From Capsulimonas corticalis (GTDB lineage Bacteria > Armatimonadota > Armatimonadia > Armatimonadales > Capsulimonadaceae), in NCBI RefSeq assembly GCF_003574315.2, contig NZ_AP025739.1:4464001-4528000 (forward strand): DNA of 64,000 nt, written 5' to 3'. The notes under the pieces were generated by a model. The model saw nothing but the letters and a program-made list of their open reading frames with translations. It was not told where the DNA came from and did not search any database. This document shows, one piece after another, positions 1-64,000 of this stretch. The position numbers and the translations under genes are program-made. Within the stretch, counting starts at the first letter, position 1; the number at the start of each line of letters is the position of its first letter.

Positions 1-689
1 GAGATCAAGGTGATGGAGAACGAGCGGCGCCAGAGCGCGAGCGCGACATCCCATGAGATCGGCCGCTATCAGCAGCTCGTGATGCGCTGCGAGGACCTGA
101 AGGCGCAGAAGGTTGTGAAAGAAGCGGCGCTGCTCGCGGCCAAGAAAGAGCAGGAGATCCACGACCAGCTTGCCAAGGCCTTCGGCAAAAAGGGCGTGCA
201 GGCGCTGATTATCGAGAACGCCATTCCGGAGATCCAGGAAGAAGCCAATCGATTGCTGGAGCGGCTGACCGATGGCGATATGACGATTTACTTTGAGACG
301 CTGCGCGAGGCGAAGTCCAAGAAGGACACGCCGATCGAGACGCTGGATATCAAGGTCAGCGACAGTCTCGGCACGCGGCCGCTGGAGATGTATTCGGGAG
401 GAGAGGGGTTCCGGGCGGCGTTCGCCCTGCGGATCGCGCTGTCCAAGCTGCTGGCGCGGCGCGCCGGCGCCAAGCTGCAAACACTGATCATCGACGAAGG
501 GTTCGGCACACAGGACGGCAAGGGGCGCGAGCGTCTTGTGGACGCCCTGAACGCGATCAAAGAAGACTTCGAGAAGATCATCGTGATCACGCACATCGAT
601 GAACTGAAAGACGCCTTCGCCTCGCGCGTCGAGATCGTGAAGACGCCGATGGGGTCGCAGATCACGATCATGGAGGGGGCTTCGGGCTG

Positions 690-690
<1 letters not shown>
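1..690 (+). CDS. SbcC/Rad50-type SMC-like ATPase, C-terminal part (5' truncated by window)
   Basis: The reading frame is open from the first base, so the gene begins upstream. The visible 229 residues are a coiled-coil exit (charged, Ala/Glu/Lys rich) followed by the C-terminal ABC half-domain: signature YSGGEGFRAAFALR, Walker B LIIDEGFGTQD, and a switch His in VITHIDEL. This layout is that of SbcC/Rad50 exonuclease ATPases, which pair with SbcD/Mre11 to process DNA ends and hairpins. The sbcD partner would be expected upstream and cannot be seen. The stop codon overlaps the next start by one base. A RecF/RecN-type SMC is less likely because of the exact signature and Walker B wording. Confidence 0.85.
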
Positions 691-3613
<2,923 letters not shown>

Positions 3614-3638
3614 ATCCACACGCTAAGGAACGTATGCT

Positions 3639-4289
3639 ATGACGCCGCCCGACCAGCCCGCGCCGCCGTCCGCACCACCTGTCTGGCCCCCTTCGTCTGT
3701 TCCCGATGCCGGTGTCTGGCCGCCAGCTCCTATCTCCGACGCTCCCGGCTTTGTTTACGGCAGCTGCATTGTGCCTTTTAGCACTCTGTTTCTACGCATC
3801 AAAGGCTCGGTGTCGGATTTTCGCACCGGATCGATCGAAGTTCAGCAGGCGGGTCTCTCTGTCATGGGGAAGGCCGTTCCCAATGCGGAAACACAAATTC
3901 CGATCCTGATTGTCGCTGCGCTCCTGCGAGTTGGATGGCTCTTAGCCGTGCTCGTCATGGAGTATGGTTTTCGAAAAAGCAAATGGCTTGTAATTCCTTG
4001 GGAGAATATACAACAGGTTGGACTGGTTCCCAATAAGAGCCGGGTCTGCCTCGTGTTTGACGCGCCGAACGACAAAGGAGTTGTCAAAACTTTCTCACTG
4101 GCGTTTAAGCTCGCTCCCGAGCAATACACGCAGTTTGTAAGCGCGGTGAAACCGTTCGTGACGGACCGAATTGGGCCGTCCAATCTGATACGTTGGAATT
4201 CGCCGGGCGTAGTGATGTTCTTAACGGTCTTCGCCATTGCGCTTACAGTCGTCATCGTAATCGGCGCAATAAAGTTTTTGCAGCATTGA
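3639..4289 (+). CDS. Hypothetical membrane protein with Pro-rich N-terminus
   Basis: 216 residues. The first ~40 are Pro/Ala rich and disordered-looking (PPDQPAPPSAPPVWPP), with two hydrophobic segments: about 87-108 (ILIVAALLRVGWLLAVLVM) and the C-terminal 190-212 (MFLTVFAIALTVVIVIG). The middle (about 118-175) looks like a soluble beta-rich domain resembling PH-like folds (WLVIPWENIQQVGLVPN), but I cannot assign a family. Base composition is visibly less GC-rich than obg and proB. It lies between proB and nadD with short gaps and is probably cotranscribed. Confidence 0.65.
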   Translation: MTPPDQPAPPSAPPVWPPSSVPDAGVWPPAPISDAPGFVYGSCIVPFSTLFLRIKGSVSDFRTGSIEVQQAGLSVMGKAVPNAETQIPILIVAALLRVGWLLAVLVMEYGFRKSKWLVIPWENIQQVGLVPNKSRVCLVFDAPNDKGVVKTFSLAFKLAPEQYTQFVSAVKPFVTDRIGPSNLIRWNSPGVVMFLTVFAIALTVVIVIGAIKFLQH

Positions 4290-4299
4290 GAGGTCGTCA

Positions 4300-4914
4300 G
4301 TGATTTCACGTGTGGGCATCATGGGCGGCACATTCGATCCCATTCACTTCGGTCATTTGCTCATGGCCGAAGAAGCGCGTCAGGCGTTTGCGCTGGACGA
4401 AGTCGTCTTTGTTCCAAATGGCCGTCCTGCCCATAAGAAGGCGTATCTTGTCAGCTCTCCGGAGGACAGATATGCGATGACGCGGCTTGCGACCGAGTCC
4501 AATCCTCAATTCACCTGCTCCCGGATCGAGATCGACCGTCCCGGTCCGTCCTATGCGATCGATACGATCCGCGCGTTTCGCGAGCAGTACACCCACCTCG
4601 ACGCCCTTTACTTCATCACCGGCGCCGACGCCATCCTCCAAATCCTCACCTGGCGCGAGTACGACAAGCTGGTGGAGGCGTGCCAGTTTATCGCCGTCAC
4701 ACGCCCCGGCTTTTCGCTGGAGCGTCTCTCGGAGCTTGCCGACAAGAACTTCCTCGACCACGTCTCATTCCTGCCGATCCCCGGTTTGGACATCTCCAGC
4801 ACCGACATTCGCGTGCGCATTCATCAGCGGCGCAGCATTCGCTATCTCTGCCCGGACAGTATTGTGGATTATATCGAAGATTCGGGGCTGTATCGCCCGC
4901 ATGAGATGGAGTAA
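4300..4914 (+). CDS. nadD: Nicotinate-nucleotide adenylyltransferase
   Basis: 204 residues; GTG start with an upstream GAGAGG ribosome site. Makes deamido-NAD from nicotinate mononucleotide and ATP. The nucleotidyltransferase core shows GGTFDPIHFGHL near the N-terminus (the HxGH motif appears as HFGH), the ADAILQILTW stretch, and the closing SSTDIRVRI motif (ISSTxIR). Length is normal. In many genomes nadD lies after obg/proB as here, usually with rsfS next, but no rsfS follows; a convergent MgtC gene does. Confidence 0.95.
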   Translation: MISRVGIMGGTFDPIHFGHLLMAEEARQAFALDEVVFVPNGRPAHKKAYLVSSPEDRYAMTRLATESNPQFTCSRIEIDRPGPSYAIDTIRAFREQYTHLDALYFITGADAILQILTWREYDKLVEACQFIAVTRPGFSLERLSELADKNFLDHVSFLPIPGLDISSTDIRVRIHQRRSIRYLCPDSIVDYIEDSGLYRPHEME

Positions 4915-4946
4915 GGAGCAAAGCTGCGGCCTATTCCGTGAAGCTC

Positions 4947-5609
4947 CTATTCGGTCCAGTGGAAATGGATAACTTCGGGACGTTTTTTGAGGAGTTCGTC
5001 GAGGTCGTCGCGATTGGTGTTACGCTTCATGACCAGCTCCAGCCGCACGATGAGGCTGTCCGGGGCCTGGCTGAAGCTGATGTCGCGCGTGCGTGTCCCA
5101 TGTTCCCGCAGCGCGTCGAGCAGCGCGCGCATTCGAGATAGCGCGTCATCGCCCGTGGCGAGCACCAGATTGAGTTCCTGGCGCTTTCGCTCCCGATTGA
5201 GCGTCGATTCCAATCGGTTCAAGACGGTAAGGGTAATCAGCACGATCCCGGTCGCTACGGCGGCAAGCGCGGCGGTCTCGCCGCCGTAGCCAATCGCAAT
5301 CCCCAGCCCCGCCACCACCCACACGCTGGCCGCCGTCGTCAGGCCGCGCACGAGGCCGCTGTTATCGCGCATGATGCAGCCGGCGCCGAGAAATCCGATC
5401 CCCGTCACGATCTGCGCCGCGATCCGCCCTCCGCCATTCGTTCCCGTACGATCGACAATCGCAATCAGCGCCGCGCCGACGCACACCAAAATATGCGTCC
5501 GCAGTCCCGCCGGTCGTTCGTGTCGCTCTCGCTCCCAGCCGACCAAACCGCCCAGCAGGGCGGCGAGGAATAGGAGAGCGGCGAGTTCAATGATGGGGTG
5601 TTGGTGCAT
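4947..5609 (-). CDS. MgtC/SapB family membrane protein
   Basis: 220 residues. The N-terminal ~140 form the MgtC/SapB membrane domain, with four to five hydrophobic helices and the family motifs GGLVGWERE, PAGLRTHILVCVGAALI and TGIGFLGAGCIM. The C-terminal ~80 residues are a soluble regulatory-type domain resembling ACT. MgtC homologues are linked to growth at low magnesium and modulation of the F-ATPase; the substrate, if any, is unknown. It converges on nadD (32-base gap), and its 5' side faces repeat element A1, so it is probably monocistronic. Confidence 0.88.
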   Translation of the reverse strand: MHQHPIIELAALLFLAALLGGLVGWERERHERPAGLRTHILVCVGAALIAIVDRTGTNGGGRIAAQIVTGIGFLGAGCIMRDNSGLVRGLTTAASVWVVAGLGIAIGYGGETAALAAVATGIVLITLTVLNRLESTLNRERKRQELNLVLATGDDALSRMRALLDALREHGTRTRDISFSQAPDSLIVRLELVMKRNTNRDDLDELLKKRPEVIHFHWTE

Positions 5610-5663
5610 TTACAAACTCGCCATTGGCGTAGCGCCGCTCCCGGATGACCTACCTCCGCCTTC

Positions 5664-5893
5664 GCGCTTCCCCGGCAAACCCACCCCCGGCCTTCGGCCC
5701 CGGCAAACCCACCCCGGCCCTGCGGGCCACCCCTCCCGCCGACGGGAAGGGTTCGTAGGATTGTCTCTGACGAGGGCTGCCTGCGATAACACACTCTAAA
5801 ACAACCCTTCCCGTCGGCGGGAGGGGTGGCCCGCAGGGCCGGGGTGGGTTTGCCGGGGCCGAAGCGCCGGCGGTAGGTTTGCCGGGGAAGCGC
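5664..5893. repeat. Palindromic repeat, family A copy 1
   Basis: A perfect 52-bp inverted repeat (5702-5753 against 5803-5854) flanks a 49-bp core (5754-5802). Outside it, a second imperfect pair built from units like GGCAAACCCACCCCGGCC extends the palindrome to about 5664-5893. The core reads TAGGATTG, then GCTGCCTGCGATAACACAC, and recurs nearly unchanged in copies at 14808, 25751 and 44357. No ORF with plausible coding character lies inside. It fills the gap between the 5' end of the MgtC gene and the 3' end of proS. Confidence 0.9.
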
Positions 5894-5942
5894 CTGGATA
5901 GTTACCCGGAGGGGGGCGAAGGCCGAGGCTGAGGGCCACGCT

Positions 5943-7685
5943 TCACACCACGTGCGTGTCTACGCTCGCCTGGATCTCGTCCTTCAATTGCTTCACCAAC
6001 CCGAGCACGTGCGCGGCGGCGTCGGCGATGGGGACGGCTTGTTTGGAGTTGCGGTCGCGGCGCAGGCCGATCTCCAGCGCGCCGCCGTCGGCGACGCCTT
6101 TGCCGACAGTGACTTTGACCGGGACGCCGATCAGGTCGCCGTCTTTGAACTTAACGCCGGGGCGCTCGACGCGGTCGTCGAGCAGGACGTCCAGGCCGGA
6201 GGCTTTCAGCGTAGTATAGAGCGTTTCGGCGGCTTCGGTCTGGGCCGGATCGGCGGGATTGACCAGGATGATCGTGACGGCGAAGGGCGCGATGGTGATC
6301 GGCCAGACGATGCCGTCGGCGTCGTGGTGCTGTTCGATGGCGGCGGCGAAGGTGCGGGAGACGCCCAGGCCGTAGCAGCCCATTTCAAACTCTTTGGCGG
6401 CGCCGTCCACATCGTCGTACTCGGCGTGCATGGAGGCGCTGTACTTTTTGCCCAGATAGAACACGTGGCCGACTTCGATGCCGCGCTCGGTGTAGAGGAC
6501 GCCGCTGGCGTCGATGGGGCTCTGGTCGCCGGCGACGGCGGTGCGCAGGTCGAGATACTCTGGCGCGGGGAAGTCCCGGCCCGGCAGGACGTGCTGGAAG
6601 TGCGCGTCGGCTTTGTTCGCGCCGGTGACGCCGTCGCGGACGGTCGCCACTTCGCGGTCGGCGATGATCCGCACGGAGGCGGGCAGGCCAACAGGGCCGG
6701 CGAAGCCGACGGGAGCGCCGGTGACGCGCTCAACCACGGCGGGATCCGCGAGGCGCGCGGGGCCGCCCAGTGTTCGTCCCAGTTTCGCTTCATTCAGCTC
6801 GCGGTCGCCGCGAACAAGGGCGACTACGGGAGATCCGTCGGGCGCGAGGAAGACGAGCGTCTTGATCAGGCGCTTTGCATCGACCTTCAGGAAGGCCGAA
6901 ACCTCTTCGATCGTCTTGACGCCGGGCGTGGAGACTTCCGAGAAGGCCGGGACTTCCGCGTCGGGCGCTTCAGCGGGAACGGGGATCGCTTCGCAGCGCT
7001 CGGCGTTCGCGGCGTACCCGGTGACGCTGCACCGAAGCACGGTATCTTCGCCGTCCTCGGACAGGACCATGAACTCTTCGCTCAGCGAGCCGCCGATGGC
7101 GCCCGAATCCGCCTGGATCGCGATCGAGGCCAGGCCGCAGCGGGTGAACATGCGGCCAAAGGACTCGCGGACCTTTTTGTAAGCGACCAGGGCGTCGTCT
7201 TCACTGCGGTCGAACGAATAAGCGTCCAGCATCAAGAACTCGCGACCGCGGATCAGGCCGCCGCGCGGGCGGGGCTCGTTGCGGAACTTCGTCTGGATCT
7301 GGTAACCCAGGAACGGAAGCTGCTTGTACGACTTGATGGTGTTGCGGACGACGTCCGTGATGACCTCTTCGTGCGTGAAGCCCAGAAAATAATCGTGTGG
7401 CTTCGCGGTGAACAGCACATCGACTTTATCGCGGCCCGATTCTTCGAGCAGCTCGCGCGGGACGAGCGCCGGGAAGAAGAATTCGTTGCCGTTGATATGC
7501 TCCATCTCTTCGCGCAGGATGTTCGAAATCTTGTTGATGACGCGCAGGCCCAGCGGCAGATAGGAGTAGACGCCGCTGGCGAGCGGACGGATAAATCCCG
7601 CCCGGAGCAAAAGTCGGTGGCTGATAAGCTCGGCGTCCTTGGGAGCCTCGCGGAGTGTCGGAATAAAGGCTTGAGTTGCGCGCAT
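5943..7685 (-). CDS. proS: Prolyl-tRNA synthetase (bacterial type with editing domain)
   Basis: 580 residues, the usual length for the bacterial form. Charges tRNA-Pro. Class II core with motif 1 near LASGVYSYLPLGLRV, motif 2 around FRNEPRPRGGLIRGREF, and motif 3 near GLGVSRTFAAAIEQ; about 180 residues between motifs 2 and 3 form the INS editing domain that removes mischarged Ala. The ORF extends further upstream, but MRATQAFIPTLREAP is the standard N-terminus and an AGGA ribosome site precedes ATG 7685. Last gene of the rpsB-to-proS operon, 22 bases after rseP. Confidence 0.96.
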   Translation of the reverse strand: MRATQAFIPTLREAPKDAELISHRLLLRAGFIRPLASGVYSYLPLGLRVINKISNILREEMEHINGNEFFFPALVPRELLEESGRDKVDVLFTAKPHDYFLGFTHEEVITDVVRNTIKSYKQLPFLGYQIQTKFRNEPRPRGGLIRGREFLMLDAYSFDRSEDDALVAYKKVRESFGRMFTRCGLASIAIQADSGAIGGSLSEEFMVLSEDGEDTVLRCSVTGYAANAERCEAIPVPAEAPDAEVPAFSEVSTPGVKTIEEVSAFLKVDAKRLIKTLVFLAPDGSPVVALVRGDRELNEAKLGRTLGGPARLADPAVVERVTGAPVGFAGPVGLPASVRIIADREVATVRDGVTGANKADAHFQHVLPGRDFPAPEYLDLRTAVAGDQSPIDASGVLYTERGIEVGHVFYLGKKYSASMHAEYDDVDGAAKEFEMGCYGLGVSRTFAAAIEQHHDADGIVWPITIAPFAVTIILVNPADPAQTEAAETLYTTLKASGLDVLLDDRVERPGVKFKDGDLIGVPVKVTVGKGVADGGALEIGLRRDRNSKQAVPIADAAAHVLGLVKQLKDEIQASVDTHVV

Positions 7686-7707
7686 GTTCTGTCCTGGTCG
7701 TCGCTTT

Positions 7708-9165
7708 CTACTGTGGAAGCTGGTGATGGATCGTGCGAAGGATATCGTTCGCATTGATCAAGATAAAGAGAGTGCCGATGATGACGAGGCCCGTCAGCAT
7801 AAACGCCTGCTGCTGGCGCTCGGTCAGCTTTTTGCCGCGCCGGACCCACTCGATGAAGAACGTCAGCAGGTGGCCGCCGTCGAGGATCGGAATGGGCAGC
7901 AGATTGAACAGCGCCAGGCTGATGGAAAGCTGCGCGGCCAGACTGACTTCCTCGTTGATGTTCACCTTCGAGGCGCGGGACGTCTCCTGGTACATACGGA
8001 TGACGCCGCCCGTCTGCTCGTGGAACTTGTGGCTTTTGATCAGCATGCCCAGGTTTTTGAACAGGAGCACGATCATTTCGTTGCCAAACTTGATGGAGTT
8101 GACAAAGCTGAGATGCTTGACCTCCGCATCCATCCCGAACTTCAATCCGCCGGGCGTGCGGATGGAGAACGTGGGCGTTGTGTCGGGTGTGGCGGCGGGA
8201 AGGACGGCGGGAAGCGGCTTGACATCGCCTTTTCGCACGACGTAGATCTTTGACTTTTGCCCCGCGTATTTTTTGAGCGCGTCGAGCGCCTCCGCCGGCG
8301 TTTGCAGCGCGTCGCTCGCCTCTTTGTCGGAGTCGGGAATGATAGCGCGCAGCTCGTCGCCCGCCGTCACGCCGAAGGCGGCGAGACCGCCAGGGTTGAT
8401 GACGTCCACAACGGTCATCGGCTTATGCGTGTCGTCGTCATAGAGCGGCTGCGGCGTCGCATGCAGAAGCTTCTCCTGACCGTTGCGCAGCACCGTGATG
8501 GCGATCGGCTTGTTGAGGCTGTGGCGGATGGTGTCCACCATCTCGGCGCCGTTGGTGATCGGCTTATCGTCGATCTTGACGATCGTATCGCCCGTCAGCA
8601 GGCCGGCTTTGAACCCTTCGCCGCCGGGCATGACGACCGCGACGCGGTTCAGCGTCTTGCCGGCGGAGACGCCGACCGTCCAGCCCATCAGGCAGAAGAT
8701 GGCGTAGCCGAGAATAAACGACATAACCGGGCCGGCGAGAATGGTGAGCGAGCGCATCCAGAGCGGCTTGGCGTTGAAACCGTCCGCTTCGTTGTAAGGC
8801 TCCAGCTCGGGCGTGTTCTCGGCGACCAGCGGGATCTCAGCGGCGTCGGGGTCGTCCTTACGCCCGAGCAGCTTTTCCTTGGCGACATTGATCGGCTCCT
8901 CATCGGCGTCCATGCCGGCGATTTTGACGAAGCCGCCGATCGGCAGCATACGGACATTATATTCCGTGTTCCCGCGCTTCGCGACCCGCCAGATCCGCTT
9001 GCCCATGCCGACGCTGAAGTCGTCGACACGCATGCCGCACATGCGCGCCACGATGAAGTGTCCCCACTCGTGCGCGACGACGAGGATGCTGAGGATAATC
9101 AGCAGGACAATGACATGCTGGAGATTTTCGAATATCGCCTGAAAACTGGGAAAATGAAAATTCAT
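7708..9165 (-). CDS. rseP: Site-2 intramembrane metalloprotease RseP/RasP
   Basis: 485 residues. Zinc motif HEWGH in transmembrane helix 1 (VVAHEWGHFIVARMCG), a PDZ region in the middle (two PDZ-like stretches around GEGFKAGLLTGDTIVKID and LAAFGVTAGDELRAI), and the second active-site helix NLLPIPILDGGH near the C-terminus. Such proteases cut membrane-bound anti-sigma factors and signal-peptide remnants. Start at 9165 is set by a 4-base ATGA overlap with the dxr stop and a GGAG site; a start 21 bases upstream is less likely. Cotranscribed with dxr and proS. Confidence 0.94.
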   Translation of the reverse strand: MNFHFPSFQAIFENLQHVIVLLIILSILVVAHEWGHFIVARMCGMRVDDFSVGMGKRIWRVAKRGNTEYNVRMLPIGGFVKIAGMDADEEPINVAKEKLLGRKDDPDAAEIPLVAENTPELEPYNEADGFNAKPLWMRSLTILAGPVMSFILGYAIFCLMGWTVGVSAGKTLNRVAVVMPGGEGFKAGLLTGDTIVKIDDKPITNGAEMVDTIRHSLNKPIAITVLRNGQEKLLHATPQPLYDDDTHKPMTVVDVINPGGLAAFGVTAGDELRAIIPDSDKEASDALQTPAEALDALKKYAGQKSKIYVVRKGDVKPLPAVLPAATPDTTPTFSIRTPGGLKFGMDAEVKHLSFVNSIKFGNEMIVLLFKNLGMLIKSHKFHEQTGGVIRMYQETSRASKVNINEEVSLAAQLSISLALFNLLPIPILDGGHLLTFFIEWVRRGKKLTERQQQAFMLTGLVIIGTLFILINANDILRTIHHQLPQ

Positions 9166-10310
9166 CGCTCCGCCGCTCCGTTCCATTGCAGGCTGGGATC
9201 TTCATTGATCAGTTGAGTCACCGTCAGCCGCGCCCACTGGTCCGCCGCCGCGATTTGATCGAGATCCGGGTTTTCCAGTGGCCGATGCGCATGCATCGTC
9301 CGTTCTACTAATGTCATTATAGCAGGAAATGTAATCTTGGCGTCCAGAAACTGGGCCACCGCCGCCTCGTTGGCGGCGTTCAGCACCGCCGGCAGCGCGC
9401 CTCCCGCAGCGCCGGCGTCGCGCGCCAACCGAAGACTGGGGAAGCGGTTCGTGTCCGGCGCTTCAAAGGTCAGCGGCTTCGCCAACTGCGTCATATCCAT
9501 GCGCGGCAGGCCGGAATCGACGCGCTCGGGATAGAGCAGCGCATATTGGATGGGGAGGCGCATGTCCGGCAGGCCGAGCTGCGCGATTACCGCGCCGTCG
9601 TGGTACTCCACCAGGGAATGCACCACGCTCTGGGGATGAATGACGACTTCCACTTGCTCCATGGGGATATCGAACAGCCAGCGCGCCTCGATCGTCTCCA
9701 GCCCCTTGTTCATCAGGGTGGCGCTGTCGATGGTGATCTTGCGGCCCATCGACGGCCAGGTTGGATGGTTAAGCGCGTCGACAATGCTTACCGACTCCAT
9801 GCGCTCCTTCGTCCACTCACGAAAGGGGCCGCCGGAAGCCGTGAGCAAAATTTTGGCGACGGAATTGTCGGGAGCGCCCTGCAAGCATTGGAAGATCGCG
9901 GAGTGCTCGCTGTCGATTGGCAAAAGCCGCGCGCCGCTTTCGCGCGCCGTGCGCGTGACGATCTCGCCGGCCGCCACCAGCACTTCTTTCGTCGCCAGCG
10001 CGATATCCTTGCCCCGCCTCAGCGCCGCGACGGTGGCGCGCGTGCCGACAGCGCCGGCGACGGAGACGACCACGATGTCCGCATCCGGATGCGTCGCGAG
10101 ACGCTCCAAATTTGCCTCATCGCCGCACTCGATCCATTCGGGCGACACGCCGAACTCGTCGGCCTGCTGCTTCAGCAGCTCGACGTTGCGATGTCCGGAA
10201 AGGGCGACGATTTGGAGACGTTCGGGAAGGCGGCGGACAATGTCGAGGGTTTGCGTGCCGATACTGCCGGTGGATCCGAGGATAACGAGTTTTTTGATGC
10301 CGTCTTGCAA
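9162..10310 (-). CDS. dxr: 1-deoxy-D-xylulose 5-phosphate reductoisomerase
   Basis: 382 residues. Second step of the MEP isoprenoid pathway: NADPH-dependent conversion of DXP to MEP. NADPH-binding LGSTGSIGTQTLDIV at the N-terminus, LLPIDSEHSAIFQ (metal site), TASGGPFREW, and HPTWPSMGRKITIDSATLMNKGLE, all canonical. Stop overlaps the rseP start. The uppS gene upstream is separated by 267 bases that hold hairpins and a MITE-like element; many bacteria have cdsA in that slot. Confidence 0.97.
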   Translation of the reverse strand: MQDGIKKLVILGSTGSIGTQTLDIVRRLPERLQIVALSGHRNVELLKQQADEFGVSPEWIECGDEANLERLATHPDADIVVVSVAGAVGTRATVAALRRGKDIALATKEVLVAAGEIVTRTARESGARLLPIDSEHSAIFQCLQGAPDNSVAKILLTASGGPFREWTKERMESVSIVDALNHPTWPSMGRKITIDSATLMNKGLETIEARWLFDIPMEQVEVVIHPQSVVHSLVEYHDGAVIAQLGLPDMRLPIQYALLYPERVDSGLPRMDMTQLAKPLTFEAPDTNRFPSLRLARDAGAAGGALPAVLNAANEAAVAQFLDAKITFPAIMTLVERTMHAHRPLENPDLDQIAAADQWARLTVTQLINEDPSLQWNGAAER

Positions 10311-10407
10311 AGTGCGCTTGCCGCCTTATTTTTGCGCCTGAGGCGCAAGGCCGTCGGGGTGGTTTAGCCGTTAGTTAACTTAATTCTTGCGCTTTGCGCA
10401 AGTGGCT

Positions 10408-10548
10408 GGCGAATGAATTCGCGCCTAAAAATACGGTCACCCGCCTGCGCGGGTTCAGATTTTGCGCCGAAGGCGCTTGTCTCAATGCCGTAGGCTCTGA
10501 AGTCCACGCAGGTGGACGGCTGTACTTTTAGGCGCGAATTTATTCGCC
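10408..10548. mobile_element. MITE-like element with ~27-bp terminal inverted repeats
   Basis: The left end 10408-10434 and right end 10522-10548 are imperfect inverted repeats (two mismatches in 27; each contains TTCGCGCCTAAAA or its complement). Inside are further hairpins (CCCGCCTGCGCGGG, GTCCACGCAGGTGGAC) and no ORF. Size ~141 bp. It lies between uppS and dxr, near two other small hairpins of the TTGCGC/GCGCAA type (10333-10402). No second copy is visible in this window, so mobility is inferred from structure alone. Confidence 0.65.
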
Positions 10549-10577
10549 GGCTTCTTTGTTGTCGATGATCTGACCGT

Positions 10578-11393
10578 CTACGGATTCACCACCGCGCCGA
10601 ACTTGCGCACGCGCATCTGGTAGTCTTCGATGGCCTGAACGAGGTGCTCGGCGCTGAAGTCCGGCCAGAGGGTGGGGGTGACCCACATTTCGGAGTAGGC
10701 GATCTCCCAGAGCAGGAAGTTCGAGACGCGAAGCTCTCCGGCGGTGCGGATCATCAGGTCGGGATCGGGCATATCCGGCGCGTAAAGGTTTGCCGAGATA
10801 TCGTCTTCCGTGATCTTCGCGGGATCGATCTCGCCGCGCGCCGCCGCTTCCGCCAATTTTCGTACGGCGTCCACGATCTCCGCGCGGCCTCCGTAGTTCA
10901 GGGCGAGGTTTAGCACAAGGCCGGGATTCTTTTCCGTGAGGGCTTCGGCGCGCTCGATCTCCTTGCGCAGGGAGGGCGTCAGTTCCAGGCGGCGTCCGAG
11001 GAATCGCATGCGAATGCCGTTCTCGTGCAGCTCCGCCAGCTCGTTGCGGGTCGCCTTTTCGATCAGGGCCATCAAGCCGTCCGTCTCGTGCTTGGGACGG
11101 CGCCAATTTTCGTTGGAGAATACGTAAAGGGTGAGATACTTCACGCCGAGGTCGGAGGCGGCGCGGACGATCTTTTTGGTCGTCTTATAACCTTCCGCGT
11201 GTCCCAGAAGTCGGGAGGGAAGGTGATGCTTGCGCGCCCAGCGTCCGTTGCCGTCCATGATGACGGCAACGTGCTCGGGCATGCGCGAGGGATCCAGCCG
11301 CTCTCGGAGACGCTTGGTCTCGCGGGTTTCGGCGGTATCCGAGGAATGATGGACGGTCGCGGAGGCGCCGTTCTGCGCGTTCTGGGATCCCAT
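10578..11393 (-). CDS. uppS: Isoprenyl (undecaprenyl) diphosphate synthase, cis type
   Basis: 271 residues. Builds the C55 lipid carrier for peptidoglycan from FPP and IPP. Hallmarks: HVAVIMDGNGRWA with the catalytic Asp, GHAEGYKT, YVFSNENWRRP, LALNYGGRAEI, and RTAGELRVSNFLLWEIAYSE. An extra ~35-residue polar N-terminal tail precedes the core. It starts 5 bases after the frr stop. No cdsA follows, unlike the common frr-uppS-cdsA-dxr order. Confidence 0.95.
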   Translation of the reverse strand: MGSQNAQNGASATVHHSSDTAETRETKRLRERLDPSRMPEHVAVIMDGNGRWARKHHLPSRLLGHAEGYKTTKKIVRAASDLGVKYLTLYVFSNENWRRPKHETDGLMALIEKATRNELAELHENGIRMRFLGRRLELTPSLRKEIERAEALTEKNPGLVLNLALNYGGRAEIVDAVRKLAEAAARGEIDPAKITEDDISANLYAPDMPDPDLMIRTAGELRVSNFLLWEIAYSEMWVTPTLWPDFSAEHLVQAIEDYQMRVRKFGAVVNP

Positions 11394-11398
11394 AGATC

Positions 11399-11959
11399 TC
11401 AGACTTCCAGCAGTTCGGCCTCTTTGGCCTTGGCGATATGATCGACTTCGGAGACGTACTTGTCGGTCAGCTTCTGGATTTGATCCTGAAAGCGCTTCGC
11501 TTCGTCTTCAGACGCTTCGTTCTTCTTCACCAGCGCCTTGGACTGATCGTTGACATCGCGCCGGATGTTGCGGATCGAGACGCGGCCTTCCTCGGTCTTC
11601 TTGTTGAGGACCTTGACGAACTCCTTGCGGCGCTCTTCCGTCAGCGGCGGAATGGAGAGGCGCAGGCTGGAGCCGTCGTTGACGGGGTTGATGTTGATAT
11701 CGGAGTTCTTGATCGCCTTTTCAATCGCGGCGACTGCGCCGCGGTCGTAGGGGGTGATCACGAGCTGGCGAGATTCCGGAACGCTGATCGTCGCGAGCTG
11801 ATTGATCGGCGTTTGCGTTCCGTAATAATCGGCGGTGATGCCGTCGAGAAGAGTAGGGTTGGCGCGCCCGGTGCGGATGGTGGCGAAGTCATTTTGCGTC
11901 GCCTCCACCGTCTTCTTCATCTTCTGCTCGGCTTCCTTAGCTAAGTCACTGAGGCTCAT
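11399..11959 (-). CDS. frr: Ribosome recycling factor
   Basis: 186 residues, the normal length. Splits post-termination ribosomes with EF-G. The typical central block FATIRTGRANPTLLDG and C-terminal RRDVNDQSKALVKKNEASED are present. The ORF is open upstream, but MSLSDLAKEAEQKMKK matches family N-termini and a GGAG ribosome site sits 10 bases before ATG 11959. Preceded by pyrH and followed closely by uppS in the same operon. Confidence 0.96.
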   Translation of the reverse strand: MSLSDLAKEAEQKMKKTVEATQNDFATIRTGRANPTLLDGITADYYGTQTPINQLATISVPESRQLVITPYDRGAVAAIEKAIKNSDININPVNDGSSLRLSIPPLTEERRKEFVKVLNKKTEEGRVSIRNIRRDVNDQSKALVKKNEASEDEAKRFQDQIQKLTDKYVSEVDHIAKAKEAELLEV

Positions 11960-12016
11960 TCGGTACATTCTCCAGAGGACATGTGAAAAAAGCGTTCGCT
12001 TGGGAACCTTCATTAA

Positions 12017-12763
12017 CTACGCGTCTCGCGTAACAATGGTTCCAATCTGCTCACCGGCGCCGACACGCTGAATGTTCCCCGGCACGTTGATATCGAAGAC
12101 GACGATCGGCATGTTGTTTTCCATGCAGAATGTCAGCGCCGTCAGGTCCATGACCTTGAGGCGGCGATCGATCGCTTCCGTGTAAGTGATGCGGTCGAAC
12201 TTCACGGCGTCGGTGTGCTGGCGCGGGTCTTTGTCGTAGACGCCGTCCGTGCCGTTCTTCGCCATCAGCATGGCGGCGGCGCGAACTTCGCTGGCGCGCA
12301 GGGCGCTGGCGGTGTCCGTGGTGAAGTACGGGTTTCCGGTGCCGCCGGCCAGGATTACGACGCGGCCCTTTTCTAGATGCCGCAGCGCGCGGCGCCGGAT
12401 ATAAGGCTCCGCGACGGCCTGGATCGGAAGGGCCGTCTGCACGCGCGTGTCCACGCCTTGCTGCTCCAGGGAATCCTGAAGGGCGAGGGCGTTGACGACG
12501 GTGCCGAGCGTCCCAATGTAATCGGCGGTCACGCGCTCCATGCCCGCCTTTTCGGCGAGCGTGCCGCGCATGACGTTGCCGCCGCCGACCACAATCGCGA
12601 TCTCCGTGCCGGCCTTGTGCAGGGCGGCGACTTCACTCGCGATCGTGGCCACGGCGGCGTAGTCGATTACGCCGTGCGAACCGTCTCCGGCGAAGGCTTC
12701 GCCGGAGAGTTTCAAGAGCACCCGGGGCCAGCGCTCACCGGGTTGATGGTTCGGCGTAGACAT
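12017..12763 (-). CDS. pyrH: UMP kinase
   Basis: 248 residues. Phosphorylates UMP to UDP. Amino-acid-kinase fold with VLLKLSGEAFAGD, IVVGGGNVMRG, VVILAGGTGNPYFTTDTA and GVYDKDPR near the middle. Bacterial UMP kinases are hexamers controlled by GTP/UTP. Start ATG 12763 is 3 bases after the tsf stop. The rpsB-tsf-pyrH-frr order is widely conserved and supports the call. Confidence 0.97.
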   Translation of the reverse strand: MSTPNHQPGERWPRVLLKLSGEAFAGDGSHGVIDYAAVATIASEVAALHKAGTEIAIVVGGGNVMRGTLAEKAGMERVTADYIGTLGTVVNALALQDSLEQQGVDTRVQTALPIQAVAEPYIRRRALRHLEKGRVVILAGGTGNPYFTTDTASALRASEVRAAAMLMAKNGTDGVYDKDPRQHTDAVKFDRITYTEAIDRRLKVMDLTALTFCMENNMPIVVFDINVPGNIQRVGAGEQIGTIVTRDA

Positions 12764-12766
12764 TGG

Positions 12767-13624
12767 TTACGCGCTCGCCTCGCCGATTTCGTAGCGGACG
12801 AAGCGCTTGATCTCGGTCTTGCCTTTGATCAACTGCGCGATGGTCTGCTTCGGCTCGCGGATGTACGCCTGCTCTAGCAGAGCGCTCGCCTTGAAGAAGT
12901 TGTTCAGACCGCCTTCGATGATCTTTTCCAGGATCTCCGCCGGCTTGTTGGCGTTCTTCTCGTCTGCCATCGTGCGGGTGCGGACCAGCTCACGCTCGGT
13001 TTCGACGACATTCGCGGGCGCCTCATCCTTGCTCAGGAACTTCGGGTTCGAGAACGAGATGTGCATGGCGATCTCACGGGCAAGCGCCTGGATCTCTGGA
13101 CCCTGGCCGGTCAGCTCGATCAGAACGCCGATCTTGCCGCCCATATGAATGTAGGCGTCGACCGTGCCGTCCGTAGTCTCATAGACCGTGAAGCGCTTGA
13201 AGATGATGTTCTCGCGCAGCTTGGCGAACGTCTCCTGAAGCTGGGTGCGGGCCGGAGCGCCGGTGCCGGAGTGGATCGCGTCCAGAAGTTCATCAACGGT
13301 TCCCACGGTGGCGTGCTCGCTGGCGTGCGCCGCCAGGGTCTTCGCCAGGGAGCCAAACATCTCGTTACGGGCGACGAAGTCCGTCTCGGAGTTCAGCTCG
13401 ATGATCGTGCCGAGAGTCGCGGTTTCATTCAGGAACGCTTCCACGACGCCTTCGGCGCTGATGCGGCCTTCCTTGACTTCCAGCTTGCTGTTCTTCTCGC
13501 GAAGCAGCAGGATGGCGGCTTCCATGTCGCCGTTTGCATCGGTGAGGGCTTTTTTCGCCTGCATCATCGGAGCGTCGGTCTTGTCCCGAAGCTCTTTTAC
13601 CATCGCCGCAGTTATTTCGGCCAT
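12767..13624 (-). CDS. tsf: Elongation factor Ts
   Basis: 285 residues. Nucleotide exchange factor for EF-Tu. N-terminal UBA-like domain with VKELRDKTDAPMMQAKKAL and the signature EGVVEAFLN, followed by the dimerisation/core domains ending in EIGEASA. ATG 13624 (MAEITAAMVKEL) is preceded by GAGG at good spacing; an in-frame TTG six bases upstream is not needed. Separated from rpsB by a hairpin (13694-13724). Confidence 0.97.
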   Translation of the reverse strand: MAEITAAMVKELRDKTDAPMMQAKKALTDANGDMEAAILLLREKNSKLEVKEGRISAEGVVEAFLNETATLGTIIELNSETDFVARNEMFGSLAKTLAAHASEHATVGTVDELLDAIHSGTGAPARTQLQETFAKLRENIIFKRFTVYETTDGTVDAYIHMGGKIGVLIELTGQGPEIQALAREIAMHISFSNPKFLSKDEAPANVVETERELVRTRTMADEKNANKPAEILEKIIEGGLNNFFKASALLEQAYIREPKQTIAQLIKGKTEIKRFVRYEIGEASA

Positions 13625-13693
13625 CTTCAAATCCTCTTCGATATCAAATTTGTGTTTCAGCCCATGTGCTGAGAGTAACAGTTAACAAACAAT

Positions 13694-13724
13694 AGGCGGA
13701 CGGAGCCAAAGACTCCGTCCGCCT
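13694..13724 (-). terminator. Hairpin between rpsB and tsf (possible attenuator)
   Basis: A perfect 12-bp stem (AGGCGGACGGAG with its complement, 7-base loop) lies just after the rpsB stop. On the minus strand it is followed by ATTGTTTGTT, a weak T-rich tract, so partial termination that lowers tsf and downstream expression relative to rpsB is plausible. On the plus strand the following TTAGTGTTTT is similarly weak. Confidence 0.6.
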
Positions 13725-13735
13725 TAGTGTTTTGA

Positions 13736-14632
13736 CTAGGCGGACGGGGCGGCAGCCTCGCCCTCGGCGATCGCGGTCGCCGTGGGAACGACGGCGTCGG
13801 CGTCGCCCGTGGTCTCGATCGCGGGAGCGTCGGTTCCAGCGACACGTCGCTCCAGCTCTTCCCACTGCGCGGCGACAGCGGCGGCGTCGACTTCGTCACC
13901 GGTCTTGCCGGCTTCGCCCTCGACATCCGTGGCGCTGGCTTCCTGCCACTCGCCCTGCTTGATCTCGATGATCGCGTCGGCGATCTTGTTGGAGATCAGC
14001 TTGATGGCGCGGATGGCGTCATCGTTGCCGGGAATGACATAATCGACTTCGTCGGGATCGCAGTTGGTGTCGACAATCGCGATGATCGGGATGCCCAGCT
14101 TGCGGGCTTCCTGCACGGCGATGCGCTCCTTCTTCAGGTCCACGATGAAGATGGCGTCGGGCAGACCGGGCATATCCTTGATGCCGCCCAAATAACGCTC
14201 CAGACGATCCCGCTCTTCGCGGCGCTCGAAGGCTTCCTTCTTCGGCAGCGAATCCAGGGTGCCGTCGGCCTCCAGGCGCTCGAGCTCGCGAAGGCGAGCG
14301 ATGCGCGTCAGGATGGTGCGGTAGTTGGTGAGCATGCCGCCCAGCCAGCGGGAGTTCACGTAGTAGGAGCGGGAGCGGCGCGCGGCTTCGGCGACGGCTT
14401 CCTGCGCCTGCTTCTTGGTGCCGACAAACAGCAGCTTGCCGTTGTTGGTCGCCAGTTCCTGGACGAACGCGTACGCGTCATCGAACAGCTTCAGGGTCTG
14501 GTGCAGGTCGATGATGTAGATGCCGTTGCGGCCACCGTAAATGTACCGCTTCATCTTCGGGTTCCAGCGCCGGGTCTGGTGACCGAAGTGCACGCCTGCC
14601 TCAAGCAGGTCTTTCATTTGCAATACTGACAA
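13736..14632 (-). CDS. rpsB: 30S ribosomal protein S2 with long acidic C-terminal tail (TTG start)
   Basis: 298 residues; the S2 fold ends near residue 230, and ~65 further residues are rich in Ala, Glu and Asp, longer than in most bacteria. Core motifs: [47 protein letters not shown], and the late [17 protein letters not shown] at 14632 is chosen because AAGGAG lies 9 bases upstream and [13 protein letters not shown] matches the family N-terminus; the first ATG (14617) would lose residues conserved in S2. First gene of the operon. Confidence 0.96.
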
Positions 14633-14748
14633 AGTTAATCGCTCCTTCGTTGGGTTCGTCCCCGCCGTTCATCCGGCAGGCGCGTTCTGCAAAGCAGGCA
14701 CGCGCGCCTCCGTCCCGGCGAGTGTGGATTGAAATTTTCCGCCCGGTG

Positions 14749-14778
14749 ATTATAGCACAAAAGAGGAGAAAGGCGCAA
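14749..14778 (-). promoter_or_regulatory. Candidate sigma-70-type promoter of the rpsB operon
   Basis: On the minus strand a perfect TATAAT (14754-14749) is preceded at 18 bases by TTGCGC (14778-14773), a weak -35. The predicted leader to the TTG start is ~110 nt. S2 leaders in several bacteria fold into an autoregulatory structure; I see GC-rich potential stems (14670-14725) but cannot verify one. Confidence 0.5.
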
Positions 14779-14807
14779 GGGTTGCGCCGCTGAAAGAAGG
14801 ATTGCCT

Positions 14808-15055
14808 CGGCAAACCCACCCCGGCCCTTCGGGCCACCCCTCCCTGGCAAACCCACCCCGGCCCTTCGGGCCACCCCTCCCGCCGACGGGAAGGGTGATT
14901 TCAGAGTGTGTTATCGCAGGCAGCTTCTGTAAGAGGCAATCCTACTAACCCTTCCCGTCGCGGGAGGGGGCGGCCGAAGGCCGGGGGTGGGTTTGCCAGG
15001 GAGGGGTCGGCCGAAGGCCGGGGTGGGTTTGCCGGGGCCGAAGCGCCGGCGGTAG
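14808..15055. repeat. Palindromic repeat, family A copy 2 (inverted relative to copy 1)
   Basis: Tandem GGCAAACCCACCCCGGCC units on the left (14809-14900), a core at about 14896-14946 reading CAGAGTGTGTTATCGCAGG then CTTCTGTAAGAGGCAATCC, and the complementary units on the right (14948-15055). The core is the reverse complement of that in copies 1 and 3. It lies between the rpsB promoter and the 3' end of the first TrxR-like fusion, almost touching its stop codon. Confidence 0.88.
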
Positions 15056-15056
15056 G

Positions 15057-16736
15057 TCAAACCGCCGGCGGCGGCTCCGAAAGTGTCGCGCATTCGGCGA
15101 GGTATTGGTGGACGAAGGCGATCGCCATGCTGCCTTCGCCGACTCCAGAGGCGACGCGTTTGATGGAGCCGTGGCGCACGTCGCCGGCTGCGAAGATGCC
15201 GGCGACGCTGGTTTCCAGGAGGAAGGGCCGGCGCTCCGCGCCGCATTGGCCGGAGAGGGTGGCGTCGAGGCCGGTCAGAATGTAGCCGCGGTCGTCGCGG
15301 GCGATGGTGTCCGGGAGCCATTCCGTCTCGGCGTCGGCGCCGATGAAGACGAAGAGGGAATCCGTTTCGTGCTCCACTTCCTCGCCAGTCTGGGAGTTCT
15401 TGACGGTGATCGCTTCCAGGGTGACGTCGCCTCGAACGCAGCTCACGCTGGAGTTGAGCGAGACTTCGATATTGCCGCGCGTCTTCAGTTGGTCGATCAA
15501 ATACTGGGACATGCCCTGCTCGATATTGTTGGCGCGGATCAGCAGGGTGACCTTGCGCGCGTAATCCGCGAAGAACATCGCCGCCTGGCCGGCGGAGTTG
15601 CCGCCTCCAATCAAGAAGACATCCTTGCCCGCTACGCCCATTGCCTCGGTGCGCGCGGCGCCGTAGAAGATGCCGCAGCCGACGAGGTTCTTCGCGCCGG
15701 GGATGAAGAGCGAACGCCAGGTAACGCCCGTCGCGATGATAACGACCCGCGTGGTGATCGATTCGCCGTCGTCCAGAACGATCTCATGCAGGCGGCCCTT
15801 GGGACACAAACCGGTGACGGACCGGGAGACCAGGATCTCCGTTCCGAACCGCGTCGCCTGGCGGAGCGCTTTGGATCCGAGCTCATTGCCGGAGATTCCC
15901 GTCGGGAAGCCCAGGTAATTTTCGATCCGCGAGGAAGTCCCGGCCTGGCCGCCGGGGAACGAGCGCTCGATCATCAAGGTTTTCAAGCCCTCGGAGGCGC
16001 CGTACACGGCGGCGGCCAATCCGGCGGGGCCGCCGCCGACGATCACGACATCGTATGTCGCATCATTCGGCTCGGTGTTCAGCTTCAGACTCTTCGCGAG
16101 ACTGCGCTTGTCGGGACATTTGAGCGTTTCGCCGCTCGGGAGTACGACGACAGGGTAGGGGCCTTCGTTCGCCTCCGAGGGGATATACTGCTGGCATGTG
16201 GGATCGGCGGGATCAAGCCAGCGGAAGTTCTGGTGGTTGCCGGAAAGAAACTGGCGCAGGTCGTAGCAGTTGACGTCACTGGAGTAGCCGACCAAGATCA
16301 CGCGGTCCACGGGCGTATTCACGGAGACACTTTGAAGAAGTTTCACACGGTTGAGCATCTCCTGCATGATGCAGTCCGCGAGATCGTCGCGCCGCGTGAC
16401 AAGAGTGTGGAAGTCCGCTTCGTCCATCTTGAGCACGCGCGCTTCGGTGGTGGTGCGGAAACCGGCGACGGATGCGCCGCCCAGCATCAAGGGAACTTCG
16501 CCGAAGAACGTGCCGGGAATGTAGGACTTCAGGACGACGTCCTCGCCCTTGTTTTCTTTCGTGACTTCGATGGATCCTTCGAGCAGAATATAGAACGAGG
16601 ATCGCTCGCCCTCGCGAAGAACCCACTGATCGGCGGGAAAGTGCACATCGGCCGACACGGCGGCGATATCGCTCAGCTCGGCGTCGCCCAGCTTGCTGAA
16701 GAGCGGAATTGCGCGAAGAATATCTAGGGTAATCAA
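15057..16736 (-). CDS. cNMP-fold / thioredoxin-like / thioredoxin-reductase-like fusion, copy A
   Basis: 559 residues. Residues ~5-125: cyclic-nucleotide-binding fold (FGEVPLMLGG), but the usual phosphate-binding Arg position is Ser (GGASVAGF). Residues ~140-220: thioredoxin/glutaredoxin-like segment without CxxC. Residues ~228-550: TrxR-type flavoprotein with FAD site VIVGGGPAGLA (232-242), NADPH site IGGGNSAGQAA and FAADGVR-like FAAGDVRHGS. The TrxR redox CxxC is replaced by YGAART. It is probably an FAD/NAD(P)H oxidoreductase with a regulatory N-terminus; the substrate is unknown. TTG start 16736 is supported by GAGGAA upstream and by alignment with the paralogue. Confidence 0.8.
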   Translation of the reverse strand: MITLDILRAIPLFSKLGDAELSDIAAVSADVHFPADQWVLREGERSSFYILLEGSIEVTKENKGEDVVLKSYIPGTFFGEVPLMLGGASVAGFRTTTEARVLKMDEADFHTLVTRRDDLADCIMQEMLNRVKLLQSVSVNTPVDRVILVGYSSDVNCYDLRQFLSGNHQNFRWLDPADPTCQQYIPSEANEGPYPVVVLPSGETLKCPDKRSLAKSLKLNTEPNDATYDVVIVGGGPAGLAAAVYGASEGLKTLMIERSFPGGQAGTSSRIENYLGFPTGISGNELGSKALRQATRFGTEILVSRSVTGLCPKGRLHEIVLDDGESITTRVVIIATGVTWRSLFIPGAKNLVGCGIFYGAARTEAMGVAGKDVFLIGGGNSAGQAAMFFADYARKVTLLIRANNIEQGMSQYLIDQLKTRGNIEVSLNSSVSCVRGDVTLEAITVKNSQTGEEVEHETDSLFVFIGADAETEWLPDTIARDDRGYILTGLDATLSGQCGAERRPFLLETSVAGIFAAGDVRHGSIKRVASGVGEGSMAIAFVHQYLAECATLSEPPPAV

Positions 16737-16846
16737 AATACTGTTCCTCGGAAAGATGCGATGTACGGCTTATGTTCGAACGGACGCAATGTCCATGATA
16801 CTCAAACACGGCGAAGCGGCGGAAAGAACCGGTGTTGATAATCAGC

Positions 16847-18532
16847 TTACCCAGAAACCGCCGGCGGCGGTTCCGCGAGCGTCGCGAATGTGGCTCGGTA
16901 TTGGTGTACGAAGGCGATCGCCATACTGCCTTCGCCGACTCCCGACGCGACGCGCTTGACCGAACCATGGCGCACATCGCCCGCCGCGAAGATCCCTTCC
17001 ACGCTCGTTTCCAAAAAATAACGCGTGCGGTCTGTGCCGCACTGTCCCGAATCCATGGCGTCGCGGCCAGTCAGAATATAACCTCGCCCGTCGCGAGCAA
17101 TCATATCCGGGAGCCAGTCCGTTTGCGCGTCGGCCCCGATGAATACAAAGAGCGAATTTGTCTCACAATGCTGCACTTCGCCCGTCCGCGAGTTGGCGAC
17201 GGTAATCGCTTCCAGCGCCGTCTCGCCGTGAACGGCCGTGACGGAGCAGTTGAGTTCGACGCAGACATTCGCGCGTGTTTTCAATTGATCGATCAGATAC
17301 TGCGACATTCCCTTCTCGATATCGGACGCGCGGATCAGCAGTGTCACCTTGCGTGCGTAGTCGGCGAAGAACATCGCCGCCTGTCCCGCCGAATTGCCAC
17401 CGCCAATGAGATACACATCTCGGCCGGCGACGCCCATCGCCTCGGTGCGGGCGGCGCCAAAGTAAATGCCTTGTCCCAGCAGCGCATCCGCGCCCGGAAT
17501 ATCGAGCCGACGCCAGTAAACTCCCGTCGCGAGGATCACGGTTCGCGCATGAACGCAATCGCCGCCGTCCAGCGTGATCGTATGAACGCCGTCGCGCGTT
17601 TCCAGGGATTGCGTCGACCGGGCGACCAGGATCTCCGCGCCAAACCGCTTGGCCTGATCGAGCGCCCGCAGCCCCAGTTCGCCGCCGGAGATGCCGGTTG
17701 GGAACCCCAGGTAATTTTCGATGCGTGAGGATGTGCCCGCTTGACCTCCGGGGGCGGCGCGCTCCACCATCAGAGTTCGCAAGCCCTCGGAGGCGCCGTA
17801 CACGGCGGCCGCCAATCCGGCGGGGCCGCCGCCGACGATCACGACGTCGTACTCCGCTTCGCTGGGCATGGTCTGCAAACCGAGATGTTCGGCCAGCTCA
17901 CGCCGGTTGGGAGCATTCAATACTTCGCCGGACGGCAGGATGACGGCGGGGTAGGGCCCTTCCAACGCTTTGGCGGGAATGAACGGCTGGCAAGCGTTAT
18001 CCGTGGGATCGAGCCATCGGAATTCCTGGTGGTTGCCGGAAAGAAATTGGCGCAGTTTGAAGCAGGCGAGGTCGGAATGATGGCCGATCACAAGCGTGCG
18101 CTCGATTGGCGTGTGCATCGAAAATTGCTGAAGCCGCTCCACGCGCCGCATCATGGTTTGCAGGATGCTGGATCCCATCTTTTCGCTGTGCGTGACCAGA
18201 TATTGGAACTCGGGACGCTCCAGCCGAAGGATGCGACACTCCGACTTCGTGCGCAGGCTCGCCACGGCCGTGCTTCCGAGCAGCAGCGGCACTTCTCCAA
18301 AGAAATCTCCGGATTTGTAGGTGTCCAGGATCTTTGGGTCGCCGTTGACCGTACGGATGACATCGACTTCGCCAGAAATAAGAACGAAGAACGAGGGAGT
18401 ATCCCCCTCCTGAATCAGCCATTGATTGGGGCCGAGGTGGACGTCGGCGCAGATAATCGTCAGTTTATTGACCAGGGCCTCAGTGAGGGATTCGAAGAGC
18501 GGGATCGTGCGGATGAGCTCGGGAGTGATCAT
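16847..18532 (-). CDS. cNMP-fold / thioredoxin-like / thioredoxin-reductase-like fusion, copy B
   Basis: 561 residues, a tandem paralogue of the gene at 15057 over its full length (same three-domain order, majority of residues identical by eye). FAD site VIVGGGPAGLA, NADPH site IGGGNSAGQAA and FAAGDVRHGS are intact; the CxxC site is again YGAARTEA, and the nucleotide-phosphate Arg is again absent (FGEVPLLLGSTAVAS). ATG start with a GAGG site. It begins 8 bases after the TauE/SafE stop, so it is cotranscribed with that permease; copy A follows after 110 bases. Confidence 0.8.
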   Translation of the reverse strand: MITPELIRTIPLFESLTEALVNKLTIICADVHLGPNQWLIQEGDTPSFFVLISGEVDVIRTVNGDPKILDTYKSGDFFGEVPLLLGSTAVASLRTKSECRILRLERPEFQYLVTHSEKMGSSILQTMMRRVERLQQFSMHTPIERTLVIGHHSDLACFKLRQFLSGNHQEFRWLDPTDNACQPFIPAKALEGPYPAVILPSGEVLNAPNRRELAEHLGLQTMPSEAEYDVVIVGGGPAGLAAAVYGASEGLRTLMVERAAPGGQAGTSSRIENYLGFPTGISGGELGLRALDQAKRFGAEILVARSTQSLETRDGVHTITLDGGDCVHARTVILATGVYWRRLDIPGADALLGQGIYFGAARTEAMGVAGRDVYLIGGGNSAGQAAMFFADYARKVTLLIRASDIEKGMSQYLIDQLKTRANVCVELNCSVTAVHGETALEAITVANSRTGEVQHCETNSLFVFIGADAQTDWLPDMIARDGRGYILTGRDAMDSGQCGTDRTRYFLETSVEGIFAAGDVRHGSVKRVASGVGEGSMAIAFVHQYRATFATLAEPPPAVSG

Positions 18533-18540
18533 GGATTACC

Positions 18541-19299
18541 TCAAAAATGCGGCCAGCCGTCAAAGATTAGTTTGGCCCCGCCGATCAACGCGAACGCCAG
18601 CGCCAGGGCTTCAAACGCCTTTTGATCGACGAACTTGATCAGCCATCGGCCGGTCAGCGCGCCGATCACCACCAGCGGCGCGAGCTTCAAATCGAACAGC
18701 AGCGAGTGCGCGTTGATCGTGCCCATTTGTACGCTGAATGGCACCTTGAACCAGTTCATGATACAAAAGTACCAGGCGCCGGTGCCGATAAACTCCATCT
18801 TGGGCAGGCCGACGGCGAGGAAGTACAGAAGCATCACCGGTCCGGCGGCGTTCGCGGTCATGGTGGTAAAACCGGCGGTGAGGCCCATCGCGGCCGCGTA
18901 CAGATGGCTGGCGGGCTTCTGCTCCGTCGGCAATGGACGCAGCCGCTGCGCCCATTGCAGGGCCACCATCACGATCAAAATCACGCCGATCATCAGCTTG
19001 AGGATGTTGTCGTCGTGGATGAGCCGCATGGTCGCCCAGCCGATCACGATCCCGGCGGCGGCCCAGGGAAACATGCGCCACAGATGCGACCAGACCGCGT
19101 GACGGCGAAACGCCGTCACAGCGACGACATCGGCGACAATCAATAACGGCAGTACGGCGCCGGTGGACTCGCGCGCCGGCATCATCATGGCGAACAGGGC
19201 GACGGTGATAATGCTGACGCCCGAAAATCCCGTCTTGGAAAGGCCGACCATAAAGGCGCACAGCAGCGCGATCAGCCATTGGGTTGCGTTCAATGTCAC
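18541..19299 (-). CDS. TauE/SafE (sulfite exporter) family permease
   Basis: 252 residues, about eight hydrophobic helices. N-terminal LIALLCAFMVGLSKTGFSG and the mid-protein GLTAGFTTMTANAAGPVMLLYFL are the two repeated family motifs. Members move sulfite, sulfoacetate, taurine-derived or other organic anions; the substrate here is unknown. GTG 19299 overlaps the stop of the Gfo/Idh gene by 4 bases (GTGA), which fixes the start although no clear ribosome site is seen. Next to two thioredoxin-reductase-like genes; a shared role in sulfur or redox handling is speculative. Confidence 0.85.
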   Translation of the reverse strand: MTLNATQWLIALLCAFMVGLSKTGFSGVSIITVALFAMMMPARESTGAVLPLLIVADVVAVTAFRRHAVWSHLWRMFPWAAAGIVIGWATMRLIHDDNILKLMIGVILIVMVALQWAQRLRPLPTEQKPASHLYAAAMGLTAGFTTMTANAAGPVMLLYFLAVGLPKMEFIGTGAWYFCIMNWFKVPFSVQMGTINAHSLLFDLKLAPLVVIGALTGRWLIKFVDQKAFEALALAFALIGGAKLIFDGWPHF

Positions 19300-20408
19300 T
19301 GGGAGGCGGCCCCCAACTTGACGGCTTGTCCGGTGCGCGCCGATTCGTATACGGCGAGAATGATTTCCAGCGGCTTGCGCCCGGCGCGGGCGTCGATCAG
19401 CGGCGTCCCGTCCGTGCGAACGGCGCGGAGGAAGTCTTCGATCTGCGCCCGATGCGCATCCCCCCAGACCGCGCCCGGGTCGGCGGCGGCCGAGCGCTCG
19501 GCCGCCGCGTTCACCACCGACGCCGATCCGCCCTGAGCCACCGAGACCGCATGGCTGGAGATGGCGTCGCTGAGATGCGTGTCGCCCTGCTTCAGAATCA
19601 GGGACCGCAGCGTGTCCGCCTCGATCGTCGCGGAGCCTTCCGCGCCAAAGATATCGATACGCACCGGAAGCCCCGGAAAGGCCGCGGTCGTGGCCGTAAG
19701 AGTTCCAATCGCGCCGCTGGCGAACGTCAGCGCGGCCACGACGACATCCTCCACCTCGATCCGTTCGTGCGCCGCTGTCCGGGTGTGCGCGTAGATCGAT
19801 TCGACATCGCCCGCGAGCCATTGCAGCAGATCGACGGTGTGGACGCCCTGGTTCATCAGCGCGCCGCCGCCGTCCATCGCCCAGGTGCCACGCCAGTCTC
19901 CAGAATCGTAATACTCCTGCGTACGCCACCATTTCACCGAGGCGTCCGCCAGCACGATCTTGCCCAGTTTGCCCTCACCCAGAGCGGCCTTCAAGTACTG
20001 GGTGGCGTGATCGAACCGATGCTGGCTAATGACGGTCAGCTTTTTGCCCGTTTCATCGGCGGCGGCGATCATCCGGTCACACGCGGCCAGCGAGATATCC
20101 ATCGGCTTTTCGACGATCACATGCTTCCCCGCGCGCAGCGCGGCCACGGCGATATCCGCATGCGTCCCGGACGGCGTGCAAATCGAAACGATATCCACCA
20201 TCGGGTCGCCGATCAGATCCTCCAGTTTCGTGTAAACGTCCTGAATATCGAACTGAGCCGCCATGGCGTAGGCGCGCTCCGGGACGCTGTCCGAAAGCGC
20301 GTGGATGTGCACGTTGTCGATCTGCCGGATGGCCCCAATATGCGTCGGAGCGATCGTCCCACATCCGATCACGGCGAAATTCAATACTTCTTCGTTAGCG
20401 CCAGGCAT
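19296..20408 (-). CDS. Gfo/Idh/MocA family oxidoreductase
   Basis: 370 residues. NAD(P)-binding Rossmann fold at the N-terminus (FAVIGCGTIAPTHIGAI), VSICTPSGTHADIAVAALRAGKHVIVEKP with the family EKP motif, then the C-terminal alpha/beta domain with GDWRGTWAMDGGGALMNQGVHTVDLLQWL, containing the GGGxxxxxGxHxxD block. Such enzymes oxidise or reduce sugars and inositols; the substrate is not predictable. AAGGAG lies 9 bases before the ATG. First gene of the operon running to 15057. Confidence 0.92.
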   Translation of the reverse strand: MPGANEEVLNFAVIGCGTIAPTHIGAIRQIDNVHIHALSDSVPERAYAMAAQFDIQDVYTKLEDLIGDPMVDIVSICTPSGTHADIAVAALRAGKHVIVEKPMDISLAACDRMIAAADETGKKLTVISQHRFDHATQYLKAALGEGKLGKIVLADASVKWWRTQEYYDSGDWRGTWAMDGGGALMNQGVHTVDLLQWLAGDVESIYAHTRTAAHERIEVEDVVVAALTFASGAIGTLTATTAAFPGLPVRIDIFGAEGSATIEADTLRSLILKQGDTHLSDAISSHAVSVAQGGSASVVNAAAERSAAADPGAVWGDAHRAQIEDFLRAVRTDGTPLIDARAGRKPLEIILAVYESARTGQAVKLGAASQ

Positions 20409-20626
20409 TTCCCAATACTCCTTCCGGCGGTTGAGGCCGACAGCATTTCTAATTCCACTCGGGAACGGCGTCTTCCTGCCGTAAACGCTTTATTCCTCGC
20501 GTCATACGAATGCGCAAAGAATCGCCCAAAAACTCGTGGAATGGCGGATAAAAATGCGGAACCTTCTGAGCCGATAGTATAGTAATGAACAGCGGATGGA
20601 TGACGAAGCCGGGAGATCGTTTTCTT

Positions 20627-20989
20627 ATGACCTCAGCAACCACGCCTGTGTTATCCGTGACCATGCAGCCTGCGGGACGCGTTTTGGTAATTCGGTCGTC
20701 CTGCGCGATTGACGGCTCGGCGCCTTCGCCCGAGCATATTACCCACTACGCCGCCGCCGAACAGGCGCGGTTTGTTCTGCTCGACGCCACCAGCGCCCCT
20801 TATACGGACACCGCCGGACTTCGCTGGCTGCTGCGCATGCGCGATCAGCCGGCGCCGATCCGGATTGTCGCCCGAAAAGGGGGACGCATCTGGCGCGCGC
20901 TGAAGTTGATGCAGCTCGAGTTTCCATTGTTCGATTCCGTACAGCAAGCCTGGAACGCGCCCTGGCTCCGGCCGGGACGCAGTCGATAA
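20627..20989 (+). CDS. STAS-domain protein (anti-sigma-antagonist-like)
   Basis: 120 residues. Single STAS-like fold with the core ARFVLLDATSAPYTDTAGLRWLL, resembling the D-S-S/T-G-L phospho-loop of SpoIIAA/RsbV-type proteins, here D-T-A-G-L: the usual phosphorylatable Ser position is Thr or absent. An ORF is open to ATG 20585, but GGGAG sits 11 bases before ATG 20627. It stands alone between the divergent Gfo/Idh operon and the aminotransferase promoter; no anti-sigma kinase is adjacent. Confidence 0.65.
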   Translation: MTSATTPVLSVTMQPAGRVLVIRSSCAIDGSAPSPEHITHYAAAEQARFVLLDATSAPYTDTAGLRWLLRMRDQPAPIRIVARKGGRIWRALKLMQLEFPLFDSVQQAWNAPWLRPGRSR

Positions 20990-21049
20990 TCCCCTGTTTT
21001 TGTGCGATCTCAGGGCTGTGGCAGGCAAGCCTGCCCGGCCCATTTCTCC

Positions 21050-21079
21050 TTGACTTCCACTCTGCGCAATCGGTATACT
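21050..21079 (+). promoter_or_regulatory. Sigma-70-type promoter of the aminotransferase operon
   Basis: TTGACT (21050-21055), 18-base spacer, TATACT (21074-21079). Predicted start ~21086, giving a ~25-base leader that contains the GGAGG ribosome site of the aminotransferase gene. Confidence 0.8.
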
Positions 21080-21110
21080 AGCCCCAATACAGCCACGGAG
21101 GCCTGGATTT

Positions 21111-22316
21111 ATGCTTTCTCAGCGCGCGCGTAACGCTGCGCCGTCCCCAACGCTTGCTATCACCGCCAAGGCCAACGCCTTGAAGGCGTCGGGAGTCGAT
21201 GTCGTCGGCTTCGGCGCCGGCGAACCCGATTTCGACACGCCCGCCCATGTCAAGGACGCCGCGATTGCGGCGCTCGCGGCCGGCGACACCAAATATACGG
21301 CGTCCAGCGGCACCGTCGCCCTCAAGGACGCCATCATCGCCAAGCTGAAGCGGGATAACAATCTCACATACGGCCGCAATGAGATTTTGGTCTCGGTGGG
21401 CGCCAAGCACTCCATCTATAACTTGATGCAGGCGATGCTCGATCCCGGCGATGAAGTCATCATTCCGACGCCTTACTGGGTGTCTTACCCCGAACAGGTC
21501 AAACTGGCCGACGGCGTTCCCGTCTTCATTAAGACCGACGAGAGCACGGGCTTTCTGGCGACCGCCGCGCAGGTCGAAGAGAAGCTGACGGATAAGACGA
21601 AGATCGTCATTATCAACTCGCCCAGCAACCCAACCGGCGCCGTGTACACGCCGCAGGCGCTGCGTGAGATCTCGGACCTGTGCGTGTCGCGCGGCGTTTA
21701 CCTGATGTCGGACGAGATCTATGAGAAGATCATCTATCCCGGCAACACGTTTGTTTCGCCGGCGTCGTTCAGCGATCAGGCGCGGGCGCTGACGATCACG
21801 ATCAACGGCTTCTCCAAGGCGCACTCCATGACCGGCTGGCGCCTGGGGTACACGGCGGCGGATCCGGAGATCATCGCGGCGATGTCGCGCATTCAGGACC
21901 AGAGCACATCGAACCCCGTGTCCTTCGCGCAGGCCGGCGCCGTCGAGGCGCTCAACGCGTCCCAGGATTCGGTCGAGACGATGCGCGTCGCCTTTGAAGA
22001 GCGGCGCAATTATATCGTCGCGGCCCTGAACGATATCCCCGGTTTCCAGTGCCTCAATCCGGGCGGCGCGTTCTATGTCTTCCCGAACGTCTCCGCGCTG
22101 TACGGCAAGAGCTGGAAAACCGAGAGCGGCGACCTGAAGCAGATCAACAGCTCGGACGACTTCGCCGAATATCTTTTGACGGCTAAGGGCGTGGCGGTCG
22201 TTCCCGGATCGGGCTTCGGCGCGGACGGCAACGTTCGCCTGTCGTACGCCACGAGCATGAAGAATATCGAGAAGGGCGTCGCGCGCATCGCCGAGGCGGT
22301 TGGCCAGCTGCAATGA
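21111..22316 (+). CDS. PLP-dependent aminotransferase, class I (aspartate aminotransferase type Ib)
   Basis: 401 residues. Starts LSQRARNAAPSPTLAITAKANALKA, the usual opening of the aspartate/prephenate aminotransferase subgroup. It has GAGEPDFDTP, the NSPSNPTGAVY block, SDEIYEKI, and the PLP lysine in GFSKAHSMTGWRLGY. Probably interconverts aspartate and oxaloacetate; prephenate or other amino acids are possible. Strong GGAGG 9 bases before the ATG and its own promoter. Its stop overlaps the rnc start (ATGA). Confidence 0.92.
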   Translation: MLSQRARNAAPSPTLAITAKANALKASGVDVVGFGAGEPDFDTPAHVKDAAIAALAAGDTKYTASSGTVALKDAIIAKLKRDNNLTYGRNEILVSVGAKHSIYNLMQAMLDPGDEVIIPTPYWVSYPEQVKLADGVPVFIKTDESTGFLATAAQVEEKLTDKTKIVIINSPSNPTGAVYTPQALREISDLCVSRGVYLMSDEIYEKIIYPGNTFVSPASFSDQARALTITINGFSKAHSMTGWRLGYTAADPEIIAAMSRIQDQSTSNPVSFAQAGAVEALNASQDSVETMRVAFEERRNYIVAALNDIPGFQCLNPGGAFYVFPNVSALYGKSWKTESGDLKQINSSDDFAEYLLTAKGVAVVPGSGFGADGNVRLSYATSMKNIEKGVARIAEAVGQLQ

Positions 22317-23041
22317 CGTCGATCGATGAACTCCGCAAAGCGGCGCTTGCGCGTGGGCTGCCGATCACGGACATGGCGATGCTGAAGCAGGCGCTGACGC
22401 ACAAATCGCTTGTCCCGGAAAAGCCGCTCGAAAGCAACGAGCGACTGGAGTTCCTCGGCGATTCCGTGCTGGGGCTCGTCATTAACGAGTATCTCTATTC
22501 CGCGTTCCCCGAGAAGAAGGAAGGCGAGCTGGCGAAGGCCAAGGCGCTGATTGTCTGCCAGTCCGCGCTGGCGGAAGCGGCGCGGCGCATCGACCTCGTC
22601 GCCTTGCTTCGGATCGGGCGCGCCGAAGAGTCCACGGGCGGCCGCAATCGCTCCAGCTTGATCTCCGACGCCTTTGAAGCGGTTGTCGCCGTCGTCTATC
22701 TGGAGCGCGGTTACAAGCCCGCGCGGGATTTCGTGCTGTCGAGCCTGCGGTTCCAGATCGACGCGATCAACCGCACGAGCGACTGGCGCGACGCGAAGAC
22801 GGCCCTTCAGGAAGTCCGCCAGGCGCGCCGCCTGCCCGGCCCGGTTTACCGGGTGGCGGACGAGCAGGGGATGCCCCATGACCGGACGTTCGTCGTGGAA
22901 GTGCTGCTGGACAACGTCGTCGTCGGCTCCGGCGTCGGCAAAAGCAAGCGTGAGGCGGAGTTCGCCGCCGCCGACGTCGCGCTGATTCTGCTGCGCGACA
23001 GCGGCCAGATAGGATCCGAATGGACACGTCCGCAGAAATAG
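22313..23041 (+). CDS. rnc: Ribonuclease III
   Basis: 242 residues. Double-strand RNA endonuclease for rRNA and mRNA processing. Catalytic domain with ERLEFLGDSVL (signature) and the second acidic site SDAFEAVVAVVYLE; C-terminal dsRNA-binding domain (about 165-235) with RTFVVEVLLDN and a closing KREAEFAAADVAL helix. It overlaps both neighbours: 4 bases with the aminotransferase and 22 bases with the phosphorylase gene. Confidence 0.96.
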   Translation: MTSIDELRKAALARGLPITDMAMLKQALTHKSLVPEKPLESNERLEFLGDSVLGLVINEYLYSAFPEKKEGELAKAKALIVCQSALAEAARRIDLVALLRIGRAEESTGGRNRSSLISDAFEAVVAVVYLERGYKPARDFVLSSLRFQIDAINRTSDWRDAKTALQEVRQARRLPGPVYRVADEQGMPHDRTFVVEVLLDNVVVGSGVGKSKREAEFAAADVALILLRDSGQIGSEWTRPQK

Positions 23042-23817
23042 GCGTCTTCGGCGGCAGCGGCTTTTACGCTCTCTCCGAGACCGAGCCACAAGAAATCGCG
23101 ATTGAGACGCCCTACGGCTCTCCGAGCGATACGATCACCCTGACAACCATCGCCGGGAAGCGCGTTGCGTTCCTGCCGCGCCATGGACGCAAGCATCAAC
23201 TTCCCCCGCACAAAATCCCGTATCGGGCCAACCTCTGGGCGTTCCAGCAGCTGGGCGTCCAGCGCGTGATCGCGCCCAACGCCGTTGGCTCGCTCCAGGC
23301 GCATATCGCGCCGGGGCATTTTGTGATCAACGATCAGTTTGTCGACCGGACGACGGGCCGAGCGGACACGTTCTACGACGGCCCGCAGACGATCCACGTC
23401 TCGACCGCGCATCCTTACTGCCCGCACCTGCGCACGCTCGCCATTCAGGCGACGCGCGCGCAGGATATCCCCGTCCATGACGGCGGGACGTGCGTCATCA
23501 TTCAGGGGCCGCGCTTCTCCACGCGCGCCGAAAGCGAATGGTTTTCGCGGATGGGCTGGGATATCGTGAATATGACCCAGTATCCCGAAGTCGCCCTGGC
23601 GCGCGAGCTGGCGATGTGCTATGTGAACATCTCCCTGATTACCGACTACGACGCCGGGGTGGTGGTCGACTCGGGCCATGTGGAAGCTGTGGATGTTTTG
23701 GAGATCCTCCGGCAAAACACGGAGAATGTCAAACGGGTGATCCACGCCATGCTGGAGACCATCCCGGGCGACCGCCGCTGCGACTGCGCCGACGCGCTCA
23801 AAAACGCACAGATGTGA
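23020..23817 (+). CDS. mtnP: S-methyl-5'-thioadenosine phosphorylase (MTAP/PNP family 2)
   Basis: 265 residues. Family opening IGVFGGSGFYAL, FLPRHGRKHQLPPHKIPYRAN, FVINDQFVDRT, and VIIQGPRFSTRAES followed by WDIVNMTQYPEVALARELAMCY. Cleaves methylthioadenosine (a by-product of polyamine or AHL-type synthesis) to adenine and methylthioribose 1-phosphate. A purine nucleoside phosphorylase specificity cannot be excluded. Starts inside the rnc 3' end. Confidence 0.92.
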   Translation: MDTSAEIGVFGGSGFYALSETEPQEIAIETPYGSPSDTITLTTIAGKRVAFLPRHGRKHQLPPHKIPYRANLWAFQQLGVQRVIAPNAVGSLQAHIAPGHFVINDQFVDRTTGRADTFYDGPQTIHVSTAHPYCPHLRTLAIQATRAQDIPVHDGGTCVIIQGPRFSTRAESEWFSRMGWDIVNMTQYPEVALARELAMCYVNISLITDYDAGVVVDSGHVEAVDVLEILRQNTENVKRVIHAMLETIPGDRRCDCADALKNAQM

Positions 23818-23854
23818 ACGATTCCCAATCAAAAATCCTGATCGCGGAGACCGT

Positions 23855-24601
23855 ATGAAAGCACTCATCCTGGCCGCCGGCCGAGGCACCCGCCTCGGCG
23901 TTCTGACGGAAAATCGCCCCAAGCCCATGCTGCCGATCGCCGGCGTTCCCATGATCGAGCGGATCATGACGAGCCTGAACGAAGAAGCCGGCATTTCCGA
24001 ATTCGTCCTGATCACCGGATACCTTTCGTCGTTGATTGAGGAGTACTTTGGCGACGGCGCCCGCTGGGGATGGAAGGTGCAGTACATCCCGCAGGAAGTC
24101 CCGCGCGGCGTCGGCGACGCCGTCAATACGGCCCGCGCGGCCCTGTCGGACGCCCCGTTCTTTATGACCTATGGCGATATCATGCTCGATCCGGTCAATT
24201 ACGGCGTGGGCGTCGCCGAGTACGCGCATGCGAACGCCGACGGGAAGTTCTGCAAGGCGCTGATTGGATTGAACTGGGTGGACGATCCCTATCGGGGCGC
24301 CGCCGTGTATCTCGACGAAACGTATCAGATCGAAAAGATCGAGGAGAAACCCGCGAAGGGCACGGCGACCACGCATTGGAACAACGCCGGACTTTTCGTC
24401 TTCGATCCGCTGATCTTTGAATACACGGCCAAGATCCAGCCGTCCGCGCGCGGCGAGTACGAGCTGCCGGACGCGATTTCTGCGATGATCGCGGATGGAT
24501 ATTACGCGCAAGGGCTGCCGCTGACCGGCGACTGGCGCGATGTGGGAACGCCCGAGGATTACGCGGCGATTAACGATGAGTTCGGAGTGAAAAAGTCATG
24601 A
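23855..24601 (+). CDS. Sugar-1-phosphate nucleotidyltransferase
   Basis: 248 residues, NTP-transferase fold: ILAAGRGTRLGVLTENRPKPMLPIAGVPMI (G-x-G-T-R-x(n)-PK), a metal Asp in FFMTYGDIMLDP, and TGDWRDVGTPEDY near the end. Could be glucose-1-phosphate thymidylyl- or uridylyl-transferase type; specificity is unclear. Its last bases overlap the galactokinase start (ATGA), suggesting it activates the sugar phosphate produced by that kinase. Confidence 0.88.
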   Translation: MKALILAAGRGTRLGVLTENRPKPMLPIAGVPMIERIMTSLNEEAGISEFVLITGYLSSLIEEYFGDGARWGWKVQYIPQEVPRGVGDAVNTARAALSDAPFFMTYGDIMLDPVNYGVGVAEYAHANADGKFCKALIGLNWVDDPYRGAAVYLDETYQIEKIEEKPAKGTATTHWNNAGLFVFDPLIFEYTAKIQPSARGEYELPDAISAMIADGYYAQGLPLTGDWRDVGTPEDYAAINDEFGVKKS

Positions 24602-25746
24602 CAGTGGTGAGCAAAGCGCGCGAAGTTTACGCGCAGCAGTTTCGGGAAGCCCCCAAGTTCGGCGCGTTCGCGCCGGGCCGCGTCGAGATCATGGGAAACC
24701 ATACCGACTACAACGGCGGCTTCGTGCTTCCGGCGGCGCTGGACAAGGGGACGGCCATTGTCGGCTCCCCAACCGGAACGGACGAGGTGATTCTGGTGGC
24801 GGCGGACTTCGGCCGCACCGCGACCTTCTCGATCTCGGACATTCAGCGCGATCCCCAGAACTCGTGGGCCGATTATGTGATGGGCGTCGTGAGCCTCTTG
24901 CAGCAGGATGGCGTTTCGATCGGCGGTTTCCAAGCCGTCATCGCCAGCGACGTCCCCGCCGGCGCGGGCCTGTCTTCCTCGGCGGCCTTAGAAGTTTCGA
25001 CCGCTTTCTTTCTGCGGCAGCTCTTTCCCTATGACCGGGAGCCGATGGAAATCGCGCGCCTCTGCCAGCGCGCCGAGAACGAATACGTCGGCGTCGCCTG
25101 CGGAATTTTAGACCAGTTCTCCTCGGTCTTCGGCAAGCAGGACGGCCTGCTCTTTCTGGACTGTCTGAGCCTGGAGCACGGCGCCGTCACGATGGGCCGC
25201 AGCGACATCGCCGTCGTCATCTGCGACTCGATGGCGAAGCACGCCCTGACCGGCGGGGATTACAACACCCGCCGCGCCGAGTGCATGGCCGCCGCCGCCC
25301 ACTTCGGCAAGGAGCTTCTGCGCGAAGTTTCGTGGGAAGAGTTCGTCGCCCGCGAGAACGAACTCCCCGAAAACCAGCGCAAGCGCGCCCGCCACGTCCT
25401 GACCGAAGACCAGCGCGTCCTCGCCATGCGCGACGCCATTCAGGGAACGGACACCGATCCGATCAAGCGTCTTCTCATCGAAGGCCACGCCTCCTGCCGC
25501 GACTTGTTCGAAAACTCCACCCCGGAGATCGACTTCCTCGCCGCCGCCGCCATCGAAATCGAAGGCTGCTACGGCGCGAAGCTCACCGGCGGCGGCTGGG
25601 GCGGCTGCACGGTCAACTTGGTTCAAGTGGAAGCCGTGCCGGCGTTCTGCGCCCAATTGTCGGAGCGATACCAGACAGAGCTTGGGAAGACGGCGCAGAT
25701 TTACCCGTGCCGCGCGTCGGCCGGCGCGCATGTGCTGGAGTTTTAG
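24598..25746 (+). CDS. galK: Galactokinase-family GHMP kinase
   Basis: 382 residues. Galactokinase signature region GRVEIMGNHTDYNGG (the common GEHTDYN has Asn for Glu here), ATP loop DVPAGAGLSSSAALEVS, catalytic Asp in GILDQFSSVFG, and the late GGGWGGCTVNL motif. Phosphorylates galactose or a related sugar such as L-arabinose at C1. Neighbours argue that the substrate deserves checking: a nucleotidyltransferase overlaps it upstream, and the next gene (26020) resembles the N-terminal half of plant L-arabinokinase, whose C-terminal half is a galactokinase-like domain. Confidence 0.88.
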   Translation: MTVVSKAREVYAQQFREAPKFGAFAPGRVEIMGNHTDYNGGFVLPAALDKGTAIVGSPTGTDEVILVAADFGRTATFSISDIQRDPQNSWADYVMGVVSLLQQDGVSIGGFQAVIASDVPAGAGLSSSAALEVSTAFFLRQLFPYDREPMEIARLCQRAENEYVGVACGILDQFSSVFGKQDGLLFLDCLSLEHGAVTMGRSDIAVVICDSMAKHALTGGDYNTRRAECMAAAAHFGKELLREVSWEEFVARENELPENQRKRARHVLTEDQRVLAMRDAIQGTDTDPIKRLLIEGHASCRDLFENSTPEIDFLAAAAIEIEGCYGAKLTGGGWGGCTVNLVQVEAVPAFCAQLSERYQTELGKTAQIYPCRASAGAHVLEF

Positions 25747-25750
25747 GAAG

Positions 25751-25987
25751 GCCCTCACCCAGCCCTCCGGGCCACCCTCTCCCGGGCAAACCCACCCCCG
25801 GCCTTCGGCCGACCCCTCCCGCGACGGGAAGGGTTGGTAGGATTGCCTCTTACAGAAGCTGCCTGCGATAACACACTCTGAAATAACCCTTCCCGTCGGC
25901 GGGAGGGGGGGCCCGCAGGGCCGGGGTGGGTTTTCCCGGGAGGGGGCGGCCGAAGGCCGGGGGTGGGTTTGCAAGGGGAAGCGCCGG
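25751..25987. repeat. Palindromic repeat, family A copy 3
   Basis: Begins 4 bases after the galK stop. Left arm of GGCAAACCCACCCCCGGCC units (to ~25835), core ~25836-25884 (GTAGGATTGCCTCTTACAG, then GCTGCCTGCGATAACACAC), right arm to ~25987. Same orientation as copy 1, and its core differs from copies 2 and 4 by at most a few bases. It ends ~33 bases before the start codon of the next gene. Confidence 0.9.
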
Positions 25988-26019
25988 GACAGATTTGCTC
26001 GCGCAAGCCTGGTAGAATC

Positions 26020-27087
26020 ATGACTCTCTGTTACTACGTCACCGGGCACGGCTTCGGCCACGCGATCCGAACGGCTCAAATTTTGAAGGCGCTGCCGCGC
26101 GATGTGGACGTGATCGTCCGCACCACGGCCGCGCCTTCGGTGTTTCGCGAAGAACTTCCCGGCCGATCCTTACGTTTTCTTCCCGCCGAGTTCGACTGCG
26201 GCAGCCTGCAAAGCGATAGCGTTACGACGCTCGCCCGGCAAACCCTCGATCATTACGCGGAGATCGAAAAACGCAACAACGCCTCGCTTGCCGACGAGGT
26301 CGCGTTTCTGAAACGAGAAGGCGTGCGTTGCGTTGTCTCCGATATCCCGTCTTTCCCCCTGCGCGCCGCTTTTGAGGCCGGCGTTCCCGGCGTCGCGATC
26401 ACGAACTTTACCTGGCATGACATCTACCAGGAATATGTTGAGACGGACGCTGACCAGGCGCTGCTGGACCGAATGGGCGATGAGTATCGGACGGCGACAG
26501 TGGGGCTGATCACGCCGTTAGCGACGCCGACGGTGGAGAATGTCTTCACAAATATTGAGCACGTTCCCATCGTCGCGCGGCGTGGTCTCGATGTGGGCTC
26601 GGATCTGCGCAAAGCGCTCCGGTGCGAAACGCCGCATCTGGCGCTGCTCTACTTCGGGGTGTGGGGGCTGGACCTTGACTGGCCCGCGCTGGCGGCGTTT
26701 CGTGATTGGACGTTTTTGACTTTCGACACTCCGTCCCAATCGGTCGCCAACGTCAAAACGCTGTCGACGGACCAGTGGCGCTACGCCGACATCGCCGCGT
26801 CCGTTGATCTAGTGATCACCAAGCCCGGCTATGGAACGGTGACCGAGTGCATCGCGAACTCCGTCCCGCTGATGTACATACCGCGCCAGGGCTTTGTCGA
26901 GGCGGCGGCGCTGGAGCGGGGGATGGCGCCGTGGGGCGGGGGGATTCGGATCGAGAGCGAGGCATTTTTGAATGGGAATTGGGGCGAGGCGCTGGCGGCG
27001 GCGTTAAGCGCGCGGTTAAATTCTGAGGTTTACCGGACGGATGGCGCCGCAGTCGTTGCGGAGCGCCTGTTGGGGTTGCTGGCGTAA
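26020..27087 (+). CDS. GT-B glycosyltransferase-like protein, similar to plant arabinokinase N-terminal domain
   Basis: 355 residues. Opening CYYVTGHGFGHAIRTAQIL is a MurG/GT28-like Gly-rich nucleotide-sugar loop; further blocks are CVVSDIPSFPLRAAFEAGVP, GVAITNFTWHDIYQEYV, and the late TKPGYGTVTECIANSVPL. From memory these match the N-terminal half of plant L-arabinokinase (YYVTGHGFGHATR, VCVTNFSW, GYGTVSEAL). The activity of that domain is not known to me. Start ATG 26020; upstream in-frame codons fall in repeat A3. No terminator separates it from miaA. Confidence 0.75.
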   Translation: MTLCYYVTGHGFGHAIRTAQILKALPRDVDVIVRTTAAPSVFREELPGRSLRFLPAEFDCGSLQSDSVTTLARQTLDHYAEIEKRNNASLADEVAFLKREGVRCVVSDIPSFPLRAAFEAGVPGVAITNFTWHDIYQEYVETDADQALLDRMGDEYRTATVGLITPLATPTVENVFTNIEHVPIVARRGLDVGSDLRKALRCETPHLALLYFGVWGLDLDWPALAAFRDWTFLTFDTPSQSVANVKTLSTDQWRYADIAASVDLVITKPGYGTVTECIANSVPLMYIPRQGFVEAAALERGMAPWGGGIRIESEAFLNGNWGEALAAALSARLNSEVYRTDGAAVVAERLLGLLA

Positions 27088-27100
27088 GCTTATCCTCTCG

Positions 27101-27130
27101 TTGAATCTCCATCTCCCGATATGCTATACT
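27101..27130 (+). promoter_or_regulatory. Promoter of miaA-hfq, implying a leaderless mRNA
   Basis: TTGAAT (27101-27106), 18-base spacer, TATACT (27125-27130). The GTG start of miaA begins only 6 bases after the -10 box, where transcription would itself begin, so the transcript should have no leader or ribosome site. Confidence 0.75.
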
Positions 27131-27135
27131 AACCC

Positions 27136-28089
27136 GTGATTTTAGATGCGCAGAGCGGCGTGAAGTACGCCATCGTCGGCCCGACCGGCATCGGTAAAAC
27201 GGCGGCGGCGGTGTGTTTGGCGCCTTTGATCGACGCCGAAATCCTGTCCGCCGATTCGATGCAGGTGTACCGGCACATGGATCTGGGGACCGCCAAACCG
27301 ACGCCGGACGAGCTGGCGGCGGCGCGTTTCCATTTGGTCGATGTGGCGGAGCCGGATCAGGAATGGACGCTGGCGGATTTTCAGAGCGCAGCCGAGGCGG
27401 CGCGGCAGGAAGTTCTGGGACGCGGCAAGCTGCCGCTGATCGTGGGCGGGACGGGATTGTACGTCCGCGCGATCACGAGCCAGCTGGATATTCCGACCGT
27501 GCCGCCGGATGAGGAGTTTCGGGCGGAGAAGCGCGCGTTCGCCGAAGCAAATGGGAATGAGGCGCTGCACGCGGAGCTTGCGCGGATCGATCCCACGGCG
27601 GCGGCGCGGATTCATGTGAATGATGTCAAGCGTATCGTGAGGGCTCTGGAAGTTTTTCACGTGCAGGGCGAGACCATCAGCGATCTGCATGCGCGCAATC
27701 AAGAAACGGCAAGGCACGATCCGGTCGTCATTGTCGGTATGAACTATGGAGATCGCCGCGCGCTTTACGCTCGAATCGACTCCCGCGTCGATCAAATGGT
27801 CAAAGCCGGTTTCGTCGAAGAGGTCCGCAGTCTGCTGGATCGCGGATATTCCGCCGATCTCAAGCCGATGCAGGCGCTGGGGTACCGCCATATGGCGCGG
27901 TATCTCGCGGGGGAAACCAATTTTGACGACGCCGTGTTGGAAATGAAACAAGACACGCGCCACTTTGCCCGCCGCCAGCTAATCTGGTTCCGAGGCGATG
28001 CGCGCGTGCAATGGATTGAAGTCGATGGACTGGGCGTGGACGAAATCGCCCGTCGGATAGAAGCGATCTTCAAGAACACCGTTTCGTAA
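27136..28089 (+). CDS. miaA: tRNA dimethylallyltransferase
   Basis: 317 residues. Adds the dimethylallyl group to A37 of tRNAs reading UNN codons. P-loop [33 protein letters not shown] with the catalytic Asp, [20 protein letters not shown] and the QALGYRHM block near the end. GTG at 27136 gives the family's normal N-terminal spacing. It seems leaderless (promoter 27101-27130). hfq follows after 19 bases, the classical miaA-hfq pairing. Confidence 0.95.
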
Positions 28090-28108
28090 AAAGGGGCCGA
28101 GTGCACTC

Positions 28109-28480
28109 ATGAACAAGCCACAGTTGAATTTGCAGGATACATTCCTCAACCATGCGCGTAAGGAAAACGTCCCCGTCACGATCTATCTCGTCAACAGCGT
28201 CCAGCTGCGCGGCAACGTGCGTGGGTTTGATAGCTTTACCATTTTACTGGACACGCCCGGCAAGCCGCCGCAGCTTGTTTACAAGCATTCCGTGACCAGC
28301 ATCGTGCCGATGCGTCCGATCCAAAACCTCTTCGCCGATCTGATGCGTGAGAACGGCGCCCAGGCGCAGTCGCACGCCCCGACCCATGCGCTGCCGGCGC
28401 CCGCGATCAACGGCCCCGCGCCGACGCCCGCGCCCGTGGAGGAAACCCCGCTTCCGCCGAAGCTGGAGCCGATTGCGTAG
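28109..28480 (+). CDS. hfq: RNA chaperone Hfq with Pro/Ala-rich tail
   Basis: 123 residues. Sm1 motif region [26 protein letters not shown] and Sm2 [10 protein letters not shown] (family YKHAISTI) give a complete Hfq core in residues ~8-68. The remaining ~55 residues are a Pro/Ala-rich disordered tail, longer than the core needs. Start has an AAGGGG site 12 bases upstream. The miaA-hfq order is conserved across bacteria. Repeat element B1 begins 8 bases after the stop. Confidence 0.95.
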
Positions 28481-28488
28481 GGAGGGGA

Positions 28489-28634
28489 GCCCTCATCCCC
28501 CGGCCCCCTCTCCCAAAATTGGGAGAGGGGGAGTCAGAGTTTTTGTTTTGAGGATCGTTGATCCTTGCCTTATTCTTAACCCTCTCCTAAGATTGGGAGA
28601 GGGTGGCGCGAAGCGCCGGGTGAGGGCCTCTTAA
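28489..28634. repeat. Palindromic repeat, family B copy 1
   Basis: Ends are GCCCTCATCCCCCGG and CGCCGGGTGAGGGC. Inside are two strong hairpins, CCCTCTCCCAAAATTGGGAGAGGG (stem ~28507-28530) and a matching CCCTCTCCTAAGATTGGGAGAGGG (28580-28603), separated by an AT-richer ~50-bp middle. The same arrangement, inverted, occurs at 53572-53733. It lies between the hfq stop and dapF start and may act as an imperfect terminator. Confidence 0.85.
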
Positions 28635-28650
28635 GAAAGTAACTTATTCG

Positions 28651-29508
28651 ATGCAGTTTACGAAGATGCATGGCATTGGCAACGACTTTATCATGGTCGA
28701 TTGTCTTGGCGAAGATGGACGGGCGCTCGCGCAGCAGGCGCGCGCGCAGGCGGTGGCGCTTTGCGACCGGAAGTTTGGGATTGGCGGCGACGGCGTCATC
28801 TTAGTCCTGCCGGGCGAGACGGTTGCCTATCAAATGAGGATGCTCAATCCTGACGGCTCCGAGGCGGAGATGTGCGGCAACGGCATTCGGTGCTTTGCGA
28901 AGTTCCTCTATGACCGTGGTCATGGCAAGGATCAGGCGGAGCTGCCGGTGGAGACGGGCGCGGGGCTGCTCCATGTCGCGGTGCAGGCGGGGGCGGACGG
29001 CAAAGCCGCCACGGTGCGCGTGGATATGGGCGAGCCGGTCTTGATTCCGGCGCTGGTGCCGACGACGCTGGGCGAGGGCGAGTCGCCGGTCGTCAGCCTG
29101 CCGATCGAGGCGGCGGGGCGGACGCTGCTCGTGACGGCCGTGTCGATGGGCAATCCCCACGCCGTGATTTTTGTGGACAATGTGAAGGATTATCCGCTGG
29201 AGCAGGTCGGACCGTTTGTGGAAAGCCATGCGGCGTTCCCCAAGCGCACGAATACGGAATTTATCGAAGTGATCTCCGAGAACGAAACGAAGTTCCGGGT
29301 CTGGGAGCGCGGCGCGGCGGAGACCCTCGCGTGCGGGACCGGCGCCTGCGCGTCAGTGGTCGCGGGAGTGCTCAACGGCAAGACCGGCCGGCGCGTGCTG
29401 GTCCATCTTCCCGGCGGCGATCTGGACATTGAATGGAGCGAAGCGGATAACCATGTCTACATGACGGGGGCCGCCGCCGATGTTTTCGAGGGGAATTGGG
29501 TTGGCTGA
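28651..29508 (+). CDS. dapF: Diaminopimelate epimerase
   Basis: 285 residues. Converts LL- to meso-diaminopimelate for lysine and peptidoglycan. Opening FTKMHGIGNDFIMVD, first catalytic Cys in EMCGNGIRCFAKF, second in LACGTGACASV, and SMGNPHAVIFVD. All are canonical, supporting meso-DAP-type peptidoglycan in this organism. A terminator follows at 29546. Confidence 0.97.
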   Translation: MQFTKMHGIGNDFIMVDCLGEDGRALAQQARAQAVALCDRKFGIGGDGVILVLPGETVAYQMRMLNPDGSEAEMCGNGIRCFAKFLYDRGHGKDQAELPVETGAGLLHVAVQAGADGKAATVRVDMGEPVLIPALVPTTLGEGESPVVSLPIEAAGRTLLVTAVSMGNPHAVIFVDNVKDYPLEQVGPFVESHAAFPKRTNTEFIEVISENETKFRVWERGAAETLACGTGACASVVAGVLNGKTGRRVLVHLPGGDLDIEWSEADNHVYMTGAAADVFEGNWVG

Positions 29509-29545
29509 CGCCCTGCGCGTCCCGGATTGCGGCCGTTTTGCGATC

Positions 29546-29586
29546 GAGAGCAGGCGTTTTGCAACATGCGAAACGCCTGCTCTTTT
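29546..29586 (+). terminator. Rho-independent terminator after dapF
   Basis: GAGCAGGCGTTT (29548-29559) pairs with AAACGCCTGCTC (29571-29582) across an ~11-base loop, followed by TTTT. Good strength; separates dapF from the HAD/GHMP pair. Confidence 0.85.
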
Positions 29587-29659
29587 CGCCTTGTCATACA
29601 TTTCTCCCGCCACGACCGAGTCGAAGTGACGGAGCGCGCCGATCGCTCCCTGGAACGCC

Positions 29660-30217
29660 ATGATCATTACAGGTGTATTTCTTGACCGAGACGGGGTATT
29701 GAATACTCATACCCCGAACGGATATGTTCTGAAGTCCGAAGCCCTGGTCATGCTGCCGGGCGTCGCCGAAGCCGTCAAGCGATTGAATGAAGTCGGCGTC
29801 CCGGTGCTCGTGGTTTCCAACCAGCAGGGCGTCGGCAAAGGCGTGATGACTCGAGATGATCTGGCGGGGATTGAACAGCAGATGCGTACGGAGCTCGATC
29901 GTCTTGCCGGAGCCTATATCGACCGTTATTACTACTGTACGGACCTGAAAGACGCCTGCTCGCCACGCCGGAAGCCGGAGCCGGGCATGCTTTTAGAGGC
30001 CGCCGCTGATTTTGGCCTGGATCTTGCATCTACGATCTTCATCGGCGACTCTCCCACCGACATCGCCGCTGGTTACGCGGCGAAGGTCGGCAAGACGGCC
30101 CTTGTGCTATCCGGTGGTTCTCGGTTTTATCACGACGGCATTTGGGATCCCGCGCCGGATTTTGTCTTCCCAGATCTACCCACGGCTGTTGACTGGATAA
30201 TGGAGCAACGCGTATGA
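29660..30217 (+). CDS. HAD-IIIA phosphatase, GmhB (heptose bisphosphate phosphatase)-like
   Basis: 185 residues. HAD motif I FLDRDGVLNTHTPNGYV, motif II VVSNQQGVGKG, a Cys/His zinc-loop relic (YYCTDLKDACSPRRKPEPGM; the usual GmhB CxHxxxxxCxCRKPxP is incomplete, with Cys and RKP retained) and motif IV FIGDSPTDI. GmhB removes the C7 phosphate of heptose 1,7-bisphosphate. Its stop overlaps the GHMP kinase start (ATGA), which supports a sugar-phosphate pathway; a different sugar bisphosphate is possible. Confidence 0.8.
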   Translation: MIITGVFLDRDGVLNTHTPNGYVLKSEALVMLPGVAEAVKRLNEVGVPVLVVSNQQGVGKGVMTRDDLAGIEQQMRTELDRLAGAYIDRYYYCTDLKDACSPRRKPEPGMLLEAAADFGLDLASTIFIGDSPTDIAAGYAAKVGKTALVLSGGSRFYHDGIWDPAPDFVFPDLPTAVDWIMEQRV

Positions 30218-31215
30218 TCATCGCCACCGCCCCTGGGCGCTGCGGTATTGTTGGAAATCCGACGGATATGTACGGCGGCAGTGTCGTTTCATGCTCCACG
30301 GCAGAGCGCGCCGCCTGTACGCTGGTGGGTGAAAAGGACAGTATTGTCATTTCGGTCGGCGGCCAATCTCAGGAGATCGTCAGCTCCAACGATCTGGCGC
30401 TTCGCGATGGGGATTATTTGAACGTCGCGCGCGCCGTTCTGATGGCGCTGGAAGTGCAGCCGGGCGTCACGCCGCCGTTCCACCTGGACGCGACCACGGA
30501 CATCCCCATGCAGGCGGGCCTCGCCGGCTCGACGGCGATTCTGGCGACGATCGTCGGCGCCGTGCTCGCGCATTTGGACCTGCGCTTGAACCCCTATGAG
30601 GTCGCGGAGCTCGTCCGCAAGATCGAATACGACGTTTTGCGCTGTGTCTGCGGCTTTCAGGACCACTATATGGCGACGTTCGGCGGTCTGAACTTCATGG
30701 ACTTTCGTGACAAGAACAGCGCGATGTCGCAGGACTATTCCACGCCCTACGCCACTATTGAGCCCCTCGCGCCGTATTTGACGACACTGCCGTTCGTCCT
30801 CGCCCATACCGGCGTCAAGCATCACTCCGGAACCGTGCATAAGTCGATCCGCGATCGGTGGCTGGAGGGAGAACTTGCTGTCGTCGAAGGCTATCTGGAG
30901 ATCGCTCGGCTGGCGCGCACCGGCAAAAAAGCGCTGCTGGCGCACGATTGGCCGCTGCTCGCCGAGCTGATGAGCCGCAACCACGCCATCCAGCGGGATT
31001 TGGGCGGCAGCGGAGAGTCGAACGAAGCCCTGATCGCGGCGGCCCTGGGCGGCGGCGCGATCGCCGCCAAGCTCGCCGGCGCGGGTGGCGGCGGTACGAT
31101 TATCGCCCTGACGTTAGACCCAGAGCGGACGCAAAAAGCCCTGCTGGACGCCGGCGCCGATAAGATCCTCATCCCAGCCCCCTCGCTCGGTCTCACCGTG
31201 GAGATACGTGTTTAA
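30214..31215 (+). CDS. GHMP-family sugar kinase (heptose/glucuronate-kinase-like)
   Basis: 333 residues. N-terminal APGRCGIVGNPTDMYGG is the substrate loop of small-sugar GHMP kinases; its GNPTD resembles glucuronokinase GNPSD more than the GGGTD of heptose kinases. ATP loop IPMQAGLAGSTAILA and C-terminal KLAGAGGGGTIIAL are intact. Coupled by a 4-base overlap to a GmhB-like phosphatase, a combination seen in nucleotide-activated heptose synthesis. Substrate unproven. Confidence 0.8.
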   Translation: MIIATAPGRCGIVGNPTDMYGGSVVSCSTAERAACTLVGEKDSIVISVGGQSQEIVSSNDLALRDGDYLNVARAVLMALEVQPGVTPPFHLDATTDIPMQAGLAGSTAILATIVGAVLAHLDLRLNPYEVAELVRKIEYDVLRCVCGFQDHYMATFGGLNFMDFRDKNSAMSQDYSTPYATIEPLAPYLTTLPFVLAHTGVKHHSGTVHKSIRDRWLEGELAVVEGYLEIARLARTGKKALLAHDWPLLAELMSRNHAIQRDLGGSGESNEALIAAALGGGAIAAKLAGAGGGGTIIALTLDPERTQKALLDAGADKILIPAPSLGLTVEIRV

Positions 31216-31231
31216 CCTGACAGAGTAATTT

Positions 31232-32212
31232 ATGACTAACGCCAATTTGATCTTCCGTCCCCGCCGGCTGCGCTCGACGCCGGCGCTTCGCTCGCTGGTC
31301 CGTGAGACGACGCTGAGCCGTCAGGACCTGGTTTATCCCCTGTTCGCGCTTGACGGCCCGGAAGGCGTCCGCCGCGAGATCGGCTCCATGCCCGGCGTCT
31401 TCCAGCTGTCCGTCGACGAACTGCGTCGTGAGGCGGAATCCGCGGCGAACGCCGGCGTGCCCGCCGTGCTGCTTTTTGGCCTTCCGGAATCCAAAGACGA
31501 ACTCGCCACCACCGCCTACGCCGATAATGGCGTCGTGCAGCGCGCCGTGCGCGCCCTGAAAGCCGACAATCCCGATCTCCTTGTGATCACCGACGTTTGC
31601 CTGTGCGAATATATGTCGCACGGCCACTGCGGCATTGTTCGTGACGGCTATGTCGTCAACGACGAGTCGCTGGACCTGCTCGCCCGAACGGCGCTGTCCC
31701 ATGCGGCGGCGGGCGCGGATATCGTCGCCCCCTCCGACATGATGGACGGCCGCGTCGGCGCCCTGCGCGCCGCTCTGGATTCGCAGGGGTACACGGAGAC
31801 GCCGATCATGGCCTACTCCGTAAAGTACACGTCGGCGATGTACGGGCCGTTCCGCGAAGCCGCCGACAGCGCCCCCAAATTCGGCGATCGCAAGTCGTAC
31901 CAGATGGACCCCGCCAATCGCCGCGAAGCCCTGCGCGAATTAGACCTCGATATCGCCGAAGGCGCGGACATGGTGATGGTCAAGCCGGCGCTCTACTTCC
32001 TGGACATCGTCCGCGAAGTGCGCAACGCCACGGACCTGCCGGTGGTCGTTTACAATGTGTCCGGGGAGTATTCGATGGTGAAGGCCGCCGCCGCGAACGG
32101 CTGGATCGACGAGAAGTCCACGGTGCTGGAGATTTTGACATCGATGAAGCGCGCGGGCGCGGATATCATTCTGACGTACCACGCGAAGGATGTGGCGGGG
32201 TGGCTGGAATAG
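31232..32212 (+). CDS. hemB: Delta-aminolevulinic acid dehydratase (porphobilinogen synthase)
   Basis: 326 residues. Condenses two ALA into porphobilinogen for haem. Zinc-type cysteine motif [15 protein letters not shown], substrate Lys in [16 protein letters not shown], Schiff-base Lys in [15 protein letters not shown], and DGRVGALR. No other hem gene is adjacent. It is 16 bases downstream of the GHMP kinase and converges on the sensor kinase. Confidence 0.97.
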
Positions 32213-32239
32213 GTTGCGAAAGCGCCGCGCGATTGGCTC

Positions 32240-33376
32240 CTACTGCCTCGGCAGCGTGACGCTGAATGTGCTGCCCTTGTTGTATTCGCTCTGTACCGAG
32301 ACCGCGCCGCCGTGGTTTTCCACAATGTGCTTCACGATCGCCAGGCCCAGTCCCGTGCCGCCGGAGGCGCGGCTGCGGGCCTTGTCGGCGCGGTAGAAGC
32401 GCTCGAAGAGGCGCGGGATGTCGTCTTTGAGGATGCCGATGCCGGTGTCGGTGACGTGGATCGTCAGCGTTTCGGAGGTTTCCGTGGCGTAGAGACGCAC
32501 GGAGCCGCCGCGCGGGGTGTAGCTGATGGCGTTGTCCAGAAGGTTCACGACAACCTGCGCCATTTCGTCGTGATCGGCTTCCGCGATGAGCGGGGGGCGC
32601 ACCTCGTTGACAATCGCCACTCCCGCCTTGTCCGCCTGCGACGCCAGGCGTCCGCACACATCTCCCACCAAAATCGCCATGTCCTGCGGCTCGCGGGTGA
32701 CGCCTTTGGCTTCGACGCGCGAGAGATCGAGCAGGTCGGAGGAAAGGCGCACCAGCCGATCCGATTCGCGGATGATCGTTTCCAGGAAGCGCTCGGCCAC
32801 GGCTTCGTCGGTGCGCGCGCCGTCCAGCAGCGTCTCCGCCATCGCTTTGATCGACGTCAGCGGCGTGCGCAGCTCATGGGAAACGTTGGCGACGAAATCC
32901 CGCCGCACGCGCTCCAGGCGGCGCAGTTCGGTGAGGTCGCGCATCACGATCAGAAATTCGTTGCTGGGGACCGGGACAATACGGGCGTGCAGGCTGCGCT
33001 GCACGGTCTGGGTCAGCGTGATCTCCGCCTCCACCACGACCTTGCGCTCTCTGGATTTGCGGAAAAGATCGTCCAGCTCACGGCTTAACGTGTAGCCGAA
33101 CAGCATTTCCGAGAGGGGCTCGGAGCGCTGCGCGTCGGACTGGGCGGATTTCGAGAAGAGGCGCGTGGCGGCGGGGTTTTTCAGGAGGATGCTGGAGGAG
33201 CCGTCGACGAGCAGGATCGCGTCGTCCGTACTCTCCATGACCGCCTGCCAGCGCGCGGATTCATCGATCTGTCGCGCGGCGTCGATCGCCTGCGCGGCTT
33301 TCGATGGATCGGCGTCGCCGGGGAGACGCCGGGGCTGCAGCCATTGCGAGATTGGAAATGGATGAGCCTTGCGCAT
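32240..33376 (-). CDS. Sensor histidine kinase, PhoR-like
   Basis: 378 residues. A PAS domain (about 45-145) is followed by HisKA with VANVSHELRTPLTSIKAM, and a HATPase domain with N box VVVNLLDNAISYTP, G1 VTDTGIGI and G2 GGTGLGLAIVKHIVENHGG. No clear membrane helix, unlike typical PhoR, so it may be cytosolic. It starts 6 bases after the response regulator stop with an AAGGA site. Phosphate sensing is plausible from family resemblance, but no pst or pho genes are nearby. Confidence 0.9.
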   Translation of the reverse strand: MRKAHPFPISQWLQPRRLPGDADPSKAAQAIDAARQIDESARWQAVMESTDDAILLVDGSSSILLKNPAATRLFSKSAQSDAQRSEPLSEMLFGYTLSRELDDLFRKSRERKVVVEAEITLTQTVQRSLHARIVPVPSNEFLIVMRDLTELRRLERVRRDFVANVSHELRTPLTSIKAMAETLLDGARTDEAVAERFLETIIRESDRLVRLSSDLLDLSRVEAKGVTREPQDMAILVGDVCGRLASQADKAGVAIVNEVRPPLIAEADHDEMAQVVVNLLDNAISYTPRGGSVRLYATETSETLTIHVTDTGIGILKDDIPRLFERFYRADKARSRASGGTGLGLAIVKHIVENHGGAVSVQSEYNKGSTFSVTLPRQ

Positions 33377-33382
33377 CGGTGA

Positions 33383-34093
33383 CTATCCTTGGAATTTGTA
33401 GCCGACTCCGCGAACCGTCAGCAGCATTTCCGGACGGGCGGGGGTGCGCTCCAGCTTTTCGCGCAGCCAGCGGATATGCACATCCACGGTGCGGTCGTCC
33501 ACGTAGCAATCTTCGCCCCAAACGCGGGCCAGCAGGGTTTGGCGGTCAAAGACGCGGCCGCGGTTCATCGCCATCAGAGTGAGCAGGTCGAATTCTTTGC
33601 GGGAGAGGGGAATCGGCGCGCCGTCTCGCTTGACTTCGCGGCGGTCGCTGTTGATCTGGATCGAGGATTGCTCCCAATCGAATTGCAGGACTTCGTCCAC
33701 GGGCTTGAGGATATCGGCGGCGGGCTCGGTGTTGGCGCGCCGCAGATGGGCGTGGACCCGGGCCATCAGTTCGCGCATTCGGAAGGGTTTGACGACGTAA
33801 TCGTCGGCGCCGGCTTCGAATCCGCGCAGACAGTCGGTTTCGGCGGCGCGGGCGGTGAGCAGAATCACCGGGATCGTGGATCCATCGCGGTGCAGGCGCT
33901 GGCAGATATCCAGGCCGCTCCCCGACGGGAGCATCACATCCAGAACGATCAAGTCCGGCTGCTCGGAAGCGATCCGCGCGAGACATTCATCGGCGTCGAA
34001 CGCCGTGACGACCGCGAAGCCTTCTTTGGAAAGATTATAGGAGATGGCGTCGACGATCGGGGCTTCATCATCAACGACCAGAATTTTTTGCAT
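33383..34093 (-). CDS. OmpR/PhoB-family response regulator
   Basis: 236 residues. Receiver domain opening ILVVDDEAPIVDAIS, phospho-Asp in DLIVLDVMLPSGSG, signalling Lys in DDYVVKPF; C-terminal winged helix (about 140-235) with SRKEFDLLTLMAMN, VWGEDCYVDDRTVDVHI and LLTVRGVGYKF. The frame stays open 200 bases upstream, but the MQKILVVDDE start and a GAGGAA site fix ATG 34093. Operon with the downstream PhoR-like kinase. Confidence 0.94.
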   Translation of the reverse strand: MQKILVVDDEAPIVDAISYNLSKEGFAVVTAFDADECLARIASEQPDLIVLDVMLPSGSGLDICQRLHRDGSTIPVILLTARAAETDCLRGFEAGADDYVVKPFRMRELMARVHAHLRRANTEPAADILKPVDEVLQFDWEQSSIQINSDRREVKRDGAPIPLSRKEFDLLTLMAMNRGRVFDRQTLLARVWGEDCYVDDRTVDVHIRWLREKLERTPARPEMLLTVRGVGYKFQG

Positions 34094-34201
34094 AGGTGTG
34101 TTCCTCGGGCCGAGAGCGTCCTGTCTTCTGACGACATTCTTCTTGAGTCGACGGGAGAGCGGGGAAAGTATACCGCACCCCGGCGCAATTGTCCAGCCAT
34201 A

Positions 34202-34230
34202 TTGACAGTCATTCAGTTCAATGCTACAAT
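34202..34230 (+). promoter_or_regulatory. Strong sigma-70-type promoter upstream of the HTH gene
   Basis: Perfect TTGACA (34202-34207), 17-base spacer, TACAAT (34225-34230). Predicted start ~34237, a leader of ~17 bases. Drives the HTH-hydrolase-kinase-regulator operon. Confidence 0.85.
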
Positions 34231-34253
34231 AATCCAGAAATGGATAAGATTTT

Positions 34254-34772
34254 ATGGACACAAAAACAAAGGATACGGGGAAAACAAAGGATGCTATCAA
34301 GCAGCTCCAGGCCGAAATGCGCGCGCTCCAGGCGGCGCTGACCGCATCGCGAGAAGCGCCGACCGCCGCCGCGCCGGAGCCGGCCGCGCGGCGCGAGAAA
34401 GGCGACGGCGTGGTGGCCTACTCGGTGTCGTACCGGACGCCGGGCGAAGGCGAAACCAAGGTGAAAAACGTTTCGGAATCGGTCACATCGGCGCAGATCG
34501 CGCGCGTTTCCGACGAGCGCGTGGCGACGATCGGCGATGCGGTCTCGTCGGCGCCGAAAGTCAGCCTGCTGCGCGCTCTGCTGGGCAAGGAAGGCGAAAG
34601 CGCCGCCGTGCTGGGTGAGATCGCCAGTCTGAGCACGGGCAGTCTCTATCACCATCTGCGCGATCTGATGCACGCCGGCCTGATCAATCAAACGGCGCGC
34701 AACCGGTATGCGCTCACGGACCATGGAAACCGGGTGCTGCTCGTGCTGCTGGCGCTCGCCGTCGCGCCTTAG
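34254..34772 (+). CDS. ArsR-like winged-helix protein with coiled-coil N-terminus
   Basis: 172 residues. Residues ~10-45 are charged and heptad-like (AIKQLQAEMRALQAAL), ~46-95 low complexity, and ~100-170 a winged helix (KVSLLRALLGKEG, GSLYHHLRDLMHAGLINQT, RYALTDHGNRVLLVLLAL) of the ArsR/PadR kind. No metal-binding Cys pattern. It stands first in an operon with a hydrolase and a NarL-type two-component pair. Effector and targets unknown. Confidence 0.75.
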   Translation: MDTKTKDTGKTKDAIKQLQAEMRALQAALTASREAPTAAAPEPAARREKGDGVVAYSVSYRTPGEGETKVKNVSESVTSAQIARVSDERVATIGDAVSSAPKVSLLRALLGKEGESAAVLGEIASLSTGSLYHHLRDLMHAGLINQTARNRYALTDHGNRVLLVLLALAVAP

Positions 34773-34779
34773 GAGCCTT

Positions 34780-35514
34780 ATGGCAAGCCAATACCTGCTG
34801 GAAGCCGACTGGGCGGGGGATGACCTGCCGTGCCTGACAATCGCGCCGGAGCCGTTCGGCTCGGAGCTGCCGCCCGTGCTGCTGCTGCATGGGCTGGGCG
34901 GGCGCAAAGAGAACCAGCTGATGGCGGGATATTCGTTCGCCCGCGCCGGATTTCGCGGCGTCGCGTTCGATCTGGCGATGCATGGCGAACGGGAGCGCGC
35001 CGAGGACCGGGAGCGCTTGCTTCAGGGCGACTACGCCGCCGCCATGTTTGAGATCGTCGCGCAGAGCGTGCGGGATGTCTCCCGTGTGATCGATTGGCTC
35101 GGCGTTGATTCCATCGCGCTGCACGCCGTCTCGCTGGGCGGAATTGTCGCCTTCGCCGCCATGCTCGGCGAGCCGCGCATCTCCACAGCCTCCATCGCGA
35201 TGGGCACGCCCGACTGGCTCGGAATGCTGGAGCCGCACGGCGTGATCGAAGGGCATCCCTTGTATCCGCTGGCGTCATCGCTGAGTCCGCTGGAGCTCGC
35301 GCACAAGATCCCGCCGTCCGCGCTGCTCATGCTGCATGGGGATGAAGACGACGTGATCCCCATCAGCGGCGTGCGGAAATTGCAGAGCCGCCTGCAAGAG
35401 AGTTATCGTGAGACGCCGGAACGGCTGGATTTGGTCGTCTACCGCGAGCACGGACACAAATACACGGACGATATGCTGAAGCGCAGCATCGCCTGGACGC
35501 AGAAGTTTCATTAA
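34780..35514 (+). CDS. Alpha/beta hydrolase
   Basis: 244 residues. VLLLHGLGGRKENQ (oxyanion HG), nucleophile elbow HAVSLGGIVAF with Ser, Asp candidate in LHGDEDDVIPISG and His in YREHGHKYTDDM, giving a complete triad. Substrate unknown; carboxylester or thioester cleavage is likely. The ORF could start upstream, but MASQYLLEADW with AGGAG just ahead is chosen. It ends exactly where the sensor kinase begins. Confidence 0.85.
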   Translation: MASQYLLEADWAGDDLPCLTIAPEPFGSELPPVLLLHGLGGRKENQLMAGYSFARAGFRGVAFDLAMHGERERAEDRERLLQGDYAAAMFEIVAQSVRDVSRVIDWLGVDSIALHAVSLGGIVAFAAMLGEPRISTASIAMGTPDWLGMLEPHGVIEGHPLYPLASSLSPLELAHKIPPSALLMLHGDEDDVIPISGVRKLQSRLQESYRETPERLDLVVYREHGHKYTDDMLKRSIAWTQKFH

Positions 35515-36684
35515 ATGCAAGATCTGGCCGGCGCATGGTTACTCGCGGCCCGCAAGCACGACGCGTGGCGGATCAATCGGTACCTCTGGCTGTGCCTGCT
35601 CTTTGTCGGCGGCTCGCTGGGAGTTCAGTATCGCCACTACACGCCGGCGGTGCGCTCGGATCTGGTGTGCGTGTTTATCTGCGCGGTGGTCTGTGTCGGG
35701 CTGCGATCTTATTGCGGCTATCGCAGCAAGGCGGGGACGACGGGGCAATGGGGGTGGGCGTTCACCTGCGTGGATATCATCCTGATTGCTATTGTGGTGC
35801 GGCTGACCGGCGGCCTGCATTCCGATCTCTGGCTGATTTATTTTTTACTGCTGGTGACGGAGACGCTGAGCGATTCCGTCAAGGCCGAACTGCTGCTGAC
35901 GTGTTTGGTGGGGGTGGGGTATACCTGGGCGGTGTGGCCGCTCACGGCGCCGCTTTCCTTCACCACGCATCTGTTCTTCTTGTTTGTGACGGGAGCGGTG
36001 GCGCGCCGTCTGCACGGCGGGGCCGAGGCGCGGGCGCGGCAGGTGTCGCGGCTGCGCGAGGAGCTCAGCCTGGAGCGCGAAAAGGGCAGGGTGGCGCGGG
36101 AGATCCATGACGGCGTTGGGCGCGAGATCGTCAATGCGATTTTAGGGCTGGAAGTGGCGAAGCGCGTGGCCGAGAAAGACCCCGCCTCGGCGGGGCCGAT
36201 GATCGGGGAGAATATCGGCCTGCTCCGGTCGGCGATGGAGGATACGCGCCAGCTGATCTTTGAGACGAACCCATGGACGCTGGAGGCGGGGGACGGCGCG
36301 GGCTTCTGCGGCCGGTTATCGACTTATGCGCGCCGTTTCGCCGACCGGACCGGCGTTCAGGTGCATGTGGAGTGCGATACGGTCGCGGACCAACTGGCGC
36401 CCAGATCGCAGTTTTTGATGCTTCGCATCATTCAGGAGGCGCTCAATAACGCCGCGAAGCACGCAAACGCCTCCAGTGTGGTAATATCTCTCGCGTTGAA
36501 CGGTTCGACACTGACGGCGCGCGTCGCGGACGACGGCGTTGGGTTCGATACATCGAACAGCGAGGCGTCCGGAATGGGCCTGCAATCCATGCGGGACAGA
36601 GCGCGGGACCTGGGCGGCGTGATTCGTATCGCCAGCGAGGTTTCCAGCGGCACGACTGTCACGCTCTCCGTGCCGATCGCATAG
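35515..36684 (+). CDS. Sensor histidine kinase, NarL/DesK type (HisKA_3)
   Basis: 389 residues. About six N-terminal transmembrane helices (residues ~20-165), a short coiled coil, then the HisKA_3 phosphoacceptor in EKGRVAREIHDGVGREI and a HATPase domain with RIIQEALNNAAKHANAS and VADDGVGFD. No extracytoplasmic sensor domain, so the membrane part itself probably senses, as in DesK. ATG directly follows the hydrolase stop. Cognate regulator 30 bases downstream. Confidence 0.9.
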   Translation: MQDLAGAWLLAARKHDAWRINRYLWLCLLFVGGSLGVQYRHYTPAVRSDLVCVFICAVVCVGLRSYCGYRSKAGTTGQWGWAFTCVDIILIAIVVRLTGGLHSDLWLIYFLLLVTETLSDSVKAELLLTCLVGVGYTWAVWPLTAPLSFTTHLFFLFVTGAVARRLHGGAEARARQVSRLREELSLEREKGRVAREIHDGVGREIVNAILGLEVAKRVAEKDPASAGPMIGENIGLLRSAMEDTRQLIFETNPWTLEAGDGAGFCGRLSTYARRFADRTGVQVHVECDTVADQLAPRSQFLMLRIIQEALNNAAKHANASSVVISLALNGSTLTARVADDGVGFDTSNSEASGMGLQSMRDRARDLGGVIRIASEVSSGTTVTLSVPIA

Positions 36685-36713
36685 CGCGTGATTTCCAGAA
36701 TGGGAGCGGCTTC

Positions 36714-37364
36714 ATGTCCAGACCGATTCGCCTGCTGATCGCGGAAGATGAACGTCTCACGCGGGAGAACCTGGCGAGGCTTCTCGCGCTGGAAGACGAT
36801 ATTGAAATTGTTGGGACCGCCGCCGACGGCGAGGAGGCGGTAGGGCTGGTGCGCCAGCGCCAGCCGCATGTGCTGCTGACCGATATTCAGATGCCGCGCC
36901 GGACGGGCGTCGAGGTCATTCAAGCGCTGAAGCCCGAGCTGCCGGATCTGGGGATCGTCGTCCTGACGATCTATCACGACGACGCGCATGTCTTCGCCGC
37001 CGTGAAAGCGGGCGCGATGGGATACGTGCTCAAGGACGGGCCGCTGGATGATACGCTGGCGGCGATCCGAGCCGTCGCGCGGGGCGAGGCGCTGCTCCAC
37101 CCGTCCATCGCGGCGCGCGTCCTGTCCGAGTTCAATCGGATCCGAACCGCGCCGGAGCCCGACAGCCGGTTCACCGAGCTGACCGAACGCGAGCTGGAAG
37201 TTTTAAAAACGCTTGCGACCGGGAAACGCAATAAAGAGATCGCCGATTCGCTATTCATCGCGGAAAAGACGGTCAAAAACCATGTCAGCGCCATACTCTG
37301 GAAGCTGCAAGTCAACACCCGCGCGGAAGCGGCGCTGCTCGCGGCCCGGCAAGGCTTCGCTTAA
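36714..37364 (+). CDS. NarL/FixJ-family response regulator
   Basis: 216 residues. Receiver domain IRLLIAEDERLTRENLARL, phospho-Asp in LLTDIQMPRRTGVE, Lys in MGYVLKDGPLDD, and LuxR-type HTH (about 150-215) with ELTERELEVLKTLATGKRNK and EKTVKNHVSAIL. Works with the upstream DesK-like kinase. Confidence 0.94.
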   Translation: MSRPIRLLIAEDERLTRENLARLLALEDDIEIVGTAADGEEAVGLVRQRQPHVLLTDIQMPRRTGVEVIQALKPELPDLGIVVLTIYHDDAHVFAAVKAGAMGYVLKDGPLDDTLAAIRAVARGEALLHPSIAARVLSEFNRIRTAPEPDSRFTELTERELEVLKTLATGKRNKEIADSLFIAEKTVKNHVSAILWKLQVNTRAEAALLAARQGFA

Positions 37365-37484
37365 TCTTACTTCCATAATTTGGGGGAACCGCCGGGTAAA
37401 GAGCCGTGTTATGTAAGAGTAGGACATACGGTCAGGGCCGTATGTGAAATTGTCCCGATCAGATGATCAGAAAGAGTGAGAAGA

Positions 37485-37811
37485 ATGAGTTCCGCCGCCG
37501 CCGTCACTACGGCTGATTTCGACAAAGAAGTACTGCAGTCCGAGGTTCCCGTCCTGGTGGACTTCTGGGCCGTTTGGTGTGGTCCGTGCCGCGCGATCGC
37601 TCCCGCCGTGGACGCCGTCGCGGCTGAGTACGAGGGCAAAGCGAAGGTTCTGAAGCTCAATGTGGACGACAGCCCCGACATTGCCGGACGCTACGGCGTC
37701 CAGAGCATCCCGACGCTGATCATCTTCAAGGGTGGCCAGAAGGTTGGCGAGCTCGTCGGCGGCCAGAACACCAAGCAGACGATTGGCGCTGCACTGTCGC
37801 AGCACATCTAA
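37485..37811 (+). CDS. trxA: Thioredoxin
   Basis: 108 residues. Active site WCGPC within [16 protein letters not shown], cis-Pro in [10 protein letters not shown]. The frame has a GTG 9 bases upstream, but [12 protein letters not shown] with a GAGAAG site is preferred. Has its own terminator. An imperfect hairpin (ACATACGG with CCGTATGT, 37424-37445) lies in its leader. A conventional thioredoxin reductase with CxxC is not in the window. Confidence 0.96.
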
Positions 37812-37835
37812 GCAGTTCTCAGGATCGAACGTCAA

Positions 37836-37880
37836 ACAAAACCCGGCCGGATGCGATTGCGTCCGGCCGGGTTTTGTTGA
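37836..37880 (+). terminator. Rho-independent terminator after trxA
   Basis: AAACCCGGCCGGA pairs with TCCGGCCGGGTTT across a short GC loop, followed by TGTTGA; strong stem, modest T tract. Confidence 0.85.
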
Positions 37881-37902
37881 TGAGTAAGATTTTGAAAGAC
37901 GG

Positions 37903-37947
37903 ACAAAAATAGCGAAGGGGAGGACTGTTGTCCTCCCCTTCGCTATT
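37903..37947 (-). terminator. Rho-independent terminator of the RRM gene
   Basis: AATAGCGAAGGGGAGGAC pairs with its complement across a 4-base loop; on the minus strand the stem is followed by TTTTTGTCC. Forms a back-to-back pair with the trxA terminator. Confidence 0.85.
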
Positions 37948-37956
37948 CGCTTGGAA

Positions 37957-38367
37957 TTACCAGCGGTCGCTGCTTCCGCCGCCGTAGCCGCCGCCACCGC
38001 CGCGGTTGCCGCCACCGCCGCCGTAGCCGCCGCCACCACCGTAGCCGCCGCCACCGCCGCGATTGCCGCCGCCGTAACCACCGCCACCGCGGTTGCCGCC
38101 ACCGCCGCCGCCACGATCTTCGCGCGGTCGCGACTCGTTGACGACAAGAGCGCGCCCATCGACGCTGCGGCCGTTGATGGCCGCAATCGCCTGCTGCGCT
38201 TCATCTTCGGACGCCATTTCGACGAAGCCGAAGCCGCGGGACTGACCGGTGTATCGGTCGGTAACGACCTGCGCGCTGGAGACGTTACCCGCCTCGGCGA
38301 AAAGGTCGTTGAGCTGCTGATCGGTCATGCCGTAGCTCAAATTGCCAACGTAAAGTTTGGTTGCCAT
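37957..38367 (-). CDS. Glycine-rich RRM RNA-binding protein
   Basis: 136 residues. One RRM (residues ~3-82) with RNP2 LYVGNLSY and RNP1 RGFGFVEM, then a ~50-residue tail of GGGGYGGGNRGG-like repeats. This is the bacterial Rbp family, common in cyanobacteria and often cold-induced, acting as an RNA chaperone. AGGAG precedes the ATG at 10 bases. A ~200-nt leader (38368-38569) between promoter and start resembles cold-shock gene layout. Confidence 0.92.
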   Translation of the reverse strand: MATKLYVGNLSYGMTDQQLNDLFAEAGNVSSAQVVTDRYTGQSRGFGFVEMASEDEAQQAIAAINGRSVDGRALVVNESRPREDRGGGGGGNRGGGGYGGGNRGGGGGYGGGGGYGGGGGNRGGGGGYGGGSSDRW

Positions 38368-38569
38368 TCTACAATGGCTCCTTTCGGTGTTTACAACACT
38401 CCGCGCGGGCGGAGTAGTCTGCGGACAGGCCTTTCTTCATCGTCTCAACACGATAGCCTACATTTCGGAGGTCTCGGACTCGTCGGAAACACCGAAGGAA
38501 CCGGAGCGTCACGGAACTGGCAGTGAACAGATCGCGAAAAAGAAGGCAATCGGGACAATCCCCGATATC
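38368..38569 (-). promoter_or_regulatory. Long 5' untranslated leader of the RRM gene
   Basis: Inferred from the promoter at 38604-38576 and the start codon at 38367. It contains several short complementary runs, and no ORF of note on the minus strand. Long leaders with temperature-sensitive folding are typical of cold-shock genes; the folding here is not tested. Confidence 0.45.
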
Positions 38570-38575
38570 TCGCCT

Positions 38576-38604
38576 ATTATACCACGGCGCCTCCGGCAGG
38601 TCAA
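38576..38604 (-). promoter_or_regulatory. Promoter of the RRM gene
   Basis: On the minus strand TTGACC (38604-38599), 17-base spacer, perfect TATAAT (38581-38576). Predicted transcript start ~38569. Confidence 0.75.
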
Positions 38605-38811
38605 TTAGAAATTTTTGGCCTATTTTGCTTCGGGGATTGTACGAAATCGTACGTAAATTTTCGCGTAATAACCAGACAACGGTAGTATTTTCCAGAAAGG
38701 GCGTGGTATACTATCGCCGCTGCCAAACTTTCCCCGGTTTACAGATGGGGAATACACCGGCGGCCCCGCAAGGACTTTGAAAAATAGCATCGGTAATTTC
38801 TCTTCCGGCTC
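38605..38811. other. Intergenic stretch upstream of the tRNA cluster
   Basis: AT-richer than its surroundings. Besides an isolated plus-strand TATACT (38707-38712) with no clear -35, I see nothing conserved. An 85-codon plus-strand frame (38523-38780) runs through it but has no ribosome site and overlaps both promoters, so I do not call it. Confidence 0.5.
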
Positions 38812-38841
38812 TTGACAAATAACCTGCAAATCTCGTATAAT
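38812..38841 (+). promoter_or_regulatory. Promoter of the tRNA-Thr/Tyr/Thr-tuf operon
   Basis: Perfect TTGACA (38812-38817), 18-base spacer, perfect TATAAT (38836-38841); the first tRNA begins 28 bases further on. Confidence 0.9.
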
Positions 38842-38869
38842 ACAACCCGTGTTTCGCCCTGCTGACAGT

Positions 38870-38945
38870 GCCGAAGTAGCTCAGTTGGTAGAGCAGCTGT
38901 TTTGTAAACAGCGGGTCGCGGGTTCGAGTCCTGTCTTCGGCCCCA
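38870..38945 (+). tRNA. tRNA-Thr (anticodon TGT)
   Basis: 76 nt cloverleaf: acceptor GCCGAAG/CTTCGGC, anticodon loop TTTGTAA closed by GCTGT/ACAGC, T loop GGTTCGAGTC, discriminator C and encoded CCA. Confidence 0.96.
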
Positions 38946-39018
38946 TTGAGAACGCGCTCGATTTTGCGAAAGCAAAGTGGAGTAAGCTGGGCGAGACATT
39001 TTAGCCAAAACTGCATAT

Positions 39019-39104
39019 GGGTCGATGTCCGAGTGGCTAAAGGAGGCGGTCTGTAAAATCGTCGGCGCAAGCCTACACAAGTTCGAATCTTGTTCGGCCC
39101 ACCA
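39019..39104 (+). tRNA. tRNA-Tyr (anticodon GTA)
   Basis: 86 nt class II tRNA: acceptor GGGTCGA/TCGGCCC with one GU pair, anticodon loop CTGTAAA, long variable arm, T loop AGTTCGAATCT, discriminator A and encoded CCA. Confidence 0.95.
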
Positions 39105-39156
39105 GCACACGCCACGCCGTTTCAGAGTCTCAACTGATATCCCGGCGTGGCTCTTT

Positions 39157-39231
39157 GCCCACGTAGCTCAGTGGTAGAGCACTTCTTTGGTAAAGAAGAG
39201 GTCAAGGGTCCGATTCCCTTCGTGGGCCCCA
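39157..39231 (+). tRNA. tRNA-Thr (anticodon GGT)
   Basis: 75 nt cloverleaf: acceptor GCCCACG/CGTGGGC, anticodon loop TTGGTAA closed by CTTCT/AGAAG, discriminator C and encoded CCA. The order Thr-Tyr-Thr-tuf resembles the E. coli thrU-tyrU-glyT-thrT-tufB operon without tRNA-Gly. Confidence 0.95.
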
Positions 39232-39348
39232 GATAACATTTCGCATTATTCAGCCGCTGCCTGATGGCAAGCGGCGTTTCACATCCGGAGGCGCCTCTCA
39301 AAGCGACCGTTCTTGGATGGAAACCTTCAGAGAGGAAGCACACGCAAC

Positions 39349-40542
<1,194 letters not shown>

Positions 40543-40567
40543 TCCGTACGGACGATGACGGTCGGCG

Positions 40568-40595
40568 GCGGGGAGCCCCTCAAAAGGCTCCCCGC
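40568..40595 (+). terminator. Hairpin between tuf and rpmG
   Basis: Perfect 10-bp stem GCGGGGAGCC/GGCTCCCCGC with an 8-base loop, no T tract after it. Probably an mRNA 3' stabiliser or processing site rather than a full terminator, letting rpmG be read through. Confidence 0.5.
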
Positions 40596-40612
40596 GCCGC
40601 TAGGATACTGTT

Positions 40613-40774
40613 ATGGCAAACGAAGCACGAGTGATAGTCAACTTGGCGTGTACGGAGTGCAAAGAGCGCACCTACGCCACCACGAAGAACAAGCGCAAGC
40701 ATCCTGAGCGCCTGGAACTGAATAAGTTCTGCCCCCGCTGCCGCGCCCACAAGCTTCATCGCGAAGCGAAATAG
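40613..40774 (+). CDS. rpmG: 50S ribosomal protein L33
   Basis: 53 residues, short enough to be missed by length filters. Sequence begins [20 protein letters not shown], has the [19 protein letters not shown] block and a C-terminal HKLHREAK. Four Cys in two pairs (CTEC and CPRC) make it the zinc-binding form of L33. AGGA lies 7 bases before the ATG. rpmG before tRNA-Trp and secE-nusG is a common order; here secE and nusG do not follow. Confidence 0.95.
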
Positions 40775-40836
40775 TCGAGTTCGGCCTGTTCGCCCTTGGC
40801 GCATAGGCCCCTCTCTTCTCACAATTTGATTGTTTT

Positions 40837-40912
40837 GGGGGTATGGCTCAGTTGGTAGAGCGTTGGTCTCCAAAACCGAAGGTCCCGGGTTCGAGTCCTG
40901 GTGCCCCCGCCA
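40837..40912 (+). tRNA. tRNA-Trp (anticodon CCA)
   Basis: 76 nt cloverleaf: acceptor GGGGGTA/TGCCCCC, anticodon loop CTCCAAA closed by TTGGT/ACCGA, T arm CCGGGTTCGAGTCCTGG, discriminator G and encoded CCA. Followed immediately by a terminator. Confidence 0.96.
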
Positions 40913-40917
40913 CAAGA

Positions 40918-40951
40918 AAATCCGGTCACGCATTTGCGTGACCGGATTTTT
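40918..40951 (+). terminator. Rho-independent terminator after tRNA-Trp
   Basis: AAATCCGGTCACGC pairs with GCGTGACCGGATTT over an ATTT loop, followed by TTGTCTT. Ends the tuf operon before the lipoprotein gene. Confidence 0.9.
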
Positions 40952-41040
40952 GTCTTTGTGGCGCGCGGACGCTGGGGCGGTCATCCCCACGTACGTCCGT
41001 TCGGAAGGAATATCCGGCGAGCGGGGGGAATCTCTTCTCC

Positions 41041-41742
41041 ATGATAAGGAAGTCTGCCTGCATGTCGCTCACGGCTTTGAGCGCTCTTGTGTTGATGGTG
41101 AGCTCCGCGGGATGCCGCCGCCACCGGTCCGTCAATCTGGAGGACGGCGCGGCCGTGCGGATCATCAACGCGGTGTCGGGGTCGGAGGAGCTGACGCTGT
41201 CGGTGAACGATCGGGACGCCTGGCATGGGAACCGTTTCCGGAGCACATCCGGATACCGGGGAACGGAGCCGGGCAATTACTCCATCTCCATGGCGACCAA
41301 CGCCGCTCAGGCCGGGACAAGCTCCAGCGTTCCGATTCGATTGGAAAAGGGCGGCGTGTATACGGTCGTTGCGGTCGATCCCAAGCACGACGGCGATCCG
41401 CTCCGCACGCTGATCTGGAAAGAGGATCGCGGGACTCCGGTCCCGCAGGATCAGGCGCGCGTGCTGTTTGTCCACGCCGGTCCGGATCTCGGCCCGCTGG
41501 CGTTTCTCGTCAACAACATCGTCGCCGCCGACGCCACGCGCTTCGCGCACAAGAGCGACCCGATGCTGCTGAACGCGGGAACATATTCCTTCAAAGTCAT
41601 CGCCGCCGAGAGCGACGATGTGCGCCCCGTGATCGGCCCCGTTGATGTCCGTCTCGAGGGCGGTCGCTCGTACACGATCATCGCGATGGGGCGAAAATCT
41701 ACCAATTCGCTGGCTCTAGAAGCTTACAGCGACCGCTTCTAA
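41041..41742 (+). CDS. DUF4397-like lipoprotein
   Basis: 233 residues. Signal peptide with lipobox: hydrophobic SLTALSALVLMV then SSAGC, Cys25 as the lipidated residue. The mature part has two repeats of the type AAVRIINAVSGSEELTLSVN ... YTVVAVD and ARVLFVHAGPDLGPLAFLVN ... YTIIAMG, characteristic of DUF4397 beta-sandwich domains. Function unknown; likely envelope-anchored. GGGGGAA precedes the ATG. Occupies the place after tRNA-Trp where secE-nusG usually are. Confidence 0.78.
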   Translation: MIRKSACMSLTALSALVLMVSSAGCRRHRSVNLEDGAAVRIINAVSGSEELTLSVNDRDAWHGNRFRSTSGYRGTEPGNYSISMATNAAQAGTSSSVPIRLEKGGVYTVVAVDPKHDGDPLRTLIWKEDRGTPVPQDQARVLFVHAGPDLGPLAFLVNNIVAADATRFAHKSDPMLLNAGTYSFKVIAAESDDVRPVIGPVDVRLEGGRSYTIIAMGRKSTNSLALEAYSDRF

Positions 41743-41744
41743 AA

Positions 41745-41790
41745 CTCAAACGCCCCCGCGCCCACTAGGGGCCGGGGGCGTTTGAATTTT
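41745..41790. terminator. Bidirectional terminator
   Basis: CAAACGCCCCCG (41747-41758) pairs with CGGGGGCGTTTG (41773-41784), with a smaller inner stem. TTGAATTTT follows on the plus strand and TTTTAG-like bases on the minus strand; it serves the convergent lipoprotein and 41794 genes. Confidence 0.8.
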
Positions 41791-41793
41791 GAA

Positions 41794-42096
41794 TTACTTA
41801 CCGCGTTCGATCCAGTCGCACACGCGGCGGTAGGCCGTGGTGAGATAGTCGGACATCAGCTCCTCGCGGCGGCCGTTATAGTAGTACTTGACGCACTCGC
41901 CCAGCGGCTCTTCCGGGTTGCCGATCGCGTAGGTGGCGATCTCGCGCGGCAGAACCAGTTTGCGGTTGTTGTTTTGATCGATTGCGACGAAGTCCGCCTT
42001 GAAGATCTTGTCCGTGTCCTTGAAGTTTTCGTTCCAGGTCATCGTGACATCGTAGCTGCGGCCGTCGATGCAGTGATAGCTGCTCTTCTTTTCCAT
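41794..42096 (-). CDS. Hypothetical protein, 100 residues
   Basis: Small soluble, charged protein with a good GGGAGAG ribosome site before the ATG. Visible features: Cys in YHCIDG and GECVKYYY, a Lys/Asp-rich stretch, and a C-terminal amphipathic helix (LTTAYRRVCDWIERG). No signal or membrane segment and no family I recognise. AT-richer codons than neighbours. Convergent with the lipoprotein gene and upstream of the CoA-binding gene. Confidence 0.7.
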   Translation of the reverse strand: MEKKSSYHCIDGRSYDVTMTWNENFKDTDKIFKADFVAIDQNNNRKLVLPREIATYAIGNPEEPLGECVKYYYNGRREELMSDYLTTAYRRVCDWIERGK

Positions 42097-42141
42097 ATCT
42101 CTCCCGTCACCTCGTTGTTTTAAAATATCAAAATTGCAATA

Positions 42142-42546
42142 TTAATGTTTGCGTGTTTTGAGCATCACTAGAATGCAGGGGCCGCCCGCGACGGCTGTCG
42201 CGTTGGCCTCTTCGCACAGCGCGATCGCCTTCGGAGATTCCGCGCCGGGCTGCATCCAGATCTTGCCAATTCCGCGCGCCAGGGCTTCCGCCACGCCCGC
42301 TTCGGTCACTGGGGGAGGCGTGATGAACACCGCGACTTCCGCGTCCGCCGGCGCCTCGGAGAGGCTGGGGTAGCAGGGAACTCCGTCGATGTCCGCAGCG
42401 TTAGGATTGATAGGATACACGCTTTTGCCGTCGTTTTTCAGCGCATGAAAGACCATGCTGCCGTACTTCTCGGGATTGCGTGAGGCTCCGGCCACCGCGA
42501 ACGTGTGCGACGTCAGAATGCTGTCGATTTCTTCGATGGTGTTCAT
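42142..42546 (-). CDS. CoA-binding domain protein (YccU-like)
   Basis: 134 residues. Rossmann-type CoA-binding fold: FAVAGASRNPEKYGSMVFHAL, VYPINPNAADIDGVPCYPSL, VAVFITPPPVTEAGVAEAL and KIWMQPGAES, matching the small single-domain proteins related to the succinyl-CoA ligase alpha N-terminus. Cellular role unclear; protein acyl/CoA binding likely. Divergent from the tRNA-Leu promoter. Confidence 0.9.
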   Translation of the reverse strand: MNTIEEIDSILTSHTFAVAGASRNPEKYGSMVFHALKNDGKSVYPINPNAADIDGVPCYPSLSEAPADAEVAVFITPPPVTEAGVAEALARGIGKIWMQPGAESPKAIALCEEANATAVAGGPCILVMLKTRKH

Positions 42547-42624
42547 AAGGATGCTCGGCGATTTATGGCATTATGTTAGCCTTTTTGGAGGCCGATTGTC
42601 AAGGCGCGCAACTGTGAGGCGGGT

Positions 42625-42654
42625 TTGACTTCGCTCGGGCTCGTATGCTATACT
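42625..42654 (+). promoter_or_regulatory. Promoter of tRNA-Leu (and probably lpd)
   Basis: TTGACT (42625-42630), 18-base spacer, TATACT (42649-42654); the mature tRNA begins 14 bases later. No terminator lies between the tRNA and lpd, so cotranscription is likely. Confidence 0.85.
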
Positions 42655-42667
42655 GATTGGCGTAAAC

Positions 42668-42751
42668 GCCCGGGTGGTGAAATGGCAGACACAGGGGACT
42701 TAAAATCCCCCGGGGCAACCCGTGCGGGTTCGAGTCCCGCCCTGGGCACCA
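42668..42751 (+). tRNA. tRNA-Leu (anticodon TAA)
   Basis: 84 nt class II tRNA: acceptor GCCCGGG/CCTGGGC (one GU pair), anticodon loop CTTAAAA closed by GGGGA/TCCCC, variable arm CGGGGCAACCCG, discriminator A and encoded CCA. Confidence 0.96.
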
Positions 42752-42829
42752 TCGTGTTTTCGACTACGGCGCCGGCGGACATTGAATGTTTCCGGCGCCG
42801 ATTTTCCGTGCGGACATAAGGATACGAAA

Positions 42830-44293
42830 ATGGCGCAGTATGATGTCGATGTGATTGTGATTGGCGGCGGCCCCGGCGGATACCCCGCCGCGATTAAGGC
42901 CGCGCAGCTGGGCGGGAAGGTCGTTTGTATCGATTTCGATAAGGCGGGCGGCACCTGTCTGAACTGGGGATGTATCCCGACGAAGACGATCATCGGCTCC
43001 GTCGCCGCGCTGGATCAGGCCAAGCATGCGGCCGACTTCGGCCTGACCCTCGGCGAGGTCGGCTACGACTTCGGCAAAGTCATGGCGCGCAAGGATAAAG
43101 TCGTCACCACGCTCGTGGGCGGCGTCGAGTTTCTGCTGAAAAAGAACAAGGTCCGATTTATCGGCGGCAAGGGCAAGCTGCTGGACGCGCATACGGTCGA
43201 AGTGACGGCGCACGACGGTACGGTGGAGAAGATCACCACGGCGTCGATCATTCTCGCCACGGGCAGCGTTCCCGCCGCTCTGCCGATCCCCGGCCTGGAC
43301 CAGGGCGGCGCCGACTCGGATGTCTTTATCGATAACCGGGAAGCGCGCAAGCGCCGCGGCGAAGGCAAGCTGGGCGGCACTGCGGTCTGGACCAGCAACG
43401 AAGCCGTTTCGGCGACCGAGCTTCCGAAGCGTCTGGCGGTCATGGGCAGCGGCGCCGTCGGAACCGAGTTCGCTTACGCGTATCGCGGTCTGGGCGCGGA
43501 AGTTACGCTGATCGAGCTGATGCCGACCATTCTGCCGACCATCGACCCGGAGATCTCGGGCGAATTGCACAAACTGCTGACGAAGTCCGGCATCAAGGTC
43601 ATGACCAGCACCAAGGTCGTGGCGGTGGATGTCGCAGGCCGCAAGCTGAAGTATATCAGCGAAAAGGACGGCGACGGCGAGCTGGAGTTCGATAAGCTGC
43701 TGGTGGCCGTGGGCCGCGCGCCCTACACCAACGGTCTGGGCCTGGAGAACGCCGGTATCGCGATGGACCGCCGCAAGATCATCTCGGATTCGTTCCTGCG
43801 CACCAACGTTCCGAACATCTACGCGATCGGCGACGCCGCCGGCGGCGGCCTCGCGCACGTCGCGACCCGCGAAGGTGAAGTCGCGGCTGAGAACGCGATG
43901 GGACACAATGTCGAGATGGACCGCCGCGCCATCCCCGCCTGCGTCTACACGGAGCCGGAGATCGCCGTGACGGGCCTCACCGAGAAGGAAGCGCGCGAAC
44001 AGGGCTACGACGTCAAGGTCGGTAAGTTCACCTTCAAGGCGCTCGGCAAGGCGATGGCGATCAACGAGAACGTCGGTCTGGTCAAGATCGTCACCGACGC
44101 CAAGTACGGCGAGATCCTCGGCGCGCACATCGTCGGCCCGCACGCCACGGACCTGATCCACGAAGTCTGCGTGTCGATCAAGCTGGAATCGACGATTGAA
44201 GAACTGATGCACACCATCCACGGCCACCCGACGCTGTCGGAAGCGGTCATGGAAGCGGCCCAGGACGTCAAGGGCGAAAGCGTCCACAAGTAA
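42830..44293 (+). CDS. lpdA: Dihydrolipoyl dehydrogenase (E3)
   Basis: 487 residues. FAD/NAD flavoprotein reoxidising lipoamide of 2-oxoacid dehydrogenases and the glycine cleavage system. FAD loop VIVIGGGPGGYPAA, redox disulfide GGTCLNWGCIPTK, NAD site VMGSGAVGTEFAY, FAD motif YAIGDAAGGGLAH and the C-terminal HxxxxE as HGHPTLSEAVME. Start ATG 42830 has AAGGA ahead; the longer frame would run into tRNA-Leu. No E1/E2 genes are adjacent. Confidence 0.96.
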   Translation: MAQYDVDVIVIGGGPGGYPAAIKAAQLGGKVVCIDFDKAGGTCLNWGCIPTKTIIGSVAALDQAKHAADFGLTLGEVGYDFGKVMARKDKVVTTLVGGVEFLLKKNKVRFIGGKGKLLDAHTVEVTAHDGTVEKITTASIILATGSVPAALPIPGLDQGGADSDVFIDNREARKRRGEGKLGGTAVWTSNEAVSATELPKRLAVMGSGAVGTEFAYAYRGLGAEVTLIELMPTILPTIDPEISGELHKLLTKSGIKVMTSTKVVAVDVAGRKLKYISEKDGDGELEFDKLLVAVGRAPYTNGLGLENAGIAMDRRKIISDSFLRTNVPNIYAIGDAAGGGLAHVATREGEVAAENAMGHNVEMDRRAIPACVYTEPEIAVTGLTEKEAREQGYDVKVGKFTFKALGKAMAINENVGLVKIVTDAKYGEILGAHIVGPHATDLIHEVCVSIKLESTIEELMHTIHGHPTLSEAVMEAAQDVKGESVHK

Positions 44294-44312
44294 GTACGTT
44301 TGGGCATTCACG

Positions 44313-44351
44313 AAAAACGCCGATCCTCGCTATGGGGATCGGCGTTTTTTT
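44313..44351 (+). terminator. Rho-independent terminator after lpdA
   Basis: AAAAACGCCGATCC pairs with GGATCGGCGTTTTT over a short loop and ends in a seven-T run: a strong terminator. Confidence 0.92.
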
Positions 44352-44356
44352 CTCTA

Positions 44357-44650
44357 TGCAAACCCAACCCGGCCTTCGGGTGCTCCCGGGCAAACCCACC
44401 CCCGGCCTTCGGCCGACCCCTCCCGGGCAAACCCACCCCGGCCCTTGGCCGACCCCTCCCGGGCAAACCCACCCCGGCCCTTCGGGCCACCCCTCCCGCC
44501 GACGGGAAGGGTTATTTCAGAGTGTGTTATCGCAGGCAGCTTCTGTAAGAGGCAATCCTACCAACCCTTCCCGTCGCGGGAGGGGTGGCGCGAAGCGCCG
44601 GGGTGGGTTTGCCACGGAGGGGGCGCCCAAAGGCCGGGGGTAGGTCACCC
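44357..44650. repeat. Palindromic repeat, family A copy 4
   Basis: Left side has four degenerate units of GGCAAACCCACCCCGGCC (44358-44510), core ~44511-44562 (CAGAGTGTGTTATCGCAGG, CTTCTGTAAGAGGCAATCC), and right-hand complementary units to ~44650. Same orientation as copy 2 and the most expanded copy: the tandem units differ in number between copies, the core does not. Confidence 0.88.
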
Positions 44651-44712
44651 GGGAACGGTCGCGCGAAGGCCGAGGGGCACCAAAGGGCGTCGGTAGGAAC
44701 GGTGCGCCGCGC

Positions 44713-45714
44713 TTACGACGGCGCGGTTACCGGCGGTGTGTTGGGAACGGGCGTCGCGGCTGGCGGGGGCGCTTTCGGGGCGGTTTCCGGCAGGAGCTGA
44801 AGCCGCAGGTCTCGGCAGATATCGCCGAGCTGCCGCAGTTCCGCCTGCGTCATCAATCGGCTCGTCTTGCTCGCCTGCGCGGTCTGCACCAGGAACTTGT
44901 TCAGCGCGGCCTTGAGGTTTTGCTGCTCGGGCGAGGGCTTGTCCGGGTAGCGCAGTACAAGCCAATCGCGCATGCCGCGCAGGTCGGCTGAGATTTCGGA
45001 GAGCGGGGGAAGCAGGTCCGGCATCTGCTGCTGCGCGGCGATCTCCGCCAGTCCCGAAATCAGCCCTTCCGCATACCAGACTTTGCCGGCGGCTGAGACA
45101 CTGGGCGAAGCGATCCACTTTTTGATCGCGGGATCTTCCGACAATCCCGACAGCCGTTCAAACTCATTGAGCGACGCCAGCGCCTGCCCGGCGTCTGGAC
45201 TTTGCAGCGCGACGTCGCGCGCTTCCCCCGACATCACCAGAGGCTTGCTGAGGCGCTCCACGGCGCTCGCAATCGTCGCGGTCGCCTTCGGGGTCGCGTG
45301 GAGGTTTCGCATCGTCGTGAGGGCGTCTGTGAAGCTTTCTTTCGACATCTCCCGGTTGCGCTCGGCGACCGGCAGCAGATTTCCCAATTCCTGCATCGCC
45401 TTCGTCTTATCCTTGATCTTCGAAATCGCGGTCGCCTTCTTGGCAAGCTCGGCGTACGAAAACGCCGCCTTCGCCAGCGAGTAGCCAAACGCAAAATATT
45501 GGCGCTCCGAGTTCGTCACCGACAGCGGCGGCGCCGGCGCGGCGTCCGGCGGCGTGACCGGCAAGGGCGTCGGCGTCCCGGGCGGAACGATGGGAGCAGG
45601 GGCGTTCTTGGGATCGGTCGTCGGATTGGCGGGAACCGCCGGCGTGATCTGCGCGGAAAGGGGGTGTGAAGCGGCCAGCAGGCAGAGCATAGCCAGCGAC
45701 GGGGCAATTTTCAT
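44713..45714 (-). CDS. Secreted hypothetical protein, Pro-rich ends
   Basis: 333 residues from ATG 45714 (an upstream in-frame start lacks a signal). Signal peptide KIAPSLAMLCLLAASHPLSAQ with a probable SAQ cut, then a ~45-residue Pro/Ala/Thr linker, a mainly alpha-helical body (about 70-300) with many Ala/Leu/Glu heptads, and a Pro-rich C-terminus. Probably periplasmic. No family recognised. Its 5' side abuts hairpin B3 and the parB 3' end; it may be read through from parB. Confidence 0.7.
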   Translation of the reverse strand: MKIAPSLAMLCLLAASHPLSAQITPAVPANPTTDPKNAPAPIVPPGTPTPLPVTPPDAAPAPPLSVTNSERQYFAFGYSLAKAAFSYAELAKKATAISKIKDKTKAMQELGNLLPVAERNREMSKESFTDALTTMRNLHATPKATATIASAVERLSKPLVMSGEARDVALQSPDAGQALASLNEFERLSGLSEDPAIKKWIASPSVSAAGKVWYAEGLISGLAEIAAQQQMPDLLPPLSEISADLRGMRDWLVLRYPDKPSPEQQNLKAALNKFLVQTAQASKTSRLMTQAELRQLGDICRDLRLQLLPETAPKAPPPAATPVPNTPPVTAPS

Positions 45715-45753
45715 GCCCCAGTTTAGCAAAAGGGGATGTGGGATGTCAAGCGG

Positions 45754-45806
45754 AGCCCTCACCCTCGTTCCCTCTCCTCCGGGAGAGGGAACGAGGGTGA
45801 GGGACT
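45754..45806. repeat. Short family-B-like hairpin
   Basis: Perfect 22-bp stem (45756-45777 with 45782-45803), loop of 4, made of CCCTCACCC and CCCTCTCC words shared with family B copies 1 and 2 but lacking their middle. It ends 2 bases from the parB stop and could act as its terminator or as a 3' stabiliser. Confidence 0.75.
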
Positions 45807-45807
45807 C

Positions 45808-46998
45808 CTACGCCGCCACCTTCAGCGTCTTTACCGCCTGCGCGTCGTACTTGGGTTTGTAATCCGGGCATTTGTAGCTCTTGGAGTACTCCTTCGGATT
45901 CTCCGCCTCCGCCACATAGATCTGCGCGCTGGTGACGCCGCACTTTTCGGCGGCGCGGTCGTAGTTGCCGCAGTCGTAGCAGCGGCGCAGGATGGACCAG
46001 CAGACGGAGCAGCGCTGGCTGCCGACGAGTTCGACGCGGCCGCACAGGGGGCAGTGAATATAGGTCTCCTGGAAGCCGAAATCCTTGGACTTGAGCGCGA
46101 GACGGACTTTGCGGTTGAACTCGTCCAGACCGCGCTGGAGCTCGGCGCAGGTGGCGAGCATCTGGTTCATCTGCACGGCGGAAAGGTATTCTATCACGCG
46201 CTCGTCGAGCAGGTCGTTGAGCTGTGTGCCGATCTTGTCGATCGCCTTCATATGCTGCTCGGCGGTCTGCGGCTTGTACGGCTTCGCTTTCTCGGCGCGG
46301 ACGCCCATGGTTTTGAGCAACTGATCGGTGATCTGGATCGGGACGCGCAGGAACGCCTCGCGCTTTTCGGGGTACTTGTTGATCGCGTCGATCACTTTCT
46401 CCGTATCGCCGAGGTTGAGCTTTTCGGTTTTGATCTTCTCGACAAGGCGCTTCTGAGTCGCGGGATCGTGGTTCAGGGCCGCCATTGCCCGGGCGTGGCC
46501 TTCGGAGAGGACGACCTGTCCGGGGATCGCGCGCATCGCCAGCTCGTTTTGTACGAAGAGGGGAAGCTCCAGAAGCTCCAGAGATCGGCGCAGAGTCGTC
46601 TCGGAGACGCCCAGCGTCTTGCCGCACTTTTCCCACGACATAAACGTCAGCAGGCCCTGAATGGCGCGCGCTTTTTCGATTGGGTTCAGGTCCTCGCGCT
46701 GGAAGTTCTCCAGCAGGGCGTCGGCCTGGGCGTCCTCGTCGCTCATCTCCTTGATAACGGCGGGAATGGTCGCCATTCCCGCCAGCCGCGAGGCGCGGTA
46801 GCGGCGTTCGCCCATCACGATCTGGAACTTGTCCGATCCATCCGGCCCTTTGAACGGGCGGACGACAATCGGCTCCAGCACGCCGCGCTCTTTGATGGAG
46901 GCGGCGAGCTCTTCCAGGCTCTCTTGATAAAAGGACTTCCGCGGCTGTCCCTCGTTGGTAAGGATCTGATCCAGCGGAACATTCTGAACGTTAGTCAT
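45808..46998 (-). CDS. ParB/Spo0J-family protein with cysteine-rich C-terminus
   Basis: 396 residues. ParB nuclease-like/CTPase domain (about 5-105) with ERGVLEPIVVRPF, GERRYRAS (63-70) and ENFQREDLNPIEKA; HTH ~120-145; helical linker; then a C-terminal region with Cys pairs at 316/319, 330/333 and 340/343 plus C353, an apparent zinc ribbon or double finger in place of the usual dimerisation helices. No parA is adjacent and I see no parS-like palindrome, so it may be a Noc-like or transcriptional ParB. It lies downstream of the SEDS-PBP fusion gene on the same strand. Confidence 0.85.
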   Translation of the reverse strand: MTNVQNVPLDQILTNEGQPRKSFYQESLEELAASIKERGVLEPIVVRPFKGPDGSDKFQIVMGERRYRASRLAGMATIPAVIKEMSDEDAQADALLENFQREDLNPIEKARAIQGLLTFMSWEKCGKTLGVSETTLRRSLELLELPLFVQNELAMRAIPGQVVLSEGHARAMAALNHDPATQKRLVEKIKTEKLNLGDTEKVIDAINKYPEKREAFLRVPIQITDQLLKTMGVRAEKAKPYKPQTAEQHMKAIDKIGTQLNDLLDERVIEYLSAVQMNQMLATCAELQRGLDEFNRKVRLALKSKDFGFQETYIHCPLCGRVELVGSQRCSVCWSILRRCYDCGNYDRAAEKCGVTSAQIYVAEAENPKEYSKSYKCPDYKPKYDAQAVKTLKVAA

Positions 46999-47121
46999 CG
47001 TGAGGGCTCTCCGGGCCTAGCAATCAATACTTTTGCGCCGCGTGTTATCTGCGGTTCGCCTGCTTTGATTGTCGGCGGAATGAGCCGGATTCTCAATCCT
47101 GGTAACGTTACCGATTCCCCA

Positions 47122-50100
47122 TTAATGTTTGGATGCGAACGCCTGGGCGACGATGGCGCGGCAGACAGGCCCGGCGGCGCTGCGCCCGTGGCCGCCGTTT
47201 TCGATCACGCAGGAGAATGCGAGGGATGGGCGGTCGGCCGGGGCCGAGCCGATGAACCAGGAATGCGTCTGTTTGTCGCCCTGATCGTTCTGCGCGCTGC
47301 CGGTCTTGCCGGCGACGCTCACGGGAAGGCCGTCGAACACGCCGCGCGCGGTGCCGCCGGTGACGACGCCCGCGAGCATCCCCTGAAGCTGAGCGGCCTG
47401 ATCGACCGTAACCACGGTCGTCGCGCTCTGCGAGCTTGGCGATGTGGTGTGGAAGAACGTCGCCGGGATATGAATCCCGCCGTTCGCAACGGTCTGCGCC
47501 ACTTCCGCCATCTCCGTCGGCGTCGTCCGCACCGTCCCTTGACCGTAAGAGCAGTCCGGCAGGTCTTCGCCCAGCGCCTTGAGTTTCGGGAAGTAAGCAA
47601 GGCCGAAGCCCTCGGTCGCCGTCTTCTCCAGTGCTTCCGGGCCCACGAGCAGGCCGAGGCGCGCGAAGTAGATATTGCAGGAGACGGCGAGCGCCTTCGC
47701 CATATCGGTTGAGCCGTGCGCGGAGAACTCTGCGTCGTCGGTGATACGCCGCCGCGAGTATCGCACGCCGTCATAGCGCCATTTGACGTTGTACTCCGTG
47801 TGTGGGCAGTTGACGATGGTGTTTTGCAGCCCTTGCTGGAACGCCGCCGAGGCCGTCACGACTTTGAATGTCGATCCCGGAGGGTAGAGGCCGCGCACCG
47901 AACGGTCGAGCAGCGTTGAGCGTTTGTCTTTATCCGCCAGCAGATCCGCCATGCCGTCGCCGGTGATCGTCGCGGGGTCGAACGTTGGCGAACTCACGGC
48001 GGCGAGCACCTCGCCCGTCGCGACATCTATCGCGACCGCCGCCCCCCGGTCCTTGGATTGTCCGGTGCGCCGGTCGCGTACCGAGTGGGCGCTGTCGATC
48101 AGCGCCTTGGACGCCGCCTGCTGGAGATCGAGATCGATCGAGAGGCGGATGTCTTCTCCCTTCATCTGTGACGCGCCCGGCAGATAACGCAGTCGGTAGG
48201 GCGTGAGCAGATCGGCGTAAGTCGCATAGCCGCGCAGTTCGGTATTGCGCCCGAGGGCGTTGGTCGAGCTGTGGTCGCCTTCGACGGCGTAGAGTAAGTG
48301 CGCGCAGGCGGGGCCGCCGGGGTAAAGCCGCATGCGTCCGTCGGGATTGAGCAGGCCCGTTGCCTGAGAATACTGGCCGGGCTTGGCGCTTACGGCCAGC
48401 ACGCGGCCATTGCGGTCGAAGATCGTTCCGCGCGGGATCGCGTCGGCGTAGTTTTTCAGGCGTGGGTTAATATGATCGCGCGTCACCAGATCGCGGTCCG
48501 GCGTTCGGATCGCGCGGCCAGCGATCGCCGTGTCGGCGATCCCCTGGATGTAGAACAAACGGAACACGCCGACGCCGATCAGCAGATACGCCGCCATGCC
48601 GACCGTCACCAGCCGCGCCGAGCGCACCCAGGCGCTTGAGGCGACGTCCGTAACATCCGGGGGCAGCGTCTTCGCCGAAAGATGCAGCAGCAGACCGATC
48701 GAGAAGAAGTTGACGACCAGAGAAGATGTGCCAAAGGACACAAAAGGCAGTGTGATGCCGGTGAGCGGCAGCAATCCCGTGACGCCGCCGACGATGATCA
48801 TTGTCTGGAGCGTCAAAAGCGTGGTGAGGCCCGCCGCCAAGAGCCGGTCAAAGTGCGTGACGGCGTGCATCGCGATTCGAAAGCCGCGTACGCAGATTAA
48901 TACGTAAACGATCAGGATGCAGAGCGCGCCGATCAGTCCCATCTCCTCGCCGATGGAAGCGAAGATGAGATCGGAGCCGCCGCGCGGGATCATCCCCGGA
49001 TTGCCCATCCCAAGCCCGCTGCCGAAGACGCCGCCTGTCGCCATGCCCCAGAGCCCCTGGCCCAGTTGTGCGCCCTTGGCGTCCGTATTCACCCAGGGGT
49101 TAAGCCACATCGTTACGCGCGTCGCGAAGAACCCGAGGTGGATGTGGTATCCGACGAAGCCCGCGACCAGAAGCAGAGCGCCGCCGATGAGGGGGTAGAT
49201 CTTACGCTGCGTCGCAAGGTAAACAATCGTCAGGAAGGTTCCGAAGAGCAGCACAGCCGGCCCGAGGTCCTTCATCGCGACGAACAGCAGCAGCACGCTG
49301 GCGTAGATAATCGCGAGCGGCCCGAAATCCTGTACGCGGGGCAGGGGAGCGATGGGGCTGTCCAGCGCGTCGGGCCGCTGCGTCAGGTACGACACGACAA
49401 ATAAGACCAGCAAGACCTTGATGACTTCGACCGGTTCAAATCCGAACAGCTCCAGGTGAACTCCCCCCGGTCCTGAGCCGACCAGGATTTGCAGCACCAT
49501 CAGCACGATCGCCGCCACGGCGTAGACATATTGATAGCGTCGCAGGATAATTCGGGAAAATGGCTTGAGGATCGGGACCGCCAGCGCGATCATTCCGTAA
49601 AGCGCGACGCCGCGCACTTGCCCCAGAAAAGAGAATGTATCGCGAAAGGGATCTTTCACGGTATAAACCATCATCAGACCAACGCCGCAGAGCAGTTCGA
49701 TCAAGGGCAGCAGGAACGGGTCGGCGCTGGGAGCCATTTTGCGCAAGTAGACGTGCGCCAGGAAAAAGGCAAAGAAAAAGAAAGCGATCCCGCGCCAGTA
49801 TTCGCTGGAGACATCGGACTTGCCGCGCACGACCAGCTGGTCGTCGTCGAGGACGATATTCGTCCCGCGAAACAGCTTGAGATGGCGCATCTGCGATGTC
49901 GAGCCGAAGGCGTGTCCACGCAGCTTTTGCCGGGCGTCCACGACTTGCTGCGCGATGGCCGCCGGCAGGTTCAGGGCGCGGGCAAGCTGCTGGGCCGTCG
50001 CCTGATTGACATTGACCACATTGGCGGGAACGGGCGTCGTGAGCAGCTTGCTGCTGAAGAGTAAAAGAAAGCCAAGGGCGAGCACTGCCGACATCGGCAG

Positions 50101-50145
50101 CAGGAGGGCGAGCTCCAATCCTCGGCGTGAAAATTTTTGATGCAT
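47122..50145 (-). CDS. HhH + SEDS (FtsW/RodA) glycosyltransferase + class B PBP transpeptidase fusion
   Basis: 1007 residues. TM1 (~10-31), then a ComEA-like helix-hairpin-helix segment (~43-95: VNVNQATAQQLARAL, HAFGSTSQMRHLKLF) facing outside; SEDS core ~115-495 with the FtsW/RodA block EPVEVIKVLLVLF and SDLIFASIGEE (D392 at the position of the RodA catalytic Asp); a linker TM (~510-530); PBP transpeptidase ~560-1005 with IPRGTIFDRNG, SxxK STFK (S758), SxN SCN (822-824), KTG (947-949). Both activities look intact: glycan polymerisation and crosslinking in one chain. Likely leaderless (promoter 50150-50158). Confidence 0.93.
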   Translation of the reverse strand: MHQKFSRRGLELALLLPMSAVLALGFLLLFSSKLLTTPVPANVVNVNQATAQQLARALNLPAAIAQQVVDARQKLRGHAFGSTSQMRHLKLFRGTNIVLDDDQLVVRGKSDVSSEYWRGIAFFFFAFFLAHVYLRKMAPSADPFLLPLIELLCGVGLMMVYTVKDPFRDTFSFLGQVRGVALYGMIALAVPILKPFSRIILRRYQYVYAVAAIVLMVLQILVGSGPGGVHLELFGFEPVEVIKVLLVLFVVSYLTQRPDALDSPIAPLPRVQDFGPLAIIYASVLLLFVAMKDLGPAVLLFGTFLTIVYLATQRKIYPLIGGALLLVAGFVGYHIHLGFFATRVTMWLNPWVNTDAKGAQLGQGLWGMATGGVFGSGLGMGNPGMIPRGGSDLIFASIGEEMGLIGALCILIVYVLICVRGFRIAMHAVTHFDRLLAAGLTTLLTLQTMIIVGGVTGLLPLTGITLPFVSFGTSSLVVNFFSIGLLLHLSAKTLPPDVTDVASSAWVRSARLVTVGMAAYLLIGVGVFRLFYIQGIADTAIAGRAIRTPDRDLVTRDHINPRLKNYADAIPRGTIFDRNGRVLAVSAKPGQYSQATGLLNPDGRMRLYPGGPACAHLLYAVEGDHSSTNALGRNTELRGYATYADLLTPYRLRYLPGASQMKGEDIRLSIDLDLQQAASKALIDSAHSVRDRRTGQSKDRGAAVAIDVATGEVLAAVSSPTFDPATITGDGMADLLADKDKRSTLLDRSVRGLYPPGSTFKVVTASAAFQQGLQNTIVNCPHTEYNVKWRYDGVRYSRRRITDDAEFSAHGSTDMAKALAVSCNIYFARLGLLVGPEALEKTATEGFGLAYFPKLKALGEDLPDCSYGQGTVRTTPTEMAEVAQTVANGGIHIPATFFHTTSPSSQSATTVVTVDQAAQLQGMLAGVVTGGTARGVFDGLPVSVAGKTGSAQNDQGDKQTHSWFIGSAPADRPSLAFSCVIENGGHGRSAAGPVCRAIVAQAFASKH

Positions 50146-50163
50146 GGGCAGTATAATACCCGT
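50146..50163. promoter_or_regulatory. Bidirectional core promoter between two leaderless genes
   Basis: Only 18 bp separate the two start codons. Plus strand: TATAAT (50152-50157), 6 bases, ATG of the LuxE-like gene. Minus strand: TATTAT (50158-50153), 7 bases, ATG of the SEDS-PBP gene. The two -10 boxes share the symmetric TATAATA. No ribosome site precedes either start, and -35 elements are weak on both sides. Confidence 0.7.
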
Positions 50164-51180
50164 ATGGACACCCTTGCGCGGAATATCGCCGCATTCATCG
50201 CCGAGGATCCTTCAGGGAGCACTGAGGATCCATTCAATACGCTGGCGCTGGAGCTGTTTGCCCGTCAGTATGAACGAAACGAAGTGTATCGCCGCCTGTG
50301 CGAGAGTTTAGACGTGACGCCGGGATCGATCGATCACTGGCGCATGATCCCGGCGACGCCGTCGCAGGCGTTCAAGCTCTTTACGCTGAGCTGCGCGCCG
50401 CCCGAGGAGGTCGTCTCGGTCTTTCACTCGTCGGGAACGACGCTGCGCGAGGCGGGAAAGCACTCCATGGATGCGGACGCGCTCGCGCTGTATGAAGCAA
50501 GCTTGGCGCATGGTTTTGCGCGGGGAATTCCGTCCGCGAACGGACTGCCGATCTGGGCGATGATGCCTGCGCCGGACGCCGCGCCGCATTCCTCGCTGTC
50601 CCATATGCTTGGCGCGCTGCGGGCGGAGCGGTTTTACTGGGATCGGGATTCCGAGCTGTCCTCGGACCTTGCGCGTGTCGAAAGGCCGATCGTACTCTTC
50701 GGCACGGCGTTCGCCTTTGTCGGCCTGTTCGATGCGTCCACGGACGCCTGGAGCCTGCCTCCGGGAAGCGTCGTCATAGAAACCGGCGGTTTCAAAGGGC
50801 GCACCCGCGAGGTGGCGCGCGAAGAGCTGTACGGTATGTTTCGGGATCGATTGGGCGTTCCAATCGAATCGTGTTACAGCGAATACGGCATGTCCGAGAT
50901 GGCGTCGCAGTTTTACAGCCGGGGACTGGATCCGGTCAAGCGCGGCCCCCACTGGGTGCGTACGGCGGCCATCGATCCGGTGACGGGCGCGGAGGCCCAA
51001 GCCGGGCAGCCTGGGCTTCTCACGCACTTCGATCTGGCGAATTTTAACTCGGTGATGGCGGTCCAGACGGAAGATATGGGGATTTTGGGAGCCGATGGGT
51101 TTACGCTGCGCGGCCGCGCGAGCGACACCGAGCTGCGCGGATGCTCGCTGACCGTGGAAGAATTATGGGCGCGACAGTAA
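50164..51180 (+). CDS. LuxE-like acyl-protein synthetase (AMP-forming)
   Basis: 338 residues. Adenylate-forming ligase related to LuxE, which loads fatty acids onto LuxC: VSVFHSSGTTLREAGKHSMD is the ATP loop, ESCYSEYGMSEMASQFY the adenylate motif, and TEDMGILGADGFTLRGRASD the C-terminal hinge motif. Start ATG 50164 is right behind the -10 box, so the mRNA should be leaderless. The LuxC-like gene begins inside its 3' end (16-base overlap). No luxD, luxAB or luciferase genes are visible. Confidence 0.88.
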   Translation: MDTLARNIAAFIAEDPSGSTEDPFNTLALELFARQYERNEVYRRLCESLDVTPGSIDHWRMIPATPSQAFKLFTLSCAPPEEVVSVFHSSGTTLREAGKHSMDADALALYEASLAHGFARGIPSANGLPIWAMMPAPDAAPHSSLSHMLGALRAERFYWDRDSELSSDLARVERPIVLFGTAFAFVGLFDASTDAWSLPPGSVVIETGGFKGRTREVAREELYGMFRDRLGVPIESCYSEYGMSEMASQFYSRGLDPVKRGPHWVRTAAIDPVTGAEAQAGQPGLLTHFDLANFNSVMAVQTEDMGILGADGFTLRGRASDTELRGCSLTVEELWARQ

Positions 51181-52367
51181 CTGATATCCGTGACGCCGCC
51201 GCCCGCTTGAGGACCGAGCGTGACGCCGTGCTGACCGGCATGACGTCGCTGGAGGTCGCGGAAGCGCTGAGCTTCGTCGCCGCGCGCTATCTGCGCGGCG
51301 AGAGCGACATCGCCCGGCGTCTGCAAAGTTTGAGCGAACCCTTTCCGTTCGCCATGGTTCGGCCCAGTCTGGACGCCCTCTTTGCATCCATGTCTTTAAC
51401 GTCATTGCGCGATCTGCAAAAAAATGAAGGCGTCATCGACACTCTTGGGTATGATCTGATAGGTCATGTCATTGCGGGGAATACGCCTTTGCTGGCGTGG
51501 ACCAGCGTGGCGCGCGCGCTGCTGGTCCGCAGCGCCTCTCTGGTGAAACTCCCCACGGGGCCGGCGGCGCGGTGGGGCGGCGCGTTTCCTCTGCTGCTTG
51601 CCGAAACGCATCCGGATCTCGCGCGCTGTGTCGAGATGCTGGAATGGGCTGGGGGAACGCGCGAGCTGGACGAAGCGCTTGCCCTGGAGACCGATTTCCT
51701 GGTGGCGTATGGCGATGACACCACCATTGAGCAGCTTCGGCGTTATCGTCCCGGAGCGCAGTTTTTGGGATACGGGCATCGTTTGTCGATGGCGATTGCG
51801 CTGTCGCTGCCGGATGCAATGTCGGCGGCGATGGACCTGGCGCGAGATGTGCTGACGTACGATCAGAGCGGGTGTCTGTCGCCGCATTCAATTTACGTCA
51901 TCGGCGATGTTTATGACGCCGACGACTTTGCCGGGCGGCTTTCCGACGCGCTGAAACGCACGTCGCTGGAGATGAACCTGGCGCCTGTGAACGTGGAGGC
52001 GGCCGCCCAGGTGAGGCGTCACCGGACACTGGCGCGTATGATGGGCGATCGCTTGTGGGAAGATCCACAGCTGCGATATACCGTGGTCCGGCCGCGCCGG
52101 CGGCAGTTCGCCGCATCGCCGACACACGGCGTGATCAACGTCCAATCGCTGTCGTCGATCGACATTTTGCCGGAGGCTCTCGCGGAAGTCGCGGGGGCGC
52201 TGCAAGGCTGTGCGATTGCGGCGCGCGGGGATATTCCGGCCGCGCTCCGGGAGATGCTGGCGAAGATGGGAATTTCTTATCTCTGCCGTCCCGGTCAGAT
52301 GCAGACGCCGCCGATTACCTGGCGGCAGAATGAAATCGACGTTTTGAAGTGTTTCACGGCGGCGTGA
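51165..52367 (+). CDS. LuxC-like acyl-CoA/acyl-protein reductase
   Basis: 400 residues. Aldehyde-dehydrogenase-like reductase with the LuxC active-site motif YDQSGCLSPHS (Cys237), an NADPH-binding central part (GHVIAGNTPLLAWTSVARAL), and LEMNLAPVNVEAAAQVRR. Reduces activated fatty acid to aldehyde. Start ATG 51165 with GTGGAAG ahead overlaps the LuxE-like gene, so the two are translationally coupled: a two-part fatty acid reductase. Confidence 0.88.
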   Translation: MGATVTDIRDAAARLRTERDAVLTGMTSLEVAEALSFVAARYLRGESDIARRLQSLSEPFPFAMVRPSLDALFASMSLTSLRDLQKNEGVIDTLGYDLIGHVIAGNTPLLAWTSVARALLVRSASLVKLPTGPAARWGGAFPLLLAETHPDLARCVEMLEWAGGTRELDEALALETDFLVAYGDDTTIEQLRRYRPGAQFLGYGHRLSMAIALSLPDAMSAAMDLARDVLTYDQSGCLSPHSIYVIGDVYDADDFAGRLSDALKRTSLEMNLAPVNVEAAAQVRRHRTLARMMGDRLWEDPQLRYTVVRPRRRQFAASPTHGVINVQSLSSIDILPEALAEVAGALQGCAIAARGDIPAALREMLAKMGISYLCRPGQMQTPPITWRQNEIDVLKCFTAA

Positions 52368-52430
52368 GGCCAATCACATTCCGAGGAGTAAATTGAGACA
52401 TGAATTCTCAGTCCTGTTCATTAAGGTCTC

Positions 52431-52459
52431 TTGACTCTCGCAAATAACTTAGATATACT
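52431..52459 (+). promoter_or_regulatory. Promoter of the STAS-YtxH operon
   Basis: TTGACT (52431-52436), 17-base spacer, TATACT (52454-52459). Predicted leader ~90 nt to the TTG start at 52558. Confidence 0.8.
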
Positions 52460-52557
52460 GTTGCTACTAAAAACTCCATCGTTGCGCTGCGCATCGCGTC
52501 AGCCACGCAAAACACACCGCCAGGTCACACTGCGGTTACCCCGGGAGACTTCTTGTA

Positions 52558-52902
52558 TTGAACGCTGCCCAACTTACGGTTAATAACCGCCCTACGGACA
52601 AGGGAGCCCTGATCGAAGCCGTCGGCGAGGTTGATCTCACCACGGTCGGCCAGCTGCGCGAGCCGGTGCTCGAAGCCGTCAACAACGGCTCCAAGTCCGC
52701 AGTCATCGTCGACCTGAGTCGCGTTGACTTTATCGACAGTGCAGGCCTTGCGCTTCTTGTCGAGGCGCGCAAGCGTCTTGCGCCGGACGCGCGTCCTCTG
52801 CATATCCTGCTGACGCCCGGCCGCCAGCCGGAGCGGGTCTTACGCCTCGGCCGGTTCGACACGATTATGAACCTGGCTTACGATTTCGCCGATATTGCCT
52901 AA
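52558..52902 (+). CDS. STAS-domain anti-sigma factor antagonist (TTG start)
   Basis: 114 residues. RsbV/SpoIIAA-like fold: EAVGEVDLTTVGQLREPV and the phospho-loop VDLSRVDFIDSAGLALLVEA with the usual DSxG Ser. It would bind an RsbW-type kinase to free a sigma factor; neither lies here. TTG is chosen because GGGAG sits 10 bases upstream and no ATG is available near the fold's start. First of three genes from the promoter at 52431. Confidence 0.85.
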   Translation: MNAAQLTVNNRPTDKGALIEAVGEVDLTTVGQLREPVLEAVNNGSKSAVIVDLSRVDFIDSAGLALLVEARKRLAPDARPLHILLTPGRQPERVLRLGRFDTIMNLAYDFADIA

Positions 52903-52951
52903 CGCATCGGCGCCACGGAAATGATTTACGGAAGGTTTGATAGAACACGCA

Positions 52952-53203
52952 ATGGCTGAAACCAAAGGCACGCCGGCGGGAACGTCCGGCATGAGCGCGA
53001 TGGATAACCTCGCGCTCGCGAACAATTCGGAAGACATCGGGTTTGTCGATCCCATCATCGGCCGCACCGCGCAGCGCGATGTGGCGGGATACTTCGGCTT
53101 CCCGCTGATCCGCAAGGGCGAAATCGTCACGAAGGCCACTGCGGAAAAAGCGCTCAACCTCGGGCGTCTTTTCGAACTGATCGCCGCCACGGATATCATC
53201 TGA
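52952..53203 (+). CDS. Hypothetical protein, 83 residues
   Basis: Soluble; disordered-looking first ~35 residues (AETKGTPAGTSGMSAMDN), then GRTAQRDVAGYFGFPLIRKGEIVTKATAEKALNLGRLFELIAATD, which may form a small folded unit with a C-terminal helix. No family recognised. A TTG start 15 bases upstream is possible. It lies 1 base before the YtxH-like gene and 49 bases after the STAS gene, so it shares their operon. Confidence 0.6.
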   Translation: MAETKGTPAGTSGMSAMDNLALANNSEDIGFVDPIIGRTAQRDVAGYFGFPLIRKGEIVTKATAEKALNLGRLFELIAATDII

Positions 53204-53204
53204 T

Positions 53205-53507
53205 ATGGCCGACAATTTCGATTTTGGACAGGATGACCGATTTGGCGCGCGGCCGGCGGATGGAGCGGCGGGTTTAATCGCCGTCGTGATCGGCGCCGCA
53301 ATCGGAGCGGTCGCGGCATTGCTGCTGGCCCCGAAGTCGGGAAAAGAACTGCGCGAAGAGATCGTTTCCAAAGCCGGCGACTGGAAAACGCACGCCGCCG
53401 ACGCCATCATGGAAGGCCGCGAGCGCGTGGTAAGCTCGGTCGAGGGAACGCTGAACACCACACCGCCCGATGACGCGGCGCGTGTCGAACCCAGCAAAGT
53501 CGATTGA
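53205..53507 (+). CDS. YtxH-like small membrane protein
   Basis: 100 residues. One hydrophobic segment (about 23-42, LIAVVIGAAIGAVAALLLAP) followed at once by KSGKELREEI, the YtxH/GvpP family signature, then an amphipathic helix and a Pro/Glu tail. Such proteins are stress-induced in Bacillus; neighbouring the STAS gene fits a general-stress operon. A terminator follows. Confidence 0.85.
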   Translation: MADNFDFGQDDRFGARPADGAAGLIAVVIGAAIGAVAALLLAPKSGKELREEIVSKAGDWKTHAADAIMEGRERVVSSVEGTLNTTPPDDAARVEPSKVD

Positions 53508-53524
53508 CGCATGGTGCGAAACAG

Positions 53525-53556
53525 AAAGCCTCGGGCAGATTGCCCGAGGCTTTTTT
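53525..53556 (+). terminator. Rho-independent terminator after the YtxH gene
   Basis: AAAGCCTCGGGCA pairs with TGCCCGAGGCTTT over GAT, followed by a six-T run: strong. Confidence 0.93.
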
Positions 53557-53571
53557 ATGTTTATGGAGCGG

Positions 53572-53733
53572 CCCTCACCCGGCCCTTCGGGCCACCCTCT
53601 CCCAATCTTAGGAGAGGGTTAGGATTAAGATTTGGATCAAAGATCCAAAGGTCATATGACTTAAATTCTCACTCCCTCTGACTCCCCCTCTCCCAGAATT
53701 GGGAGAGGGGGCCGGGGGGTGAGGGCCTCTTCC
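53572..53733. repeat. Palindromic repeat, family B copy 2 (inverted relative to copy 1)
   Basis: Ends GGCCCTCACCCGGC and CCGGGGGGTGAGGGC, with the two hairpins CCCTCTCCCAATCTTAGGAGAGGG (53593-53616) and CCCTCTCCCAGAATTGGGAGAGGG (53686-53709) around an AT-richer middle that differs from copy 1. Ends 2 bases from the protein kinase stop codon. Confidence 0.85.
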
Positions 53734-53734
53734 T

Positions 53735-55306
53735 TTAATGCTTCAAGATACGCGATTTTAGGAAGCCCAGCGCGCTTTGCTGGTTGACGACGATCGGGAT
53801 GCTCAGGGTTTGTCCGTTGGAGCCGCTGGCGTTGACTTGCAGCGTGTGCGCTCCGGAGGACAGGCTGGACGGCTGTGTTTTTACCTGAATGCTGATGGCG
53901 GCGTCGGGCTCCAGGGAACCGGTCTCTGGCGCGATCGACAGCTCTATCGGCTGGCCCGCCGGGATGCTGAACTGGAAGTCGACTGCTCGTTCGCCGATAT
54001 TCTTCAGTTCGAACACGCCCGCGCCCGGCTGTCCGGAACGCGTGGCGATGGCGATGGGCGCGGCTTCGTTGGTCGGACGCTCCGTCACTTGCAGCAGGCC
54101 GGGCTTCAGGATGACGCTGGCGCTGCATTCGAGGAACCAGCGGTCGCCGGAGCTGATCTGCTTGCCGTCCTGATCGTAATACTGCGGGCTGTTGAACTCC
54201 AGCTTGCCGACATTGATTCCGTTCTTATTGGGCATTCGGGAGGGAACGACAATCACGTTGACGTCGCGCTTGTTGCCCTTGAATGTGGTGAACGGGACCT
54301 GGATCCAGTTATCACGCGGCTTGATCTCGCCGCGCAGCTCGCCGCCGCCGGCGTTATAGATCGTGATCTGGAGCGGCGGGACATGCGCCCCGGATGGGAT
54401 CGCTCCGAAACGCAGGTGCTTTTTGTTGATGAGCAGAACCGGAGGCGCCGTTTTGCGCATTTCCAGCAGAAAGTCGTTGGCGCTGGCGAAGCGGTACTCG
54501 GTGTTGTAGGAAAGCGATCGGTTGATCAGCGCGACCAGATTGAGATCGGCGTTGGGCTTCTCCATCAGCTCGTTGGTGATCGTCATCGAGCGCGCGTTGA
54601 TCTTCTCCTGATCGGGCGGCTCTCCCGCGATCATCTCATAGAGAATGCAGCCCAGGGCGAAGATATCCGTGCGGACGTCGGCGACCCACTTGCCATCGCC
54701 GTCGAGCTCCGGCGGTAGGTATCCCTCCGTGCCGTAAATCTCGGTTTGCTTTCGACCCTCGTTCGCCTTCCCGAAGTACTGGGCGGCGCCGAAGTCCAGC
54801 AGAAAGAGATGGCCCTGCGGGGTAATGCGGATATTCGCCGGCTTCAAGTCGTGATGGATGATGCCGCGCGAGTGAAGGAAGGCGAGCGCGTCGCACAAAC
54901 ATACGGACCAGCGAAGGGTCCATTCGCGGGGCAGGGGACTGCGCTTGCGAATGATGTCGTCCAGAGTCGTTCCTTCGATGAACTCCTGGGCGATGTAGAA
55001 ATAGCCGTCAAATTGGAAGGATTCGTAGGATGTCGGCATCAGAGGGTGGGCGCTGGCGTGCATGCCGACCACGCGCTCCCGATCGAAGAGATCCTTGAGC
55101 ATCCGCTGCTCGCGCGGGTTGCGCGCGCCGAAGAACTCCTTGAGGGCGACCTTGCGGCCAGGCATGTCCGGGTCTTCGGCGTAGTAGACCGCGCCGAACG
55201 CTCCGGTTCCGACAACCTTTCCCACCACATAGGTTCCCGAATTGCCGCGGACCGTCTCGCCGGGGGCGAGCAGCATTAAATCGTCGTGCCTTTTGCGTTT
55301 CGCCAA
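53735..55306 (-). CDS. Ser/Thr protein kinase with C-terminal Ig-like domains (TTG start)
   Basis: 523 residues. Hanks-type kinase (about 25-290): Gly loop GTGAFGAVYYAE, VAIK-Lys in KVALKEFFG, catalytic loop IIHHDLKPANI (HHD instead of HRD), LLDFGAAQYFG (DFG) and GTEGYLPPEL (APE region). The remaining ~230 residues are beta-rich, with two Ig/BACON-like domains (YNAGGGELRGEIKPRDNWI, ELKNIGERAVDFQFSIP). No membrane helix, unlike PknB. TTG 55306 has GAGG at 10 bases; an ATG lies 30 bases further in. Substrates unknown. Confidence 0.9.
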   Translation of the reverse strand: MAKRKRHDDLMLLAPGETVRGNSGTYVVGKVVGTGAFGAVYYAEDPDMPGRKVALKEFFGARNPREQRMLKDLFDRERVVGMHASAHPLMPTSYESFQFDGYFYIAQEFIEGTTLDDIIRKRSPLPREWTLRWSVCLCDALAFLHSRGIIHHDLKPANIRITPQGHLFLLDFGAAQYFGKANEGRKQTEIYGTEGYLPPELDGDGKWVADVRTDIFALGCILYEMIAGEPPDQEKINARSMTITNELMEKPNADLNLVALINRSLSYNTEYRFASANDFLLEMRKTAPPVLLINKKHLRFGAIPSGAHVPPLQITIYNAGGGELRGEIKPRDNWIQVPFTTFKGNKRDVNVIVVPSRMPNKNGINVGKLEFNSPQYYDQDGKQISSGDRWFLECSASVILKPGLLQVTERPTNEAAPIAIATRSGQPGAGVFELKNIGERAVDFQFSIPAGQPIELSIAPETGSLEPDAAISIQVKTQPSSLSSGAHTLQVNASGSNGQTLSIPIVVNQQSALGFLKSRILKH

Positions 55307-55375
55307 GCTGCCTGTACCTCTTAAGAAAATATTAGCAAATATGTGGGGATTCTGTCAAGGGATCATAAAAAAGGG

Positions 55376-55404
55376 TTGACTTCCAAATCTCCGTGGGGTA
55401 TATT
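55376..55404 (+). promoter_or_regulatory. Promoter of tRNA-Glu
   Basis: TTGACT (55376-55381), 17-base spacer, TATATT (55399-55404). The tRNA begins 20 bases later. Confidence 0.8.
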
Positions 55405-55423
55405 ATCTCCGTTGCAACATCGT

Positions 55424-55498
55424 GGCCCTATCGTTCAGCGGTTAGGACAACGCCCTCTCACGGCGTAGACAGGAGTTCGATTCTCCTTAGGGCTACCA
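55424..55498 (+). tRNA. tRNA-Glu (anticodon CTC)
   Basis: 75 nt: acceptor GGCCCTA/TAGGGCT with a terminal GU pair, anticodon loop CTCTCAC closed by ACGCC/GGCGT, T arm AGGAGTTCGATTCTCCT, discriminator A and encoded CCA. Fits Glu by its D arm (GTTCAGCGGTTAGGAC). Confidence 0.95.
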
Positions 55499-55584
55499 AT
55501 TCTTCAACACTTCCCCCTTCGCTCTTTTTTTGGGTATCATCCCAGCAACTACTCCAAATTTCCGATCAAAGTGAGATTATTGTG

Positions 55585-56238
55585 ATGGCGGATCCGGTGA
55601 CCGACCGGGAAGAGAAGATTCGGCGCATTGAGCTGCTCTCGCAGCGAGCGAGCACATGCCCGGCCTGCGACTTGAGCCAGACGCGCACGCACGTCGTCTT
55701 CGGCGACGGCAACGCGGGCAGCCCATTGATGCTGGTCGGCGAGGGGCCGGGCGCCAACGAGGACGCCACGGGCGTCCCGTTCGTCGGTCGCGCCGGCAAG
55801 CTTCTCGATGAGTGCCTGCGCGAGGCGGGCATGCTGCGCAAGCACGTCTACATCACGAACGTGGTGAAATGCCGCGCGACTCTGGTGGCCGATGGGAGAA
55901 TCCAGAACCGCCCGCCGCGTCCCGAAGAGTCCGGAACCTGCGTACCGCTCTGGCTGGAGAAGCAGATCGAGATCATTCAGCCCCGCGTGATCCTGTGCCT
56001 GGGCGCCCCGGCGGCGACCGCCATCATCCACAAGAACTTCCGAATGCTTCAAGAGCGCGGTCAGTGGCAGGAAAGCAAGTACGTGAAGTACGCCATGGCC
56101 GCCCTGCACCCCGCATATATCCTGCGCCAGGAGGGCGAAGCCTACGTCGCCTCCCGCCAATTCCTCATCGACGACCTCATCGCCGCTCGCGAAAAGACGA
56201 TCGCCGTCAAAAACGAACCCCGCATGACACTGTTCTGA
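55585..56238 (+). CDS. Type 4 (Fe-S) uracil-DNA glycosylase
   Basis: 217 residues. Removes uracil from DNA. Fe-S cysteines in CPACDLS, VVKCRAT and [10 protein letters not shown]; catalytic/uracil motif [25 protein letters not shown]-terminal [10 protein letters not shown] motif. The frame is open far upstream through the tRNA, so [11 protein letters not shown] at 55585 is chosen; the ribosome site is weak (GTGAGA). Followed 44 bases later by a TetR-type gene. Confidence 0.93.
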
Positions 56239-56282
56239 TCGTTCCCGAGGGAAACGCGGATCCGATACGGAAATTCCAATCG

Positions 56283-56951
56283 ATGACCAACGAATCGGAC
56301 AGAGAGCCCGGCGAAGGCGGGGAGAAGTGCGCGCGGCCCTACCGGCTGGGCCGGCGCGAGGCGGCGATGGACGCGGCAAAGGCGCGGGCGCTGGTCGCCG
56401 CGCGCGAGCTGATCCTGGGGGACAACGCGGCGTCGAGCTTTTCGATGGAGGCCGTCGCGCGCCGGTCGGGCGCCACGCGCATGACGATTTATGGATACTT
56501 CGGCTCGAAGCGCGGCCTGCTGGAGGCGCTGTTTGACGACATCGCCCTGCGCGCGCGCCTGGGCGACCGCATCCCTTCGATTTTCATGCAGGCAAATGCG
56601 CGCGACGCTCTGCGGATGTACGTCGAAGTCTTCTGTGATTTCTGGGGCGAGGAACGCGTGATGAACCGGTCTCTGCGCGGCTTTGCCGCGCTCGACAAAG
56701 AGTTCGCCGACGCCATCGCCGCCCGCGACGAACGCCGCCGCCAAGCAATCCACGCGCTGCTCGCCCGCCTGCCCGAACAAGGAGCGCCGGCTCTGGCGCC
56801 GCGCGAACACACCGCGCGAACCTTGCTGGCGCTCACAAGTTTCGAATTCTACGACACCCTCGCCGGCGATCACCCCGCGGCCGAAATCGCTCCCATCGTC
56901 TACGCGCTCGTTCTGGCCGCCCTCAATCTCGCTGTTTCATCCGCGCCGTGA
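56283..56951 (+). CDS. TetR-family transcriptional regulator
   Basis: 222 residues. N-terminal HTH (about 30-85) with ALVAARELILGDNAASSFSM and VARRSGATRMTIYGYFGSKRGLLEALF; C-terminal helical effector domain. A longer in-frame ORF begins inside the UDG gene but is out-of-frame shadow there; MTNESDREPGE is used. No obvious regulated transporter next to it. Confidence 0.9.
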   Translation: MTNESDREPGEGGEKCARPYRLGRREAAMDAAKARALVAARELILGDNAASSFSMEAVARRSGATRMTIYGYFGSKRGLLEALFDDIALRARLGDRIPSIFMQANARDALRMYVEVFCDFWGEERVMNRSLRGFAALDKEFADAIAARDERRRQAIHALLARLPEQGAPALAPREHTARTLLALTSFEFYDTLAGDHPAAEIAPIVYALVLAALNLAVSSAP

Positions 56952-56996
56952 TAGGCCGCGTTTACCAACATCCACGGCCCTGGCGACAGGGATTGT

Positions 56997-57443
56997 ATGA
57001 CGAACACATTGTCACTGTCCGTACAGGTGGATCGACGGGACGAAATCGATTATGTCCTCTGCTGTTTGGATATCGATGGCCAGCCTCTGGAAGAGTGCAG
57101 ACGCTATCTGCTGGCGATTGACCTGGAGGAACTATTCCGGAGCGAGCGTGAGTCGGGTGTATTTTCGATCATCACCTGCTGGTGCGGCGTTCCGGAATGT
57201 GCGGGAATCAGAAACGGGGTCGGGGTGCGTCATGACGCCGGTTGGGTCTACTGGCGACTTTCGTCGCCTGCCCCCGAGCGCCATTACGCATTCCGTCAGG
57301 CCGATTACTCGCAGGCGCTAGCCGACGCCCGCCGCGCGATCAAACGCTTTGTCGCGCAGCGGCGATACTCAGGCGAAGGCCCATATGAACTGGCGGCGCA
57401 GTACGCGAACGAGGGATATTTCCGGCTCGGGGATGAGTGGTAA
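56997..57443 (+). CDS. Hypothetical protein with CWCGVPECAG motif
   Basis: 148 residues, soluble. Acidic N-terminal half (VDRRDEIDYVLCCLDIDGQPL), then SGVFSIITCWCGVPECAGIRNG, a Cys cluster (C-x-C-x4-C) that could bind metal, then VYWRLSSPAPERHYAFRQADY. This wording recurs, from memory, in small uncharacterised proteins of diverse bacteria; I cannot assign function. 45 bases after the TetR gene, convergent with the LON-domain gene. Confidence 0.7.
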   Translation: MTNTLSLSVQVDRRDEIDYVLCCLDIDGQPLEECRRYLLAIDLEELFRSERESGVFSIITCWCGVPECAGIRNGVGVRHDAGWVYWRLSSPAPERHYAFRQADYSQALADARRAIKRFVAQRRYSGEGPYELAAQYANEGYFRLGDEW

Positions 57444-57446
57444 GCG

Positions 57447-58151
57447 TTAATTCCGGGACGACAGCTTGTTCAAATCCCGGACGCTCACCGGCTCGATCAC
57501 GGAGGGGCCGCACTCGGGACGCTGGCTCTGAATCTCCTGGAGGCATACTTGTGCGTCAAGCTCACGGCGCAGGATTTCAATTTCGGCGCTGAGACGGCCT
57601 TCGGTGGTCGTGAGCTCCAGCAGCTTTTGTTTCTCGGAAAGCGGGATCTGGAGAACGCTGGCGATGGCGTAGGAAAGGTTTTCCGGCTCCAGCGGCAATT
57701 GCAGCGAGCTGAGCGTGCGATGGGTGAGGGCGAACAGGCTTTTGAGATATGTTCGGAACAGGCCCGTCACCATGTCGAACGGCGCTTTCAGGAGAATGGG
57801 GTCCGTCATGTGCTCCCAGAAAGGGTCGACGCGCGCGGTCGTGTAGGATTCCGTGCTGCTGATTTGCGCGATCCGGAAGCGGGTTTCTCCCGCCACCACG
57901 ATATTGAGTCTGCCGTCGTCGGTCTCCTCCACTTGCTGGATTCGCGCGGTGGTCCCCACCTGCGAAACGAGGGTTTGCGTGTCGCTGAGGGTTTGATCCG
58001 GCGTCAGCACAACGCCGAACGGCGTGTTGTGCCGGCGGCAGTGCGCGACCATTTCCAGGTAACGCGGCTCGAAGATGTGCAGCGGAAGCGGCATCTCGGG
58101 GTAGAGAACGACGTCCAGAGGAAACAACGGAAGTGCGTCGAAGTTGTTCAT
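57447..58151 (-). CDS. LON peptidase substrate-binding-domain protein
   Basis: 234 residues. Only the LON N-terminal domain: LPLFPLDVVLYPEMPLPLHIFEPRYLEMVAHC, FGVVLTPDQ, GTTARIQQVEETDDGRLNIVVAGETRFRI, then a helical C-terminal half. No AAA+ or protease domain, as in the stand-alone LON-domain family; role unknown (possibly peptide binding). Start ATG 58151 at MNNFDALPLFPLD; the frame is open further upstream. Confidence 0.9.
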   Translation of the reverse strand: MNNFDALPLFPLDVVLYPEMPLPLHIFEPRYLEMVAHCRRHNTPFGVVLTPDQTLSDTQTLVSQVGTTARIQQVEETDDGRLNIVVAGETRFRIAQISSTESYTTARVDPFWEHMTDPILLKAPFDMVTGLFRTYLKSLFALTHRTLSSLQLPLEPENLSYAIASVLQIPLSEKQKLLELTTTEGRLSAEIEILRRELDAQVCLQEIQSQRPECGPSVIEPVSVRDLNKLSSRN

Positions 58152-58179
58152 TGGGTGGCGGCTCGTTTCGTTCGGCGGC

Positions 58180-58461
58180 TTATTCGGGCAAAATCTCGAC
58201 AAACCCCAGCTGGCTTCCGAGCTGTACGAACTCATTTGCGGATTGCGGCGGCGCGTAGCTGCTGTTGTTCGCGGCGTTGTACCGCTTGACAGCCTCCTGC
58301 GCGAAGCCCAGCGGCGTCATGGCGTTCAGGAAAAGTCCCTTCCAGCCGAGCTCTTTGGCGACACGCGATTTGACCTGAGTGAGGATATCGTCGGCGTCGG
58401 TCCCTGCCAGCGTTTCATCGATGGAGCGGCCGGCGATTTCTGTTTTGACACGAACTTTCAT
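58180..58461 (-). CDS. Small conserved-looking hypothetical protein
   Basis: 93 residues, soluble. MKVRVKTEIAGRSIDETL, DADDILTQVKSRVAKELGW, then PLGFAQEAVKRYNAANNSSY and a C-terminal LGFVEILPE. Looks like a compact alpha/beta domain; no family recognised. ATG overlaps the lipB stop by 4 bases, so it is translationally coupled to lipB; the LON-domain gene follows after 28 bases. Confidence 0.7.
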   Translation of the reverse strand: MKVRVKTEIAGRSIDETLAGTDADDILTQVKSRVAKELGWKGLFLNAMTPLGFAQEAVKRYNAANNSSYAPPQSANEFVQLGSQLGFVEILPE

Positions 58462-59141
58462 GCGCTGATTATACCCATCTCGCCGGAGAATACGGGAGAC
58501 ACATCGAACACTTGGGCGAACGCGCGCAGCACATGCGTTTCGGTTTCGGCGCGGGTGATCCCTGAATCGGGCAATTCCTCGGCGAGCGACGTCACGCCGC
58601 GGTCACGGATGCCGCAGGGGACAAAGTCGCGGCGGTAAGACGCCAGATCGTTATGGATATTGAGCGCGAAGCCGTGCATGGTGACCCACTGGCGCACTTT
58701 AATGCCGATGGCCGCGATCTTACGCTCGCCGATCCATACTCCCGTCAGCCCCGCCTTTCGCGTTCCCTCCAGCCCGAATTCGCCGACAGTTTGAATGAGG
58801 ACTTCCTCCAGGTCACGCAGATACCGATGCAGATCCTGGCCGTGCTGGCGCAGGTCGAGGATCGGGTATCCGACTAGCTGGCCGGGGCCGTGATACGTAA
58901 TTTCGCCGCCGCGGTCTACGGTTTCCACGGCGATCCCACGCCGCGCCAGCTCCTCGCGATCGGTGAGAAGGTCGCCCGGCTGCGCCGTTTTGCCGACGGT
59001 CACCGTCGGCGTGTGCTCCAGAAGCAGCAGGGTGTCGGGGATCTGGCCGGCGCGTCTTTGTTCGACCAGGGCGTATTGCTGAGCGAGCGTTTGGGCGTAC
59101 GGCTGGGGTTCTTGAATGGACAATATGTGACAGTGAGGCAT
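58458..59141 (-). CDS. lipB: Octanoyl-(acyl-carrier-protein):protein transferase LipB
   Basis: 227 residues. Transfers octanoyl from ACP to lipoyl domains, the first step of lipoate synthesis. GGEITYHGPGQLVGYP (nucleotide-free acyl pocket), catalytic Lys148 in AAIGIKVR, catalytic Cys176 in VPCGIRDRGVTSL. Pairs functionally with lpdA (42830) through lipoyl enzymes; lipA is not in the window. Start codon lies 7 bases after a minus-strand GATTAT, so the mRNA is probably leaderless. Confidence 0.95.
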   Translation of the reverse strand: MPHCHILSIQEPQPYAQTLAQQYALVEQRRAGQIPDTLLLLEHTPTVTVGKTAQPGDLLTDREELARRGIAVETVDRGGEITYHGPGQLVGYPILDLRQHGQDLHRYLRDLEEVLIQTVGEFGLEGTRKAGLTGVWIGERKIAAIGIKVRQWVTMHGFALNIHNDLASYRRDFVPCGIRDRGVTSLAEELPDSGITRAETETHVLRAFAQVFDVSPVFSGEMGIISA

Positions 59142-59160
59142 TTCAGGTATAATCCACGCG
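59142..59160. promoter_or_regulatory. Bidirectional core promoter between lipB and a TauE-like permease
   Basis: 19 bp between start codons. Plus strand: TATAAT (59148-59153), 7 bases, ATG of the permease. Minus strand: GATTAT (59154-59149) or TATACC (59151-59146), then ATG of lipB at 7 or 4 bases. No ribosome sites precede either start. Same layout as 50146-50163. Confidence 0.65.
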
Positions 59161-59973
59161 ATGGCGCGTCCTAACCTATCCTACCTCAAAAATGTCATTC
59201 TCTGCCTTGTCGGGCTTCCCTGTGGAGTGCTGTCGGGTCTTACCGGCATGGGAGCCAGCGTTCTGGTGACTCCGCTCACGCGGAAGCTGCTCAGTATTGG
59301 CCCCGGCGCGCGCAGCGCCACGGCGCTGGCGGCGACGCTTGCCTGCGCGCTGGGGGCGCTGCTGCCCTACAGCCAGAACGGCGATGTCCGGTGGGGATTG
59401 GTCATTCCCCTCGTCCTCGGCCAGATTTTTGGAGCCTCGTTGGGGCAGGGCGTCGCGCTGCGCTGGGCGGAGCAATCACGGTCACGGTTTATCAATCCGA
59501 TCATCGTGCTGATCGCGGGTCTGGCGATGGTGGCCGGCGCGCCGACGATCGCGACGATTTCCGGAGGACGCGACCTGCCGCTGCTGATCGATCTGGGAGG
59601 CGCTCTGATCGTGGGGCTGCTTGCCGGCGCTTTGGGAAGAATTGTCGGGCTCGGCGTCTTTGTGGTTCCGGCGGAGATATTGCTGCTGCACCTGCGCCCG
59701 CTGGAGGCGCAGGGCACCGCGATCGTGGCGCTGGCGATCGCGTCGCTGCCGGGAATGCTGATTTACCGCAGGACCGGCGCATTCGATGCGCAGTCCGCGA
59801 CATGGATCGCGTTCGGGGGCTTGTTCGGCGGCCTCGTGGGCGCATACAACGCCGTCCACAGCATCAGCGCCTACGGCCAGGTCGCGCTTTATGGGGCGCT
59901 GGCGTCGGTGATCGGAGCGTTCTGGGTGCAGAGCGAGATCGGCCGGCGCGCCGGAGCCGGTCAAGAGCAGTGA
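59161..59973 (+). CDS. TauE/SafE-family permease
   Basis: 270 residues, about eight hydrophobic helices. VILCLVGLPCGVLSGLTGMGASVLVTPL is the first family repeat motif and VGLLAGALGRIVGLGVFVVPAEIL the second. Anion exporter of unknown substrate; only distantly similar to the other TauE-like gene (18541). Start is right behind a -10 box, so leaderless. Confidence 0.87.
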   Translation: MARPNLSYLKNVILCLVGLPCGVLSGLTGMGASVLVTPLTRKLLSIGPGARSATALAATLACALGALLPYSQNGDVRWGLVIPLVLGQIFGASLGQGVALRWAEQSRSRFINPIIVLIAGLAMVAGAPTIATISGGRDLPLLIDLGGALIVGLLAGALGRIVGLGVFVVPAEILLLHLRPLEAQGTAIVALAIASLPGMLIYRRTGAFDAQSATWIAFGGLFGGLVGAYNAVHSISAYGQVALYGALASVIGAFWVQSEIGRRAGAGQEQ

Positions 59974-60005
59974 ATTCAATCCACTGCCAAGGACCGCTCC
60001 TTTCG

Positions 60006-60386
60006 CTAGTTCAGGATGTGGGGAAGCCCCGCCGGACCGCCATACGAGCAGGCGGGATAGCTGTTCATGTCGTTCAGCAGATAGACGCTGCTGTTGGTGG
60101 GACACAGCGGAGCCGACTTCGATTTGATATAGGGCGAAATATCGCTCCATACCGGCGTGTAGGTATTGGCGGCGGTATGCTCCAGAGCGAACTGTTCTTT
60201 GGCCGATGTGATGTTGCGCAGGTTGGCGACGCAGGCGCGCGCTTGCCCGAGATCCCGGGCGTGCAGGAATGCGGGCGCCGCGATATTGAGCAGCATGCCG
60301 ATCATCAGCACCACGATCATAATCTCCACCAGTGTGAAGGCCGACCGGCGCCGGCGCCGCGTCAGGTATCCATTTTGAGACTTCAT
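60006..60386 (-). CDS. Type IV pilin-like / pseudopilin protein
   Basis: 126 residues. Prepilin peptide RRRRRSA then FTLVEIMIVVLMIGMLLNIAAPAF, the N-methylation helix with Glu5; cut would fall between Ala and Phe (Ala at -1 instead of the usual Gly). The C-terminal globular part has three Cys (RACVANL, PLCPTN, PACSYGG), suggesting a disulfide. ATG 60386 with AAAGGTGAG upstream is chosen over a GTG 15 bases earlier. No pilus machinery genes are adjacent. Confidence 0.88.
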   Translation of the reverse strand: MKSQNGYLTRRRRRSAFTLVEIMIVVLMIGMLLNIAAPAFLHARDLGQARACVANLRNITSAKEQFALEHTAANTYTPVWSDISPYIKSKSAPLCPTNSSVYLLNDMNSYPACSYGGPAGLPHILN

Positions 60387-60562
60387 GTCGAGGATGCTCA
60401 CCTTTCGTTACCGATCGCTCCATTGAAAACACAGACGACACTATTATTATCGGCGCCGCGCGCAATTTCTCCAGAGCGCCGCGCCGCTGTTCTGGGAACT
60501 TTTTGGGATTCTTTGTCGCCAAGACTGTTGTGCGTAAGCTTGACTGCTCGGGATGGCATGGA

Positions 60563-61462
60563 ATGAAGACGCTGCTGATCGTCAATCCCACCGCCGGCCA
60601 GGGACGGCCGCAGGAGCTTTTAGCCGAGGCGGACGCGTTTACCCGGGAGTTCGTCTCTGAGATCATCGTGACGCAATCTTCCGGCCACGCCGAAGCGGCG
60701 GCGCGGCGCGCGGCGGAGAATCGCAGCGCGGAGTGCGTGCTGGTCGCCGGCGGCGACGGCACCGTCAACGAAGTGCTGAATGGACTGCTGGCCGGCCGCT
60801 CCGACGACGGCGCGACGCTGCCGATGGGGATCATCCCGCTTGGCACGCAGAATGTGCTGGCGCATGAGCTGGGCGTCCCGCGCGGCGGCTTTGCCGAGAT
60901 CGCGGAAATGGTGCGCAAGGGCCACACGCGCGATATTGATGTCGGCGAGGCGCAAGGGCGCTACTTCGCGCTGATGGCGGGCTTCGGATTCGATGCGGCC
61001 GTCGTGGGCGAGATCGTTCAGCCGATGAAAGAGCTGATGGGGCCGGCCGCGTATGTGTTCGGCACGCTGGGAGCGCTCGCGAAGTACCGGAGCACCTCGA
61101 TCAAGCTGACGCTCGATTCGGAAGAGATCCGGACCGAAGCCTTTCTCGTGGTGGTGGCGAACTCGGCCCTTTACGCCTACCGCCAGATCCGACTGGCGCC
61201 GTTCGCGGTTGTGGATGACGGCTGGCTGGACATTTGCGTCTTTGAACGCGCGCCGACCGATCGCGTGGGCTTTTTGACGCAGATCATGGCGGCCCTGGCC
61301 GGCCGGCATTTGAAAGACCCGCGCGTGCGCTACTATCGCGCGCGGCGCATACAGATCGAATCCGATCCGCCCATTCAAGGCCAACTGGATGGCGATATGT
61401 ATCACTATACGCCGATGACGATCACGCTGGAGCCGCGCGCGCTGCGTGTCCTCACCCCATAA
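60563..61462 (+). CDS. Diacylglycerol kinase-family lipid kinase (YegS/BmrU type)
   Basis: 299 residues. LLIVNPTAGQGRPQELL, the catalytic loop VLVAGGDGTVNEVLNGLL, IIPLGTQNVLAHELGVPR and the C-terminal PIQGQLDGDMY region characterise the DAGK catalytic family. Phosphorylates diacylglycerol, sphingoid bases or related lipids. ATG 60563 is preferred since MKTLLIVNPTAG starts most members; the frame is open 60 bases further. Confidence 0.92.
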   Translation: MKTLLIVNPTAGQGRPQELLAEADAFTREFVSEIIVTQSSGHAEAAARRAAENRSAECVLVAGGDGTVNEVLNGLLAGRSDDGATLPMGIIPLGTQNVLAHELGVPRGGFAEIAEMVRKGHTRDIDVGEAQGRYFALMAGFGFDAAVVGEIVQPMKELMGPAAYVFGTLGALAKYRSTSIKLTLDSEEIRTEAFLVVVANSALYAYRQIRLAPFAVVDDGWLDICVFERAPTDRVGFLTQIMAALAGRHLKDPRVRYYRARRIQIESDPPIQGQLDGDMYHYTPMTITLEPRALRVLTP

Positions 61463-61508
61463 ACGCGCGTAAATGCCGGCAATGGATTGTCCGAATAAAC
61501 CTTGGATG

Positions 61509-61536
61509 TTAACGGGGTTTGTCACTCGGGTACAAT
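61509..61536 (+). promoter_or_regulatory. Candidate promoter of the rel gene
   Basis: TTAACG (61509-61514), 16-base spacer, TACAAT (61531-61536). Weak -35; leader to 61628 would be ~85 nt. Confidence 0.4.
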
Positions 61537-61627
61537 ATGATTTACACGCCTCGCGCCAATACGAATGCGCGTGACGCGTGAAAATATGACAGCGGCAAAC
61601 TATGGCGATAGTTGCTAGACCGGTGCG

Positions 61628-63919
61628 ATGATGGCCGACGATTATGAACCCCTATATCAAGCGCTGATCGACTGCGCTCGGTCTTACCATCCCGATGCGG
61701 ATACCGATCTGATCCGCCGGGCGTTCGACTACGCCGCCGCGAAGCATGACGGCCAGTTCCGCCGCTCCGGCGAGCCGTATATTATTCACCCCATCGCCGT
61801 CTCCACCATCCTCGCCGAGCTGGAAATGGACGACGCCACGATTGCGTCCGGCCTCCTTCATGATGTGATCGAGGATTGCGGCGTGACGCGCGACCAGTTG
61901 GCCCACGAGTTTGGGCCGGAGATCGCCGATCTTGTGGACGGCGTCACCAAGCTCAAGCTTGCCGACTTCGAGTCGCGCATGGAAGGCGACGCCTCCAAAG
62001 CCGATGCGCCGCAGCTTCCGCCGCCCAGTCCCGATCCGGAAAGCCCCGAGACGGCGGCGCGCAAAAAGCGGCATGGCGAGACGAATAAATCGGCGGGCAA
62101 CCTGCGCAAGATCCTTCTCGCGATGGCGAAAGACCTGCGCGTCATGGTCATCAAGCTGGCCGACCGCCTGCACAACATGCGCACGCTTTCGGCGATGCCC
62201 GAGCATCGCCAGGTGAAGGTCGCGCAGGAGACGCTGCAAATCTTCGGACCGCTGGCGCACCGCCTCGGGATCTGGCAGATCAAGTGGCAGCTGGAAGACC
62301 TCGCCTTCAAGTATTCGAACCCCACGGCCTACAACGAAATCAAGCAGAAGCTGGACCGCACCCGCGCCCAGCGCGAGCAGGAGATTGGCGGCGCCACGGA
62401 CATGCTCCGCAAGCGGCTCGCCGAGGAGAATATCCAGGCCGAGATCCAGGGCCGTCCCAAGCACCTTTACTCCATCTACAACAAGATGCAGAAGCAGGAT
62501 ATCGATCTGGACGAAGTCTACGATCTGATCGCCCTGCGCGTGATCGTGAACAGCGTCTCCGAGTGCTACCACGCCCTCGGCGTCGTCCACGACCTCTGGA
62601 TGCCGGTCCCGGGCCGCTTTGACGACTACATCGCCAAGGCGAAGTCCAACGGCTATCAGTCGCTGCACACGAAGGTCCTGGGACCCACGGGCGAACCGCT
62701 GGAGATCCAGATCCGCACGGTTGAGATGCACCGCCTGGCCGACTTCGGCATCGCGGCGCACTGGCAGTACAAAGAGGGACGCGCCAAAACATCGGGCGAC
62801 CGCGGCTTCGAGAAGAAGATGAGCCTGCTGCGCCAGCAGCTCTTCGACTGGCAGTCCGACGCCAAGGAGCCGGGCGAGTTCCTGCGCTCCGTCGTCAGCG
62901 ACCTGTTCACCGATCAGGTCTTCGTGTTCACGCCCAAGGGCGACGTCCTCGATTTTCCGCGCGGCGCCACCCCCGTCGACGCCGCTTACCGAATTCACTC
63001 TGATCTTGGCCTGCACTGCGTCGGCGCCAAAGTGAACGGCAAGATCGTTCCGCTGACTTACCAGTTCAACAACGGCGATATCGTCGAGATCCTGGCGCGT
63101 CCGAATGCGAGTCCTTCGCTCGACTGGCTCGCCAGCGCCAAGACCAGCCATGCGCGCACCAAGATCAAGGCGTACTTCCGCAAGCTCCGCTTCACCGCCA
63201 ACGTCGCGCGCGGCCGGGAGCTGATGCAAAAAGAGCTGGATCGCCTGCACCTGGACAGCAAGCATCTGCTGTCCGCCGATATCCTGACCAAAGTCGCCAC
63301 CGCCATGGCGATGCACTCGCAGGAAGAGCTTCTCGCGGCGATCGGCTACGGCGATGTCGCCGTCGGCACCATGCTCACGCGCCTCCGAGCACTGACGCAG
63401 GAAACGACGCACACCGCGCCGACTTACGAGCGCAAGGGCGGAAATAACGGCAAGCTTCAGGTTGGGGGAGATTTAGAAGACGTCGCGATCACGCGCGCCA
63501 AGTGCTGTCAGCCGGTGCCCGGCGACGAAGTGACCGGCTACATGACGCGCGGCAAGGGCGTCGCCCTGCACCGCCATGGCTGTCCCAATGTCACCCACTA
63601 CCAGCAGACGGAGCCCGAACGGCTTCTGGAAGTCGATTGGAAGCCGTCGGACAACACCCAGCGCTATCTCACGGATATCAAGGTCGAACTCGCCGACCGC
63701 ATCGGCCTGCTGGAAGACGTTGGGAAACTGTTCAGCGAGGCAAAGACCAACATCCAGGCCATCCGCACCCGTTCGCTCCCAAACCACACCGCCGTCATGC
63801 AGATCAGCTTCGACGCCGCCGACACCGCCCACATCGCCGCCGTCATGGTGCGCCTGCAAAGATTAACGGATGTCATGGACATCCATCGCCTCGGCGTGAA
63901 TGAAGAACCAGTCGAATAG
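61628..63919 (+). CDS. relA/spoT: Bifunctional (p)ppGpp synthetase/hydrolase
   Basis: 763 residues. HD hydrolase domain (~25-195) with GEPYIIHPIAVSTILAEL and LLHDVIED; synthetase domain (~240-400) with RPKHLYSIYNKMQKQ and YDLIALRVIVNSVSECYHALG; TGS (~415-480, FVFTPKGDVLDFPRGATPVDAA), zinc-type segment (AKCCQPVPGDEV) and C-terminal ACT (~680-755). Both active sites look intact, so bifunctional Rel. A ~35-residue Pro/charged insertion (about 122-158) interrupts the HD domain, unlike most homologues. Two adjacent ATGs at 61628 and 61631. Confidence 0.94.
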   Translation: MMADDYEPLYQALIDCARSYHPDADTDLIRRAFDYAAAKHDGQFRRSGEPYIIHPIAVSTILAELEMDDATIASGLLHDVIEDCGVTRDQLAHEFGPEIADLVDGVTKLKLADFESRMEGDASKADAPQLPPPSPDPESPETAARKKRHGETNKSAGNLRKILLAMAKDLRVMVIKLADRLHNMRTLSAMPEHRQVKVAQETLQIFGPLAHRLGIWQIKWQLEDLAFKYSNPTAYNEIKQKLDRTRAQREQEIGGATDMLRKRLAEENIQAEIQGRPKHLYSIYNKMQKQDIDLDEVYDLIALRVIVNSVSECYHALGVVHDLWMPVPGRFDDYIAKAKSNGYQSLHTKVLGPTGEPLEIQIRTVEMHRLADFGIAAHWQYKEGRAKTSGDRGFEKKMSLLRQQLFDWQSDAKEPGEFLRSVVSDLFTDQVFVFTPKGDVLDFPRGATPVDAAYRIHSDLGLHCVGAKVNGKIVPLTYQFNNGDIVEILARPNASPSLDWLASAKTSHARTKIKAYFRKLRFTANVARGRELMQKELDRLHLDSKHLLSADILTKVATAMAMHSQEELLAAIGYGDVAVGTMLTRLRALTQETTHTAPTYERKGGNNGKLQVGGDLEDVAITRAKCCQPVPGDEVTGYMTRGKGVALHRHGCPNVTHYQQTEPERLLEVDWKPSDNTQRYLTDIKVELADRIGLLEDVGKLFSEAKTNIQAIRTRSLPNHTAVMQISFDAADTAHIAAVMVRLQRLTDVMDIHRLGVNEEPVE

Positions 63920-63929
63920 GATCGTTCCC

Positions 63930-64000
63930 TCAGTCCGCCAGGTGCCGATCTCGGATCCCCAGCAGGTACAAAAGCGCGTCTAATCCCATCAGCGAGATGG
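63930..64000 (-). CDS. C-terminal end of a minus-strand gene (truncated by window)
   Basis: Reading leftward from the window end, one frame gives ISLMGLDALLYLLGIRDR then a TGA stop at 63932-63930. Composition looks coding (Leu-rich helix, GC third positions), but 23 residues are too few to identify. It would converge on the rel gene. Confidence 0.35.
   Translation of the reverse strand, partial: ISLMGLDALLYLLGIRDRHLAD

Follow-up and report, generated by a model that had tools for sequence, protein, structure and literature searches.

The window, a 64,000-nt stretch of the single-contig, 7.65-Mb genome of Capsulimonas corticalis (Armatimonadota), contains on its reverse strand a gene of 1,007 codons that begins with ATG, has no internal stop, and encodes a SEDS glycosyltransferase and a class B penicillin-binding protein (PBP) in one chain. 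Ahead of the SEDS core lie two extra transmembrane (TM) helices, TMa and TMb, and the loop between them holds a helix-hairpin-helix (HhH) module. The features of this gene, and of one further gene in the window, are as follows:

47122..50145, reverse strand: whole gene; N-terminal helix, HhH, helix, SEDS glycosyltransferase, and class B PBP transpeptidase (ORF call, Pfam, copy in the Capsulimonas MAG L004, dN/dS)
50038..50127, reverse strand: extra TM helix TMa, residues 7–36, N-terminus in (AlphaFold, hydropathy, and charge; also present in split orthologs)
49882..50025, reverse strand: HhH module, residues 41–88, in the outward loop between TMa and TMb, without hairpin Gly-x-Gly (Pfam HHH_3, AlphaFold helices, family alignment)
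49735..49821, reverse strand: extra TM helix TMb, residues 109–137, returning the chain to the cytoplasm ahead of the SEDS core (AlphaFold, hydropathy)
48670..49707, reverse strand: SEDS glycosyltransferase core, residues 147–492, ten TM helices (Pfam FTSW_RODA_SPOVE, PF01098, E value 5.1e-59; PDB relatives)
48970..48972, reverse strand: SEDS catalytic aspartate Asp392, in SDLIFA (aligns with the conserved FtsW/RodA Asp)
48538..48636, reverse strand: PBP membrane anchor helix, residues 504–536, directly after SEDS TM10 with an in-frame junction (AlphaFold, hydropathy)
47149..48045, reverse strand: class B PBP transpeptidase domain, residues 701–999 (Pfam Transpeptidase, PF00905, E value 4.1e-44; fold)
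47863..47874, reverse strand: PBP motif SxxK, Ser758–Lys761 (motif alignment)
47674..47682, reverse strand: PBP motif SxN, Ser822–Asn824 (motif alignment)
47299..47307, reverse strand: PBP motif KTG, Lys947–Gly949 (motif alignment)
53735..55306, reverse strand: Ser/Thr protein kinase with a C-terminal Ig-like (HYDIN/Cep192-type) region (Pfam Pkinase, E value 9.3e-37; BLAST cluster)

The original prediction described this gene as a single-gene SEDS-PBP fusion and named a frameshift or stop between the domains as one finding that would speak against it. The description held: the frame is intact over 1,007 aa with no break apparent between the domains, and GC content by codon position is of the coding type in 10 of 10 segments of 100 codons. 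L004 encodes a full-length copy in the same frame with 87% identity overall, 94% in the SEDS part, and 62% in the HhH part. All domains have dN/dS ratios well below 1 (approximately 0.25 for the HhH, 0.065 for the SEDS domain, and 0.11 for the PBP domain), revealing that the HhH is the fastest-evolving part of the protein and is under purifying selection that is looser than for the enzyme parts. The fusion is no sequencing artifact, given that L004 shares the intact frame and that such a protein is found in approximately 50 of 291 Armatimonadota genomes; together with the codon-position GC content and the dN/dS ratios, these relatives rule out a frameshift or assembly artifact.

The SEDS half matches its Pfam model over profile positions 5–353 of 356, and this whole-domain match, the ten TM helices, and a catalytic Asp392 located in the large extracytoplasmic loop identify it as a SEDS family member; its relatives in the PDB are MrdB/RodA (8tj3), FtsW (8bh1), and RodA (6bar and 6pl5). 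The PBP half has the SxxK, SxN, and KTG motifs and a single TM anchor and lacks a GT51 domain, which is the composition of a class B PBP. It has no Pfam match to the PBP_dimer pedestal (PF03717), the place of which is occupied by residues 531–700, and its nearest solved relatives are of the PbpA type, with the fold being closest to PbpA of M. tuberculosis and to Atopobium and Eggerthella homologs. All three PBP motifs and the SEDS catalytic site named in the original prediction are present (Asp392, Ser758/Lys761, Ser822-x-Asn824, and Lys947-Thr-Gly). Hydropathy and the positive-inside rule give a topology of 13 TM helices with the N-terminus in, which predicts an outside location for the PBP domain and for the two loops that hold the HhH and the SEDS catalytic site. 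The AlphaFold2 model of the full protein, built from a 42-sequence alignment, has a pLDDT of 88.9 and a pTM of 0.81. Judged by the sequence, lipid II should be polymerized by the SEDS half and the resulting polymer crosslinked by the PBP half tethered to it, and because both halves reside in a single polypeptide we infer that the ratio of polymerase to crosslinker is fixed at 1:1.

A search of the host genome for other ftsW, rodA, and pbp genes, which had been suggested as a check, identified a separate FtsW and a separate RodA as well as three other transpeptidase-domain proteins, that is, an FtsI-like protein encoded near FtsW, a second protein of the size of a class B PBP (bPBP), and a probable class A PBP. 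Given these two further SEDS and three further transpeptidase-domain genes, the fusion constitutes a third SEDS-bPBP synthase. SEDS trees place it in a third clade that is separated from Armatimonadota FtsW and RodA with a support of 100/100. This clade includes RodA proteins of FHA/PP2C/kinase loci from Actinomyces, Tsukamurella, and Nonomuraea, a Monoglobus protein encoded beside an FHA gene, Eremiobacterota proteins, and plasmid-encoded fusions from Spirosoma and Rhodococcus, with the long-branched Rhodococcus, Spirosoma, and L116 sequences being less certainly placed. The fusion also misses the NCBIfam equivalog cut-offs for ftsW (204 bits vs. 337.5) and rodA_shape (154 bits vs. 336.7). 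We therefore rejected an identity as FtsW or as canonical RodA, and the SEDS half, which had been taken to be FtsW-like, instead groups with the RodA-PbpA proteins of FHA/kinase loci. The fusion probably works like, and descends from, a protein pair of this RodA-PbpA type.

The gene order FHA-PP2C-SEDS-PBP-kinase is found in split loci of Armatimonadota and in Actinobacteria. Fused genes are followed by FHA, PP2C, and kinase genes in L077 and L079, and FHA and PP2C genes lie beside the fusion in L131. In the window, only a kinase gene (53735..55306) is found near the fusion, 3.6 kb upstream, and FHA genes are located elsewhere in the genome. This kinase belongs to the same BLAST cluster as kinases encoded near SEDS-PBP genes in 18 other loci and is possibly a remnant of an ancestral FHA-PP2C-SEDS-PBP-kinase cluster; because divergent genes fill the 3.6 kb, the arrangement is only suggestive of regulation of the fusion by the kinase. 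The forward-strand genes at 50137–52367, which are LuxE-like and LuxC-like and divergent from the fusion, are kept in the family relatives L075 and L078. On the other side, a reverse-strand gene at 45808–46998 encodes a ParB-like protein that combines ParB_N and HTH domains with a zinc-ribbon-like C-terminus, and it also lies beside the fusion in L004.

We also considered the HhH as a substitute for a lost PASTA-kinase sensor. All 14 split-locus genomes have at least three PASTA hits and 26 of 30 genomes with an HhH-containing fusion have at most two, a difference assessed with a Fisher test that ignores kinship. We do not rely on this idea, as the pattern follows phylogeny and the host genome itself encodes a PASTA protein. 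The latter (G000:C1:3936833-3937225; L154:232-2310) is unlinked to the fusion and has a degenerate kinase domain that reads HGHLTPDN where HRDLKPEN is usual.

In Armatimonadota genomes without the single frame, SEDS and PBP are in some cases encoded by adjacent separate genes. In L117, L118, L119, L121, and L124, both genes are read in the same register with a single stop codon (TGA or TAA) between them, and in most of these junctions a start codon follows shortly after the stop; loss of the stop codon would thus join SEDS and PBP. The main fused clade has 97–98% support. L110 and L111 are placed outside this clade, with a borderline AU test (p = 0.045), and they look like a separate fusion event, which makes a single fusion within Armatimonadota uncertain. 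Two members of family f7 (L108:6427-9729 and L109:5912-9214) have lost all three transpeptidase motifs, the corresponding sequences being EPGNAFE/EPGNAIE, SCK/SCR, and KIA. They keep the SEDS Asp, the frame, and the HhH and have a dN/dS of approximately 0.23 in the PBP part. In two further fused relatives (L112:6011-9391 and L113:5973-9305), the catalytic Asp of the SEDS domain appears to be missing along with the PBP motifs, with the HhH region kept, and these proteins are possibly complete pseudoenzymes. These relatives suggest that the PBP half can be retained for a noncatalytic role, which agrees with the published finding that the transmembrane helix of PBP2 stimulates RodA (PMC10449877).

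The HhH module is more divergent than the enzyme domains, and its match to HHH_3 is weak when the window protein is taken whole. In a scan of the whole protein, residues 41–85 matched this model with an E value of 8.8e-5 and scored 23 bits, below the curated cut-off of 27; the score was 26.1 bits with the N-terminus alone and 27.8 bits, above the cut-off, in the genome search. The relatives match far better, as HHH_3 matches 32 of the 48 N-termini taken from fused relatives, with a best E value of 1.8e-19, and several have two HhH units, which places the HhH of the window protein beyond chance. In the full-length AlphaFold2 model, the module consists of helices at residues 51–58, 62–74, and 83–87 with pLDDT values of about 86–94, and modeled on its own it has a pLDDT of 82.7. 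Its nearest solved fold in Foldseek is the GspK-type pseudopilin XcpX (probability 0.87, TM score 0.62), and among solved structures the module alone had no significant Foldseek match, the best E value being approximately 1. The Pfam matches of the family, the topology, and the AlphaFold helices thus agree with the proposal that residues 40–100 form an HhH on the outer face, between the first TM helix and the SEDS core.

We surveyed the distribution of HhH-containing SEDS proteins in the 291 Armatimonadota genomes and, outside this phylum, in plasmid records. The two extra N-terminal helices are already present in the split relatives, in which they are joined by a short loop. An HhH is found in the TMa-TMb loop in families f1, f2, f7, f8, and f32, is missing from f19 and L090, and is degraded in L097 and L098, where it has probably been lost; because several fused lineages lack it, the HhH is not essential to the fusion. 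Mapped on the tree, this distribution is most simply read as one gain and several losses, with the root of the trait not proven. The same loop has other contents elsewhere. One Armatimonadota fusion (L125:5020-8322, genome G001) has a TonB_C domain (E value 3.8e-10) at the place of the HhH, and G227 has an HhH plus further sequence. On a plasmid of Spirosoma oryzicola, a 1,323-aa SEDS-PBP fusion (L138:1273-5244), flanked by genes for a Ser/Thr kinase and an FHA protein, has a carboxypeptidase-regulatory-like domain between the first two helices.

Taken together, we consider it likely that the window protein is a third SEDS-bPBP synthase, a fused Armatimonadota version of the RodA-PbpA type, in which the HhH serves as a protein-docking or regulatory module. 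On this reading, adjacent SEDS and PBP genes of a RodA-PbpA pair would have been joined in frame, and an HhH of the ComEA/GspK type would have entered the outward loop between the two extra helices. The module would sit close to both active sites on the outer side of the membrane, and because of this position and the lack of DNA-contacting hairpin glycines it would most likely dock proteins or regulate, thereby placing or activating the synthase. The original prediction stressed that the HhH of ComEA binds DNA and offered glycan or protein as other ligands; of these, contact with a protein is now better supported than glycan binding. Binding of surface DNA by the HhH, which would connect wall synthesis with DNA uptake or with the extracellular DNA of a capsule or biofilm, would fit its clear HHH_3 kinship with the ComEA type, its extracytoplasmic position, and a net charge of +4 in the core of the HhH of the window protein, given which the module may make weak contact with nucleic acid. 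HhH folds use the hairpin Gly-x-Gly on DNA, and this pattern is absent from the window protein and present in 1 of 30 relatives, whereas the hairpins of the host's own ComEA read GVG and GIG. Because the glycines are missing in virtually all members yet kept in the genome's own ComEA, DNA binding is unlikely; moreover, the mean net charge of the core is about +0.4 across the family, with many members being acidic, and the second HhH of the profile is matched only in part in the window protein (3–46 of 65). We therefore disfavor a ComEA-like DNA binder and regard the surface-DNA link as improbable. A role in docking or regulation, which we prefer over DNA binding, is what we infer for the HhH.

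An HhH without a specific partner, acting as a spacer or cap that steadies the extra TM hairpin or packs in cis on the SEDS loops or the PBP pedestal, would account for its fast evolution and repeated loss and for its absence from the split orthologs, and the confident overall model permits a fixed position for it. Retention in at least five families under purifying selection and the frequent doubling to two units speak against such a passive part, which makes it unlikely, if less so than DNA binding. That the fusion is a scaffold or regulator, with FtsW-FtsI and RodA-PBP2 doing the enzymatic work, is suggested by the loss of all three transpeptidase motifs with the frame kept in L108 and L109 and by L112 and L113, which apparently lack the SEDS Asp as well; since every catalytic residue is retained in the window protein, as in almost all of the other members, we consider this highly improbable. 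Returning to the docking or regulatory reading, a more specific and tentative version is that the HhH, as a module that does not bind DNA, is an in-cis extracytoplasmic regulator that binds a partner in the envelope or detects newly made wall and so gates polymerization and crosslinking. If so, the TMa-TMb loop would be a general slot for lineage-specific outside domains, filled by an HhH in most Armatimonadota fusions, by TonB_C in one, and by a carboxypeptidase-regulatory-like domain in Spirosoma.

How SEDS polymerases are coupled to their PBP partners and switched on is an open question, and with fused and split proteins, forms with and without an HhH, and transpeptidase-dead relatives, a single phylum offers a natural experiment on this coupling. 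The fusion proteins also provide ready-made single chains for structural and enzymatic work together with a candidate built-in regulator. The nearest known system is RodA-PbpA of the actinobacterial fha-pstP-rodA-pbpA-pkn locus (M. tuberculosis PbpA, PDB 3un7), which shares with the Armatimonadota proteins the SEDS clade, the order of SEDS and then PBP, the nearest PBP fold, and, in several cases, the FHA/PP2C/kinase neighbors. It consists of two polypeptides without an HhH, whereas the window protein is one chain with an HhH in its N-terminal loop and has no adjacent FHA and PP2C genes. Fusion by itself, which the original prediction regarded as unusual, has precedents: natural single-ORF SEDS-PBP fusions are mentioned in one line of PMC10449877, with reference to the Rhodococcus RHA1 genome, and we found such proteins in Bacteroidota (Spirosoma oryzicola) and on the Rhodococcus conjugative plasmid pLW2, where an 883-aa fusion (L139:2098-4749) lies beside FHA and PP2C genes. 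As in the window, SEDS precedes the transpeptidase in one frame in both; unlike the window protein they lack an HhH, and no extra domain was detected in the pLW2 protein. An engineered Escherichia coli RodA-PBP2 fusion, which is enzymatically active (PMC10449877), has the same order but joins canonical RodA and PBP2 by an artificial linker and has no HhH. The HhH modules of ComEA and of GspK/XcpX-type proteins are, like that of the window protein, membrane-anchored extracytoplasmic domains of the HHH_3/T2SSK kind, but they are not joined to a wall synthase, and ComEA has the Gly-x-Gly hairpins that the window HhH lacks. A literature search for SEDS proteins with an HhH or for Armatimonadota fusions, with subscription journals mostly outside its coverage, found none. 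Thus, the fusion itself is known and its HhH domain, conserved across much of Armatimonadota, appears to be undescribed; what is new relative to these systems is conservation on a phylum-wide scale, the transition from neighboring genes to a single fused one, and an HhH set between two extra N-terminal helices.

Follow-up and report, generated by a model that had tools for sequence, protein, structure and literature searches.

The 18 bp between the start codons of a SEDS-PBP fusion gene on the minus strand and a LuxE-like gene (luxE) on the plus strand can, judging from the sequence, be regarded with good confidence as a compact and doubly leaderless form of the known bidirectional promoter with a symmetric -10 element. 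The gap occupies positions 50146..50163 of the window, i.e. the whole stretch of 64,000 nucleotides analysed, which corresponds to bases 4464001-4528000 of the 7.65-Mb single-contig genome. The segment 50143-50166 reads CAT GGGCAG TATAATA CCCGT ATG, with the minus start codon at 50143-50145, the luxE start codon at 50164-50166 and the predicted bidirectional core promoter (GGGCAGTATAATACCCGT) filling the space between them. A -10 element TATAAT for luxE (50152..50157, plus strand) lies 6 bp from the luxE ATG, and a -10 element TATTAT for the SEDS-PBP gene (50153..50158, minus strand), with one mismatch from the consensus at -9, lies 7 bp from the SEDS-PBP ATG. The distance between the start codons, the TATAATA in their midst and both spacers had been reported in the first-pass annotation of this DNA and are confirmed in the sequence. 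The gap is the shortest among the approximately 201 divergent pairs called in 2.06 Mb of the genome, a ranking made with a simple gene caller and with the starts of this pair set by hand.

The plus-strand gene (50164..51180) encodes a LuxE-like acyl-protein synthetase of 338 amino acids (LuxE, E 3.5e-13), and is followed in the same direction by a LuxC-like acyl-CoA reductase identified by domain match (51141..52367), the start of which, as called, overlaps luxE. A role of the LuxE-LuxC pair in fatty-acid reduction in this organism is a guess from the domains. The minus-strand gene (47122..50145) encodes 1007 amino acids with the Pfam domains FTSW_RODA_SPOVE (E 5e-59) and Transpeptidase (E 4e-44). 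It is a natural FtsW/RodA and transpeptidase fusion with long fusion relatives across the phylum, and its N-terminus carries a weak helix-hairpin-helix-like stretch under the Pfam cut-off. A search placed a Capsulimonas MAG and further MAGs of Armatimonadota as the nearest named relatives.

The assignment of both start codons is central to the geometry. Within the first 60 codons of luxE the other candidates are only a TTG/ATG at -27/-24 and a GTG at +120 and +150, while the next candidate of the SEDS-PBP gene is a TTG at +27, followed by an ATG within the first hydrophobic stretch; such internal candidates are late or implausible and offer no better alternative start. The gene-caller starts at TTG 50119 and ATG 50140 were discarded, as neither is conserved in the only other Capsulimonas genome compared (L007/G001; proteins 87% and 77% identical), where they read CTA and ACG, respectively. 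This congener does retain the in-frame TTG at 50137, but no Shine-Dalgarno sequence accompanies it. No Shine-Dalgarno sequence precedes the luxE ATG or the SEDS-PBP ATG either, in agreement with the earlier claim that ribosome sites are lacking on both sides.

Bidirectional promoters with a symmetric -10 (Warman et al.) have, in the passages of PMC12825309 and PMC10268837 that describe them, reciprocal -7T and -11A positions and starts most commonly 18 bp apart, the class being defined by mapped transcripts in both directions separated by 7-25 bp. The present gap resembles these promoters in its single near-symmetric -10, its reciprocal -7T/-11A and its 18-bp spacing of predicted starts (50164 and 50146). 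For the plus direction the -7T is at 50157 and the -11A at 50153, and for the minus direction the T is at 50153 and the A at 50157; such reciprocal pairing would let one element serve both strands. A -18T, frequent but not obligatory in the known class, is present in the minus direction, where position 50164 is an A on the plus strand and is itself the A of the luxE ATG, and is absent in the plus direction (G at 50146). At 50146, the predicted minus +1, the minus-strand base is C, and initiation may instead shift to 50145, the A of the ATG.

From the geometry, its conservation and the genome-wide leaderless motif, all read from the DNA, we infer transcription, start sites, translation route and sigma factor as follows. 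The gap would function as a single -35-less core promoter, in which RNA polymerase with the housekeeping sigma factor would bind the near-palindromic TATAATA in either orientation, the -7T and -11A of one direction pairing with the -11A and -7T of the other. Plus transcription would begin with the A of the luxE start codon (A50164), and minus transcription at 50146 or 50145, one base before or at the SEDS-PBP ATG. Both mRNAs would lack a usable leader and depend on leaderless translation. Use of one orientation would exclude the other at any moment, which probably does not couple the genes functionally, and the arrangement looks like a product of genome compaction.

Leaderless genes of the known kind carry a -10 a few bp before the start codon, lack a Shine-Dalgarno sequence and do not require a -35 (Zheng 2011, PMC3160421; Deinococcus-Thermus 2025, PMC12340547), and the genes discussed here share the adjacent -10 and the lack of a Shine-Dalgarno sequence. 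Translation of leaderless mRNAs is reported to resist kasugamycin (PMC5230787). On the luxE side, TAYAAT is located exactly 6 bp before the start in 6/6 genomes of the family with a visible start (TATAAT in the window, L007 and L004; TACAAT in L003, L005 and L024), the start codon being ATG or GTG, and TAAAAT was read by eye at the same distance in two sister-family genomes (L009, L010). Across 2.06 Mb of the genome, the spacer between TAYAAT and start codon peaks at 6 bp (12 of 1369 called genes vs about one at most other spacers), although the peak of Shine-Dalgarno sequences is larger and dominant. Among the 18 other genes with TAYAAT at spacers of 5-7 bp, -14G is found in 16 and no -35 signal was detected. 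This conserved hexamer, together with the genome-wide 6-bp peak and the missing -35, makes luxE, this half being taken alone, very probably a member of a leaderless minority class, even if its plus side lacks the -14G of most leaderless genes of the genome. The consensus of the class is RGGTAYAAT-N6-ATG, with examples at genome coordinates 4409874, 5972488 and 6157949 (G000). In the wider phylum the initiation of luxE is mixed (a -10 farther upstream in G029, and AGGAGG before the ATG, L022, on the same contig as L006), and leaderless luxE is not universal in the phylum.

The SEDS-PBP side is less firmly supported as leaderless. Since any TATAATA yields a minus hexamer by symmetry, this half depends on the position of the ATG, on the -13G/-14G which it shares with the leaderless set of the genome, and on orthologues with spacers of 10-11 bp. 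The minus strand GGGTATTAT, the 7-bp spacer and the ATG are the same in both Capsulimonas genomes. In two other genera the -10 of the SEDS-PBP gene is TAYAAT, namely GGTATAAT located 10 bp before the start in G005, where the gene is away from luxE, and GGTACAAT 11 bp before the start in G003; given a -10-to-start distance of 7 nt, these spacers correspond to predicted leaders of 0-5 nt. G002 has a correctly oriented -10 directly next to that of luxE (TATTATACC TGCG GGGTACAAT), and an insert with an inverted repeat parts it from the SEDS-PBP gene. Between the two genes, the segment L003:3725-3960 of this genome carries short tandem repeats as well as an inverted repeat resembling a MITE (CCGAGTGGTTGAAAACCACTCGCTAGG and its complement).

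These features also bear on the possibility that luxE alone uses the -10 and is leaderless, the minus hexamer being a by-product of symmetry and the SEDS-PBP gene being transcribed from inside luxE with a leader devoid of a Shine-Dalgarno sequence. In random 18-bp gaps of local composition, -10-like hexamers 5-8 bp from both ends are expected at 2.6e-4 per gap and the plus hexamer alone at 1.7e-3, and because the motif is symmetric about 15% of the latter bring the minus one by chance. Together with the orthologous spacers of 10-11 rather than 7 bp and the repeat insert that separates the SEDS-PBP gene from its nearest -10 in G002, this gives the reading some footing. However, no -35/-10 promoter-like site was found in 49700-50600, which includes the 5' end of luxE, and the -13G/-14G and the unchanged minus side in the congener likewise speak against it, so that transcription of the SEDS-PBP gene from within luxE is considered unlikely. 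The first-pass proposal of a shared symmetric -10 with leaderless genes both ways is supported by the 6/6 conservation at luxE, the 6-bp peak, the lack of a -35/-10 pair nearby and the 18-bp geometry, the SEDS-PBP half being the weaker one (7 bp in two genomes, 10-11 bp in two genera); the mechanism as a whole is probably right.

The two genes form a divergent pair in four genomes of three genera, the only genera of the family in which they were seen to adjoin. In the congener the gap is again 18 bp, with 17/18 bases the same and the single substitution outside the -10, a level of conservation that does not clearly exceed the 89% of the flanks. G003 has a 53-bp gap containing two separate -10s, and in G002 the gap is about 270 bp. 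In a fourth genus (G005) luxE and the SEDS-PBP gene lie on different contigs, and the latter has a co-directional upstream neighbour. Adjacency with a shared promoter is accordingly not kept in all lineages holding both genes, as the loci are separate in G005 and the spacing differs in G002 and G003. On their sequences these genomes may represent three states, namely two -10s that are independent, two that abut and one merged element, with no order of events implied.

A search of the genome for the pattern CAT-N-TATWATA-N-ATG gave 9 places vs 2 for the reversed pattern, of which only one, the gap between SEDS-PBP and luxE, has real genes on both sides; the remaining strict matches were checked and lack them. 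Across the order (19 genomes) there are 39 occurrences of the pattern vs 5 of the reversed control, and the opposite orientation, ATG..CAT, occurs 20 times, 4 of these at the same palindromic sites, the enrichment over this control being only about twofold. The sister family holds all eight of the further sites that are flanked by an open gene on each side, and in five of the eight both sides have Pfam domains: SBP_bac_1/kynureninase, DUF1684/GH127 (L212:1501-1523), sortilin-like/epimerase, SWIM/FAD oxidoreductase and DUF1684/DUF5695 (L216:1501-1524). The DUF1684 promoter position is kept in two species of one genus, where the partner is GH127 in one and DUF5695 in the other. From these sequences the architecture would be present between at least five, and probably eight, unrelated gene pairs of the sister family. 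Three sites of G004 (L221, L223, L224) with long ORFs on both sides were left out of the count, as one side looked like an antisense ORF. Plasmid stretches of Deinococcota contained too few close divergent pairs to serve as a comparison.

Recurrence with unrelated partners suggests a compact architecture of general occurrence and speaks against a functional link between particular genes. The divergent arrangement in four genomes of three genera might otherwise be taken to reflect selection on a shared promoter to coordinate cell-wall synthesis with acyl reduction, much as the first-pass annotation had envisaged one regulatory unit for wall synthesis and fatty acid reduction. Such coordination appears improbable, given the separate contigs and the co-directional neighbour in G005, the different spacings in G002 and G003, with separate -10s in the latter, the recurrence of the architecture with unrelated partners and the different DUF1684 partners in two congeners, and the functional part of the earlier proposal is not supported. 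A palindrome serving mainly as a repressor operator for both genes, with transcripts starting elsewhere, would fit the 9-bp palindrome GTATAATAC about a central A in the gap and the longer palindromes at a few sister-family sites, such as GCGGGTATWATACCCGC, but is very improbable, as the genera share the fixed 6-bp luxE spacing but not the palindrome, the motif is the leaderless -10 of the genome and the partner genes are functionally unrelated.

The compact, doubly leaderless promoter favoured here is composed of known parts. It differs from the promoters in the passages of PMC12825309 and PMC10268837 (E. coli, Salmonella) in that both predicted starts fall at start codons, with the consequence that the whole intergenic region would be promoter; the word 'leaderless' is absent from the portion of PMC12825309 consulted. 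Unlike the leaderless genes of PMC3160421 and PMC12340547, those of this genome are a minority class (strict motif matches in about 1-2% of called genes), and here one element is predicted to serve two genes. In Mycobacterium tuberculosis, the divergently oriented genes prpD and Rv1129c both have transcript starts that map to their start codons, according to a passage in PMC3898074. Both pairs are divergent and leaderless on both sides (mapped there, predicted here), but this passage is silent on sharing of a -10, whereas the present pair has a single -10 in an 18-bp gap. No description of a single -10 serving two leaderless genes was found in the open-access literature, and the combination of these parts as a single unit, present repeatedly between unrelated genes of this order, seems undescribed. 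The chances are about even that, at least in this order of Armatimonadota, it constitutes a recurrent module, in which a symmetric -35-less -10 makes up the whole intergenic region between two leaderless genes, arises repeatedly between unrelated genes and has the A of one start codon supply the opposite -18T. If true, the arrangement would be near the smallest possible for two genes, with a promoter of approximately 18 bp for both and no leaders, and its recurrence between unrelated pairs in one order favours compaction over co-regulation. Since mutations in the common -10 should affect the two genes together, the arrangement would lend itself to asking whether symmetric promoters are under selection or only tolerated, and how translation without leaders makes such compaction possible. 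Many occurrences of CAT-N-TATWATA-N-ATG vs few controls are also seen in other Armatimonadota, namely in G070 (11), G242 (14) and the small genomes of family f30 (4-5), counted as a sequence pattern irrespective of gene context.
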